IMG/VR virus record: IMGVR_UViG_3300049893_001839
Location: 1 to 40,250 of that record
Reading direction: 5' to 3' (one strand)
DNA: 40,250 bases
DNA from: a virus
Positions 1 to 40,250 of the stretch are shown in pieces. Position 1 is the stretch's first letter. Every line of letters begins with the position of its first letter. Position numbers and translations under genes: made by a program. The notes below the pieces were generated by a model that was not told where the DNA came from, made no database searches, and saw only the letters and a list, made by a program, of their open reading frames with translations.

Positions 1-349
1 CGTTAAAGGTGATAATAAATCTAGGGGATCTGTTAAACCGGCTCTGCCGAGACATCTTAGCAAAACCAAAAGTTTGTTGAAAGACGTTGATATCTAACAA
101 GCCCTTTTCCATAACCCAAGCCATTTGAACTTCGCCATCCAAATAACGAGGAACCCGCTGATTAAGTTCTAGATAGGCTTCCGTAGCATTTCTTACAGTA
201 ACAACGATCGAAGTAAAGGAACCGAGAAGAACTAAACCACCATTAGAATCAGCAGACCGCCCACCATCGGCTACCCACACATCAACGTCATAGCCTTGAA
301 TCGGGTCTGGTCCGCCAAAATCCGTGACCTGACTGATATTAGTAGCCAT
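1..349 (-). CDS. tail tube-like protein paralog (partial, runs off left edge)
   Basis: The reverse complement opens with ATG at 347-349 and stays open to the window edge (about 116 residues seen). It begins MATNISQVTDFGGPDPIQGY. From residue 9 it aligns closely with the second half of the next gene upstream (shared DFGGPDPIQGYDVD, VLLGSFT, then NATEAYLE against NSTEAYLE, and FNRSPRFIITF against YNLLPRMNITF). The two genes are tandem paralogs. The start overlaps the stop of the upstream gene by one base (TAATG), implying translational coupling. Position just after the sheath suggests a tail tube or tube-like protein. The role is inferred from order, not from a known motif. Confidence 0.75.
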   Translation of the reverse strand, partial: MATNISQVTDFGGPDPIQGYDVDVWVADGGRSADSNGGLVLLGSFTSIVVTVRNATEAYLELNQRVPRYLDGEVQMAWVMEKGLLDINVFQQTFGFAKMSRQSRFNRSPRFIITFN

Positions 350-1638
350 TACTTATTCACCTCTACCAAATTCTCTGTAGTTGCCCTTCTTATTGTAGCA
401 GGATCTTGATTTAAAGAAAACGTAGTGTCTGCCATTCTTGTTGGTATCGTATCTAAAGCCCCATTATTATTCTTATCCGGCTGTAATGCTGGTGGATCCC
501 CACCAAGAGAAACTATTTCTTCTGCCACGCCCGTCCATTGAGTAGCAACAACCTGTTTGCCCGCCCCTGCGTCTATATTAAACGCATCTATCTTGCAGCT
601 TTTAAGCACAAATCGTCCATTGGGCTTACGTTTAAACTTAATATGCGTTACTTCAGGAGGAACATTAGCATTATTACCAAAGAAGCTACCTATTTGGTCT
701 AATAAACTATTAGACCCAGACTGCTTCTGTTGGGGCTCTGCTGAGGCCCCCCTACCGTAATCTACTTCATGGTTAAGTTCAGAAACTGGTCGCCCTTCTC
801 GGTCATAGCTTACTGTATTTACGTTAAACGTAATATTCATTCTTGGTAATAAGTTATAACTAGTTCTATAACCAAAGACAGAAACTCCAAAAGTTTCTCT
901 TAGAACATCCATATCAATTAAGCCTTTTTCTAAAGAAAAGGCTATTTGGGTTTCCCCATCAAAATAAATGGGATTTCTAGAATCCCATTCTAAATAAGCC
1001 TCAGTAGAATTTCTAATCATTAGTTTTATATTAGTAAAAGATCCTAGTAATACTTGGCCCCCGAAAGCTAAATTAGTATCACTGGGAGGAGTATCTCCCA
1101 AACCAGCTGTGGCTAAATCTAGCCTTTGTACCCAAATATCTACATCATACCCCTGTATTGGGTCTGGGCCACCAAAGTCTGTCGTTGTATGGATACCGCT
1201 TGGTGGCGGGGGTGGAGCTACTGGCTTTACCTTTGTAAAACCATTTGCTAAAAGCTGCTCATCCGTTGGTGTAGTAAATTTAGGAGATACTACTTCGGTG
1301 TCTTGTTTATTATTATTTAAGATCTCATTGAACTTAGCAATAAACTGACTATATGCGGACACGTCAGCGTCGGCTACAAAGGCCCCGCCAATCAAGGTAG
1401 CAGGGTCAGTAGTGTTGTCTAGGTGTAGATTATACGCCTGACTATTAACTGTAATTGGGCCTTTAAGATTGTATAGGGTTTGTTTGGGATCCGCTGTTAC
1501 TGTAGGGCCTGTAAGTTGATTTAAATGGCCTTGTAGCGCCTCTTTAACTGCAGGATCAGTAAAGTTAACAGAATTGAATAAACCATTCAATTCTGCCCTT
1601 TGCTTATCATCTGGTTTAAAGGAATCAAATTTAGCCAT
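349..1638 (-). CDS. tail tube-like virion protein with N-terminal extension
   Basis: 429 residues. Residues 1-140 are an extension absent from the downstream paralog and end in a proline run (KPVAPPPPPSG) that looks like a linker. The tube-like domain starts near residue 150 (TTTDFGGPDPIQGYDVDIWV) and includes TEAYLEWDSR and a beta-rich C-terminal part. The gene lies directly after the sheath gene in the minus-strand virion operon, separated by a strong hairpin. Gene order sheath then tube is typical of contractile-tailed phages, so tail tube is the best guess. A tube cap or terminator, or a baseplate-proximal protein, is possible. Confidence 0.65.
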   Translation of the reverse strand: MAKFDSFKPDDKQRAELNGLFNSVNFTDPAVKEALQGHLNQLTGPTVTADPKQTLYNLKGPITVNSQAYNLHLDNTTDPATLIGGAFVADADVSAYSQFIAKFNEILNNNKQDTEVVSPKFTTPTDEQLLANGFTKVKPVAPPPPPSGIHTTTDFGGPDPIQGYDVDIWVQRLDLATAGLGDTPPSDTNLAFGGQVLLGSFTNIKLMIRNSTEAYLEWDSRNPIYFDGETQIAFSLEKGLIDMDVLRETFGVSVFGYRTSYNLLPRMNITFNVNTVSYDREGRPVSELNHEVDYGRGASAEPQQKQSGSNSLLDQIGSFFGNNANVPPEVTHIKFKRKPNGRFVLKSCKIDAFNIDAGAGKQVVATQWTGVAEEIVSLGGDPPALQPDKNNNGALDTIPTRMADTTFSLNQDPATIRRATTENLVEVNK

Positions 1639-1651
1639 AAGTAATAAAAAT

Positions 1652-1676
1652 AAGGGGCGGGGAAGTCCCGCCCCTT
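1652..1676 (-). terminator. intergenic terminator/attenuator after the sheath gene
   Basis: A 10-bp perfect GC-rich stem (1652-1661 with 1667-1676) with a 5-nt loop. On the minus strand it is followed by ATTTTTATT. It lies between the sheath and the tube-like gene, so it probably reduces or partly ends transcription downstream of the sheath. Confidence 0.75.
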
Positions 1677-1686
1677 AGCCTTTCTA

Positions 1687-3852
1687 TTAGCCGCCGACCG
1701 AAGTAGTTACATCGGCACTTAGGAATCTACGAATGCCGATCACTACATAATCCGCAGGGAAGACTGGAGTGAAGAAGACTTCAGCCCGCAGGAACCCAGA
1801 GGCTACACGATCCGGAGGATTATTAGTACTATCGACTTGAGAAGCCTTAGTATTAGCAATAATACCGCGGCTAAGCAACAGACCCATATAAGTATCTAAC
1901 TGCTGAGCAAACTGGTTGCGGAGCACAGACGTATTGGGCTGAGACTTAACCCACTGAACCATTCTAAACAGATCTGTCTTGATTTGGTTATAGACTCTGC
2001 GAACAGAGACCCAATACCAAGCACCATCAGAGCTTAGGGTGCGACCATTCAAACAGTGGAAGCCACCAGTGGCCGGATCTAGGATCAGAGCCTCCATACG
2101 AGCCTTAGTATACTCATTAAAAGCCTGAGACGTAGTTACTGTATCCACCTCAACAACATTAGTTAAGAAGGGGCTAGAGCTACGAGCAGCGGGACTTACC
2201 TGAACACCAGTTACTGCCAAGTGGCCAGCATAGAAACCGTCAGGAGAAGCACCGAAACGAGCTAGTGTACTCTGACCTGCATAAGTAACCCAGCCAGCAA
2301 CCATAACACCAGACCCCGTGTTAGTGTTATAAGGCTGAGTAACAGTAGCGAGCTGAGCAATATCCATATTTTTGTCTGCATTCAACACCGCAATTCTGTA
2401 CCCAGCGATTGCATCCGCTGTTTCTGCCTGTTGCAAAAGCGCGGCACGAATGTTAGCACTGGTCTGGCCCGCAGCCAATACGATATTAACGTTCTTGGTC
2501 GCCATCAGATCTAGCATATCAATAAAGTCTTGATCTAGAATTGCAGGACCTTCAGACCCACCAGCTAGATTTAGAGAAGATACTTCTTCTGGGGTTAGAG
2601 AATTATTACTACCAACAAAGGTGATTCTAATAAGATTAGAATTCTTAGTAGCAATTAATTCATCATTAGTATCTAAGTTAGCCGCAGCCAAACTTAGATC
2701 AAAATAAGATTCAGTCTCTTCGGTCTCAGTATCAACCGCCACGATATTCCACAGACCAGCAGCAGAACCAGGAGACGTTTCGATCTGGATATTATCGCCC
2801 CAGAGACCTTCAGAAGCCGCAGAAACCACGATGAGATCCGCAGGAGTAATCGTAGAGTCTTGGAGGATAATAGAGCTCCGTACGGGCCCGTCAGCGCCTC
2901 CCGTCATATTTACATTCGCGTGCTGAGTACCACCAAGCAACGTAGCCGCTGATGGAGTAATTGTAGCGCCAACAGAATCGGTATTAGCTGCTAGGGTGAT
3001 GGAGTTACCAACGATACCATAAGTGACATACGTGATGTCTACAACACCTAGAGTATTAGTAGAAATATAATCGGCATCAGCATCAATTAGAGTGGCAAGA
3101 GCATCCGCCACATCAGTTTCATCATCACCACCAAGAGCAACATAAGTAAAGGGGGTGCCATCTAGGGTAATCGTAAAACTTTCACCAGTTAACACACCAG
3201 CGGAAACAGTGACTTGGCCAGTAGCCTGAGTGCCTGTATTAGTTGGGGTTACAACAACGCCTGCAGGAGGAGTAGAGCTATCTAACCGTAGAGAATACCG
3301 ATAGAAGTTAGCTGCAGCACCTGCTGTCGCGGCGCTAAACGAAACGACGCCTAAAGCAGAAGTCGCATCAATTAAAGCGGTGACATCAATATCAGTGTTA
3401 ATAGCAGTAGCCGCTGCGGTAGCAATTTGAGTAGCCGTAGAAAGAGCGGTTACGTTAACAGCTACGGCATACGTATTTTGCAAAACGTTAGACGTATTGT
3501 ATTCGTCAAAGTCAAACCAAATTATCCCGTTAGTAACTAAAGAAGGGTTAGCTACCGTAAACGTAACAGAACCAATAGCTTCTTTAGCAGAGCCCATAAC
3601 CCGGATAAGACCGAAGTCAGTCGCACCTTGATCAAAAGCAGCTTGGGTAGCTACAGACCCCAAATGAATCGTAGCGCTATACATAGAAGCGAATTCATCA
3701 TAGCTACCACGAAGCTTGAATACGCCATTAGGACCTTTTCTAAAGGTGCCTACAATACCAATTCTAGCGGTAGATCCAAGCGAGACAGGTCGAGGACTGT
3801 CGTTGATCTCCTCAAACTGAATGTTTGGATAAAGAAGATTCTGAAGAGCCAT
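1687..3852 (-). CDS. contractile tail sheath protein
   Basis: 721 residues. The N-terminus (ALQNLLYPNIQFEEINDSPR, then GSTARIGIVGTFRKGPNGVF) and the C-terminal part (GGFHCLNGRTL, WYWVSVRRVYNQIKTDL, then FTPVFPADYVVIGIRR) follow the pattern of phage tail sheath proteins. These form the contractile outer tube. Residues about 88-200 and 205-318 are two beta-rich, Ala/Thr/Asp-rich insert domains resembling each other and one in the 690-residue protein at 4764-6836. Such surface inserts are common in sheaths. The gene lies between the connector gene and the tube-like genes. The family call is strong from length, both ends and position. Confidence 0.88.
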   Translation of the reverse strand: MALQNLLYPNIQFEEINDSPRPVSLGSTARIGIVGTFRKGPNGVFKLRGSYDEFASMYSATIHLGSVATQAAFDQGATDFGLIRVMGSAKEAIGSVTFTVANPSLVTNGIIWFDFDEYNTSNVLQNTYAVAVNVTALSTATQIATAAATAINTDIDVTALIDATSALGVVSFSAATAGAAANFYRYSLRLDSSTPPAGVVVTPTNTGTQATGQVTVSAGVLTGESFTITLDGTPFTYVALGGDDETDVADALATLIDADADYISTNTLGVVDITYVTYGIVGNSITLAANTDSVGATITPSAATLLGGTQHANVNMTGGADGPVRSSIILQDSTITPADLIVVSAASEGLWGDNIQIETSPGSAAGLWNIVAVDTETEETESYFDLSLAAANLDTNDELIATKNSNLIRITFVGSNNSLTPEEVSSLNLAGGSEGPAILDQDFIDMLDLMATKNVNIVLAAGQTSANIRAALLQQAETADAIAGYRIAVLNADKNMDIAQLATVTQPYNTNTGSGVMVAGWVTYAGQSTLARFGASPDGFYAGHLAVTGVQVSPAARSSSPFLTNVVEVDTVTTSQAFNEYTKARMEALILDPATGGFHCLNGRTLSSDGAWYWVSVRRVYNQIKTDLFRMVQWVKSQPNTSVLRNQFAQQLDTYMGLLLSRGIIANTKASQVDSTNNPPDRVASGFLRAEVFFTPVFPADYVVIGIRRFLSADVTTSVGG

Positions 3853-3861
3853 TATTCACTC

Positions 3862-4764
3862 CTATGACCCAGAAATCGTCACAAAGTCATCTCTGGACTG
3901 TGATATAAGATCGATTATCTTAATAACGTTTACATTTAGTGTATCATAAAAGGTTCCTGTACTAGGATCCACCAGAAAAGATAGAGGAAGAGTTTCATTG
4001 GTATTACAGTTGTAATACCGATCCTCGCTTAAACTATAACAAACTGGTACACCAGACACGGTTCCTACCTGACCACCAATCACTTCAATTAGATTACCGG
4101 TTTCTATGTTTCTCTTCGAGTAGTACACCACTTCCCAGAGTAAAGAAGCTGTGTGGAATATAAGGCCCTCGTCGGTCCATCTTCCAGTATTAAAATTAAT
4201 CCAATTAACATAGGAATTTGTGAGCAAATTACGCGGTTGGCCTATTACTGCGGGTAAATGTCTTAACTCACTTACTAAAATAAGTCGAATAATCTCCATC
4301 CATTGTCTTAGGGTTTGTTCTACTCTATTAAATTCAAATGTAGTAGGCTGTGTATTTTGTATAAATGGATCTACTGTAGTTTCCGTATTATAACCAGCTA
4401 GATGCATCTTGATCATAATATAAGCTTTAGTTTCGTCTAGGGCTCCTAGAGGCGTCCCTCCGCTCCCTATACTATACGGTTTAAAGACAAGAGAAGCATT
4501 AGGGCTCTGGGTAGTCAGAGAACCGTCTACATTAGTTAGATAAGAGTAGGGATAGATGGACATCGTAAGACCAGCAGTATTTCTTACTTCGATGCCATCA
4601 TAATCTCTCATCTTAGAAATTCTAAGCTGGTTACCATTATTATCTATAATAGGTGGATCATTAATAACTGGGTGTATGGCTAAATTAATAAATAGATTTT
4701 CTAATACTTCTTGTATGTGTGTAACTCTACGGTTATTAATACCTGCATTGCCTTCGTAGGCCAT
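3862..4764 (-). CDS. head-tail connector / tail completion-type virion protein
   Basis: 300 residues, no signal peptide or membrane segment. Rich in Asn, Tyr, Ile and Thr, as virion proteins here are. No catalytic motif is visible. It overlaps the upstream 690-residue gene by one base and lies just before the sheath. That is where neck, completion or adaptor proteins sit in myovirus genomes. The function is inferred from position only. A baseplate role cannot be excluded. Confidence 0.5.
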   Translation of the reverse strand: MAYEGNAGINNRRVTHIQEVLENLFINLAIHPVINDPPIIDNNGNQLRISKMRDYDGIEVRNTAGLTMSIYPYSYLTNVDGSLTTQSPNASLVFKPYSIGSGGTPLGALDETKAYIMIKMHLAGYNTETTVDPFIQNTQPTTFEFNRVEQTLRQWMEIIRLILVSELRHLPAVIGQPRNLLTNSYVNWINFNTGRWTDEGLIFHTASLLWEVVYYSKRNIETGNLIEVIGGQVGTVSGVPVCYSLSEDRYYNCNTNETLPLSFLVDPSTGTFYDTLNVNVIKIIDLISQSRDDFVTISGS

Positions 4765-6836
4765 TATTGAAAGTCCTTGTTAAAGTCATCTATACATTTA
4801 AATACCTTAGAAAGCCTCTTAGAAATCTTAGGTTCTGAGATATATACTTTGCCATTATCCGTGGCTGTAAGAGACGTAGGTTGTGTAGATACAGAGGTGG
4901 GATTAAAGAACTTAGCCGGAACTATTACAGACTTAGCTTGGTTATCAAATGTATATGCTAAATCAGTAGAAATAAAGCTCTTTGGGACTACTGCAAAAGT
5001 TAAAGCTGCTGGAACAGTTAATATATCAAAGACAACATTATAGTGAACTTCGTCTCTTGTATATGGAACAATAGTTAAGCCCGGGGCATAAGACGGGGTC
5101 CCCTGAATAACAAATTTAGTTGGAGCTCTTAAAGCACCTAGCAGGCGAGAAGTCGCGGAGAACGTAGCAATATCATTAGCAATAGCACTAACTACCTGGA
5201 TAGCAGTCATCCCCGTAGTTACATTAACTGTTCGCGTTCTATTTACACTAATAGGAACTGGATTTAGCGTATCAATCATTTCTTGTGATCTAAAAGTAAC
5301 AGTTCCGTTACTCGGTAGAGTATTAGCGTCTCTACCATTAGTTAGAGTAGCCCCCGAAGCTGTTATAAAGGCCGTAGAAGATGTTGTAGACACAGTTAGG
5401 GTAATTGTATTACCAAGCGAACCAACAGTGACTGCAGGGCTTCCTGTGACCCTTACATCGGTAATCTTTACTTGGCCTGCTAGGGGGCTTATCGCACTAA
5501 AGTCTGTTAAAGGATCAATTACTGCTATAAGGCCATTTACTACATCTGCAACAACATCCGTTGGTCCTGCTGTAAAGCTATAGGTGGTACCGCCTAAAAC
5601 TACATCAAACTGATCTGTATCAGCAACAGTACCAGTAATATTTACTAGCCCATATGCAGCAGAACCCGGATCAACAATTTGAAAGTAAAACGTATCAGAT
5701 AAGCTAGATTCAGACGTTGTTGTCGGTTCAAGAGAAGTTCTCTCGCCGGTCTGTAAATCCAGCATTACAGAGTGAGGGCCTTCAACGGTTAGGCCGCTAT
5801 ATTGGCCAATGTCTCCGTATAAAAGACCAGGAATTCCGGGCTTACTAAAGTTTAGATTACCTGGAACTGTTTCTGAGAATAACTGCAGAGTAAAGTTAAT
5901 AAAGTCTACGGACTTATCGTATAAGTATGGGGTGACTTGTAAATAACCTAAGGTAGCTGTAACAGAGGGAGACTGAGTGCTATTAAAAGTAAGGGCTGGA
6001 TAGTTTAGATAGTCTATAGTTCTAGATCCTGTAACGGGTCTGCCTTCGTTAGCCCCTAAAGTTACGGGGATAAAAGGTGTAGAAGAAGTATTATTAATCG
6101 TTTGTTTATTACGCCATTCTTGTTCGATTCTATATAAGATACGACCCGGTGTATCTCCGCCTAATACATCTACTACAATGTTGTCTAGGACCTTAAAGCC
6201 GGTCCAAAGAACCGCTTCGCCTACTTTTGCTCCAACAGTTCCAGGTACGCCTGTATAGGTCACCCCGCTATTATTAGTAGCATTATAGGTAGCGAAGTCG
6301 TTGTTAATGTCTAGGGCCAAATAAAGCTTTACTAACTTGCCTTCAGCAAGTTTAGTTTCTTTTACACTTGTTACCGCCCCATCAAAGAACGGGGTTCTAA
6401 TAAGTTTCTCTAGATCAGACATGGCTTGTTTATCAAGCTCAATAGCATAGTCTGCCTGAGGTTTAACCTGAGCAGCAATCTGGTTGGTTAGCAAGCTAGC
6501 GGCTAACTTAGCTGCTATAGAATAAGTAGCATCCTTCATAAGGGGATGCGCTGTAATCATTGTATTAATAAGATCTTGTACAGCCAGCTGCGCTACTGGA
6601 TCAGCCATCTCATCTAAGGTATCAAACCAGACACTTACACCAGTATTAGATGCGCCCCCCTCAACGTTCATGTGAGATCTTGTCGCAGAGAGAATTCGCA
6701 TACGAATTCTAGGGAAGGCATGATCGTTTAAAACAGTTCTGATCTGAGAGGCGGGAGTCTGTGATAGCAGAACATTTAGAGATCTGACCATAGAAATGAT
6801 CGGATCACTATTAGAGAGAATCGTTGGAAACGACAT
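4764..6836 (-). CDS. large structural protein of the neck/tail region with beta-sandwich insert
   Basis: 690 residues. The N-terminal half is mixed. Residues about 385-505 are a beta-rich insert (FDVVLGGTTYSF, then GSLGNTITLTVSTTS) of the same style as the inserts in the sheath (FTITLDGTPFTYVAL, then GIVGNSITLAANTDS). No enzyme motif is seen. It follows a terminator-like hairpin and is translationally linked to the 300-residue gene after it. Its size and position between decoration-like protein and sheath suggest a neck, collar or whisker-type virion component. I do not recognise the family. Confidence 0.5.
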   Translation of the reverse strand: MSFPTILSNSDPIISMVRSLNVLLSQTPASQIRTVLNDHAFPRIRMRILSATRSHMNVEGGASNTGVSVWFDTLDEMADPVAQLAVQDLINTMITAHPLMKDATYSIAAKLAASLLTNQIAAQVKPQADYAIELDKQAMSDLEKLIRTPFFDGAVTSVKETKLAEGKLVKLYLALDINNDFATYNATNNSGVTYTGVPGTVGAKVGEAVLWTGFKVLDNIVVDVLGGDTPGRILYRIEQEWRNKQTINNTSSTPFIPVTLGANEGRPVTGSRTIDYLNYPALTFNSTQSPSVTATLGYLQVTPYLYDKSVDFINFTLQLFSETVPGNLNFSKPGIPGLLYGDIGQYSGLTVEGPHSVMLDLQTGERTSLEPTTTSESSLSDTFYFQIVDPGSAAYGLVNITGTVADTDQFDVVLGGTTYSFTAGPTDVVADVVNGLIAVIDPLTDFSAISPLAGQVKITDVRVTGSPAVTVGSLGNTITLTVSTTSSTAFITASGATLTNGRDANTLPSNGTVTFRSQEMIDTLNPVPISVNRTRTVNVTTGMTAIQVVSAIANDIATFSATSRLLGALRAPTKFVIQGTPSYAPGLTIVPYTRDEVHYNVVFDILTVPAALTFAVVPKSFISTDLAYTFDNQAKSVIVPAKFFNPTSVSTQPTSLTATDNGKVYISEPKISKRLSKVFKCIDDFNKDFQ

Positions 6837-6855
6837 CTAACCGTCCCTAAAAATA

Positions 6856-6884
6856 ATAGACGAGGAGCAGAACTCCTCGTCTAT
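6856..6884 (-). terminator. terminator between 89-residue and 690-residue genes
   Basis: A 12-bp perfect stem (6856-6867 with 6873-6884) with a 5-nt loop, followed on the minus strand by TATTTTTA. It divides the capsid block from the neck/tail block, so it likely sets their relative expression. Confidence 0.75.
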
Positions 6885-6898
6885 AGTATCATATAAAG

Positions 6899-7168
6899 CT
6901 ATTCAGCTTCTACTGGAGCTTGCTTGCCCTTCTTGACCTTCTTTTCCGCTACTGGTTCAGTAACTTCAAGAGTCTCAAGATCCGCGTCCTTGATGAACTC
7001 TACTGGAGCTTCGTCCTTCTTCAGGACTTCTGGGTTTAGAACGTGATAGTAAGGAAACACACTCTCAAGCATATGCCGATCATATGCTTCCTTACTCATC
7101 TCAACCGTATCTCCAGCATAGTGGCCATTATGTGGATGGATAACAAGCGCCTTTACTACTTCAGACAT
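6899..7168 (-). CDS. small acidic/lysine-rich virion-module protein
   Basis: 89 residues. The N-terminal 50 residues (EVVKALVIHPHNGHYAGDTV, then EAYDRHMLES) look folded and small. The C-terminal 40 are charged and probably disordered (EPVAEKKVKKGKQAPVEAE). It lies between the decoration-like gene and the terminator at 6856. Small proteins of this look occur beside capsid genes in many phages, but I cannot assign a function. Confidence 0.6.
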   Translation of the reverse strand: MSEVVKALVIHPHNGHYAGDTVEMSKEAYDRHMLESVFPYYHVLNPEVLKKDEAPVEFIKDADLETLEVTEPVAEKKVKKGKQAPVEAE

Positions 7169-7183
7169 AAACTACCCCTTAGA

Positions 7184-7654
7184 TTAGACTAGAGACTCCC
7201 GACCAACGTAGCTGATAGAAGTGTTACCAGCAATAGCACCGGCAGCTTTAGTAAACGTGCAAAGTTTTACCGAAGGCGTGCCTAAGTCCATAACATTAGG
7301 CGCATTCGTCAAACCAGGCTGGTTAACTAATACCATAGGGCCTTCAGTCATAAAAACAGCGGCTTCTGCTGTTTCGTCGGCCGTACCGTTGGTTAATAGA
7401 TAAAGAGTATAAGTACCATCAGCTAGAGCAGTACTATCATAAGTCACAGCAGCGGTGAGGGTTAGTTCAGGACCACCTTCATTTAGCTGTTGGTCATTTA
7501 GCGCTGTTAACTGAGCAGAAGTGATGCCCATTCTAGCGCGGCCCGTTGAAACGGTTAATTGGTTAGCACCAGTCCGGGTAACGTCCAAACCGCTTAGCAC
7601 ACCCTTGCCAGAGCGCACATTACGGATGGCCTCATGATCAAAACGAAGACCCAT
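7184..7654 (-). CDS. capsid decoration-like / head accessory protein
   Basis: 156 residues, beta-rich and Thr/Ala/Gly-rich, with no membrane segment. It begins MGLRFDHEAIRNVRSGKGVL. It lies immediately after the major capsid gene across a short hairpin. Head decoration proteins, which bind the outer capsid surface, are usually encoded here. No family-specific motif was recognised, so the role rests on position, size and composition. Confidence 0.5.
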   Translation of the reverse strand: MGLRFDHEAIRNVRSGKGVLSGLDVTRTGANQLTVSTGRARMGITSAQLTALNDQQLNEGGPELTLTAAVTYDSTALADGTYTLYLLTNGTADETAEAAVFMTEGPMVLVNQPGLTNAPNVMDLGTPSVKLCTFTKAAGAIAGNTSISYVGRESLV

Positions 7655-7674
7655 TCTTTTTCTCTCCTTAAATT

Positions 7675-7694
7675 GGGGGAGCCGTAGCTCCCCC
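7675..7694 (-). terminator. hairpin after the major capsid gene
   Basis: An 8-bp perfect stem (7675-7682 with 7687-7694) with a CGTA loop. It lies between the capsid gene and the decoration-like gene. On the minus strand it is followed only by AATTTAAGG, so it may be a weak terminator or an mRNA 3' stabiliser. Confidence 0.5.
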
Positions 7695-7707
7695 TACATA
7701 TTAACTA

Positions 7708-8814
7708 TTAGGTTACAGTATCAATCTTGTTCTGAATGGTCGCTTCAACGCCAACAGTCATGATACCGACCCAATCAGGATACCGAAGATAGGGTAGACC
7801 AGTGTTACCCATTTGGATAGAACGGCCCGGAGGGGCTGGAGGACTAGTATCAGGACCAGACCGCATCCATAGACCAGGACGGCCCATGGGATCTTCACCT
7901 ACGCACATATCTTGGCGGCCGACAAATTCACCCTGTTGTTGTTCATGCCGCATAGCAAGAATAGCAACCTTGTGAACGGGCCAAACAAATTTACGGGTAT
8001 TGGTTACAGGATCATCGTATAGAGTATCGCAGACGAGAACTTGCATACCAGCGATGGCATAGAGCTCGCCGTTACGATATTCAACGAAACCTGTAGCATT
8101 TAGAGCACCAGAACCTTCAACCCGGTTGATGATATCCTGATTTAGGTCCAAGAGGGTCTTAAGATCAGAACGCATAACAATATGGGTTGGGTGAGTCTTA
8201 GCCGTTGCATAAATCTTCTGACGGAAGATAACTAGATCCCGAATAGGAGTAGCAGTAGCAAGGGCATCCCAGGTGCGGGTAGCGCCTAGAGGAGTTAAGT
8301 CCCGAAGGTTGCCCGCAGGAATCTGAGAGTTAACATTAAGAGTTACACCCGTCCGAGGATCGGTGTAGTTAATGCCACCCAAAAGCGCCATAGCCCGAAG
8401 GATAGCGAAGAAGTGGTTAGAACGGTTAGTTAGGCGCTGGACCCGATCAGCGATAAAGTCCTGACCAACCTTTTCATTCATCGTACCAACTTGGCGGAGG
8501 TTATTGATAACGTATTGGGGAACGAAGTCAGACTCACGAATGTGAGCAGGCTGCACAACCCGACGATCAACCAACGCAGAGTCGGTCATAGTGTCCGGTT
8601 GGCCCATCTCAACGAGAGGCGCAATACCAACACCATTACGAACGCGCTCGATAACTACAGTGGGGTCCATAGTAGGGCGCATAGGGAAAAATTGGGAAAT
8701 AGGATCACCAGGGAACTGTTCGAAGGCTTGCGCCATCTCAGTCAGAACGGTAGTGCCTAGAGAGGCAATATCGCCTACTTGACTGTAATCTGTATTCAGA
8801 CCATTAAAAGGCAT
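7708..8814 (-). CDS. major capsid protein
   Basis: 368 residues. The pattern fits the HK97-fold capsid family of the lambda gpE type: IRESDFVPQYVINNL, RVQRLTNRSNHFFAILRAMA, LVIFRQKIYATAKTHPTHIVM, LYAIAGMQVLVCDTLYDD, ending with GRPGLWMRSG and YPDWVGIMTVGVEATIQN. It assembles the icosahedral shell. It lies directly after the protease/scaffold gene, as usual. By eye its arginine codons lean to CGG/CGC, unlike the AGA-rich portal and giant polymerase genes, which fits very high expression. Confidence 0.88.
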   Translation of the reverse strand: MPFNGLNTDYSQVGDIASLGTTVLTEMAQAFEQFPGDPISQFFPMRPTMDPTVVIERVRNGVGIAPLVEMGQPDTMTDSALVDRRVVQPAHIRESDFVPQYVINNLRQVGTMNEKVGQDFIADRVQRLTNRSNHFFAILRAMALLGGINYTDPRTGVTLNVNSQIPAGNLRDLTPLGATRTWDALATATPIRDLVIFRQKIYATAKTHPTHIVMRSDLKTLLDLNQDIINRVEGSGALNATGFVEYRNGELYAIAGMQVLVCDTLYDDPVTNTRKFVWPVHKVAILAMRHEQQQGEFVGRQDMCVGEDPMGRPGLWMRSGPDTSPPAPPGRSIQMGNTGLPYLRYPDWVGIMTVGVEATIQNKIDTVT

Positions 8815-8832
8815 TCTATTCTCTCCTTAGCC

Positions 8833-10308
8833 TTACACGCTCTTCTTACCAAGGCGTCGTTCAACGATTTCCTTGTAGGGGTTAGGTTCCACTACTGAAT
8901 TGGATAGAGTATGACCGACCTGTTCTAACTTTACTCTATTTTCTTCAGGAAGACTATCTAGAACTTCAGCCATCTTATCAAAGATAGAGCCGTCATTACC
9001 ATTGGACAGTTTAACTGTCGTATCGGTAGGCAGGGAGGCGGCTAGGGAGAAGGCTTGTTCAATAACAATCGGGGGGATGCCCTTAGAGAGCAGATCAGCC
9101 TTAAGGCCTTCTACCTTCTTTTCAGCTAGGGCGTTGCTCAGGAGCTCAGCAGCCTTGGCGGCTTCTTCTGCCTGTGTCTTAGCGCTATTGAGCTGGGAAG
9201 CAAGTTCTTGCTTCTCGGCTTCAAGAGCAGCAAGGCGCTCCTCTAGCTCGGCTGTCTGGGACAACTGAACTACTTCGCTAACACTTTCTGTCTCGTTCAC
9301 TTGAGTCTCCTCAATCTCTTCTTGAATTGCTTGCGGAGCATCACTGCACACACAGGCTTCTTCATTACATTTATCACAAATTTCTGGTTTTGTCTTCCAG
9401 GAACTAAAGAATTGACTAAATTCATCATATAGTTTCTGAATTAGTGAGTGAGTATCACTAAGTTTTAGAGCATCCGGCATATCTTCAGTCTCCTTACCCG
9501 GATTAAACTTTTTCCAAGCAGATCTAACTTTAGCCACAACGGCTGCTCTATCTTCTGAAGGTAGAGAAACCTTATTACCCCTAAACCCCTTGCCTAAAGC
9601 GGCAGCAGCAGCTGCTACATGAGCCTTATCATGAATCAAAAGCTTCCACGTAGAGGGCTTATCCGGCTCAGGAACATAGGCGTAATGAGAAGCAGGGTGT
9701 GCAACCCCAGACTCTGTCTTGGAGGCATACTCTTGATGCATCTCATCGCCACAGATTTCGCAGTGGCCCTCTTCACTCATTGGGCCTTCGCATTCTGGAC
9801 ACGTCATTGCACATTCCTGTTTCATTGTACTGCCGTCTGATAACTCAAGAACAAAGTAATCGTCTGCATTAGCAGACAGGACTTCAGAGTAGGGTAAATC
9901 TGGCACAAACGGGGCATTAGTTAAAGCAATAGCGGTTAACACAGTACCAATGTTCTCGCCACTATTCTTAGAGGTCATGTTTCTAGTTAGTTCGGCAGAA
10001 GCAAACCTCATACGCTTGCTTTGTACATCTTCTACAGCCGCTTCATCTGTGGGAGCGACATAGCTATATAAGATGTCCCCATCTTGAACTAACGAATTAA
10101 TATTCCCTCTGGAGGGTTCAGAGTCTACTGTACCGGGTACGCCTAAGTCGTGGCCATACCGCATATACGGAGGATAGCCTAACTCATTCTTTTCAAAGTT
10201 AGACATCATCTGATCAAAATCGTCTTGAGTAAACTGAACAATCCCATACCGAGGGTGATACCACGTACCCAGTCGAGCAACTGGAACCTTTAAGGTTGTA
10301 TCCATCAA
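8833..10308 (-). CDS. prohead protease/scaffold-type protein with zinc ribbons
   Basis: 491 residues, between portal and capsid. Residues 1-140 (LGTWYHPRYGIVQFTQDDFD, YGHDLGVPGTVDSEPSRGNI, MRFASAELTRN) look like the Mu-type prohead protease domain. About residues 165-190 hold a CPEC...CEIC zinc ribbon. About 205-285 hold a domain with KPSTWKLLIHDKAHV and GFRGNKVSLPSEDRAAVV. A second cysteine group (CDKCNEEACVC) is near 315, then a long coiled coil (350-415) typical of scaffold. It probably guides capsid assembly and cleaves head proteins. The catalytic residues could not be fixed by eye. Confidence 0.7.
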   Translation of the reverse strand: MMDTTLKVPVARLGTWYHPRYGIVQFTQDDFDQMMSNFEKNELGYPPYMRYGHDLGVPGTVDSEPSRGNINSLVQDGDILYSYVAPTDEAAVEDVQSKRMRFASAELTRNMTSKNSGENIGTVLTAIALTNAPFVPDLPYSEVLSANADDYFVLELSDGSTMKQECAMTCPECEGPMSEEGHCEICGDEMHQEYASKTESGVAHPASHYAYVPEPDKPSTWKLLIHDKAHVAAAAAALGKGFRGNKVSLPSEDRAAVVAKVRSAWKKFNPGKETEDMPDALKLSDTHSLIQKLYDEFSQFFSSWKTKPEICDKCNEEACVCSDAPQAIQEEIEETQVNETESVSEVVQLSQTAELEERLAALEAEKQELASQLNSAKTQAEEAAKAAELLSNALAEKKVEGLKADLLSKGIPPIVIEQAFSLAASLPTDTTVKLSNGNDGSIFDKMAEVLDSLPEENRVKLEQVGHTLSNSVVEPNPYKEIVERRLGKKSV

Positions 10309-10334
10309 ATTAGTCCCCTTTACGCAGATCTAGC

Positions 10335-11696
10335 CTAAACCATGGGAGGTGGCGTAGATTGAGCAGCTTTCTCTGCCTTTTTCTCTTCAATGTCTAGTTC
10401 CCGCTTTTTGTCTGTTACAACTTCATCAATACTATTAACAATAGTCTCGGCTGTAGCAGGCAAACCGACAGACCGTCTCATAGCATTTAAATCTTGTAGA
10501 TTAGATGGATCCGCTACACCCTTATCAACCATCTGGGTCCAGGTCTGCGCCAACAGAGCAGAATCCGCAGCATTAAATGGAGTCATAGGAAATTCACCTG
10601 GATCTGTTTCGTTAAAGTTATATCTAATAAGTCTACCTATAACTTGTTCACAGAAAGGTTCTATAAACTGAGTATACATAGATTCAATCATTAGAACATA
10701 TGTATCAAAGTGAACCTTAGCTAGACCAGAGCTGCCAATACCAGAAGTACCTTCATTAAAGATAAGTTGAGGAATTAGCAAGCCTCTATAAATAGAAGCA
10801 TTTAAATGTCTAATAAACTCTTCAAAGCTTGAACCAAAGTTATTACCTGTAGTTAGAGTATCTATTTTAATGGGATTCTCTGGATCTGGTTGCTCAAGAA
10901 CAACCCCAGTACCTAGGTGAATATTACTGATGGCATCAATTGCAGTATCTGCAATTGTTTCTAGTCTCTTACCATCCGGAGCACTACTATCAATAATTTC
11001 TCTACCAGTAGCAACATTAGGAACGACAGCATAAACTACTGGAGTGCCATAACGATCTAGGGCAATAGCCCACATTTCTAACCCTGGATCTTTATACTTC
11101 CAGCTTTTATATACTCTACGAATGATTGATTCACCATAGTAATTATTATGTCTCTTACGATGCGTTATAAGGCACGTCTTAGCCATAGGAAGCTTGTTAT
11201 ACTCCCCGGAGGTGGTAACATTCGTCTGATATATCCCAGGGGGCTTAAAGGACCCAGGAAGGGGCTCTCCTGCTTCGTCTAATTGGCCGTGTTTGTCTAC
11301 AGAGATATGAATAGTATTTGGGTGATAGTTAGCTAGCTTTTTAATCCAAAGTTTGCCGGCCTCAGCTTCCCAAAGAATCTCAGAACAAGCAAACCCAGCC
11401 CATAGGGCTGAGAGAACCATTTCTCCAATAGCTGCTCTAAAGTTACCTTCCATGGTATAGAGATTTTCTCTAACAAAGGCTTCAATCTTTGGGTTCTTGT
11501 GAGTATATTCTCCAAGGGAAGCAATAATACTTAATTGAACAAAGTCTAGAGCTGAAGCAATAGTTTCGTCTGTAGTTAAAGCTCTCTCATACTCATGAAG
11601 CCTTACAGAATCCGGGTTTCCAAGAAACCCGTTTAGAGAATAAATTACATTGGTTAAGATACTAGAACCTGCTTGCTTGGCCATGCCCCTTGGCAT
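10335..11696 (-). CDS. portal protein
   Basis: 453 residues. It has the DUF935/Mu-type portal pattern: VRLHEYERALTTDETIASAL, VLSALWAGFACSEILWEAE, AIALDRYGTPVVYAVVP, then FIRHLNASIYRGLLIPQLIF and IGSSGLAKVH, and a charged C-terminal tail. The portal ring occupies the capsid vertex and is the DNA channel. It is followed by the protease/scaffold gene. Start at 11696 is used. An in-frame ATG at 11684 is an alternative, and neither has an ideal ribosome site. Arginine is mostly AGA. Confidence 0.88.
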   Translation of the reverse strand: MPRGMAKQAGSSILTNVIYSLNGFLGNPDSVRLHEYERALTTDETIASALDFVQLSIIASLGEYTHKNPKIEAFVRENLYTMEGNFRAAIGEMVLSALWAGFACSEILWEAEAGKLWIKKLANYHPNTIHISVDKHGQLDEAGEPLPGSFKPPGIYQTNVTTSGEYNKLPMAKTCLITHRKRHNNYYGESIIRRVYKSWKYKDPGLEMWAIALDRYGTPVVYAVVPNVATGREIIDSSAPDGKRLETIADTAIDAISNIHLGTGVVLEQPDPENPIKIDTLTTGNNFGSSFEEFIRHLNASIYRGLLIPQLIFNEGTSGIGSSGLAKVHFDTYVLMIESMYTQFIEPFCEQVIGRLIRYNFNETDPGEFPMTPFNAADSALLAQTWTQMVDKGVADPSNLQDLNAMRRSVGLPATAETIVNSIDEVVTDKKRELDIEEKKAEKAAQSTPPPMV

Positions 11697-11719
11697 GGCC
11701 TCGACAAGCTTATCTGTCT

Positions 11720-12216
11720 TTAAGTTCTTTCTGTTGGCTTGCTGTAGCTTAGCTGTATTTCTTCTCGCAGTAGCTCTGTTACCGCTTCTGCCCAGGCTTC
11801 TGCTTCTTCGTCTGTCATTTGGTAAAACTCGCTAGGTTGGATATTTGCATATCTTGCTAGCCTGACCCCTAGACCAACGTTTAGCTGTTCTCGGTACCAG
11901 GCCCTAGAAGTTTTTTTGCTGCATCTTTAACCGCCTTAACATCGTCTTCTTCATTCATAAAGAATAATTCAACGAATAGGGCTTGGTAGAACTGAACGTC
12001 CTTAAGTTCCCAACTATCCATGCGGTAGCGAGGATCTGGATCCATAAAGTCCTGGCCCCCTACAGAAGTCAAACAATACGAAGACAACAGCTCCATATCT
12101 GTTTGAGCTCCGCGGTCATTGTTCTTTAGAAATTTCTCTACTACAGTCTTACGATCAATATTTCGTGGTGCACGGAAGTTCACCACTAAACCAGAAGGAA
12201 GTCGTTGTTCGAACAT
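11720..12216 (-). CDS. tail assembly chaperone-like fusion made by -1 frameshift
   Basis: Predicted 165-residue product. It reads 102 codons in the zero frame, slips at A AAA AAA (11917-11911), then reads 63 codons in the -1 frame to TAA at 11720. The -1 extension includes WYREQLNVGLGVRLARY, then a second helix rich in Glu (MTDEEAEAWAEAVTELL). Tail assembly chaperones of long-tailed phages are classically made as a short form and a -1 fusion. Here the gene lies upstream of the portal, an unusual place. The extension fills the otherwise empty 160 bp before the portal. Confidence 0.65.
11881..12216 (-). CDS. tail assembly chaperone-like protein, zero-frame product
   Basis: 111 residues, first gene of the minus-strand virion operon, with GGAG eight bases before ATG. 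The sequence RLPSGLVVNFRAPRNIDRKT, then ELLSSYCLTSV and LKDVQFYQALFVELF, resembles the short tail assembly chaperone proteins that coat the tape measure protein during tail assembly. The reading frame ends at 11881. The slippery heptamer lies nine codons before the stop. Function from pattern and the frameshift arrangement. A different small baseplate or head protein is possible. Confidence 0.6.
   Translation of the reverse strand: MFEQRLPSGLVVNFRAPRNIDRKTVVEKFLKNNDRGAQTDMELLSSYCLTSVGGQDFMDPDPRYRMDSWELKDVQFYQALFVELFFMNEEDDVKAVKDAAKKLLGPGTENS
11911..11917 (-). other. programmed -1 ribosomal frameshift site
   Basis: Seven A residues on the minus strand, in phase as GC A AAA AAA C relative to the 111-residue frame. 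Slippage by -1 opens a 63-codon frame with protein-like sequence up to 11720. Confidence 0.65.
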
Positions 12217-12242
12217 TAGAACACTCCATAAACTTGGGTAAA

Positions 12243-12271
12243 TTTACACTAGTACTATATAGCATTATAAT
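12243..12271 (+). promoter_or_regulatory. sigma-70-type promoter for the giant polymerase gene
   Basis: TTTACA (12243-12248), a 17-bp spacer and a consensus TATAAT (12266-12271). The expected transcription start is at or next to the ATG at 12278, and no Shine-Dalgarno is present, so the transcript is probably leaderless. On the other strand TATAGT in the same interval could serve the divergent virion operon. Confidence 0.7.
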
Positions 12272-12277
12272 GAAAAT

Positions 12278-15200
12278 ATGCAAGACTTCAATCTTCAAAA
12301 CCTCACCAGAACTGGGCTAAGTTTGCTTAGCCTTGCAGCACGCAAGGCTAAGCCTTTTACTGCATATAGAGATGAAAATAGTGCTGAACTAGATACGCTT
12401 ACTCCCGATTCTAGGGCCGAAAGAGATAGCGCTTCTGTTTTAGATATATACGCTAAGCAGGCTAAAGACCCAGAGACTGATCCATATAAACGATTAAAAG
12501 ACTATACAACAGCAGATGGCATTCTAACTAATCTACAGAACTCTACAGATACGCGTAATCGTAGAAGGCTCCAGAATCTCCTAGAAGGCCGTAGAAAGTC
12601 TATAAAGCTACACGAGATCACCCCGCTGGCTGAAGCAGTATTTAAAGCCTTTGAGGCGGGTCTCAGTGGGGAACCTGATGCGGATGAGTTTAACTATAGG
12701 CTTTATCAGAGAACCTTTGTTACTAGTGCTCTAGTAGAACAATTAGATACTTCAGTAAAAAGCTACATTGGAAGAACTAAAGGGGAAGGCGTAGCTCTAC
12801 CAGATCTAGCAGCAGGTATTATCCACAGCCATCACGGAGCTGCGTACGCAACAGTTTTGCGTAATGCTAGAAGCAGTCTAGATATTGGTATGTTCCAGTT
12901 TGAACATACAACAATGGTGGCCGAGCTTTATATGGCCATGCAGCAGCTTAAGGAGCAAAAAGGCTCCTTAAGCGTTCGTTTAAATGTTCCTGGAGCAATT
13001 ACGCTACAAAACGCTCTAACTATGGGCGCCTTAAGAAAATGGCTAGCTACAGACCTTAAAGGCCTAAAGGCCGACATTGGATATGATATTAGATCCGAGA
13101 GAAAGGGCATAACTGCGGGTGCAGAAGACCTAATCCCTAAGATCGCTCACGAAAAGTTTGTGTTGGCCAACAAGGCCAGCGATAAACTAGAGGAGATGAT
13201 GCTAATCTTGGGTTCTTCTAACTTTACTAGAGGCGCCCTGGGGGTCTTTGAAAGAGATGGCATGTATGCAAATGCCATGGGTAATATCGAAGTAGATTAT
13301 TTAGCTACTTACAAAGGTCTAGTAGAGAAATCAGACATCCTGGGAGAATCCAGGATGGAGAGAGCTACCTTTGATAAGCTAATGCGGGAAGCCCGTGCAG
13401 CTGCCTCTTTTATCTCTGCTAAGGGACCGAAGCTGAGAACTAGCTTCGGTAGAGATAATAGCTTTATTATGTCTGGTGACGTTTACATGCGTAGAATGTT
13501 ATCAGATATGAAGACGGCTTCTGAGGCCATGCGTGCTGGTGGGGCTATATCCAAGGCTACATTTATTATTAACGTACTACAGACTAAGTCTGAGTCTTGG
13601 AAACAGTTACATAGACAGATTCATGAATTTGCCAAAGCGGGTGGCCAGGTAGACTTATTACTCCAGGGTCTTGAGGACTATAACGAAGCTACCGGAGAAA
13701 CTATTAGAGGCTTTGGTTTAGATCTTCCTAGGCTGCAGGAAAAACTTGGCCTTAAATTAGATGCTGCAACTAAAGGCAGCATTTATATAGCAGATTCTGT
13801 AGGTAGATACGTTCACGGTAAGGCTTACTTCTTAGATACCCCAAATGGCCTAATTGGCTATATAGGCTCCGCTAACCAATCTGTAAGAGCTGTTGGTAGC
13901 TTATATGACGAAGAAGAACCGGATAACTTAGAATTAGGTATCAGAGTAACTTCTAACCAAGACAGGGGCCTTAAGTATCAATTAGATTTATTAAGAGCAG
14001 CGCACGGCGTGGACGTTAAACTAGCTCCTGCTACTTTAGAAAATCTAAAGAGAACCGAGGGAAGACCTGATATTTGGTCTACTCCAATACAAGCTAGATA
14101 CGCTATCTCAGAGCAGTCCCACAGAGCTTTAGCTTCTTATACGCAACAACTTCGTAATGAAGGCCTTATGTTAGAGATGATGGCCAGAAGAGAATATAGG
14201 GATGCGTCTGATAAGTTTGATATTAATCCAGACGTCCAAAGAGAAGCTATAGGCTTTAAACTAGGATTTAAATATGGCAGCGCCAAAATAGGTCACTTAG
14301 TTGGGTTTGAGGCGTTTGCACACGAAACTTCTGCGCCCCTATTAAATGGTAAAGAGAGACATTCTCTTTACCTTCCGCATTTCCATAAGATCATTAATGG
14401 TGCTATGGGTTTCTATAGAGACGAAGATGGAAAGCTGAAACAGAAATGGATAACTCCAGAAGAAATAATCGCTAGTGCCCTACAAGCAACCCATAACTTT
14501 GTACAGAAGAAACTTATTGGCGTAGAAATGAGACAAAGAGCTATTACAGCGCTTCGCGCTAGTAATAGGAGAGTTACCGAAGCTGCAATAGATCAATATA
14601 TAGAAAGTCGTATCACTGGTAACTTTACTCAGTACGGGCTAAAAGAAAAGGCCCGGACGTTCTTAATGAACGCCCTAGGTTCTTTTGACTCTGGTGAACT
14701 GGGTAAGAGATTTTATAATTCTAAAGATTATCAATATCTAGCCTATGAACTAACAGATCCAGAAAAGCCATTAAATATCTTAGAGAATCCAGCAGACATC
14801 GCTTTTAGAAATGGTCCTCTTAAAACTGGCGAGTTTAATTTTATGCGGCCAGGCGACGGCTATATGCAGCGTAGAAACCGCAGGAACCCCGTTACAGGAG
14901 AGCCCTTAGTACAAGTAGGCAAGACATATGTTGGAGAGGCCTTTAAGAGTCTCCCAATCGTTTCTACGAGCAAGGATAAAGATGGAGAAGAGATCTATCA
15001 ATTCTTAATTCCATTTAGCAAGGCTTTCCAGCTAACTCAACGTTTTGGTAACGTGATGAGTTCTAGAGTCTGGGAATATGCAAAACTAGTAGAGGGCAAA
15101 CTAGAACCCATTCCTATGGATGTCCTACCATTCCAATCAGAAATAGGTGCGGAAACCCTAAAATTAATGAAAGAGAGGGATAAGGCTCGTACTTCGATTG

Positions 15201-18200
15201 ATAAAGTTCTAAGGGGATATAAACAAAATACTTTAGTCTATATCGGCCCTAATCTAATTGGAGATGTAGGCTATGCGAATCCAGACTTCTTCCAAGATTT
15301 ATATCTATATAGAACTCAATTACAAACCAAGGTTCTATCTAAGAGACATCTATCAGAGGCGCAAGAATACGATGCTAAAGAGGGCGTAGTTAAAGAAGCT
15401 GGAGGTATTGGTGGTATTATGCAGCGGCTTAAAACGCTGCAGGGAAAACTGCTTCATGGAAGCAGACTAGGCATAGCCTTAGCTCAAGGCATGAGTGTTT
15501 TTGGTATTACCACCAATGAAGCTAGCATAGACAACAAAGCTCTTAAAGAAGGTCGCTATAAAGGCGGCAGAATTACTTTAAACAATGTAAGTATCTCTCC
15601 AGAAGTTGTTGATAAACACAAACTAAGAGTAGAGCTAGAGTATGGAATAGGACGTAGAGTACAAACAGGCGACCGTTCTACTGTTGCTATTAAAGCACCC
15701 TATCTTTTTGTTAAGTCTGACTGGTTCTCTAATCTATTCCATAAGATGTTTATGAATCCCGCGCAAGGTGGAGCTAAGGGCTACTTAAGTCAAATGCTCC
15801 AAATTGAGGGGGCTTCTGACGTAGGTCTCGTTGTAACTAGTGCTCATATAAAAACTGGCGATACCATGATGCAAACTGGTGCTTATCTGATTACACAGAT
15901 GGGTGCTAAAGGTTATCTAGATAAAGTCATGGGTATGGGCAGTTTTGATATTAAACAAGCCCTAGAAAACATCCATAACAAGATGAGAAATAGGGATGGT
16001 GGTGAACCCAAGAAAGGCACCTATCTAAGAGAAGTATTCGATGTCTTAAAGTCTACGGATAAACTAAGCGCTCTACAACGCTTAATGTCTGAAGTAGATT
16101 CTAGTATTATCTCTTACGATTTTACTGAAGGCCCTCAAGACTATCGCCGCAGGGGCAGAGTACTAAAAAGCTCAGACCATAAACATCAAGCTGCGGCGGC
16201 AATGGCCTGGTTCTTACACGAACAGTTCTTCACGTCTGAGGCTTTAAAAAATATTCAACTGCATAAGTCTGGTTTCTTTGATAAGCCAATGCTTGCAGGC
16301 AGCGAGGCCATGAGAAAGGCCTCGCTGATGATGGCAGGTAAGGATGAGTTTACTCAGGACGACTTTAGTTATGTAGTTCCTGTAGTGCCCTTTACTGGGA
16401 TAGCTACAAACTCTGTTCCGTTATCTTCTAGACCTAATACACAAATCCTAACTTATCTAAACATTGGGGAGGGTGCTGCAACGCTCTACGAGGCTCTACA
16501 TCCGGCCTTAAATGAGAAGCAGATGTCTTTCCTCCATATGGCGTCTCTCTTTACTTATGGGCACGCTGCAATGCCTCTAGGGCCTGGTAATAGGCGCTAT
16601 ATGGATAATGTTCTACCGGGTCAGATTAGTGCCGGTACCGTAGCTGCATCTGCGACGCATGCTACTTTAGAAGATACGGTTACCTTAACTAGAGCAGCAA
16701 GAAATTTAACTAGTGCTCTATACAGTGGCATCGCAGAAGGTAAGTCTTACGAAGACTTGCTAAAGCAAATAGATAAAGCCCATGAAGACATCAGTCTTAT
16801 AGAAGCTAAAAAAGATAAACTAAAGAATCTAGTTAAAAACACTAAAGGCAAGACTGAAGCTGGCCAATCTAAAACACTCGCTACAAAAGCAATTATATCC
16901 GCGTTAAAACAAGCTGATGTGGGAGCCCTTAGAATAATTGTTCCTAAGCTCGAGTTTGAACACGCAGGGTTTAGACATACAGCTAAGCTAAAAGGCTTCC
17001 ACGATATTTTAATGCCGGATGCCGAAGCTTTAGAACAGTTATCCAAGATAGGTGGAGCCGAAGCGGCCTCTGAGATTGACCATTATATAGAACTCTTGCA
17101 TCTTATGGGACAAGAAACCCGTACGATGCAAAAGATTATGGGGTACTATAATACCCCATCAGAAGATGGGTTTAAATTCTACGTTGGTCCTAGAGAGTAC
17201 TCCCAGTTCAATCGTCTTACAGATTTTGCTAATAAAATAAACAAATTCCAAAGTAAGATAATGGGGTCGGATTTCCTCAAGCACTTCTACGGCAACATGG
17301 TCGTAGAAGGCAACGTTGGTACCGTTGTCTCAAGTCCTGCAGTTCCTCTCGGTACCTCTGTTTATGGCAAGCTTCCATATAACCAAGCTCTAGCTACTAA
17401 TACTAGGGCAGTAATGAAAGATCTAACTTATACGAGAGCGGTCGACGGTAGAAAGAGAGTTAATAAACTAGCTTTCCAGACAGCTATGAATAATCTTGGC
17501 CTCGGGAATGAGTTTGCCAATTTAATTAAAAAGGCTAATAGTCTGTCTGATATTAAGGATGCTCCACAGCTTAGTGTTCTAAAATATGACAACATAGATT
17601 TCTCTAGAAAATCTAATATTATAAGGGGCCACGATGAACTCTTTAGAGTTCATCTAACTAGAGATGAAACTTCTTTAATGAAGGAACAAAGCTATAGTCA
17701 GGTCATAGATAAACTACAAAAGAGAAATATCGATGTAACTGGATTAGATTTGGGCACTAGAGACGCAGTACATAGACACGAACTACTAGTTAAATCTGGC
17801 GTAGCTATTATTGATAAGGCCCTAGGAACTTACGGAGACTTCTTTAAGAACCAGGCTAAAGGTTCTGCTAGCCTGCAAGGCGCCGAAGGTATTGTAATTG
17901 AACATAGGCGGCAACAAGCTTATGCTAAGCTCTCTTCTTGGATACAAGAAGGCGTTAAAGCTAAGAACTTTAGTTATAAAGTAGCCCAGCTAGCTAGTGA
18001 GTTAGTTTTATCTAACCCAGAGAGAATGGTTACTTATGGTAACAGAGCTGGTGCTCCTCTTGGAACGTCTCACTTACTAAATATTATTCTGAGACCAGAA
18101 GAAGTAAATCTAATTAATAAGCACCTAGGGTTAGACGTTCCTGAGTTCTCTGTGGAGCATTCAGAAGCCATGATTGGCTTAAACCCAACAGGCATGGTAG

Positions 18201-20836
18201 AGGCCCTGGGCGACTTTGACGGTGACCAGGTTACCTTGCAAAATGTTTCTAGACTTAATTTACTTTGGTCCCAGAAGACTAGCCTAGAACGTGAACGTAA
18301 AGTAGCCATCACTCAAGGTAAGAGCTTTGACGAGGCTAAGCTAAACGATATAAACAAGAGTCTAGAGGTTATTCAAGGGTTTCTAGCAGATAACCAAAAC
18401 GGTAAGAATCTAGTTCATCATGCGGCTAGATATACCGGTAATATGGGGTTAGTAGAGGCCTTCGCCCGCGCTGGCGCAGATAGCGCCGCGCGGGATAAAG
18501 TTTTAGCACAGTCAGTAGCGGCTATAAGCCAGGCCAGAGATCAATTCGAGCAGGTTAGTGACTATCTTTCAGAATACGTAAAAGAGTTTGATCTACAGGT
18601 TAAAGGCTACGAGGAGCAGTCTGGTAAGTCATTTATGCAAATGACCGACAGAGAGGGGCTCCATAAGAAAGCAGCAGAGGCTGCGACAAAACAAAGAGTA
18701 GCCAAACTAGAGCAAAGTATCACGGATCCGCTTTCTAATATGAAGCACGATGATATAGAGTTTCTATATCGCTATATCGGTTTTGCTGGTACTGAAGTAA
18801 TAGGCAAAGCATTTAACGCTACTTATGATCTATTGCTAAATACTCAGTTTATTGCTGGTAAGCACGAAGGCAGTAACAAAGAGGCAGAGAATCGTCTCTT
18901 CGGCAGAAAAGCAATGGACTACGAGAGAGGCCTATCACAGATGGATAGAATCTCTGGATTTATGCAAAGCATAAATCAGATGGCTAGAGACTCTCTAAAA
19001 CCCAAAGCATTCGAAGCTAAACTATTTGGTAGACTTAGGGATAAGTATAGAGGAGAGGGTGCCAGAGCTGCTGCAAAGGAAGTAGCTGGGGCTGAAACTA
19101 TTTCTTATTTAACAGCTATTCTAGAGGGCTCTACAGAAGTTAAGGACCTAATAGACGGCGGAACGAGAAGAAAGGAAACCCCCGGCTTCCTAGAGCTATC
19201 TAAGACCTTTAAAGAGTTTCACGCCAAGGCTGCCATAGAGCAGGCTAGATTCCAAATAGAAACTACGTACACTACTAAGTTTGCTCTTAGTGGTCTTATA
19301 GAAGATGGCTTATTAATTGGTGAAGAAGTTATAAAGAATATAGCTAGCGAGGCTGGAGTAAGTATTAGTTCTTATGAAGAATTAAAACAAAACCATGATT
19401 TAAGGGATCAGTTTATTACTGGCCTATTTAAGAAGAATAAAAAAGCAGAAAGGGTATTACTAGATAAACTATTAATCGAACATAATTATAACTCTATCGG
19501 TCTGATGTTCTCCTCTCAAAGCAGTGTTAAGGGTTTTATGACTAAGAGAGATGGAGAACATGACCTTAAGGGCTTGGTAGAACTATTTAACTTTGGGGCA
19601 GAAAGAGCGCAATACGAAAGAGATGTTAAACAAAGCATAGAGCACGGTTCTACTATAATTCCGTCTAAGCCTGATGTATCTATAAGTAGAGAAGCTAAAG
19701 TTGCTACGTTACTAAGCATAACAGCAAGACCACATACTCAATTCTCTGATCTAGAAGGCATGACTATGATTAGAGATATCTTAGAAAACGAAGATCTGCA
19801 AAGCAAGTCCATGGAGCAGCGCCAAGCCTTCTTTGATGATTTAAATAGGATGGATAAGTTTGGTACTAAAATAGGAACTCGATTCCAAGAACTCTGGGAA
19901 CAGGGCAACGGCACTATTCTTACTAAGGATCAAATGGCTCAAACAGAAGAACAAAGAATGAAGCAAACTATAGGGGATATAAGAAGAGGTGCAGTTAGAC
20001 ATAGAGAAATAGCAGAGTGGACTGCAGCCTCTGAGCGCCTTGCAGAGCAGGGCCTTAGTGGCGACCAGATCAAAACCATTCTGGACAGAAAAACAGGTGC
20101 CTCTGAAGCGATGCTGGACCTTCTCAGCACTAGCCCTGCTGCGGGTATTACCCTAGAATCGGGTCCCATTGATAAGTTCTTGGCTAAAGGAGAGAAGACC
20201 TTATCTAAATTTGTTAACTTAGAATCTGAGTCTGGCAGAGCCAGTTTCGGTGTAGTAACTAACTTATTTGGGGGTATGTTAGGGGCGGGTATTGCTAATG
20301 CAATAATGGGGCATAAGAGTACCGGTGGTGAATTAGTCCAAGCAGGCGTAGTTAGCTCTTTTATGATGAACCCTACTATGGCTGCTAAGATGAATGCCTC
20401 TGGAGACTCTGAGACGCTGCTTAAATCTACCGCTAGTTTATTAGCCGGTGGGGTATTAGGCCAGGCTGCTGAAGTGCTAACCTCTAGAGTTATTCCTAAA
20501 GCACATAAAGGCACAGCTGCAGTAGCAGGCTTCTTAGCTTCTACTGTTCTAGGTGCCTTTGGCTCTGTTATTACTGAGAGCTTCTTTGAAGCGAAGAAGA
20601 AAGCTCAGAGAGCTATGGCAGGAGAACTGGGAGAAGCTGCTGTTAATGCAATAGAGGCCTTATTTTTACCAGAACGAGATATCAGTGATGATCCTACACA
20701 GACGGCAGAATACAGAGATTTAGAGGGTAATGATATAAATGTAGTATCAGACGATGGTTCTGAGGTTTCTAATTGGTTAGATGAAAATGGTATGGGCGTA
20801 ATAAGAGGAGATTTAACTAATGAATTCACTGTTTAA
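12278..20836 (+). CDS. giant single-chain RNA polymerase with N-terminal phospholipase-D domain (probably virion-packaged)
   Basis: 2852 residues. About residues 190-600 carry two HKD-type motifs of the phospholipase D superfamily: HEK at about 291 with GSSNF after it, and HGKAYFLD at about 512 with GSAN after it. Residues 1979-1983 are DFDGD, the magnesium-binding signature of the double-psi beta-barrel of multisubunit RNA polymerases, within MVEALGDFDGDQVTLQN. GAKG near 1208 may belong to the second barrel (uncertain). The C-terminal 200 residues have hydrophobic glycine-zipper stretches (GGMLGAGIANAIMG, AAVAGFLASTVLGAFGSVIT). Giant one-chain polymerases of crAss-like phages are packaged in the virion. 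Placement beside the virion genes suggests the same here. Leu CTA and Arg AGA are frequent. Confidence 0.82.
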   Translation: MQDFNLQNLTRTGLSLLSLAARKAKPFTAYRDENSAELDTLTPDSRAERDSASVLDIYAKQAKDPETDPYKRLKDYTTADGILTNLQNSTDTRNRRRLQNLLEGRRKSIKLHEITPLAEAVFKAFEAGLSGEPDADEFNYRLYQRTFVTSALVEQLDTSVKSYIGRTKGEGVALPDLAAGIIHSHHGAAYATVLRNARSSLDIGMFQFEHTTMVAELYMAMQQLKEQKGSLSVRLNVPGAITLQNALTMGALRKWLATDLKGLKADIGYDIRSERKGITAGAEDLIPKIAHEKFVLANKASDKLEEMMLILGSSNFTRGALGVFERDGMYANAMGNIEVDYLATYKGLVEKSDILGESRMERATFDKLMREARAAASFISAKGPKLRTSFGRDNSFIMSGDVYMRRMLSDMKTASEAMRAGGAISKATFIINVLQTKSESWKQLHRQIHEFAKAGGQVDLLLQGLEDYNEATGETIRGFGLDLPRLQEKLGLKLDAATKGSIYIADSVGRYVHGKAYFLDTPNGLIGYIGSANQSVRAVGSLYDEEEPDNLELGIRVTSNQDRGLKYQLDLLRAAHGVDVKLAPATLENLKRTEGRPDIWSTPIQARYAISEQSHRALASYTQQLRNEGLMLEMMARREYRDASDKFDINPDVQREAIGFKLGFKYGSAKIGHLVGFEAFAHETSAPLLNGKERHSLYLPHFHKIINGAMGFYRDEDGKLKQKWITPEEIIASALQATHNFVQKKLIGVEMRQRAITALRASNRRVTEAAIDQYIESRITGNFTQYGLKEKARTFLMNALGSFDSGELGKRFYNSKDYQYLAYELTDPEKPLNILENPADIAFRNGPLKTGEFNFMRPGDGYMQRRNRRNPVTGEPLVQVGKTYVGEAFKSLPIVSTSKDKDGEEIYQFLIPFSKAFQLTQRFGNVMSSRVWEYAKLVEGKLEPIPMDVLPFQSEIGAETLKLMKERDKARTSIDKVLRGYKQNTLVYIGPNLIGDVGYANPDFFQDLYLYRTQLQTKVLSKRHLSEAQEYDAKEGVVKEAGGIGGIMQRLKTLQGKLLHGSRLGIALAQGMSVFGITTNEASIDNKALKEGRYKGGRITLNNVSISPEVVDKHKLRVELEYGIGRRVQTGDRSTVAIKAPYLFVKSDWFSNLFHKMFMNPAQGGAKGYLSQMLQIEGASDVGLVVTSAHIKTGDTMMQTGAYLITQMGAKGYLDKVMGMGSFDIKQALENIHNKMRNRDGGEPKKGTYLREVFDVLKSTDKLSALQRLMSEVDSSIISYDFTEGPQDYRRRGRVLKSSDHKHQAAAAMAWFLHEQFFTSEALKNIQLHKSGFFDKPMLAGSEAMRKASLMMAGKDEFTQDDFSYVVPVVPFTGIATNSVPLSSRPNTQILTYLNIGEGAATLYEALHPALNEKQMSFLHMASLFTYGHAAMPLGPGNRRYMDNVLPGQISAGTVAASATHATLEDTVTLTRAARNLTSALYSGIAEGKSYEDLLKQIDKAHEDISLIEAKKDKLKNLVKNTKGKTEAGQSKTLATKAIISALKQADVGALRIIVPKLEFEHAGFRHTAKLKGFHDILMPDAEALEQLSKIGGAEAASEIDHYIELLHLMGQETRTMQKIMGYYNTPSEDGFKFYVGPREYSQFNRLTDFANKINKFQSKIMGSDFLKHFYGNMVVEGNVGTVVSSPAVPLGTSVYGKLPYNQALATNTRAVMKDLTYTRAVDGRKRVNKLAFQTAMNNLGLGNEFANLIKKANSLSDIKDAPQLSVLKYDNIDFSRKSNIIRGHDELFRVHLTRDETSLMKEQSYSQVIDKLQKRNIDVTGLDLGTRDAVHRHELLVKSGVAIIDKALGTYGDFFKNQAKGSASLQGAEGIVIEHRRQQAYAKLSSWIQEGVKAKNFSYKVAQLASELVLSNPERMVTYGNRAGAPLGTSHLLNIILRPEEVNLINKHLGLDVPEFSVEHSEAMIGLNPTGMVEALGDFDGDQVTLQNVSRLNLLWSQKTSLERERKVAITQGKSFDEAKLNDINKSLEVIQGFLADNQNGKNLVHHAARYTGNMGLVEAFARAGADSAARDKVLAQSVAAISQARDQFEQVSDYLSEYVKEFDLQVKGYEEQSGKSFMQMTDREGLHKKAAEAATKQRVAKLEQSITDPLSNMKHDDIEFLYRYIGFAGTEVIGKAFNATYDLLLNTQFIAGKHEGSNKEAENRLFGRKAMDYERGLSQMDRISGFMQSINQMARDSLKPKAFEAKLFGRLRDKYRGEGARAAAKEVAGAETISYLTAILEGSTEVKDLIDGGTRRKETPGFLELSKTFKEFHAKAAIEQARFQIETTYTTKFALSGLIEDGLLIGEEVIKNIASEAGVSISSYEELKQNHDLRDQFITGLFKKNKKAERVLLDKLLIEHNYNSIGLMFSSQSSVKGFMTKRDGEHDLKGLVELFNFGAERAQYERDVKQSIEHGSTIIPSKPDVSISREAKVATLLSITARPHTQFSDLEGMTMIRDILENEDLQSKSMEQRQAFFDDLNRMDKFGTKIGTRFQELWEQGNGTILTKDQMAQTEEQRMKQTIGDIRRGAVRHREIAEWTAASERLAEQGLSGDQIKTILDRKTGASEAMLDLLSTSPAAGITLESGPIDKFLAKGEKTLSKFVNLESESGRASFGVVTNLFGGMLGAGIANAIMGHKSTGGELVQAGVVSSFMMNPTMAAKMNASGDSETLLKSTASLLAGGVLGQAAEVLTSRVIPKAHKGTAAVAGFLASTVLGAFGSVITESFFEAKKKAQRAMAGELGEAAVNAIEALFLPERDISDDPTQTAEYRDLEGNDINVVSDDGSEVSNWLDENGMGVIRGDLTNEFTV

Positions 20837-21236
20837 GAAGTCGCTGTTAATAGCGACTGCGGCGCTATTAACAGCTTTTACGCCCAAAGAAGATTACGGC
20901 AAGTTAATTAAACAAGAAGAAACGGAACAGCACCATACTGTTTATTATTACGAAGGTATGGAATTTAATCACATCGTAGAGACTAAAGACGATGATACTT
21001 TAATAGCGGATACTATTATCCCTAATACTTCTGAAGCTGTAATATCTCCTACTACCGTTCCTGAGCACGCTTATATAAGCACTCATAAGGGTACGGTGCA
21101 GGCAGCTAAGATTTTAGAAGACGGCAGCAAAGTACTTGTTATTAAATACGAGAACGGACTAATGCTATATCTTAGAGATCTGCGTGGCAGACTAATAATG
21201 GCTACTGTTGTTTATCCAGTGCGTCCACGGGCATAG
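20820..21236 (+). CDS. small exported protein
   Basis: 138 residues. The N-terminus is a signal peptide (MNSLFKKSLLIATAALLTAF), with no lipobox cysteine. The mature part is acidic and beta-rich, ending in RGRLIMATVVYPVRPRA. It overlaps the 3' end of the giant polymerase gene by 17 bases, with an AGAGGAG ribosome site inside that gene, so the two are co-expressed. It may be a periplasmic partner in DNA or protein delivery, or an envelope-modifying protein. No family was recognised. Its 3' end overlaps the convergent gene at 21202 by 35 bases. Confidence 0.7.
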   Translation: MNSLFKKSLLIATAALLTAFTPKEDYGKLIKQEETEQHHTVYYYEGMEFNHIVETKDDDTLIADTIIPNTSEAVISPTTVPEHAYISTHKGTVQAAKILEDGSKVLVIKYENGLMLYLRDLRGRLIMATVVYPVRPRA

Positions 21237-21480
21237 AGACGCGTAGATACGCGTCTAGGAAGTTCTTGAGGCGAGAGATCGCCTCAAGGTCTACCTGCTC
21301 TTCATCCATTAGATATTCCTGCAGTCTCTTATGAAAGAGACTGAAGTCTTCCATGCTATAGATAGCGATAGCCTTGTCTAATAGTTTGCCCGCAGGTATA
21401 CCAGTTCGTTCTACTTCTAGGCGGATTAGTTCCGCAGTCCTAGGCAAGATATAGGAATTGAATTGAGTTCTCATCGACAT
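21202..21480 (-). CDS. small protein, possible ribbon-helix-helix type
   Basis: 92 residues with AGAGGT nine bases before the start. The N-terminus (MRTQFNSYILPRTAELIRLE, then GIPAGKLLDKAIAIY) has the strand-helix-helix pattern of ribbon-helix-helix DNA-binding proteins. The rest is helical. It is the last of three minus-strand genes that converge on the giant polymerase operon. If it binds DNA it could be a regulator. This is a weak inference. Confidence 0.6.
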   Translation of the reverse strand: MSMRTQFNSYILPRTAELIRLEVERTGIPAGKLLDKAIAIYSMEDFSLFHKRLQEYLMDEEQVDLEAISRLKNFLDAYLRVSMPVDALDKQQ

Positions 21481-21482
21481 GG

Positions 21483-21875
21483 TTATTTTACCTCTGTTCG
21501 AGCAGACTCTTCGTGTAACGAAGATCTGCTTATTTTCATTAAGTCCCTAATATCATTTTGTACTGCAGCTATCTGAGTAGAAGAGGGTAATGCTTTAGCA
21601 GCATTTGTAACCGCCTCTGAGAGCTTCTGGGCGTCTCTAATAGCGCTTAATGCTAGTCCGAGCTGTAGATTCCACTTGATGGAATCTAGGCCTACGGAAA
21701 TCAATCCTAGACGCTCTGAGAGTATAGCGATATAGGTCTGTAGCTTAGAGAGATTTAGTTCTTGTTCTTCCGTAGTTAGAGCGCGAGCTCTTACCTGAGA
21801 TTCCATCATCGTTATCTGGTTGAATAGTTCTGCTGCTTTTAGGGTTGCTTGTTCTAGGTCTGCTTCTAGGCTCAT
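21483..21875 (-). CDS. helical/coiled-coil protein of unknown function
   Basis: 130 residues, almost entirely helical: LEADLEQATLKAAELFNQIT, TTEEQELNLSKLQTYIAILS, SAIRDAQKLSEAVTNAAKAL. Heptad-like spacing suggests a coiled coil. It lies two bases upstream of the 92-residue gene. No family recognised. It could be structural or a small assembly factor. Confidence 0.65.
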   Translation of the reverse strand: MSLEADLEQATLKAAELFNQITMMESQVRARALTTEEQELNLSKLQTYIAILSERLGLISVGLDSIKWNLQLGLALSAIRDAQKLSEAVTNAAKALPSSTQIAAVQNDIRDLMKISRSSLHEESARTEVK

Positions 21876-22031
21876 TTACTGCTTCTCCAATTGTTCAACT
21901 CTTGACTTAAGTTCATCTATTCCCTCCGGATTACTTATCCAAATCATTAAGGCATCTCGTACTAAGATAAAGGCTTCGTCATCCGGTTCCATTAGGGCGA
22001 GCTTTAGGATGTCTATTAGTTTATCTGGCAA
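21876..22031 (-). CDS. short acidic helical protein, TTG start
   Basis: 51 residues, read as PDKLIDILKLALMEPDDEAF onward, ending ELKSRVEQLEKQ. The frame is open from a TTG (22031-22029) with AGAAAG about nine bases before it. An internal ATG gives a 37-residue alternative. It stops immediately before the 130-residue gene, consistent with a three-gene operon. No function recognised. Confidence 0.55.
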   Translation of the reverse strand: MPDKLIDILKLALMEPDDEAFILVRDALMIWISNPEGIDELKSRVEQLEKQ

Positions 22032-22315
22032 GTGAGATTACTTTCTACTAAGTAATAGTGTACTAAAAGACTATCAAAATCCTGGATATTTTTCAAGTTG
22101 ATATGGGTTTAGGTTTCTTATGTTTTTGGGTACCCTAGGGACTTAAAGATAGTAATAGTCTACCTTTTAGGTACTATAGAACTCGTCAAAGACCCATGAT
22201 TGAGGTTGCCTATAGCCCCCCATATCAATAAAGGAGGGTGGGTGATTTTTACAAAGGGGTTGTAACTCCTTTGTGATGTGGTCTCTGCACAAAGCAGAGA
22301 GAAAGGAGATACGTT
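22032..22315. promoter_or_regulatory. divergent intergenic control region
   Basis: 284 bases between minus-strand genes and the plus-strand small-gene operon, with no reading frame. On the minus strand TTGAAA, 17 bases, TAGTCT is a possible weak promoter. On the plus strand there is a hairpin ACAAAGG/CCTTTGT (about 22251-22274) and then the first hairpin of the ACGAA class. No convincing plus-strand -10/-35 pair was found, so a phage-specific promoter may lie here. Confidence 0.45.
22281..22308 (+). promoter_or_regulatory. ACGAA-class leader hairpin 0, ribosome site of the 40-residue gene
   Basis: TCTCTGC paired with GCAGAGA around a 5-nt loop ACAAA, followed by AAAGGAG and the ATG at 22316. 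Same 7-bp stem and 5-nt loop geometry as the hairpins in the cassettes downstream. Confidence 0.6.
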
Positions 22316-22438
22316 ATGCGTATCAAGATCCACTGCCTTAGGGCAGATGTCCCTCGGCTTAAGGCCGAGGGTACTGAACGGGGCGTGGGGGTCATCGTAC
22401 CCCCACGCTTCGAGGGCTATATCTTCGTTGAAGTATAG
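22316..22438 (+). CDS. 40-residue protein, first gene of the small-gene operon
   Basis: Begins MRIKIHCLRADVPRLKAEG and ends EGYIFVEV. AAAGGAG lies seven bases before ATG. No family recognised. Codon use (CTC, CGT, GGT) matches the genes after it. It is followed by a strong terminator. Confidence 0.6.
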   Translation: MRIKIHCLRADVPRLKAEGTERGVGVIVPPRFEGYIFVEV

Positions 22439-22445
22439 CCTTCAG

Positions 22446-22470
22446 GGGGAAGCGAAAGCTTCCCCTTTTT
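22446..22470 (+). terminator. terminator A
   Basis: GGGGAAGC, GAAA loop, GCTTCCCC, then TTTTT. First of eight terminators that each precede an ACGAA-class hairpin. Confidence 0.85.
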
Positions 22471-22476
22471 CTTTAC

Positions 22477-22523
22477 GCTCTATACGAAGTGGAGCAAACA
22501 TAGTCGGAGGTATGAACTATGTT
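22477..22523 (+). promoter_or_regulatory. cassette A: ACGAA hairpin plus start-codon hairpin
   Basis: GCTCTAT (22477-22483) pairs with GTGGAGC around ACGAA, with G-T wobbles. Then AACATAG (22497-22503) pairs with CTATGTT (22517-22523), placing CGGAGG in the loop and the start codon at 22519 in the stem. Confidence 0.65.
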
Positions 22524-22950
22524 GAAGACTATCTGGAACATCCTAGTCCTTCGTCTGGTATGGAGGCTCTTCTGCCTCCGGTACCGGGTCGCCGGGGTTC
22601 GCCTGGGCTTTCGAGCTCAGGTGAAGTCCTGGAGTGGCTGGGAGCCCTCCTATCCGGTTGACGGTAAATATACCGGTGATTGGGCTTTGGTAACCAAAGC
22701 CCACGGCCAGGACATGCTATTAACTCTCCTTCACGAGGGGTGGCATGCCCAGCAGGACCGGGTTGGTTGGCCCAAGACCTGGAAGGAGGTTAATCCTCCT
22801 CGGGATCATGGTCGGTGGGCCGACCAGGACTTCTACTGGTGGCTGGATGAGTATCCGGTCCAGGAGAGGCCGTCAGAGTGGGAAGCCGAGCTTTGGGCTC
22901 GGCATCTCGCCATGACCTCCTTCTACTGGGCGTGGAAGCTCCTCCGGTAG
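22519..22950 (+). CDS. HExxH zinc metallopeptidase-like protein
   Basis: 143 residues. HEGWH at 72-76 (LLTLLHEGWHAQQDR) fits the zincin HExxH motif, with the two His and Glu as zinc ligands and base. A downstream Glu in EWEAELWARHL (about 122-124) is a likely third ligand. Residues 1-20 are hydrophobic and could be a membrane anchor. The domain is short for a protease, so it may be a minimal peptidase or a zinc-binding relative. A second protein with HExxH at the same position lies at 31497. CGGAGG lies nine bases before the start. Confidence 0.65.
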   Translation: MLKTIWNILVLRLVWRLFCLRYRVAGVRLGFRAQVKSWSGWEPSYPVDGKYTGDWALVTKAHGQDMLLTLLHEGWHAQQDRVGWPKTWKEVNPPRDHGRWADQDFYWWLDEYPVQERPSEWEAELWARHLAMTSFYWAWKLLR

Positions 22951-22955
22951 AAGCC

Positions 22956-22979
22956 AAAGGGGACGAAAGTCCCCTTTTT
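22956..22979 (+). terminator. terminator B
   Basis: GGGGAC, GAAA, GTCCCC (extended by AAA/TTT), then a T run and CTTT. Confidence 0.85.
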
Positions 22980-22985
22980 CTTTGC

Positions 22986-23032
22986 GCTCCCCACGAAGAG
23001 GAGCAAGTACATAGGGAGGTTAAGCTATGTAC
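22986..23032 (+). promoter_or_regulatory. cassette B: ACGAA hairpin plus start-codon hairpin
   Basis: GCTCCCC (22986-22992) against GAGGAGC around ACGAA with one C-A mismatch. Then a perfect 8-bp stem GTACATAG (23007-23014) with CTATGTAC (23025-23032), loop GGAGGTTAAG carrying the ribosome site. The start codon at 23027 is in the stem. Confidence 0.68.
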
Positions 23033-23551
23033 AACACCAACAGCACCAGCTTCCGTACCCAGGAAGTTTCTCGGTGGCTTGAGGATGACCGCAGCGATCT
23101 CTGCCAGCATGTCCGTGCTGACCAGATGGTTGCTTATGCCGTTCTCAAGGAGGACGATTCTTTCGGCCCTGTTGTTCGCATGGTCGTCTGCAAGGACTGC
23201 TATGAGGCAGCATGGAAGATTGAGTCTCTCCGTGGTAACGAGGACGACCCTGCATTGGCCTCTCATGAGGCTTATGAGGGGAAGCATGCCCTCTATCACG
23301 GCACCGAGGAGGACTGCAAGGAGTACGCTAAGTACTTCATGTGTCAGAATCCTGATGCGGTTGCTGAGGTGCGGCCTTCTACATATCCTCGCAATACCAA
23401 TGGGTCTCGTCGTACGGTTCCAGGAATGGAAGATCGTATGACCAAGACCAGCTGGGATTGGACGCTTATGTGGAAGGATCGTATCTACGCCGGGATCTCT
23501 GAGTACCACACTAAGACGTGGGAAGAGATCAAGGAAGATCTGGGTTATTAG
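23027..23551 (+). CDS. 174-residue protein of unknown function
   Basis: Charged, soluble, Tyr/Trp/Cys-containing (CQHVRADQMVAYAVLKED, VVCKDCYEAAWKIES). Cys and His positions near residues 26-60 could bind a metal. The C-terminal third (TKTSWDWTLMWKDRIYAGIS) looks folded. Long open frame, strong ribosome site and matching codon use make the gene certain. The function is not recognised. Confidence 0.75.
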   Translation: MYNTNSTSFRTQEVSRWLEDDRSDLCQHVRADQMVAYAVLKEDDSFGPVVRMVVCKDCYEAAWKIESLRGNEDDPALASHEAYEGKHALYHGTEEDCKEYAKYFMCQNPDAVAEVRPSTYPRNTNGSRRTVPGMEDRMTKTSWDWTLMWKDRIYAGISEYHTKTWEEIKEDLGY

Positions 23552-23559
23552 GTAGTCTA

Positions 23560-23580
23560 GGGGCCTTCGGGCCCCTTTTT
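23560..23580 (+). terminator. terminator C
   Basis: GGGGCC, TTCG, GGCCCC, then TTTTT CTTT. Confidence 0.85.
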
Positions 23581-23586
23581 CTTTGC

Positions 23587-23632
23587 GCTCTATATGAAAT
23601 AGAGCATTATACCTTTAAGGGGGTATAACATG
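23587..23632 (+). promoter_or_regulatory. cassette C: ATGAA hairpin plus ribosome-site hairpin
   Basis: GCTCTAT (23587-23593) with ATAGAGC (23599-23605), perfect, loop ATGAA. Then TTATACC (23607-23613) with GGTATAA (23622-23628), loop TTTAAGGG holding part of the ribosome site, ending two bases before the ATG. Confidence 0.65.
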
Positions 23633-23788
23633 GATAAGGACCTTATCGGCGTCCTGCTCATCAGCCTCATGGCAGCTGCTATTACTGGGGCTATCATCTG
23701 TGCTGGGGCTGGACCTATCCGCTATAAGAACTGTGGGTCAGAGCCGCTGACCTACGATGTTCCTGTGGCGTGGGAGGTTATGTACTAA
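23630..23788 (+). CDS. 52-residue membrane protein
   Basis: MDKDLIGVLLISLMAAAITG onward gives one hydrophobic helix (about residues 5-28), then a short soluble tail ending VAWEVMY. Strong ribosome site and own terminator. It may target the host membrane. No family recognised. Confidence 0.65.
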   Translation: MDKDLIGVLLISLMAAAITGAIICAGAGPIRYKNCGSEPLTYDVPVAWEVMY

Positions 23789-23796
23789 GTGGCATC

Positions 23797-23818
23797 AAAG
23801 GGGCTTCGGCCCCTTTTT
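23797..23818 (+). terminator. terminator D
   Basis: AAAGGGGC, TTCG, GCCCCTTT, followed by further T and CTTT. Confidence 0.85.
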
Positions 23819-23824
23819 CTTTGA

Positions 23825-23860
23825 GTCCTCTATGAAAGGGGACAAAGGAGGTATATTATG
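23825..23860 (+). promoter_or_regulatory. cassette D: ATGAA hairpin and ribosome site
   Basis: GTCCTCT (23825-23831) with AGGGGAC (23837-23843), loop ATGAA, one G-T pair, then AAAGGAGGT before the ATG at 23858. No second hairpin is evident. Confidence 0.6.
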
Positions 23861-24085
23861 GCTGGACGTAACAAAACCCGGTTCTCCCATTCTCGGGCTA
23901 TGCACGCTGCTGAGATGCTTCTTCCCGCTGGATCTCGTTACGGGATTCAACGGATAGAGAAACCTGTCTCCGAGGCGGATAAAGCCTACTTCACCGGGTT
24001 ATGGGAATGGGCAAAAGAGAACTCGGAGGAGTATTGGAAGGGGATCGAACACGGGGATCTCTTCTTCCGCTATCCTGGTTCCTAG
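23858..24085 (+). CDS. 75-residue basic protein
   Basis: MAGRNKTRFSHSRAMHAAEM onward, with a basic N-terminus and an aromatic helical C-terminal half (YFTGLWEWAKENSEEYWKG). Good ribosome site, own terminator. No family recognised. It could bind nucleic acid or a host protein. Confidence 0.65.
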   Translation: MAGRNKTRFSHSRAMHAAEMLLPAGSRYGIQRIEKPVSEADKAYFTGLWEWAKENSEEYWKGIEHGDLFFRYPGS

Positions 24086-24093
24086 GTAACTTT

Positions 24094-24118
24094 GGGGAGA
24101 CTTCGGTCTCCCCCTTTT
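24094..24118 (+). terminator. terminator E
   Basis: GGGGAGAC, TTCG, GTCTCCCC, then CTTTTCTTTT. Confidence 0.82.
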
Positions 24119-24124
24119 CTTTTG

Positions 24125-24168
24125 TACCTCTAACGAATAGAGGTAAGCATATGGAGGTATTCACATGC
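24125..24168 (+). promoter_or_regulatory. cassette E: ACGAA hairpin plus start-codon hairpin
   Basis: TACCTCTA (24125-24132) with TAGAGGTA (24138-24145), 8 bp perfect, loop ACGAA. Then GCATATG (24147-24153) with CACATGC (24162-24168), one A-C mismatch, loop GAGGTATT. The start codon at 24165 is in the stem. Confidence 0.66.
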
Positions 24169-24374
24169 AACTCAAGAAAGACATGGTCTTTCATCACGCC
24201 ACGTTGTACGTGGATGTTCCTGTAGCAGCAGGGACTAAGGTTAAAGTACAGAAGATTGGCAAGGATGCCTACCTTCTGGTAGTTCGGAAGAGCTATCTGC
24301 ATGGTTCTTACTTCGGTAAGGACTATGAGGCTTGCCTCTTCACCAGCAATCCTAAAGAGTTGATTGGAGGTTAG
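24165..24374 (+). CDS. 69-residue protein of unknown function
   Basis: MQLKKDMVFHHATLYVDVPV onward, beta-rich, with VAAGTKVKVQKIGKDAYLLV resembling a small barrel fold. Its stop overlaps the ribosome site of the next gene, so the two are coupled. Function not recognised. Confidence 0.65.
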   Translation: MQLKKDMVFHHATLYVDVPVAAGTKVKVQKIGKDAYLLVVRKSYLHGSYFGKDYEACLFTSNPKELIGG

Positions 24375-24375
24375 T

Positions 24376-24594
24376 ATGTATGCAGTGTACACCGGCAAAG
24401 CTCTCTTTGCCAAAGTCCAAGATTACTGCTGTGCCTTAGGGCACTGTGGTAACTGTATCTCTTGCACTCAGCGGGTGCTGAGGGATATGGGTAACCGCCA
24501 GGAGGTTTCTTGGCACGAGGTTGTTGAGGAGCAGCAACCGACTAAACCCGTTCTCTTCTACAAGCCGTTGAATCTCTTTGATTTGATGGCTTAA
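24376..24594 (+). CDS. 72-residue cysteine-rich, probable zinc-binding protein
   Basis: ATG at 24376 is chosen because GGAGG lies five bases before it. An in-frame TTG at 24364 is less likely. The motif CCALGHCGNCISC (about residues 18-30) gives closely spaced cysteines typical of a small zinc site. The rest (HEVVEEQQPTKPVLFYKPL) is not recognised. It is the only gene in this block not preceded by its own terminator cassette. Confidence 0.65.
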   Translation: MYAVYTGKALFAKVQDYCCALGHCGNCISCTQRVLRDMGNRQEVSWHEVVEEQQPTKPVLFYKPLNLFDLMA

Positions 24595-24601
24595 GTGCTT
24601 A

Positions 24602-24622
24602 GGGGCCCTAGGGCCCCTTTTT
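24602..24622 (+). terminator. terminator F
   Basis: GGGGCC, CTAG, GGCCCC, then TTTTT CTTT. Confidence 0.85.
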
Positions 24623-24628
24623 CTTTGA

Positions 24629-24673
24629 GTCCCTACGAATAGGGACCAAATACCTTAAGGAGGTATACAAATG
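24629..24673 (+). promoter_or_regulatory. cassette F: CGAA-loop hairpin plus ribosome-site hairpin
   Basis: GTCCCTA (24629-24635) with TAGGGAC (24640-24646), loop CGAA. Then ATACCT (24650-24655) with AGGTAT (24661-24666) around TAAGG, so AAGGAGG is partly paired before the ATG at 24671. Confidence 0.65.
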
Positions 24674-24931
24674 GCGGACTACACCAGCAAGAACCCTCTC
24701 AGCATGGGGGAATGGGCGGAGGCCGGTCTCATGAGCCGTATGCAGCGGATCTACTGGGAGAACAAGGGGAAGGATTTCTACCTGGTTGGCAGCACTACCT
24801 TCGGTGGTGCTTACATCTGGGAGGGGAATTCTCATTCCCGCATGAACATGTTGGAAGCCGCTGAGATCTTCAGCGGTATCACTCCGGAGTTCCGGGAGTT
24901 CTGGCAATCCTTACCCCGGATTGAGTACTAG
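24671..24931 (+). CDS. 86-residue protein of unknown function
   Basis: MADYTSKNPLSMGEWAEAGL onward, mixed fold with DFYLVGSTTFGGAYIWEGN and a C-terminal helix. Soluble. Strong ribosome site and own terminator. No family recognised. Confidence 0.65.
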   Translation: MADYTSKNPLSMGEWAEAGLMSRMQRIYWENKGKDFYLVGSTTFGGAYIWEGNSHSRMNMLEAAEIFSGITPEFREFWQSLPRIEY

Positions 24932-24941
24932 GTAGTACCCA

Positions 24942-24965
24942 GGGGAGCCTTTCGGCTCCCCTTTT
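24942..24965 (+). terminator. terminator G
   Basis: GGGGAGCC, TTTC, GGCTCCCC, then TTTTCTTTT. Confidence 0.85.
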
Positions 24966-24972
24966 CTTTTGC

Positions 24973-25009
24973 TCCTCATACGAAATGAGGACGAAGGAGG
25001 TATACGATG
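24973..25009 (+). promoter_or_regulatory. cassette G: ACGAA hairpin and ribosome site
   Basis: TCCTCAT (24973-24979) with ATGAGGA (24985-24991), perfect, loop ACGAA, then GAAGGAGGT before the ATG at 25007. Confidence 0.64.
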
Positions 25010-25210
25010 ATTAGCAAGTATGAAACTCGGGCCTCGGTTGAGTTCTTCTGCGATGAGCCGAAGGATGGTTATACCATCCAGTTGGCAGGAGACATCATCG
25101 CACTACAAAGTCGCTTTGCTTGGCGGCTACTCTGGCTGCAACTAGGAGCTATGGCACTTGGTATGATCATCTCTACCGAGGTGTTCTACTACATGTTGCT
25201 AACGCTCTAG
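25007..25210 (+). CDS. 67-residue membrane protein
   Basis: MISKYETRASVEFFCDEPKD onward. The C-terminal half is one or two hydrophobic segments (LLWLQLGAMALGMIISTEVF, then YYMLLTL), so it is probably an inner-membrane protein with a soluble N-terminal part. No family recognised. Confidence 0.65.
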   Translation: MISKYETRASVEFFCDEPKDGYTIQLAGDIIALQSRFAWRLLWLQLGAMALGMIISTEVFYYMLLTL

Positions 25211-25218
25211 TTAACTTA

Positions 25219-25261
25219 GGGGAGGGTCAGAATGTCTTCGACATTCTTCCTCCCCTTTTTT
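25219..25261 (+). terminator. terminator H (bipartite stem)
   Basis: Outer stem GGGGAGG (25219-25225) with CCTCCCC (25249-25255), inner stem AGAATGT (25229-25235) with ACATTCT (25241-25247), loop CTTCG, then six T. The inner stem and loop recur exactly in the terminator at 29533. Confidence 0.85.
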
Positions 25262-25266
25262 CTTAC

Positions 25267-25284
25267 GGCCATAACGAAATGGCC
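25267..25284 (+). promoter_or_regulatory. cassette H: AACGAA-loop hairpin
   Basis: GGCCAT with ATGGCC around AACGAA, directly after terminator H. Last clear member of the hairpin family. Confidence 0.6.
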
Positions 25285-25288
25285 AGGT

Positions 25289-25312
25289 CGACTCTTGGCG
25301 TAGCCAAGGTCG
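25289..25312 (+). repeat. repeat hairpin CTTGGC-GTA-GCCAAG, copy 1
   Basis: CTTGGC (25294-25299) with GCCAAG (25303-25308) and outer CGAC/GTCG pairs with one bulged T. The same core follows the stop codon of the 1133-residue polymerase gene at 29486-29513. Confidence 0.6.
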
Positions 25313-25316
25313 GCCA

Positions 25317-25345
25317 ATGTGTAGCTATAGGAGGCTAAACACATG
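25317..25345 (+). promoter_or_regulatory. ribosome-site hairpin of the 199-residue gene
   Basis: ATGTGT (25317-25322) pairs with ACACAT (25339-25344), and AGC with GCT. TATAGGAGG is in the loop and the start codon is in the stem. The core AGC-TATAGGAGG-CTAAA recurs before the polymerase gene with a different outer stem. Confidence 0.65.
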
Positions 25346-25942
25346 GGAATTCTCAACCAGATCACCAAGGCCAACGATCACGAGGTGTTCTTCGTTCAAG
25401 CCCCGCTTTATCAGCGGGCAGATGGCACACGCATCAACGACAACGTTACTACGCGTAAGAATGGATTCTTACGCATTGAGACCTGGAGGGTCACACAAGA
25501 CCAGGGGGCCTTCTTGAAGGCCGCTGACGTATCTTTCGATGTTAAAGCATTGGAAGAGGGTCTACGGCCTGGTGCAAGGCTTTCTGTCGTGCTTCAACCA
25601 GAGCACGTTAAGACTAAGAAGATTGAGGCCATTAGGTCAGAGATCTTCAAGGCCTTCGGCCTGGATGGAAGCACGGAGAACAAGCACAAGGTAAGGGGAG
25701 GCTATGCTACTATCTGTCTTATTGTTAAGGCAGGTAAGCAGCTGGTTACTCCTCAGGATCCTAGGTTCAATGCTTACTACCAACTGGTGGTAAGTGAAGT
25801 CCTAGAATACAAGATCCACTATTGCACCCGCAGGAGTGATCCTGGGGTTAATCTCCATGCACCTGTTGGTCCTCGGGCCACTGGTGAGTTATCTAAGGAC
25901 GAGCTGAAGAAGCTCGTGCCTGATATCAAGTTCACTCTGTAG
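25343..25942 (+). CDS. 199-residue protein co-regulated with the polymerase gene
   Basis: MGILNQITKANDHEVFFVQA onward. Residues 1-110 are beta-rich (FLRIETWRVTQDQGAFLKAA, LRPGARLSVVLQPEHVKTK). A second part has GGYATICLIVKAGKQLVTPQ. There are no membrane segments. An OB-like nucleic-acid-binding fold is conceivable but unproven. It precedes the DFDGD polymerase gene and shares its unusual ribosome-site hairpin, so the two products may act together. Confidence 0.72.
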   Translation: MGILNQITKANDHEVFFVQAPLYQRADGTRINDNVTTRKNGFLRIETWRVTQDQGAFLKAADVSFDVKALEEGLRPGARLSVVLQPEHVKTKKIEAIRSEIFKAFGLDGSTENKHKVRGGYATICLIVKAGKQLVTPQDPRFNAYYQLVVSEVLEYKIHYCTRRSDPGVNLHAPVGPRATGELSKDELKKLVPDIKFTL

Positions 25943-25955
25943 GTAAGAGTGCTTC

Positions 25956-25981
25956 AGAGGCCCTGCAAGGGGCCTCTTTTT
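25956..25981 (+). terminator. terminator before the polymerase gene
   Basis: AGAGGCCC (25956-25963) with GGGCCTCT (25970-25977), loop TGCAAG, then T run and CTTT. No ACGAA hairpin follows this one. Confidence 0.82.
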
Positions 25982-26055
25982 CTTTGAGCGAGACTTCGCA
26001 CGCCACGGCATAAGAAAGGGCCCTGGTGAGTGCACAGAAAGCTCACAGTAATAGC

Positions 26056-26088
26056 TAATGTCAGCTGTAGGAGGCTAAAGACATTATG
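26056..26088 (+). promoter_or_regulatory. ribosome-site hairpin of the 1133-residue polymerase gene
   Basis: TAATGTC (26056-26062) pairs with GACATTA (26080-26086), and AGC with GCT. TGTAGGAGG sits in the loop, and the A of the start codon is paired. Stem bases differ from the copy at 25317 while the core is kept. Confidence 0.68.
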
Positions 26089-29000
26089 GCTAACACTAAC
26101 ATCACCAACGGTAACATCAGCAACGTTGCGAAGGGAGGCACCATGAGCAACGATTTCAAGGTCTTCGGACTTGGTCTGGTGGATCAGTGGGATCTCGCTG
26201 ATTCCCTGGGAATCTCCGAGAACAACCTCGTTGAGGTCGATGCGTCTGCTTGCAAGGCAGATGAGATCGGTCCTCGGTTGACTCTGCTTCTAGCAGGAAA
26301 TCCCAAGGCTATCTTGGTCATCGGCAATGACCATGGGCTCAAGGGCAAGGCTCTGGGGAACACTCGGCTTGTGGCCGAGACCTTCAAGGGTCGGGTCTAC
26401 TCGGAAGAGGAGCTTCTGCTCATCAACAAGCTCAAGGGCTTGAAGGTGAACTTTGAGGTTATCTCGGAGGTCGAAGACTTTCTCCTGGATCTCGGGTTCA
26501 ACGTTGAGCCTGATATGGAAGATGAGGACACTATAGTGTTCTCCGCACCGTTCGGTGCTCAGCACACCATCACTATGAAGGATGGAAACATCCTTCTGGA
26601 TGGGGCACAGATCAAGGAGACTGTGATGGTCTTCGTTGGGGCTAAGCGGCATCCTGTCGCTCAGTCCTTGCTGGGCCTGAAGTCTCCTATGGAGACCTTC
26701 AGCATCATGATGGCTGCACTGGCATTCGCCAGTGAGCAGCAAGCCGCTCACTATGCCATCGGTGTCATCAAGGGCTTCTCTGGTATCTTTGGGCCTAAGG
26801 CTCATGAAAAGGAACAATTCGATGCCGAAGGCATTGAGTTCAAGACCCGTGACACCCTTGGTGTCGCATTACTCCACAAGAGCGGTGATAAGATCTGGGC
26901 TACAGCACCCAGCCGTACTGCTGGTGATCTTGTTGCTGCTGCCGCAGAGCTGCGGGATCGTCACAACGATCACTTGATCATCACCAACAACATGGGTGAC
27001 GGTCTCTTCAAGATCAGCTTTGCTGACCTGGAGACGGGTAAGAACGCTCTGCGGATCAAGTATGATCCTAAGACCAAGTTGGTGACGCTCAACGGGTCTA
27101 ACCTCAAGGGTGCGGCCAAGTCGCATGCTAAGCAATGCGGCAAGGTCGTCGTTGGTGCGTATATTACCAGCAAGGATCCTCTCAGCCAGGGAGGACAGGC
27201 AGTTATGTCTCGGGCAGCCATGGATGAACTGCTTTGGGGCAAGCGGACTATCCGCTTCGGCGGTACCAAGGTCTTCGAGTTCAACCAGAAGAACCTGGTG
27301 GAATTCGTTAACATGGTCAAGGACTCCACTACCATGGTCGATGTTGGGGACTGGGTCTTCGATGGAGACGATCTCTATGATCACTCTGGCGTCACTGTTA
27401 AGGCTGATCTGAATGGTGCGAGCTATGCTCGTGTCTCCAGGATGGTCTTTGAGCAGGAGTCCAAGGGTCGTGAGCTTCACTTCACCTGCCTGGTGGAGCT
27501 GGAGGCTTATGACATCGGGGAAGCCAAGGCACGGGGTTCTATCAAGGCGATGATCAACAGCATGGAGGCTGCTGGCATCAGTGCCACGTTCAACGGTGCT
27601 CCGGTTAGTAGTATGGTCTTTGGAGATGGTGTTATCAAGGCCAGTGCTCGCTTCCGGGAAGTCTTCAAGGAGATCTTCCGTGGAGAGCTGGTTGTGACCA
27701 CCGCCTACGACCGGGCAACATTCAACAAGGTGAAGAAGCAGTATGAAGGCGAGGAAGCCTTCAGCTTCGACATCGACGCGCTCGTGGTTACTACTACAGA
27801 TCCCAATGGGGTCTACGGTGAACTGGAGATCATGATAGAGAGCACCAGCGTTCAGGAGAACGTTACTGATGCAGCAATGACGCTTCATCAGTATGCTCTG
27901 GTTGCTGGTTGCTCCGAGGGTAATGAATGGCTCTCTGCAGCAGTTATGCCTGGTATGCGCCGTAAGGTAAAGACTCTGGCATATCTCAACGCGATCAGCA
28001 GCCGTGCTGGCTTCCGCCAGAATAATGCCGAAAGCATTATTCTGGGACAGGATACTCTGGAGATCGATATCACCAAGGGCGATGTTGAACTCATGGAGGA
28101 GTTCAAGGAGGTCTACCCCAATGGTGTTATGGTCTTCGCTAAGACCAACTTCGTCTGGCTCAAGGCTGAGTATATCCTGCAGGTCTCTGCGGAAGATGCT
28201 CTGGGTAATAGCCTAGTTGGCTTTGGTGAGGTGGCTGCACGTCTCGTGCGCCTTGCTGCGCAACCGCAGGTTGCTCAACTCATCAACGTCGATGGGCTGA
28301 TCACTCGGTTCAAGATCGGTGCTAAGCGGCTTGCAGCCAGCAAGTCTCTGAACAAGGTCTTCGCCGTACGCTTTGGTGTCAGCAGCAAGGTGGTCTCTTC
28401 TCGGGCAACTTCGCAAAGCGCTGTGGAGATCCATCCGCATGGTCGGATTGCTAAGATGCTGAAGAAGTCTTTCCAGGCTTCCAAGATCGAAGGCAAGAAG
28501 GTCTATATGCTTCGCCATCCTATGGTGGTTGGGGCCGTGATGGAGATCAAGTTCAACAAGGATGTCTCCAAGCACCTCATGCAGGTGAACGAGATGTTCT
28601 GGCGTCGTGTTACCGCAGGAGACTTTGATGGTGATACCATCAATATCTTCCCGATCAAGAACGAGAAGTGGGCCGAAGCCATCGATGCTCATCTCTCTGA
28701 GGTCGTGCCTAACCACGATATGAACCTGGCTCTCCTAGGGGTGTCCTCTGAGTCTGAAGCCATGGAGATGTTCGGTGAGAAGCTGGATACCTCCAAGACG
28801 GTGGATGATCTCATGAACAAGGCTAAGACCATGCCTCTGGCTGACTTCATCAAGACTGTTGAAGGAGGTGCTCGTGCTGCCACCTGGCACACTGGTACTT
28901 CCTATCGGATCTTGGAGCAAGGTGCTGTGCGCTATGCTCTGGGCCTTGGTGGGGTTCGCTGTCTCTTCCTGGGTGCTTACCTCTATGAGCATCGGGGTCT

Positions 29001-29487
29001 GGCCGGGAAGCCGGTCTCCAAGGTCTGTGAGGAAGCGCTCAATCTCTGGGTTCGTGGGCCTCGTGATCTGCAAACCATGCAGGACATGTGGCACTCCTTC
29101 GGTGCTATGCTTCACGAAGTCCCTGGCTTTATCAACCAGGGGGATAGTGAACTGCCCAAGGATCTGCTCATCGGCTCTGAGATGAACCGGCTCATGCGGG
29201 AGGGTGGAGTTCGTCAGAACTCCGTCCTTCTGGGTAAGGGCTGGTGCGAGTACAATGATCTCTACCCTATCCAGGCTCTGGCTTGGAAGCTGGGCCGTCG
29301 GCAACTCGCTGGCGCTCCTGAGCTGGCTGCTCAGGTCCTAAGCATGGGAGATATTGCTGAGGCCTATGGCTTCAACAAGAGCTTCCTGTTCAAGACCCTG
29401 AAGCTGGTATCCAAGTACATCGGTGATATCCACTCCAAGCTGGGTGGTGCCATCGAAGAGCAGGTTATGGAGGAGGTGGTATTCTAA
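26086..29487 (+). CDS. second single-chain DFDGD RNA polymerase (non-virion type, inferred)
   Basis: 1133 residues. DFDGD at 846-850 lies in FWRRVTAGDFDGDTINIFP, the beta-prime-type magnesium-binding loop. Just upstream, FQASKIEGKKVYMLRHPMVV parallels the EGK...LHP stretch that precedes this motif in cellular beta-prime. There is no phospholipase-D domain and no hydrophobic tail. It is under half the length of the 2852-residue enzyme, with a different codon style (CTC/CTG, CGG, AAG). Expected role: DNA-directed RNA synthesis from phage promoters in the cell. A YonO-like or RNA-dependent enzyme is the alternative. The second catalytic barrel was not pinned down by eye. Confidence 0.78.
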   Translation: MANTNITNGNISNVAKGGTMSNDFKVFGLGLVDQWDLADSLGISENNLVEVDASACKADEIGPRLTLLLAGNPKAILVIGNDHGLKGKALGNTRLVAETFKGRVYSEEELLLINKLKGLKVNFEVISEVEDFLLDLGFNVEPDMEDEDTIVFSAPFGAQHTITMKDGNILLDGAQIKETVMVFVGAKRHPVAQSLLGLKSPMETFSIMMAALAFASEQQAAHYAIGVIKGFSGIFGPKAHEKEQFDAEGIEFKTRDTLGVALLHKSGDKIWATAPSRTAGDLVAAAAELRDRHNDHLIITNNMGDGLFKISFADLETGKNALRIKYDPKTKLVTLNGSNLKGAAKSHAKQCGKVVVGAYITSKDPLSQGGQAVMSRAAMDELLWGKRTIRFGGTKVFEFNQKNLVEFVNMVKDSTTMVDVGDWVFDGDDLYDHSGVTVKADLNGASYARVSRMVFEQESKGRELHFTCLVELEAYDIGEAKARGSIKAMINSMEAAGISATFNGAPVSSMVFGDGVIKASARFREVFKEIFRGELVVTTAYDRATFNKVKKQYEGEEAFSFDIDALVVTTTDPNGVYGELEIMIESTSVQENVTDAAMTLHQYALVAGCSEGNEWLSAAVMPGMRRKVKTLAYLNAISSRAGFRQNNAESIILGQDTLEIDITKGDVELMEEFKEVYPNGVMVFAKTNFVWLKAEYILQVSAEDALGNSLVGFGEVAARLVRLAAQPQVAQLINVDGLITRFKIGAKRLAASKSLNKVFAVRFGVSSKVVSSRATSQSAVEIHPHGRIAKMLKKSFQASKIEGKKVYMLRHPMVVGAVMEIKFNKDVSKHLMQVNEMFWRRVTAGDFDGDTINIFPIKNEKWAEAIDAHLSEVVPNHDMNLALLGVSSESEAMEMFGEKLDTSKTVDDLMNKAKTMPLADFIKTVEGGARAATWHTGTSYRILEQGAVRYALGLGGVRCLFLGAYLYEHRGLAGKPVSKVCEEALNLWVRGPRDLQTMQDMWHSFGAMLHEVPGFINQGDSELPKDLLIGSEMNRLMREGGVRQNSVLLGKGWCEYNDLYPIQALAWKLGRRQLAGAPELAAQVLSMGDIAEAYGFNKSFLFKTLKLVSKYIGDIHSKLGGAIEEQVMEEVVF

Positions 29488-29513
29488 CGACTCTTGGCGT
29501 AGCCAAGATCGTT
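29486..29513 (+). repeat. repeat hairpin CTTGGC-GTA-GCCAAG, copy 2
   Basis: CTTGGC (29493-29498) with GCCAAG (29502-29507), outer AACGA (29486-29490, overlapping the stop codon) with TCGTT (29509-29513). The core matches copy 1 while the outer stem differs but still pairs. Confidence 0.6.
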
Positions 29514-29530
29514 AATTAACAGGTGAGATT

Positions 29531-29575
29531 AAGGGGTTGGTCAGAATGTCTTCGACATTCTTCCGGCCCCTTTTT
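29531..29575 (+). terminator. terminator after the polymerase gene
   Basis: GGGG with CCCC outside, AGAATGT (29543-29549) with ACATTCT (29555-29561) inside, loop CTTCG, then TTTTT. Inner part identical to terminator H. Confidence 0.85.
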
Positions 29576-29980
29576 CTCTGGGGAAAGATGTTCTTCATCC
29601 CCGCTCTCGGTCTGTCCGCCCTTCGGGGATCCTTTTAAGGTTGATTAAGGTTGAGGAAGCTATTGAGAAGAAGGTTGATAGTTGATTTGGTAAGGGATTT
29701 GAGGAAAGTGTTGACCAAAGGGTTGATACTACCTGATAGCTTATTTGGTAACGGGGTTGTGACGAAAGTTGCAGGAGGGTAGCTCTATGCGGTAGAACTG
29801 GCCGGGAAGAAGCAACGAACTGAGAGAAAGGGGTTGAGGCCAGACAGACTCGAAAGTCTCCTGGAGAGTGATAACAGCGTTGGCGGGAGCTGGTTATCCA
29901 AACATAGTATGCGATGACTAACATCGTCAGCTAAACCTGCTGAGAAGGTTATATAGATCCCACAGAAAGGGGTACTCACT
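29576..29980. other. 405-base non-coding region with iteron-like GGTTGA repeats
   Basis: No protein-like frame on either strand. AAGGTTGA occurs at 29637, 29647 and 29671, with further GTTGA matches near 29681, 29710 and 29721. This clustered direct repeat could be a protein-binding or replication-origin site. The last 100 bases form the leader of the gene at 29981 and contain GATGACTAACATCGTC, a possible hairpin. Confidence 0.5.
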
Positions 29981-30457
29981 ATGGCTGTAATCACTGCGCG
30001 GGTCATGAGCATCCGGACACCAAATGTCCGCAATGTTCCTGATGGATCAACTGGCAAGTTGATCATGTTTGAGATTCCACTGGATCTTGCAGAAAAGGCT
30101 GTAGCCAAGCTGCAAGGTGGACACAAACTGGAAGACTTTGCAACGGAGGAAGGGATCGTCTGGGGCTCTGCATGGGTTCCTAAGACGGTCTATCCAAAGC
30201 TGCGGCGGGTTCCGTTCCCTGCTACCGTTGAGCTGCATGCTCGCTTCTTGGGTGCGACGTTCGTCTTGCCTGAAGTTGGTGGGGAACCAACCCAAAAGAC
30301 CCTGAGCTTTATCCTCGACAACATCGGCCAAGCGACGCCTTGGGACGGGTTGGAAGCTGAGGACAACAGCTTGCGGGTCCGGACGACGCTGCGTCGGGTG
30401 ATGCAGCAGGGGACCGAGGTGAATGTGGCTGGGCAACAGCCGGCGTTCACTCTCTAA
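29981..30457 (+). CDS. 158-residue protein of unknown function
   Basis: MAVITARVMSIRTPNVRNVP onward, beta-rich at the start, then a helix (IPLDLAEKAVAKLQGGHKLE), then SLRVRTTLRRVMQQGTEVNV. Soluble. AGAAAGGGG lies about ten bases before ATG. It resembles, in length and style only, the proteins at 34946 and 35568. No family recognised. An isolated transcription unit is likely, as a hairpin follows directly. Confidence 0.7.
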   Translation: MAVITARVMSIRTPNVRNVPDGSTGKLIMFEIPLDLAEKAVAKLQGGHKLEDFATEEGIVWGSAWVPKTVYPKLRRVPFPATVELHARFLGATFVLPEVGGEPTQKTLSFILDNIGQATPWDGLEAEDNSLRVRTTLRRVMQQGTEVNVAGQQPAFTL

Positions 30458-30464
30458 CCCAGAC

Positions 30465-30492
30465 GAGGGAGGTAGCGTTTGCTACCTCCCTC
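30465..30492 (+). terminator. 12-bp hairpin after the 158-residue gene
   Basis: GAGGGAGGTAGC, loop GTTT, GCTACCTCCCTC, perfect. Only TAACGG follows, so it is either a weak terminator or a stabilising or processing element. Confidence 0.55.
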
Positions 30493-30500
30493 TAACGGCT

Positions 30501-30584
30501 AGAATTTTCACATAAGGGATCACCTACTATCCCAAGTAGGCCCGGGGATGCCTCCTTAACCCAGATCCCTTTTGTGAGAACTCT
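30501..30584 (+). ncRNA. long hairpin domain upstream of the structured RNA
   Basis: 30501-30521 pairs with 30564-30584 at 19 of 21 positions. An inner CCTAC/GTAGG hairpin lies at 30523-30540. Its 3' arm (30576-30584) can instead extend the closing helix of the next domain, so the two folds are partly exclusive. Confidence 0.55.
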
Positions 30585-30765
30585 AACGGCAGTGCACCGA
30601 CATTGGTGCACCAATGCAGTAAGTAAGGCTAGGCGACAGCAGGTCTTACTGAATGAGCTCAGACGATTGATGGCCATCAATCGAAATACGCGGTGCTGAA
30701 GCCGTGAACAGGCCTATGCCTGGCGGTGATAGCGTTAGGCTCAGCGAAGGGTGCACTGCCGTTAG
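30583..30765 (+). ncRNA. 183-nt multibranched structured RNA candidate
   Basis: Closed by a perfect 16-bp helix (30583-30598 with 30750-30765, CTAACGGCAGTGCACC on the 5' side). Inside are CATTGG/CCAATG (30601-30616), CAGTAAG/CTTACTG (30616-30651), TGAGC/GCTCA (30654-30658 with 30739-30743), an 8-bp hairpin CGATTGAT/ATCAATCG with GGCC loop (30664-30683), ACGC/GCGT and CAGGC/GCCTG (30709-30722). No protein frame. It could be a stand-alone RNA or a leader controlling the gene at 30790. It matches no RNA family I know. Confidence 0.65.
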
Positions 30766-30792
30766 GGTTCTTATTTAAGGAGAATACCCATG
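30765..30792 (+). promoter_or_regulatory. possible ribosome-site hairpin after the structured RNA
   Basis: GGGT/ACCC and TCT/AGA bracket TATTTAAGG, partly hiding AAGGAG before the ATG at 30790. It competes with extension of the 16-bp helix through 30766-30770. Weak stem, so tentative. Confidence 0.4.
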
Positions 30793-31077
30793 CGTGAAGC
30801 CCTCTTACAGACGCTGGAAGACGTCTCTACTCTGTTCCCTAACCTTCGGGTCGGACAGCTAATCTCCAACGTCCTTAAAGAGGGCGAAGATCTGTTCTAC
30901 ATCGAAGACAACGTTCTGAGAGAACGTTTAATTGATTTCTGCAAGGAGCTTGGAAATGGAACAGCACGGCCTAACCAAGGCTCAGGTGGGAGCCCTGTCC
31001 ATCCTGATCTTCACAGAAGCACCCGTTCAGAAGATAATCAACTTCCTGGAGAAGTGCAAGCTTCAGAATCTAGGTAA
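30790..31077 (+). CDS. small protein with out-of-frame 3' overlap
   Basis: Residues 1-54 (MREALLQTLEDVSTLFPNLR, VGQLISNVLKEGEDLFYIED) look like a known style of short phage/bacterial protein with LRxGQLI and DLFYIED. From about residue 56 the sequence (GTARPNQGSGGSPVHPDLHR) looks like unselected frame, and lies over the next gene. The original stop may have been lost, or the tail may be new. AAGGAG lies seven bases before ATG. Function unknown. Confidence 0.65.
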   Translation: MREALLQTLEDVSTLFPNLRVGQLISNVLKEGEDLFYIEDNVLRERLIDFCKELGNGTARPNQGSGGSPVHPDLHRSTRSEDNQLPGEVQASESR

Positions 31078-31099
31078 GGAGGTCATAGATGGCCAATGA
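30956..31099 (+). CDS. 47-residue helical protein
   Basis: MEQHGLTKAQVGALSILIFT onward, ending KEVIDGQ. AAGGAG lies eight bases before the ATG, inside the 3' part of the previous frame. The sequence looks like a real small helical domain. Its end overlaps the start of the next gene. Function unknown. Confidence 0.6.
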   Translation: MEQHGLTKAQVGALSILIFTEAPVQKIINFLEKCKLQNLGKEVIDGQ

Positions 31100-31205
31100 C
31101 CTCCGGAGGCTAACCCAACAAGAGGAGCAAGTTCTGCTTTCCATGATCCGAGATAAGTTCTCAGTTCAAGACATGGAACAGCTTTTACGGGGGATTAGAG
31201 AATGA
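31089..31205 (+). CDS. 38-residue helical protein
   Basis: MANDLRRLTQQEEQVLLSMI onward, ending EQLLRGIRE. TAAGGAGGT precedes the ATG. It overlaps the previous gene by 11 bases and the next by 4 (ATGA), so translation is coupled. Function unknown. Confidence 0.55.
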   Translation: MANDLRRLTQQEEQVLLSMIRDKFSVQDMEQLLRGIRE

Positions 31206-31540
31206 ATACCCACAAAACCATGGCTCTGGCCGCCTTTGATCTCTCACAAGCCTACGCCAAGGTAGCCAGCGCTACCAAGGAACTTGTTAACGTTGTTCAA
31301 CACCTGCAGACCTTAGACCCAGAAATGGTGGTAACAGTCGCAGGAGAACCGGTTCCTCTAAAGACCCTAATCGCTGCTCTAGCCCAGTCTGGGCTAAACA
31401 TCTGTAACGAGTGCAGGGTCCTTCAACAACTTGGGCAGGGCTTGGTAGCAGTCGCTAAAACCGAAGTAGCTAGAAGCAGTCTGGAGGCTAGTTTCAATGC
31501 CAGCACTATTGGTTTTAAGCCTCCAGGTATTGGCGGCTAA
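31202..31540 (+). CDS. 112-residue helical protein
   Basis: MNTHKTMALAAFDLSQAYAK onward, with long helices (KELVNVVQHLQTLDPEMVVT, LKTLIAALAQSGLNICNECR). Soluble. ATGA overlap with the previous gene and a 44-base overlap with the next. No family recognised. Confidence 0.65.
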   Translation: MNTHKTMALAAFDLSQAYAKVASATKELVNVVQHLQTLDPEMVVTVAGEPVPLKTLIAALAQSGLNICNECRVLQQLGQGLVAVAKTEVARSSLEASFNASTIGFKPPGIGG

Positions 31541-31901
31541 AGTAGCTGCTGACTACGGGATACAAAGACTGCCCCCGATTGAGGTAACCCGAGCGGAGAA
31601 ACGCCCTGGAGTTCTCGGTACGGTAGTCTACACGGACAGCAGAAGGATTCTGCGGCTACACATTGTAGCTAGGCCCAGGGATGGGCGAGAGACCGTAGAT
31701 ACGGTCTGCCATGAATTGTGGCACGTAAAACAAATTCAACTCGGGGTTGATCATGTCTTCAGGGGTATACCACTCCTAGACCTCTCAGAAACTCTTAGAA
31801 GGGGCTACAGTCCCAACAAAAGTCTGAGAGAAGGTGAAGCGTTCTACATGGCCCGTATAACGGTGCCTAGGTATCTCTCATGGAGTTCTAAGTTGGATTA
31901 G
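31497..31901 (+). CDS. HExxH zinc metallopeptidase-like protein
   Basis: 134 residues. HELWH at 72-76 (VDTVCHELWHVKQ) is a clear zincin motif. A downstream Glu in LREGEAFYMARI (112-114) is a likely third zinc ligand. This spacing resembles small SprT/minimal-gluzincin type peptidases. The N-terminus is mildly hydrophobic. It is the second HExxH protein in the window, with the motif at the same residue number as the one at 22519, though the rest differs. It could cut host proteins or process phage proteins. Confidence 0.68.
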   Translation: MPALLVLSLQVLAAKVAADYGIQRLPPIEVTRAEKRPGVLGTVVYTDSRRILRLHIVARPRDGRETVDTVCHELWHVKQIQLGVDHVFRGIPLLDLSETLRRGYSPNKSLREGEAFYMARITVPRYLSWSSKLD

Positions 31902-31918
31902 ATTGAAGGAGAGACGTT

Positions 31919-32068
31919 ATGGACCAAGAACTGTTGGCCCAAGCCAAGAACAAGCTTCGTCCGGTGATGAAGGGGATCTCTCGAGCCCAGCTCGAGAAGC
32001 TTGCAGCAGAGCTGGTGGAATTCAATTCCGTTGAAGTAGCTCCTGGAAAAGTAATCGAGTTCGCATGA
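31919..32068 (+). CDS. 49-residue protein
   Basis: MDQELLAQAKNKLRPVMKGI onward, ending APGKVIEFA. GAAGGAGAG lies about six bases before the ATG. Helical. Its stop overlaps the next start by 4 bases (ATGA). Function unknown. Confidence 0.6.
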   Translation: MDQELLAQAKNKLRPVMKGISRAQLEKLAAELVEFNSVEVAPGKVIEFA

Positions 32069-32379
32069 TCGATCTAAGTCAGTGGACCTTGGTCCACGTA
32101 CCCAAACAGTTGGGAATCATCAAAGTAGGCAACTACTGGGTTAAAGACTCAGACCATGTTGCAGGAATCGAGATGAAGACGCTGAATGACCACGTAGTGG
32201 TCGGGGTCTTCGATTGGGAGTACTTTGGGATCCTCTGGAAAGATGGAAGGATAGGATATCCTCCAATCGAAGAAGACCTCTCTCTAGATCCTTATGAATT
32301 TAGGGCAGGTCCAATCGGGATCAGAATCAAGCACATCGAAACCGGAGCGACTGTCGAACACAGAAGGTGGCCAGAGTGA
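32065..32379 (+). CDS. 104-residue beta-rich protein
   Basis: MIDLSQWTLVHVPKQLGIIK onward, with many Trp/Tyr and alternating hydrophobic residues (HVVVGVFDWEYFGILWKDGR, GPIGIRIKHIETGATVEHRR). Soluble. It overlaps both neighbours by 4 bases. It sits just before the Csx15-like gene. Function unknown. Confidence 0.65.
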   Translation: MIDLSQWTLVHVPKQLGIIKVGNYWVKDSDHVAGIEMKTLNDHVVVGVFDWEYFGILWKDGRIGYPPIEEDLSLDPYEFRAGPIGIRIKHIETGATVEHRRWPE

Positions 32380-32786
32380 AGAGGGTAGTGTTGCTGGGAC
32401 ATATTCCCAGTGAAGAAGTAAAGGAGAGCCTAAAGACTCTCCTAGGCAATGATATTACTATCGTCGCCTACAACTTCCACGTCGATCAGATGCAAAACCT
32501 TCACAAGGCTATAGTAGGCCTTGTAATGAATCTTGAAGCCTTGTGCGGGCTTCAAGGCGCAGACGAAATCATCATGTGTCCTCCTGGGCTCTCTAGCGCT
32601 GCCTTCCTGCTCTCTGACGCCATCAGGGGGCTTACGGGAAAGCCCCCTAAGCTTCTCAATATGACTAAAGCTAGTGGAGGAGGCAACCGTTATCTACCTT
32701 GTCCTGAGGCTCCGATCATTGATAATGATCGCTTGTTCTCATACATGCGCAAGAAGCGAACGCTCGGTGTTCTCTACACTGGTTAA
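32376..32786 (+). CDS. Csx15-like putative ring nuclease
   Basis: 136 residues from GTG at 32376, chosen because AGAAGG is eight bases upstream and GTGA overlaps the previous stop. An in-frame GTG at 32367 is the alternative. The pattern LLGHIPSEEVKESLKTLLGN, then MCPPGLSSAAFLLSDAIRGL, then PEAPIIDND fits the Csx15 family: N-terminal strand, central PPGLxxAAxxLL and a C-terminal PRFEVxEIINL-like end. Csx15 proteins are associated with type III CRISPR and degrade cyclic oligoadenylate. In a phage this would act as an anti-CRISPR. Similarity judged by eye only. Confidence 0.55.
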   Translation: MKRVVLLGHIPSEEVKESLKTLLGNDITIVAYNFHVDQMQNLHKAIVGLVMNLEALCGLQGADEIIMCPPGLSSAAFLLSDAIRGLTGKPPKLLNMTKASGGGNRYLPCPEAPIIDNDRLFSYMRKKRTLGVLYTG

Positions 32787-33389
32787 ATGCATAGCATTAT
32801 CCGCTTAGGAGGAGTTCTACTCCTCCTTTTCTTTCTTTCTCGTTACAAACCTTTAGCAGACCAAGCACTGGTCGCCAAGCCAATAACAGGATTTGAGGCT
32901 CTAAGAGCTTCTGATCAATTAGTAGAACTCAAAGCAACTGTTTTGTATGTAAAATTTAACGAGCTGGGTTCTAAGCTCATTACTTTGCAAACTGCTGATG
33001 GCCAACAACCAATTGCGTTGATACAACCCTCGCAAGACATAATAACCCCGAACATCGGGGATTACGTCTCCATTACTGGGAAGTTGCTTGGTAGGGGACT
33101 GCTCTCAGTAGAGAGTATAAAGCCTCTACGCAGGCCTATCCTTGGTGGAGCAGGCGACACAGTCGCCTATCCACAGATTGTGGGTAAGCGAGTAACATTG
33201 CGTATTACGCAGTGGAAGCCAGAACAATTCAAGAGTAGGAGAGGTTTCTATCATGCTGCCTTTCGTACTATGGCTGGCGCTGAACTTACTGGGACATATG
33301 AGGGACACACAAGTGTCCCTCAAATGGTGGAATACATCTCCGGCTATCTCCTTGATTCTGGAACGTTCTACATCGAGAGGCTCCAGTGA
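32787..33389 (+). CDS. membrane-anchored OB-fold-like protein
   Basis: 200 residues. Residues 5-20 (IIRLGGVLLLLFFL) are a signal anchor or signal peptide with no lipobox. About residues 45-110 (LVELKATVLYVKFNELGSKL, IALIQPSQDIITPNIGDYVS, ITGKLLGRGLLSVESIK) have the five-strand OB pattern with a GDYVSITGKL strand. The C-terminal 80 residues are beta-rich. The ATG directly follows the Csx15-like stop. The stop overlaps the next membrane gene (TGATG), so the pair probably work together at the membrane. Confidence 0.65.
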   Translation: MHSIIRLGGVLLLLFFLSRYKPLADQALVAKPITGFEALRASDQLVELKATVLYVKFNELGSKLITLQTADGQQPIALIQPSQDIITPNIGDYVSITGKLLGRGLLSVESIKPLRRPILGGAGDTVAYPQIVGKRVTLRITQWKPEQFKSRRGFYHAAFRTMAGAELTGTYEGHTSVPQMVEYISGYLLDSGTFYIERLQ

Positions 33390-34540
33390 TGCTGCTTGGA
33401 TGTTTGCTTGGGATAATCTTCTCCTTATTAAGCCTACTCCCTGGCTTACATGGACCGACGTTGTTGCTGCTGATCGCAGCAACAACGGAGCTCTCACACG
33501 TAGCCTTAACATGCACAATGGTGGGCTGTACAGCAGTACTAGAAATCCTGAGAAAGATCAAAGAACCAGTAACAAGAGAAAGCTTGGCGTTCGCAGACGT
33601 TGCTACTAAGTTGGCGTACCAAGGGTACACCCATGCCGTAATACGCATTCACACTCAAGCAGTCTGGGCAGGCTTTTCTTTTGTACTTCTTCTAGGACTA
33701 GCGTTGTTGGGAACAGCGCTACTCGGACACAATGTCCTAGAAGCCGTTGTGGGGCTCATAAAGCCCTTTATGGCAGCTATCTTAGCTGCCATTACGCTGA
33801 CGATCGTCCTACGATCGTCTAAGCCCTTCAGAACGCTTCTAGTGGTTGCTTTAGCAACCACTCTAGGCTACTTCACCTTTAATGGTCCACTAAAGAATAG
33901 TTCGTGGGTAATGACCCCGCTGCTAAGTGGATTATTCATGGTAGGCAATGCAATTGCACTTATAAAGGTTAGAAAACCTTTAGTCGTGCCGGAGGAAAAA
34001 GAAAACCAATGGGAAGTGAACTCAGAGACCGAAATGAAGGGAGCGATCGTTGGGACGATTGCAGGTCTCCTTGCAGGCCTAGGAACAAGCTCTCTGGTAG
34101 CTTTAATGGCGCCCAGAGACGAAGAGGACTATCTGGCTGTGCAGAGCGCAGCAGAAGCAGCGAACAGCATGTTCGCAATCCTTGGCTTTGTCCTCATTGG
34201 TAGCACGCGCAGCGGCGCTGTAGCCGCAATGGCATCTAAAGTAGATGCGCTAAGCCCATACGATGGGCTCATCTTTCTAAGTTTTATACTAGTAGGAATA
34301 CTAGTAGGCCAAGCGTTAGTTTGGAAACTAACGTGGATACCACAGCCAAGATGGCTAATACCAATAAGTCTAATAGGCACAATAGTGGGTGTTTATCACG
34401 CCGCTGGCCTGGTTGGATTATTGGTTATGCTAACTGCTTGGCAGTTAAGTTCTCTAAGCAAAGCACTAAAGGTTCCGAATCAGGCGCTGTTAGCAGCGCT
34501 ATTTGGACCAGTAATGCTGTACTATCTAGGAATCGCTTAG
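33389..34540 (+). CDS. TctA/DUF112-like polytopic membrane protein
   Basis: 383 residues from ATG at 33389 (GTG at 33386 possible). Eight or more hydrophobic helices. Two internal halves each start with a glycine-rich turn: LLSLLPGLHGPTLLLLI near residue 20 and GTIAGLLAGLGTSSLVALM after a charged loop. EAANSMFAILGFVLIGSTRS resembles the tricarboxylate-transporter TctA and archaeal DUF112 families. A membrane transporter is unusual in a phage. It overlaps the OB-fold gene, and may move a metabolite or serve as an envelope device. Confidence 0.6.
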   Translation: MLLGCLLGIIFSLLSLLPGLHGPTLLLLIAATTELSHVALTCTMVGCTAVLEILRKIKEPVTRESLAFADVATKLAYQGYTHAVIRIHTQAVWAGFSFVLLLGLALLGTALLGHNVLEAVVGLIKPFMAAILAAITLTIVLRSSKPFRTLLVVALATTLGYFTFNGPLKNSSWVMTPLLSGLFMVGNAIALIKVRKPLVVPEEKENQWEVNSETEMKGAIVGTIAGLLAGLGTSSLVALMAPRDEEDYLAVQSAAEAANSMFAILGFVLIGSTRSGAVAAMASKVDALSPYDGLIFLSFILVGILVGQALVWKLTWIPQPRWLIPISLIGTIVGVYHAAGLVGLLVMLTAWQLSSLSKALKVPNQALLAALFGPVMLYYLGIA

Positions 34541-34586
34541 CAAGGGCTGCACTAGCAGCCATGTGTAAGGGATTTTAGGTAGTAAC

Positions 34587-34928
34587 TTGGAGAAAATTGT
34601 AAACTTAACAGGATTGCGGGAAGAGGCTCTCGACAGACTCACAAGACTGGGGCATATTGAGACATCGGAAGTGGAAAGAGTGTACATCGCGGGAGTGATC
34701 TACGGAATCACCGGAGACGATGAAAGTCCACTATTCCAGGCGGCTCAGTATGATCTAGAAGAGTTGGGATTGGGCAAGTTTGAGTTCTTACTCAGCTGGC
34801 TTAGTCCTTACCATATTGCTTCTTCTCACCCAGGAGAAATGGCCGACATCGCTATGGTTCTAATGGGCCACAAGCCCATACCGCCAGAGGTCATGCGGCA
34901 AATCAACAAGGTGTTAGCAGAAGAGTAA
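34587..34928 (+). CDS. 113-residue soluble protein, TTG start
   Basis: MEKIVNLTGLREEALDRLTR onward, helical, with YIAGVIYGITGDDESPLFQA and ending EVMRQINKVLAEE. The first usable start is TTG at 34587, with only a distant AAGGGA. A stable hairpin GGCTGC/GCAGCC lies at 34545-34560 just before it. Function unknown. Confidence 0.62.
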   Translation: MEKIVNLTGLREEALDRLTRLGHIETSEVERVYIAGVIYGITGDDESPLFQAAQYDLEELGLGKFEFLLSWLSPYHIASSHPGEMADIAMVLMGHKPIPPEVMRQINKVLAEE

Positions 34929-34945
34929 TACAAGGAGTAACATCA

Positions 34946-35455
34946 ATGGCACTGCCGTTGTTCAAAGGTCGGATTCTGTGGGCTCGTGGGTTCAAAGACG
35001 AAGACAAGGCTTCCACGAAGGTAATCGTGGAAATTCAAGCCATGGTCGTCCCCAAAAACGGTGGTCCCGACCCAGATCTCACGGATCTCGACAAGCCTGA
35101 GAACCAAGCTGTGGAAAAGCCTGTGGTAACGTTCCGCCTTCGTGGCGAAAACGCTCTTCAAGAAATTGAAAAGCGTTTGAACACGGAATATGCAGGTTCT
35201 CTGTTGAAGAGCAATCAGCACGTGGAACTCAAGCCGGGGAGCACTATCTACTTCAACGGCCTTGGGCCTGCGGAATGGAATGGTACTTCCTACTTCCATG
35301 AACAAAAGCTGCAAACCATGATCAGGATTCGCCAGAACTCTATCACCGGGGCTGTCACTACTCGCATTGCGCGGGTGATGACGGCAGGGGCTGCGGCCAA
35401 GGTGGCAGAGACCCTTTCTGATGCGGACGCTCCGGAGTCTGTCACGGTCGAATAA
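34946..35455 (+). CDS. 169-residue protein of unknown function
   Basis: MALPLFKGRILWARGFKDED onward. The beta-rich N-terminus is followed by VTFRLRGENALQEIEKRLNT and VELKPGSTIYFNGLGPAEWN. The C-terminal 45 residues are Ala-rich and probably disordered. An OB-like single-strand-binding fold with a flexible acidic tail is possible but not demonstrated. AAGGAG lies nine bases before ATG. Codon use fits high expression. Confidence 0.7.
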   Translation: MALPLFKGRILWARGFKDEDKASTKVIVEIQAMVVPKNGGPDPDLTDLDKPENQAVEKPVVTFRLRGENALQEIEKRLNTEYAGSLLKSNQHVELKPGSTIYFNGLGPAEWNGTSYFHEQKLQTMIRIRQNSITGAVTTRIARVMTAGAAAKVAETLSDADAPESVTVE

Positions 35456-35472
35456 ACAACAGTAGAGGGCAA

Positions 35473-35538
35473 GAGGACAACGGGGAGGTCCTCAAAGGTA
35501 TAGGCGAGGAGACGGGCAAAGTCTATGGGGCCTATACC
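35473..35538 (+). other. two hairpins between the 169- and 163-residue genes
   Basis: GAGGAC (35473-35478) with GTCCTC (35488-35493), then GGTATAGGC (35497-35505) with GCCTATACC (35530-35538) around a 24-nt loop. No T run, so probably leader or processing structure, not a terminator. Confidence 0.5.
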
Positions 35539-35567
35539 AGAGCTATAAAGAGACGGAGAAAGAAACA

Positions 35568-36059
35568 ATGGAACTCACTGCATACGCCGGAGAGATCGTA
35601 AACGTTACAACGTTCACGGAACCTCCGAAGAATCTCAAGGAAGGCCAGGGATGGGGGCCTAACGTCTCCTACCTGGTACGGGTCTACGGCTACTATGACG
35701 TGAAGGATCCTACGCTCCTTCATCAATTTGAGCCGGTGCTCTGCAACGTTACCCTGGGGTTGGACCATCCCAAGGTTTCTGAACTCAACTTTAATACTCG
35801 AGTGGCGTTGCCCGCTGCGGGTATTATCGAAGACTTCAACCAGGTTACCTACGACCGTCGGGCGGGGACTGATGTCCCTATTCATCGATTTAAGGGCCTG
35901 GCACGAAACCGTATCGTTGTGGTCAACGATACAAACGTCATGACGCACACGGTGACCAAGACCACCAAGGCAAAGGTCATGACAAAGGCCACTACAAGCC
36001 GGGGGCTTGTGGCTGCCATCCGGGCAGCTATTACTGGAGCAGTCTCTGCTCTAAAGTAA
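35568..36059 (+). CDS. 163-residue protein with basic C-terminal tail
   Basis: MELTAYAGEIVNVTTFTEPP onward. Residues 1-125 are beta-rich (VSYLVRVYGYYDVKDPTLLH, LNFNTRVALPAAGIIEDFNQ). Residues 126-163 are Thr/Lys/Ala-rich (TKTTKAKVMTKATTS), likely to bind nucleic acid. GGAGAAAG precedes the ATG. Function unknown. Confidence 0.7.
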   Translation: MELTAYAGEIVNVTTFTEPPKNLKEGQGWGPNVSYLVRVYGYYDVKDPTLLHQFEPVLCNVTLGLDHPKVSELNFNTRVALPAAGIIEDFNQVTYDRRAGTDVPIHRFKGLARNRIVVVNDTNVMTHTVTKTTKAKVMTKATTSRGLVAAIRAAITGAVSALK

Positions 36060-36128
36060 CTTAGACGGGAGCCCGGGTGGCAGCCTGGGCAAGAGCGCAA
36101 GCGGCGGTAGGGGCTAGCGCTCAAAATC

Positions 36129-36154
36129 CTAGGGAGGACAAAAGTCCTCCCTAG
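36129..36154 (+). other. 11-bp perfect hairpin with AAAA loop
   Basis: CTAGGGAGGAC, AAAA, GTCCTCCCTAG. Followed by TTGCGG and not by a T run. It lies just upstream of the RNA at 36159. A second pairing GAGCGC/GCGCTC precedes it (about 36093-36122). Probably a processing signal. Confidence 0.5.
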
Positions 36155-36158
36155 TTGC

Positions 36159-36233
36159 GGGGCCTTAAATGGTACTGGCTTAAGCAAACCGGAAGGACCT
36201 TAAGACTGAGGGGATCGATACCCCTGGGCTCCA
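36159..36233 (+). ncRNA. tRNA-like RNA with G3-U70 pair, non-canonical body
   Basis: Acceptor GGGGCCT (36159-36165) pairs with GGGCTCC (36226-36232), including G3-U70, the alanine identity element. The T-stem AGGGG/CCCCT (36209-36213, 36221-36225) has a 7-nt loop ATCGATA. The middle has no anticodon arm of normal geometry: CTTAAG pairs with CTTAAG around a 14-nt loop. The 3' end reads A-TCA rather than CCA. It could be a diverged tmRNA-type tRNA-like domain or a decayed tRNA. Confidence 0.45.
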
Positions 36234-36240
36234 TCAACTT

Positions 36241-36326
36241 GCCGGGATGGTGAAATGGCAGACACAGGGGACTTAAAATCCCCCGGTAGCAATACCGTGC
36301 GGGTTCGAGTCCCGCTCCCGGCACCA
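36241..36326 (+). tRNA. tRNA-Leu (anticodon TAA)
   Basis: Acceptor GCCGGGA/TCCCGGC, anticodon stem GGGGA/TCCCC with loop CTTAAAA, long variable arm CGGTA...TACCG, T-loop TTCGAGT, discriminator A and encoded CCA at 36324-36326. All typical of leucine tRNA. Confidence 0.95.
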
Positions 36327-36354
36327 ATTAATCTATACAAGGAGAGAAGAAAGA

Positions 36355-36942
36355 ATGAACAACCAAGAAGCTGTCTCCGCCCTGCGCGGAGTCCGGGACA
36401 ACCTTCGTCGACGATTGAGCCAACCAGGCTCCATGGCACTAGCCAATGGATTGCTCACGCAAGCAATCCAACAATTTGGTAACCCAAAACTGATGGCCAA
36501 CTTCGGTGCCTACGCAGGTTTGGTAATGTCCAAGCCAACGTTCAACGTTACGAAGAATGATCCCTGGCTCGGGCCACCTGCCAAGAAGCCCCGAGTTCGT
36601 AAGAACTCCGGTGAACGTGCCTATGGTCGTTACCGAAACAAACTCAATGACTCCAAGAAAGCCGTTCGCCAAAGCCTCGGGGAGTTCAAAGAGAACTCTC
36701 CTGAGTACCACCTCTACAATGCCGTCTGTGGTCTGGAGCCAGTGTTCCAAGGCAACTACAAGATGGGAATCGCTCTGGTCTTTGATCATCTGGCTTCTCT
36801 GAACGGCAACGACCTCGGCTTCTTGGCAGACCAGATCGCGGCCCTAAATCACTTTGTGACTCAAGAAGATAAGCAAGCAACACTTGCCAGTCTTCTGGAG
36901 AACCTGAATATGCATCAACCCGCGGAGCCGATGCCGGCTTAA
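36355..36942 (+). CDS. 195-residue basic helical protein
   Basis: MNNQEAVSALRGVRDNLRRR onward. It is helical at both ends, with a basic middle (KKPRVRKNSGERAYGRYRNK) and a C-terminal helical part (LADQIAALNHFVTQEDKQAT). It lies between tRNA-Leu and the mini tmRNA-like RNA with AAGGAGAG before ATG. The basic middle suggests RNA or DNA binding. No family recognised. A role with the adjacent small RNAs is worth testing. Confidence 0.7.
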   Translation: MNNQEAVSALRGVRDNLRRRLSQPGSMALANGLLTQAIQQFGNPKLMANFGAYAGLVMSKPTFNVTKNDPWLGPPAKKPRVRKNSGERAYGRYRNKLNDSKKAVRQSLGEFKENSPEYHLYNAVCGLEPVFQGNYKMGIALVFDHLASLNGNDLGFLADQIAALNHFVTQEDKQATLASLLENLNMHQPAEPMPA

Positions 36943-36949
36943 CAACCTT

Positions 36950-37022
36950 GGGGCTGTAAGGTGATTCGACAACGGTAGTTTACTATCGTTGGACTCCGGT
37001 TCAATTCCGGACAGCTCCACCA
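36950..37022 (+). ncRNA. tmRNA tRNA-like domain lacking the tag reading frame (mini tmRNA-like RNA)
   Basis: Acceptor GGGGCTG (36950-36956) pairs with CAGCTCC (37012-37018), with G3-U70, and ends in A-CCA. A stemless D-region TAAGGTGATTCGAC (36957-36970) matches the tmRNA D-loop (GGATTCGAC in E. coli). An 8-bp helix AACGGTAG/CTATCGTT with TTTA loop stands where tmRNA has helix P2. GGAC then T-arm TCCGG-TTCAATT-CCGGA follows, as in E. coli tmRNA (GGAC, then T-arm, then CAGCTCCACCA). No anticodon loop of 7 nt can form and no tag frame fits. Probably alanyl-tRNA-synthetase and SmpB substrate. Confidence 0.75.
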
Positions 37023-37174
37023 ATTTACGGCTGGGGCCAATAAGTCCCCAGTCTGGGAGAAGAAAGTATGCGAACCCATCCAGCGGGTCCCAGAAGGCCC
37101 TTCTTTTCTCCTGAGAGTAGTTCAATACCTTGGATAGGATTTCTCCTCCTTCTGCTAGTAATAGGGAGCCTCTA
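37023..37174. other. non-coding stretch with hairpins
   Basis: CTGGGG/CCCCAG (37030-37050) forms a hairpin with a 9-nt loop, and CTGGGA pairs distantly with TCCCAG (37053 to about 37102). No gene seen. Confidence 0.4.
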
Positions 37175-37354
37175 ATGACCGAACTCGAACAAAGGCTCTG
37201 GCGCATGTACAACAGGGTTGGTTTCAACCGAAAGAAGATGCCAGTTCCAATCGGAGAGGATTCCAACGGACGGGACATCTATGCTGCAAGGCCCGCCATA
37301 CTCGATTCTAGGGGGTTTGGGTACTATGTTACTAGAACTACTCCAAGAGGTTGA
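37175..37354 (+). CDS. 59-residue basic protein
   Basis: MTELEQRLWRMYNRVGFNRK onward, ending GFGYYVTRTTPRG. ATG at 37175 is taken, with AGGGAG upstream. The same frame is open to 37130 but that part is not protein-like. It overlaps the next gene by 29 bases. Function unknown. Confidence 0.55.
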   Translation: MTELEQRLWRMYNRVGFNRKKMPVPIGEDSNGRDIYAARPAILDSRGFGYYVTRTTPRG

Positions 37355-37775
37355 AAAAGCCTGCGTAGAGCGCCGCCTAGAGGTCTTAGAGAGGGTCTTA
37401 AGGGATCCAAAAGGTTATCAGCTCTGTCCAAGACTAAAAGCTAGGGTGTTTTACATCGAAGCTAAGATTAGGGCTCATAGAGCTGGTAAAGTGTTGGACC
37501 AGGAGTCTTGGTTACCCTTCGCAACCAAATCTGTTTTAGACAACGCTAGGAACAATTACCATTCGTATAAAGACCAAGCAAAAGAACGGAGGAAAGAATA
37601 CTATGGATCCAGATGCACTTGCGGAAGGTGCCCAAAACTCTCCGAGCGAAAGCGGGAAAACGTCCTCGGGGGAAGTTCTAGCAGCAGTAGCAGCAAAGGT
37701 CAATTCGTCTTCAAGCGAAGTGAGGGACCGCGTAGTAGCGACCCTCGTAGAACGGGAACTTGCTGTACGAACTGA
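37326..37775 (+). CDS. helical protein with long 3' overlap onto the next gene
   Basis: 149 residues from ATG 37326. Residues 1-92 (MLLELLQEVEKACVERRLEV, ARVFYIEAKIRAHRAGKVLD, KDQAKERRKEYYGSRC) are protein-like and charged. The last 57, which lie over the next gene, are Ser-rich and look unselected. The original stop may have been lost. CTAGGGGG lies ten bases before ATG. Function unknown. Confidence 0.55.
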   Translation: MLLELLQEVEKACVERRLEVLERVLRDPKGYQLCPRLKARVFYIEAKIRAHRAGKVLDQESWLPFATKSVLDNARNNYHSYKDQAKERRKEYYGSRCTCGRCPKLSERKRENVLGGSSSSSSSKGQFVFKRSEGPRSSDPRRTGTCCTN

Positions 37776-38022
37776 AACCGTTGAAAAGACGGTTGCTAAG
37801 CTGAAAGAGCTTAGTGGCGAGTTCAAGAAGATCCGAGCTGACGTCGTTGCTTATGACGAGAGCGGGGTTACAGTAACTTCTAACTGGTCCAAGGAACAAC
37901 TGGAAAAGAAAAACAAGGCCAGAGCTAAGGTGGATCAGCTCGAAAAGGCTCTGGGGACCTACTTTGAAAAGGGTGATGCGGATTCGTTCAATAAGCTGAA
38001 GGATCAGCTTGGAAAAAGCTGA
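37603..38022 (+). CDS. 139-residue coiled-coil protein
   Basis: MDPDALAEGAQNSPSESGKT onward. Residues 1-35 are low-complexity, then helices (ETVEKTVAKLKELSGEFKKI, EQLEKKNKARAKVDQLEKAL). GGAGG lies about nine bases before ATG. The stop codon is buried in a 13-bp hairpin. Function unknown. Confidence 0.65.
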   Translation: MDPDALAEGAQNSPSESGKTSSGEVLAAVAAKVNSSSSEVRDRVVATLVERELAVRTETVEKTVAKLKELSGEFKKIRADVVAYDESGVTVTSNWSKEQLEKKNKARAKVDQLEKALGTYFEKGDADSFNKLKDQLGKS

Positions 38023-38048
38023 TCTTAGCGTGAAGCGCTAAGATCAGC
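38018..38048 (+). other. 13-bp hairpin over the stop codon
   Basis: GCTGATCTTAGCG (38018-38030) pairs perfectly with CGCTAAGATCAGC (38036-38048) around TGAAG. No T run. It sits just before the tRNA-Arg unit and is probably a processing or stability element. Confidence 0.55.
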
Positions 38049-38067
38049 GAAAGCTAGATAACTAGTG

Positions 38068-38167
38068 GAGACCCCTGGGCGTGGCTATAGCTCAGCCCGG
38101 ATAGAGCAACTGCCTTCTAAGCAGTCGGTCCCTGGTTCAAATCCAGGTAGTCACGCCCAGGGGTCTC
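38068..38167 (+). repeat. 13-bp inverted repeat enclosing tRNA-Arg
   Basis: GAGACCCCTGGGC (38068-38080) pairs perfectly with GCCCAGGGGTCTC (38155-38167), continuing the 7-bp acceptor stem to a 20-bp helix. It pairs the discriminator base and leaves no encoded CCA. Confidence 0.8.
38081..38155 (+). tRNA. tRNA-Arg (anticodon TCT)
   Basis: Acceptor GTGGCTA/TAGTCAC, D-stem GCTC/GAGC, anticodon arm ACTGC-CTTCTAA-GCAGT, T-arm CCTGG-TTCAAAT-CCAGG, discriminator G. No CCA is encoded. It reads AGA, the favoured arginine codon in the portal and giant polymerase genes. Confidence 0.93.
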
Positions 38168-38175
38168 AAAACCAC

Positions 38176-38251
38176 GCCGGCATAGCTCAATAGGAAGAGC
38201 AGCTGTTTTGTAAACAGCAGGTTTCCAGTTCAAGTCTGGATGTCGGCTCCA
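38176..38251 (+). tRNA. tRNA-Thr (anticodon TGT)
   Basis: Acceptor GCCGGCA/TGTCGGC, D-stem GCTC/GAGC, anticodon arm GCTGT-TTTGTAA-ACAGC, T-arm TCCAG-TTCAAGT-CTGGA, discriminator T and encoded CCA. Confidence 0.94.
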
Positions 38252-38258
38252 AAAGCAT

Positions 38259-38333
38259 CCCGACGTTGCATAATGGCTAATGCCCTGTTCTCATAAAACA
38301 GTGAAGGCGGGTCGGAACCGCCCGTCGGGACCA
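38259..38333 (+). tRNA. tRNA with CAT anticodon (Met, or Ile if modified)
   Basis: Acceptor CCCGACG/CGTCGGG, D-stem GCAT/ATGC, anticodon arm CTGTT-CTCATAA-AACAG, T-stem GGCGG/CCGCC, discriminator A, encoded CCA. The T-loop GTCGGAA is atypical. C1 pairs with G72, unlike bacterial initiator tRNA, so it is elongator Met or a lysidine-modified Ile tRNA. Confidence 0.88.
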
Positions 38334-38334
38334 A

Positions 38335-38874
38335 CTACAACTCCAAAACCCTTATACCGCTATGCACCTCCCGGTGACAGTTAGCACATAAAAGCGCACA
38401 CTTATCCAGCTCTTTCTTAACTAGTTCAAAGGCCTTATGCGTAGCGTGGGCCCGATTTATAGTAAAATCCTTCTGGCTGGGGTCCAAATGATGAAACTCA
38501 AGTGCAGCGGAACAAGCGTTATACCCACACCCCTGACAACACCCGCCCTTATACGCGACTGCATTTTTCTTAATCTGTCTCTGATTCTCAGCAGCGATAT
38601 AATTAGCACAAAGTCTACAGCGTCCAGCAAGCTTCCCCGGACCAGACTGATGAAAATTATCCTTAGTCCTCTCCTTAAACTCAAGGCATGAAGAACATCT
38701 CTGCAGGCCCTCCCGCAACGGAGCCTTTGGTACGTGTAGCTGTTTAGTATTATGTAACCCAGCGGGAGAGCAAGTAAAACAGTACTTACGATTTTTCCAA
38801 ACTTTCTGTTTACCATTTACCCATGCCCACTGGGGAAAATCCGATCCGCACATAGCACAAACCTTCATCTTCAT
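38335..38874 (-). CDS. HNH endonuclease with zinc ribbons
   Basis: 179 residues. N-terminal CAMCGSDFPQW and CFTCSPAG, middle CSSCLEF and CRLC, then GGCCQGCGYN are CxxC zinc knuckles. The HNH core is ALEFHHLDPSQ followed by CALLCANCHREVH. HNH nucleases cut double-stranded DNA, and free-standing ones in phages are often homing endonucleases. The stop lies one base from the CCA of the tRNA gene on the opposite strand, suggesting insertion at a tRNA locus. AGGAGG lies upstream of the start. GC content and codon use differ little from neighbours. Confidence 0.85.
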   Translation of the reverse strand: MKMKVCAMCGSDFPQWAWVNGKQKVWKNRKYCFTCSPAGLHNTKQLHVPKAPLREGLQRCSSCLEFKERTKDNFHQSGPGKLAGRCRLCANYIAAENQRQIKKNAVAYKGGCCQGCGYNACSAALEFHHLDPSQKDFTINRAHATHKAFELVKKELDKCALLCANCHREVHSGIRVLEL

Positions 38875-38982
38875 GCCTTAACCTCCTATAGCCTATAAAG
38901 GATTACTAAAAGTATACCACAAAGCTATTATGACTTTCATTTAGTCTAAATGCGGCGATATACCTACAGGGAGTGATTACTA

Positions 38983-39123
38983 ATGAGTAAATCACCAGTT
39001 GCGCTTCTTAAAGCCTTAACCCCGTTTAGTGACGACATAAGGGAAAAGATAAAGGCCTATCTTAAAGAAGAAAATAAGCAGGCCCTATCCTTCCCATTAG
39101 ATAACCGCCCCAACAAAAAGTAA
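38983..39123 (+). CDS. 46-residue helical protein
   Basis: MSKSPVALLKALTPFSDDIR onward, ending LSFPLDNRPNKK. AGGGAG lies about ten bases before ATG. Charged helix, no family. It is isolated between the HNH gene and a long non-coding region. Confidence 0.5.
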   Translation: MSKSPVALLKALTPFSDDIREKIKAYLKEENKQALSFPLDNRPNKK

Positions 39124-39601
39124 TAAAATTTATTTGAGGCTATAACTAGCTTTAGGAAAGCATGAGTAAAACTTGCGTAATTTATCCCTATTGACAGATG
39201 TTAGTCTTTGGGGGTCAAAGCCAAATCAAAATTTCGACAAACGCCTGCTCGGGGTCGACAGACGTGAACAGCCTGCCCGGCGACTGAGGGCACACAGAAC
39301 TCAAAACTAATAGTATAATAGCTAAACGGAGCAGGTGCTATCGCCCCCGCTCCAACCGGAGACTTCAGAACCCATGTGCAGAAAACTAAACCCTAATAGT
39401 ACTAACCTCTTTATCATTAAAGCTTGTTCTGAGGCTTTGTCGTTTAACCATCCGTATGGCGTCGGAGACGCCAAACTCCGAGCGGAGACTCCGCTAAAGC
39501 GGAAAACAATTTTAGTAAAGGCTGAGCACGAAGTGCTCAATTGACGGGCGGGGCTGCCGCAGGCGGCACTGGCTGTCTTGTAAATTTTGAAGGGGATAGT
39601 T
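39124..39601. other. 478-base structured non-coding region
   Basis: No convincing protein frame. Many hairpins: GGAGC/GCTCC (39328-39353), GGCGTC/GACGCC (39458-39472), competing CTCCG/CGGAG copies (39476-39503), TGAGCAC/GTGCTCA (39523-39539), GCTGCC/GGCGGC (39553-39567). TATAAT occurs at 39314-39319 without a matching -35. TTGACA occurs near 39193 without a -10. It could hold an RNA gene or a leader for the genes after it. Confidence 0.5.
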
Positions 39602-39796
39602 ATGACTGGCAGAACTGTTAAATGCAAGTATTTTCTTAAGAAGGACGAGCTTACCTACGGTAAGCTCTACCGAGTTCTATCTACTAAATTAGTAGGAAAA
39701 AGACAAAGGCTAGCCTACGAGATCGTAAACGATCTCGGTGAAGAGAAATTTTATTTATTCAATAAGTTTATGACTGTCCCTGAAGGGGAATTCTAA
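39602..39796 (+). CDS. small SH3-like barrel protein, paralog 1
   Basis: 64 residues from ATG 39602, chosen because AAGGGG lies seven bases before it. MTGRTVKCKYFLKKDELTYG onward, with KLYRVL, then YEIVNDLGEEKFYLFNKFM. This is the pattern of short phage barrel proteins with VxNDxGxE. It pairs with the next gene as a paralog (TAATG overlap). Function unknown. Confidence 0.65.
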   Translation: MTGRTVKCKYFLKKDELTYGKLYRVLSTKLVGKRQRLAYEIVNDLGEEKFYLFNKFMTVPEGEF

Positions 39797-39987
39797 TGAC
39801 CTGGAATGTAACTTGTATTGAAAGCGTGAAGGGTGAACTCACCCTTCACAAGACTTATAAGATCTTAGAAATTCACACAGAAGAGAAGCTGAATGCGTAC
39901 AAGGTAGAAAATGATATGGGATCTGAAGAGTATTATTCCTCTAAGTTCTTTAAGCTTGTGATTGAAAATGAGAAGATTAGGGTATGA
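39796..39987 (+). CDS. small SH3-like barrel protein, paralog 2
   Basis: 63 residues. MTWNVTCIESVKGELTLHKT onward, with KTYKIL, then YKVENDMGSEEYYSSKFFKL, matching the previous protein in length and pattern. Coupled translation by a one-base overlap. Function unknown. Confidence 0.65.
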   Translation: MTWNVTCIESVKGELTLHKTYKILEIHTEEKLNAYKVENDMGSEEYYSSKFFKLVIENEKIRV

Positions 39988-40013
39988 GATTAAAGGTTAT
40001 GGGGCAGTAGAAG

Positions 40014-40190
40014 ATGATAGTAGAAACAAAAGAAGAAGTAATGGAAGATGTGAGGCCTAAGTTTTACAGACTTGTGAAGAAGATTAATTATATAGACTCT
40101 ATTCTCTGTTGTACTCGTTGTTCAGAAACTGAGCATGCAGAAGAACTCCTAGAAACGTTGGAACCACTAAAATGTCCGATAACGACTTAA
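40014..40190 (+). CDS. 58-residue cysteine-containing protein
   Basis: MIVETKEEVMEDVRPKFYRL onward, with LCCTRCSETEH, a possible zinc site, and ending LKCPITT. GGGGCAG is a weak ribosome site. It overlaps the next gene by 19 bases. Function unknown. Confidence 0.55.
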   Translation: MIVETKEEVMEDVRPKFYRLVKKINYIDSILCCTRCSETEHAEELLETLEPLKCPITT

Positions 40191-40250
40191 GTTTATTTAA
40201 GCGTATAGATTATTTTATAAATAGACAAACGCACTTTGATTCTTTAGTCC
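40172..40250 (+). CDS. start of a gene running off the right edge
   Basis: MSDNDLSLFKRIDYFINRQT onward, 26 residues visible, frame open at the edge. AT-rich and protein-like. Too little to classify. Confidence 0.45.
   Translation, partial: MSDNDLSLFKRIDYFINRQTHFDSLV

Follow-up and report, generated by a model that had tools for sequence, protein, structure and literature searches.

The window, by which we mean the whole linear viral contig of 40,250 bases (possibly incomplete), carries at positions 36950-37022 of the plus strand a gene for the tRNA-like domain (TLD) of tmRNA without the messenger part. In a cmscan search, the Rfam tmRNA model RF00023 gave this stretch 61.4 bits (E = 9e-22 over 40 kb), exceeding its gathering score of 47 and aligning from end to end (model positions 1-374) while skipping 304 of the 374 positions, and R1, a covariance model of TLD-only RNAs, scored it at 53.0 bits (E = 4e-11). 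The initial annotation had proposed a tmRNA reduced to its tRNA-like domain and suggested a covariance-model check, the outcome of which bears out the proposal; the sequence contains every element it had named: G3-U70, a stemless D region, a closed 8-bp helix capped by a TTTA loop, GGAC and the T arm. The parts of the RNA, as read in the sequence, and its neighbors are listed below, with further evidence in parentheses.

36950..37022, plus strand: TLD-only tmRNA gene, whole RNA, 73 nt (RF00023, 61.4 bits; R1, 53.0 bits)
36950..36956, plus strand: 5' acceptor strand GGGGCTG, holding G3 of G3-U70 (G3-U70 in 85 of 85 distinct structure-aligned family members)
36957..36970, plus strand: stemless D region TAAGGTGATTCGAC (aligns with the D region of the tmRNA model)
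36971..36990, plus strand: P2 helix AACGGTAG-TTTA-CTATCGTT, in place of P2-P12, the pseudoknots and the tag reading frame (P2 pairs 1-7 covary in the family)
36991..36994, plus strand: GGAC linker from P2 to the T arm
36995..37011, plus strand: T arm TCCGG-TTCAATT-CCGGA (T-stem covariation in the family)
37012..37022, plus strand: 3' acceptor strand CAGCTCC with U70, discriminator A73 and encoded CCA
36241..36326, plus strand: tRNA-Leu(taa), 624 nt upstream of the RNA (ARAGORN, Rfam)
36355..36942, plus strand: 195-aa open reading frame with its stop 8 nt upstream of the RNA (no family match)
37029..37053, plus strand: 8-bp G+C-rich hairpin just 3' of the RNA, without a T run; candidate 3' trailer or processing element
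38080..38251, plus strand: tRNA-Arg(tct) and tRNA-Thr(tgt), downstream of the RNA (ARAGORN, Rfam)

The acceptor stem comprises seven pairs, including the G3-U70 that together with A73 makes up the alanylation identity, and the T arm is perfect. The 8-bp P2 helix with its TTTA loop is the sole insert where the messenger part would be: in both the sequence and the RF00023 alignment, the messenger-like domain (resume codon, tag reading frame, stop) is absent and the pseudoknot ring PK1-PK4 is missing. ARAGORN, which expects a tag in a tmRNA, calls neither a tRNA nor a tmRNA at 36950-37022. An ordinary tRNA with a D stem and an anticodon arm was ruled out, given that ARAGORN reports no tRNA and that tmRNA wins over tRNA in the Rfam clan competition. 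A two-piece permuted tmRNA was ruled out as well: the gene order is standard, P2 is closed, no second tmRNA-like or tag-bearing piece was found in the 40-kb record, which is possibly incomplete, and the tmRNA_permuted model reaches only 21.7 bits (cut-off 47), owed to the shared T arm. The initial annotation had itself raised both a separate tag-bearing partner and a decayed tRNA. The first was searched for in this record with the result just given; the second was discarded on the strength of the tmRNA score and because the RNA belongs to a covarying family.

The folding energy of the window RNA lies below that of all shuffles (z = -3.96; 0 of 200). In its minimum-energy fold, the acceptor and P2 are retained, whereas the D region is paired with the T arm; support for the canonical T arm therefore comes from comparative evidence, which is strong.

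The window belongs to a tailed phage: it includes genes for the tail sheath, major head and portal proteins, and its head proteins are about 30% identical to those of Microcystis phage Ma-LMM01. It is a myovirus-type contig distantly related to Ma-LMM01; searches of IMG/VR with three proteins, neighbors of the RNA or the major head protein, recovered no close relatives. None of the 30 records tested, the window among them, encodes SmpB. The 195-aa open reading frame and the TLD-only RNA are probably co-transcribed. Several other features of the window stand out. ARAGORN reports a tRNA-Met(cat) at 38259-38333, yet Rfam gives no tRNA match there at E <= 1, and this tRNA is perhaps divergent or decayed. 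A 384-aa open reading frame (33386-34540) matches the Pfam family TctA of tripartite tricarboxylate transporters (40.4 bits, cut-off 28.9), which is unusual in a phage, and a single 2852-aa open reading frame (12278-20836, plus strand) lies beside the minus-strand head and tail module.

Extent and phage distribution of the TLD-only family

Searching isolate phages with the window RNA by BLAST returned mostly tRNAs or tmRNA T arms, and the top matches, from Klebsiella phages, look like tRNA T-arm matches. In IMG/VR, a DNA pattern restricted to the D region, GGAC and the T arm, which left 18-48 bases for the intervening segment and did not include the acceptor, matched 17 stretches; the GGAC linker is not independent evidence because it was included in this pattern. 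Rescanning 16 loci with Rfam placed 15 above the tmRNA gathering score, each as a short end-to-end match, with locus L017 at 40 bits. A relaxed pattern yielded at least 120 stretches. Pooling the scans and the window gave at least 108 distinct sequences; the two acceptor strands match in 105 of these and fail to match in 3. TLD-only RNAs were found on more than 100 IMG/VR contigs. When the gap was widened to 49-79 bases, only 4 stretches were recovered, indicating that the short TLD-only forms are a distinct size class. The GGTTCAA slice of the relaxed pattern comprises 51 stretches and accounts for 24 of 129 sampled matches, from which roughly 270 TLD-only contigs can be extrapolated, given a sampled list that may be biased.

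Among 84,980 bacterial and archaeal species genomes, there were 76 raw matches, which are not a count of TLD-only RNAs: most come from ordinary tmRNAs that happen to contain TTCGAC internally, and about 9 represent TLD-only RNAs. One of these lies in a prophage, between the genes for the small and large terminase subunits (locus L213). Set against more than 100 viral sequences, these numbers make the class essentially a phage one. These searches show TLD-only RNAs to be a widespread, strongly conserved and mostly unannotated class of phage genes.

Some loci have additional features. In two phages, the TLD-only RNA is accompanied by another TLD-like RNA that is more degenerate (L087:5-81 and L087:1317-1392; L017:1061-1142 and L017:2385-2463), and on one viral contig a Pistol ribozyme match (L009:5916-6012; 50.7 bits, cut-off 34.5) lies about 2.2 kb from the TLD-only RNA.

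Conservation, covariation and apparent exchange between phages

Before structural alignment, G3-U70 was present in 103 of 105 distinct members, both exceptions being shifted by one indel; after alignment to R1, it was present in all 85 distinct members. In a second batch of 27 loci, 16 of the 19 distinct scorable sequences have G3-U70, and the other three resemble L034, in which a one-base T-stem bulge shifts the register. In the R1 alignment, both sides of acceptor pairs 4, 5 and 6 are changed in 23, 45 and 27 sequences, respectively. Pairing over the whole structure reaches 96.4% of cells compared with 64.6% in shuffles, although this alignment was fitted to the model structure, which favors the pairing figures. 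Covariation is seen in all four helices, with a score of 0.73 against 0.14 in shuffles and at most 0.12 when slid, and an alignment-free count for P2 found 74-98% paired over seven pairs compared with 37-51% when the halves were mixed. In 57 of 81 representatives, P2 bears an A-rich bulge and a mini-hairpin (typically CCG-CAYG-CGG), whereas 10 of 81 have a short simple P2 hairpin, as does the window RNA, whose P2 is short and capped and lacks the mini-hairpin. With its covarying P2 helix and conserved alanylation identity, the window RNA fits the R1 family (53.0 bits).

Members of the family are also found in cultured phages: with one member as the query, 41 records gave matches spanning 80% or more of it; all among the matches listed are Streptomyces phages except for Pontimonas phage phiPsal1. 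In LuckySocke, StarPlatinum and BRock, the TLD-only RNA fills an unannotated gap in the tRNA array, and the GiJojo copy falls within a gene called as a "hypothetical protein". At eight loci (phiPsal1 and seven metagenomic ones), the RNA precedes the major capsid gene by 78-298 nt and shares its strand, and the capsid proteins of these loci are 44-89% identical. When Streptomyces phages were compared in 50 pairs, conservation of the TLD-only RNA exceeded that of both flanks in 49. The remaining pair is LuckySocke (L215) and Alone3 (L228), with identical flanks and RNA alleles that are 81% identical, while LuckySocke and GiJojo (L222) have identical TLD-only RNAs within unrelated flanks. Taken together, these two cases suggest that the RNA is exchanged as a cassette.

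Several phages combine a TLD-only RNA with a full tmRNA. Five Karimacviruses (StarPlatinum, Wofford, CeilingFan, Birchlyn and MindFlayer) carry both, with a full tmRNA of about 280 nt that in StarPlatinum is annotated and has the predicted tag ANSNVASAYALAA; on contig G012, the TLD-only RNA is accompanied by a tmRNA of 392 nt, and Riptide has a full tmRNA and a degenerate TLD-only RNA, the latter recognized with R1. The acceptor stems of the two RNAs differ in StarPlatinum and in G012, so that neither RNA was recently copied from the other. The TLD-only RNAs of the Karimacviruses and Riptide (L216, L224-L227, L229) have degenerate D regions (GGTGTGAC, TTAGAT) and retain G3-U70 in the acceptor.

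Possible action on host ribosome rescue

Considered as a class, TLD-only RNAs probably interfere with, or replace, the tagging step of host ribosome rescue. For the window RNA, the simplest and leading explanation, which we consider about as likely as not, is an alanine-charged, SmpB-binding decoy directed at host trans-translation. Under this proposal, the RNA would be transcribed with its neighbors and trimmed by host tRNA-processing enzymes, charged by alanyl-tRNA synthetase (AlaRS) through G3-U70 and A73, and bound by SmpB and EF-Tu as tmRNA is. Small and easily made, it would then compete by titrating SmpB, by entering the A site when a ribosome has stalled on non-stop mRNA, or in both ways. 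With neither a resume codon nor a tag, trans-translation could not finish, and tagging and proteolysis of incomplete host proteins would be lowered during infection.

According to published work, all ssrA sequences have the G3-U70 pair, which is read by AlaRS; except for S1, the partners of tmRNA attach to the TLD; and in crystals an engineered alanyl-TLD with SmpB and EF-Tu binds the stalled ribosome (PMC3968760). A molecule similar to the TLD-only RNA of mycobacteriophage DS6A strongly inhibits E. coli tmRNA whether or not it can be charged, perhaps by titrating SmpB, according to Mao 2009 as summarized in PMC4131195 and PMC11915505. Deletion of tmRNA restores phage lambda in a recoded host (PMC6207430), implying that blocking tmRNA can benefit a phage; some phages, conversely, need tmRNA, as lambda-immP22 plates about 10^4-fold less without it (PMC2862035). 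What the present analysis adds in support of a decoy is the sequence, the fold family, the conserved charging identity and the enrichment in phages. The blocking of host tmRNA put forward in the initial annotation is sound as a proposal and has experimental backing for the similar molecule.

The presence of a TLD-only RNA and a full tmRNA in the same phage complicates this mechanism, as a sink for SmpB would harm the phage's own tmRNA in the Karimacviruses and G012 as well. Moreover, the similar molecule inhibits regardless of charging, yet the family strictly preserves its charging identity, which suggests that charging matters beyond titration. Strict charging identity and coexistence with a full phage tmRNA do not easily fit pure titration and leave room for rescue without a tag, the main rival explanation. 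Here, the charged TLD-SmpB complex would enter stalled ribosomes and take over the nascent chain with one alanine, after which the ribosome would be recycled and the peptidyl-TLD hydrolyzed, with no tagging; such a function has been proposed for tag-less mitochondrial tmRNA and is here transferred to phage infection. A role that requires charging suits the strict G3-U70, and the presence of a full tmRNA in the same phage poses less difficulty for this explanation than for a pure inhibitor. Tag-less mitochondrial tmRNAs, furthermore, are kept along with a targeted SmpB and are thought to aid with incomplete mRNAs, as described in PMC11915505. Nonetheless, no mechanism is known by which the ribosome could finish if it lacks a resume codon, lambda-immP22 is not supported by E. 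coli tmRNA whose resume codon has been changed to a stop (PMC2862035), and the TLD-like molecule is inhibitory in E. coli (PMC4131195), all of which makes this explanation rather unlikely.

A role outside stalled ribosomes, whether to mark polycistronic phage transcripts for processing, to supply a phage enzyme with alanine, or to serve as bait for a nuclease or defense factor of the host, seems improbable to us. The eight loci at which the RNA lies 78-298 nt upstream of the major capsid gene are places where a processing signal could matter, and alleles are swapped between phages with unrelated flanks. A processing mark, however, would need neither G3-U70 nor a tmRNA-type D region, no conserved neighboring enzyme was seen, and members occur in tRNA arrays as well as in head operons. 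Many elements integrate in ssrA and carry pieces of it, but that the RNA is a silent relic, derived from a host tmRNA or from an ssrA attachment site used by a phage, is very hard to credit, given that an attachment site copies only part of the gene rather than both ends joined by a closed P2, that the family covaries and conserves G3-U70, that in 49 of the 50 pairs of cultured phages the TLD shows stronger conservation than the flanking DNA, and that in both dual-gene phages compared (StarPlatinum and G012) it is not a copy of the phage's own tmRNA.

We tentatively advance a broader hypothesis, while considering it somewhat doubtful: TLD-only RNAs would form a large, distinct phage family with an architecture of its own (P2 of about 7 bp, A-rich bulge, mini-hairpin) that is selected for alanine charging and acts on stalled host ribosomes by neither trans-translation nor simple SmpB titration, for example by rescue without tagging, sometimes alongside the phage's own full tmRNA. 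If the class acts as the DS6A-like molecule does in E. coli, interference with ribosome rescue would be a common phage strategy that gene callers have missed. Strict G3-U70 conservation and the existence of phages with both forms make blocking, replacement or retuning of trans-translation directly testable in cultured Streptomyces phages.

Comparison with known tmRNA forms

Tag-less tmRNAs of mitochondria (jakobids and oomycetes; RF02544) and plastids resemble the window RNA in having a tRNA-like domain and no tag reading frame; PMC11915505 records tag-less mitochondrial tmRNAs and plastid tmRNAs of about 65 bp in Mallomonadaceae. These forms, however, are organellar and stem from organelle reduction, and the mitochondrial genes are usually permuted, whereas the window RNA has both ends in standard order within one RNA. 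Full-length phage tmRNAs (for example in mycobacteriophages Bxz1 and Kumao and in the Streptomyces phages BillNye and StarPlatinum, gene 198 in the latter) have the same tRNA-like ends with G3-U70 but are about 280-410 nt long and contain a tag reading frame, compared with 73 nt for the window RNA. The TLD fragments engineered for structures of the TLD-SmpB-EF-Tu-ribosome complex (Neubauer et al. 2012, as cited by PMC3968760) are split from the messenger part, as is the window RNA, but are laboratory constructs rather than a natural gene.

The closest counterpart is the RNA of Mycobacterium phage DS6A, listed as "TLD only" (tmRNA Website tmID 11587; Mao et al. 2009, through PMC4131195 and PMC11915505). 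As described there, it is likewise phage-borne, with little beyond the TLD and no tag reading frame, and its carrier is a mycobacteriophage rather than a myovirus-type contig distantly akin to Ma-LMM01. The statement in the initial annotation that no natural RNA of this kind had been described was therefore wrong: the kind is already known, and DS6A is the phage example on record. The sections consulted of the 2025 tmRNA database paper (PMC11915505) name no phage TLD-only case other than DS6A, and in the literature searched we did not find the breadth of the family, the mini-hairpin, the position near capsid genes, the cassette exchange or the dual-form phages. Thus, DS6A provides the precedent for a phage tmRNA confined to its tRNA-like domain, and what appears new is the scale of the class.
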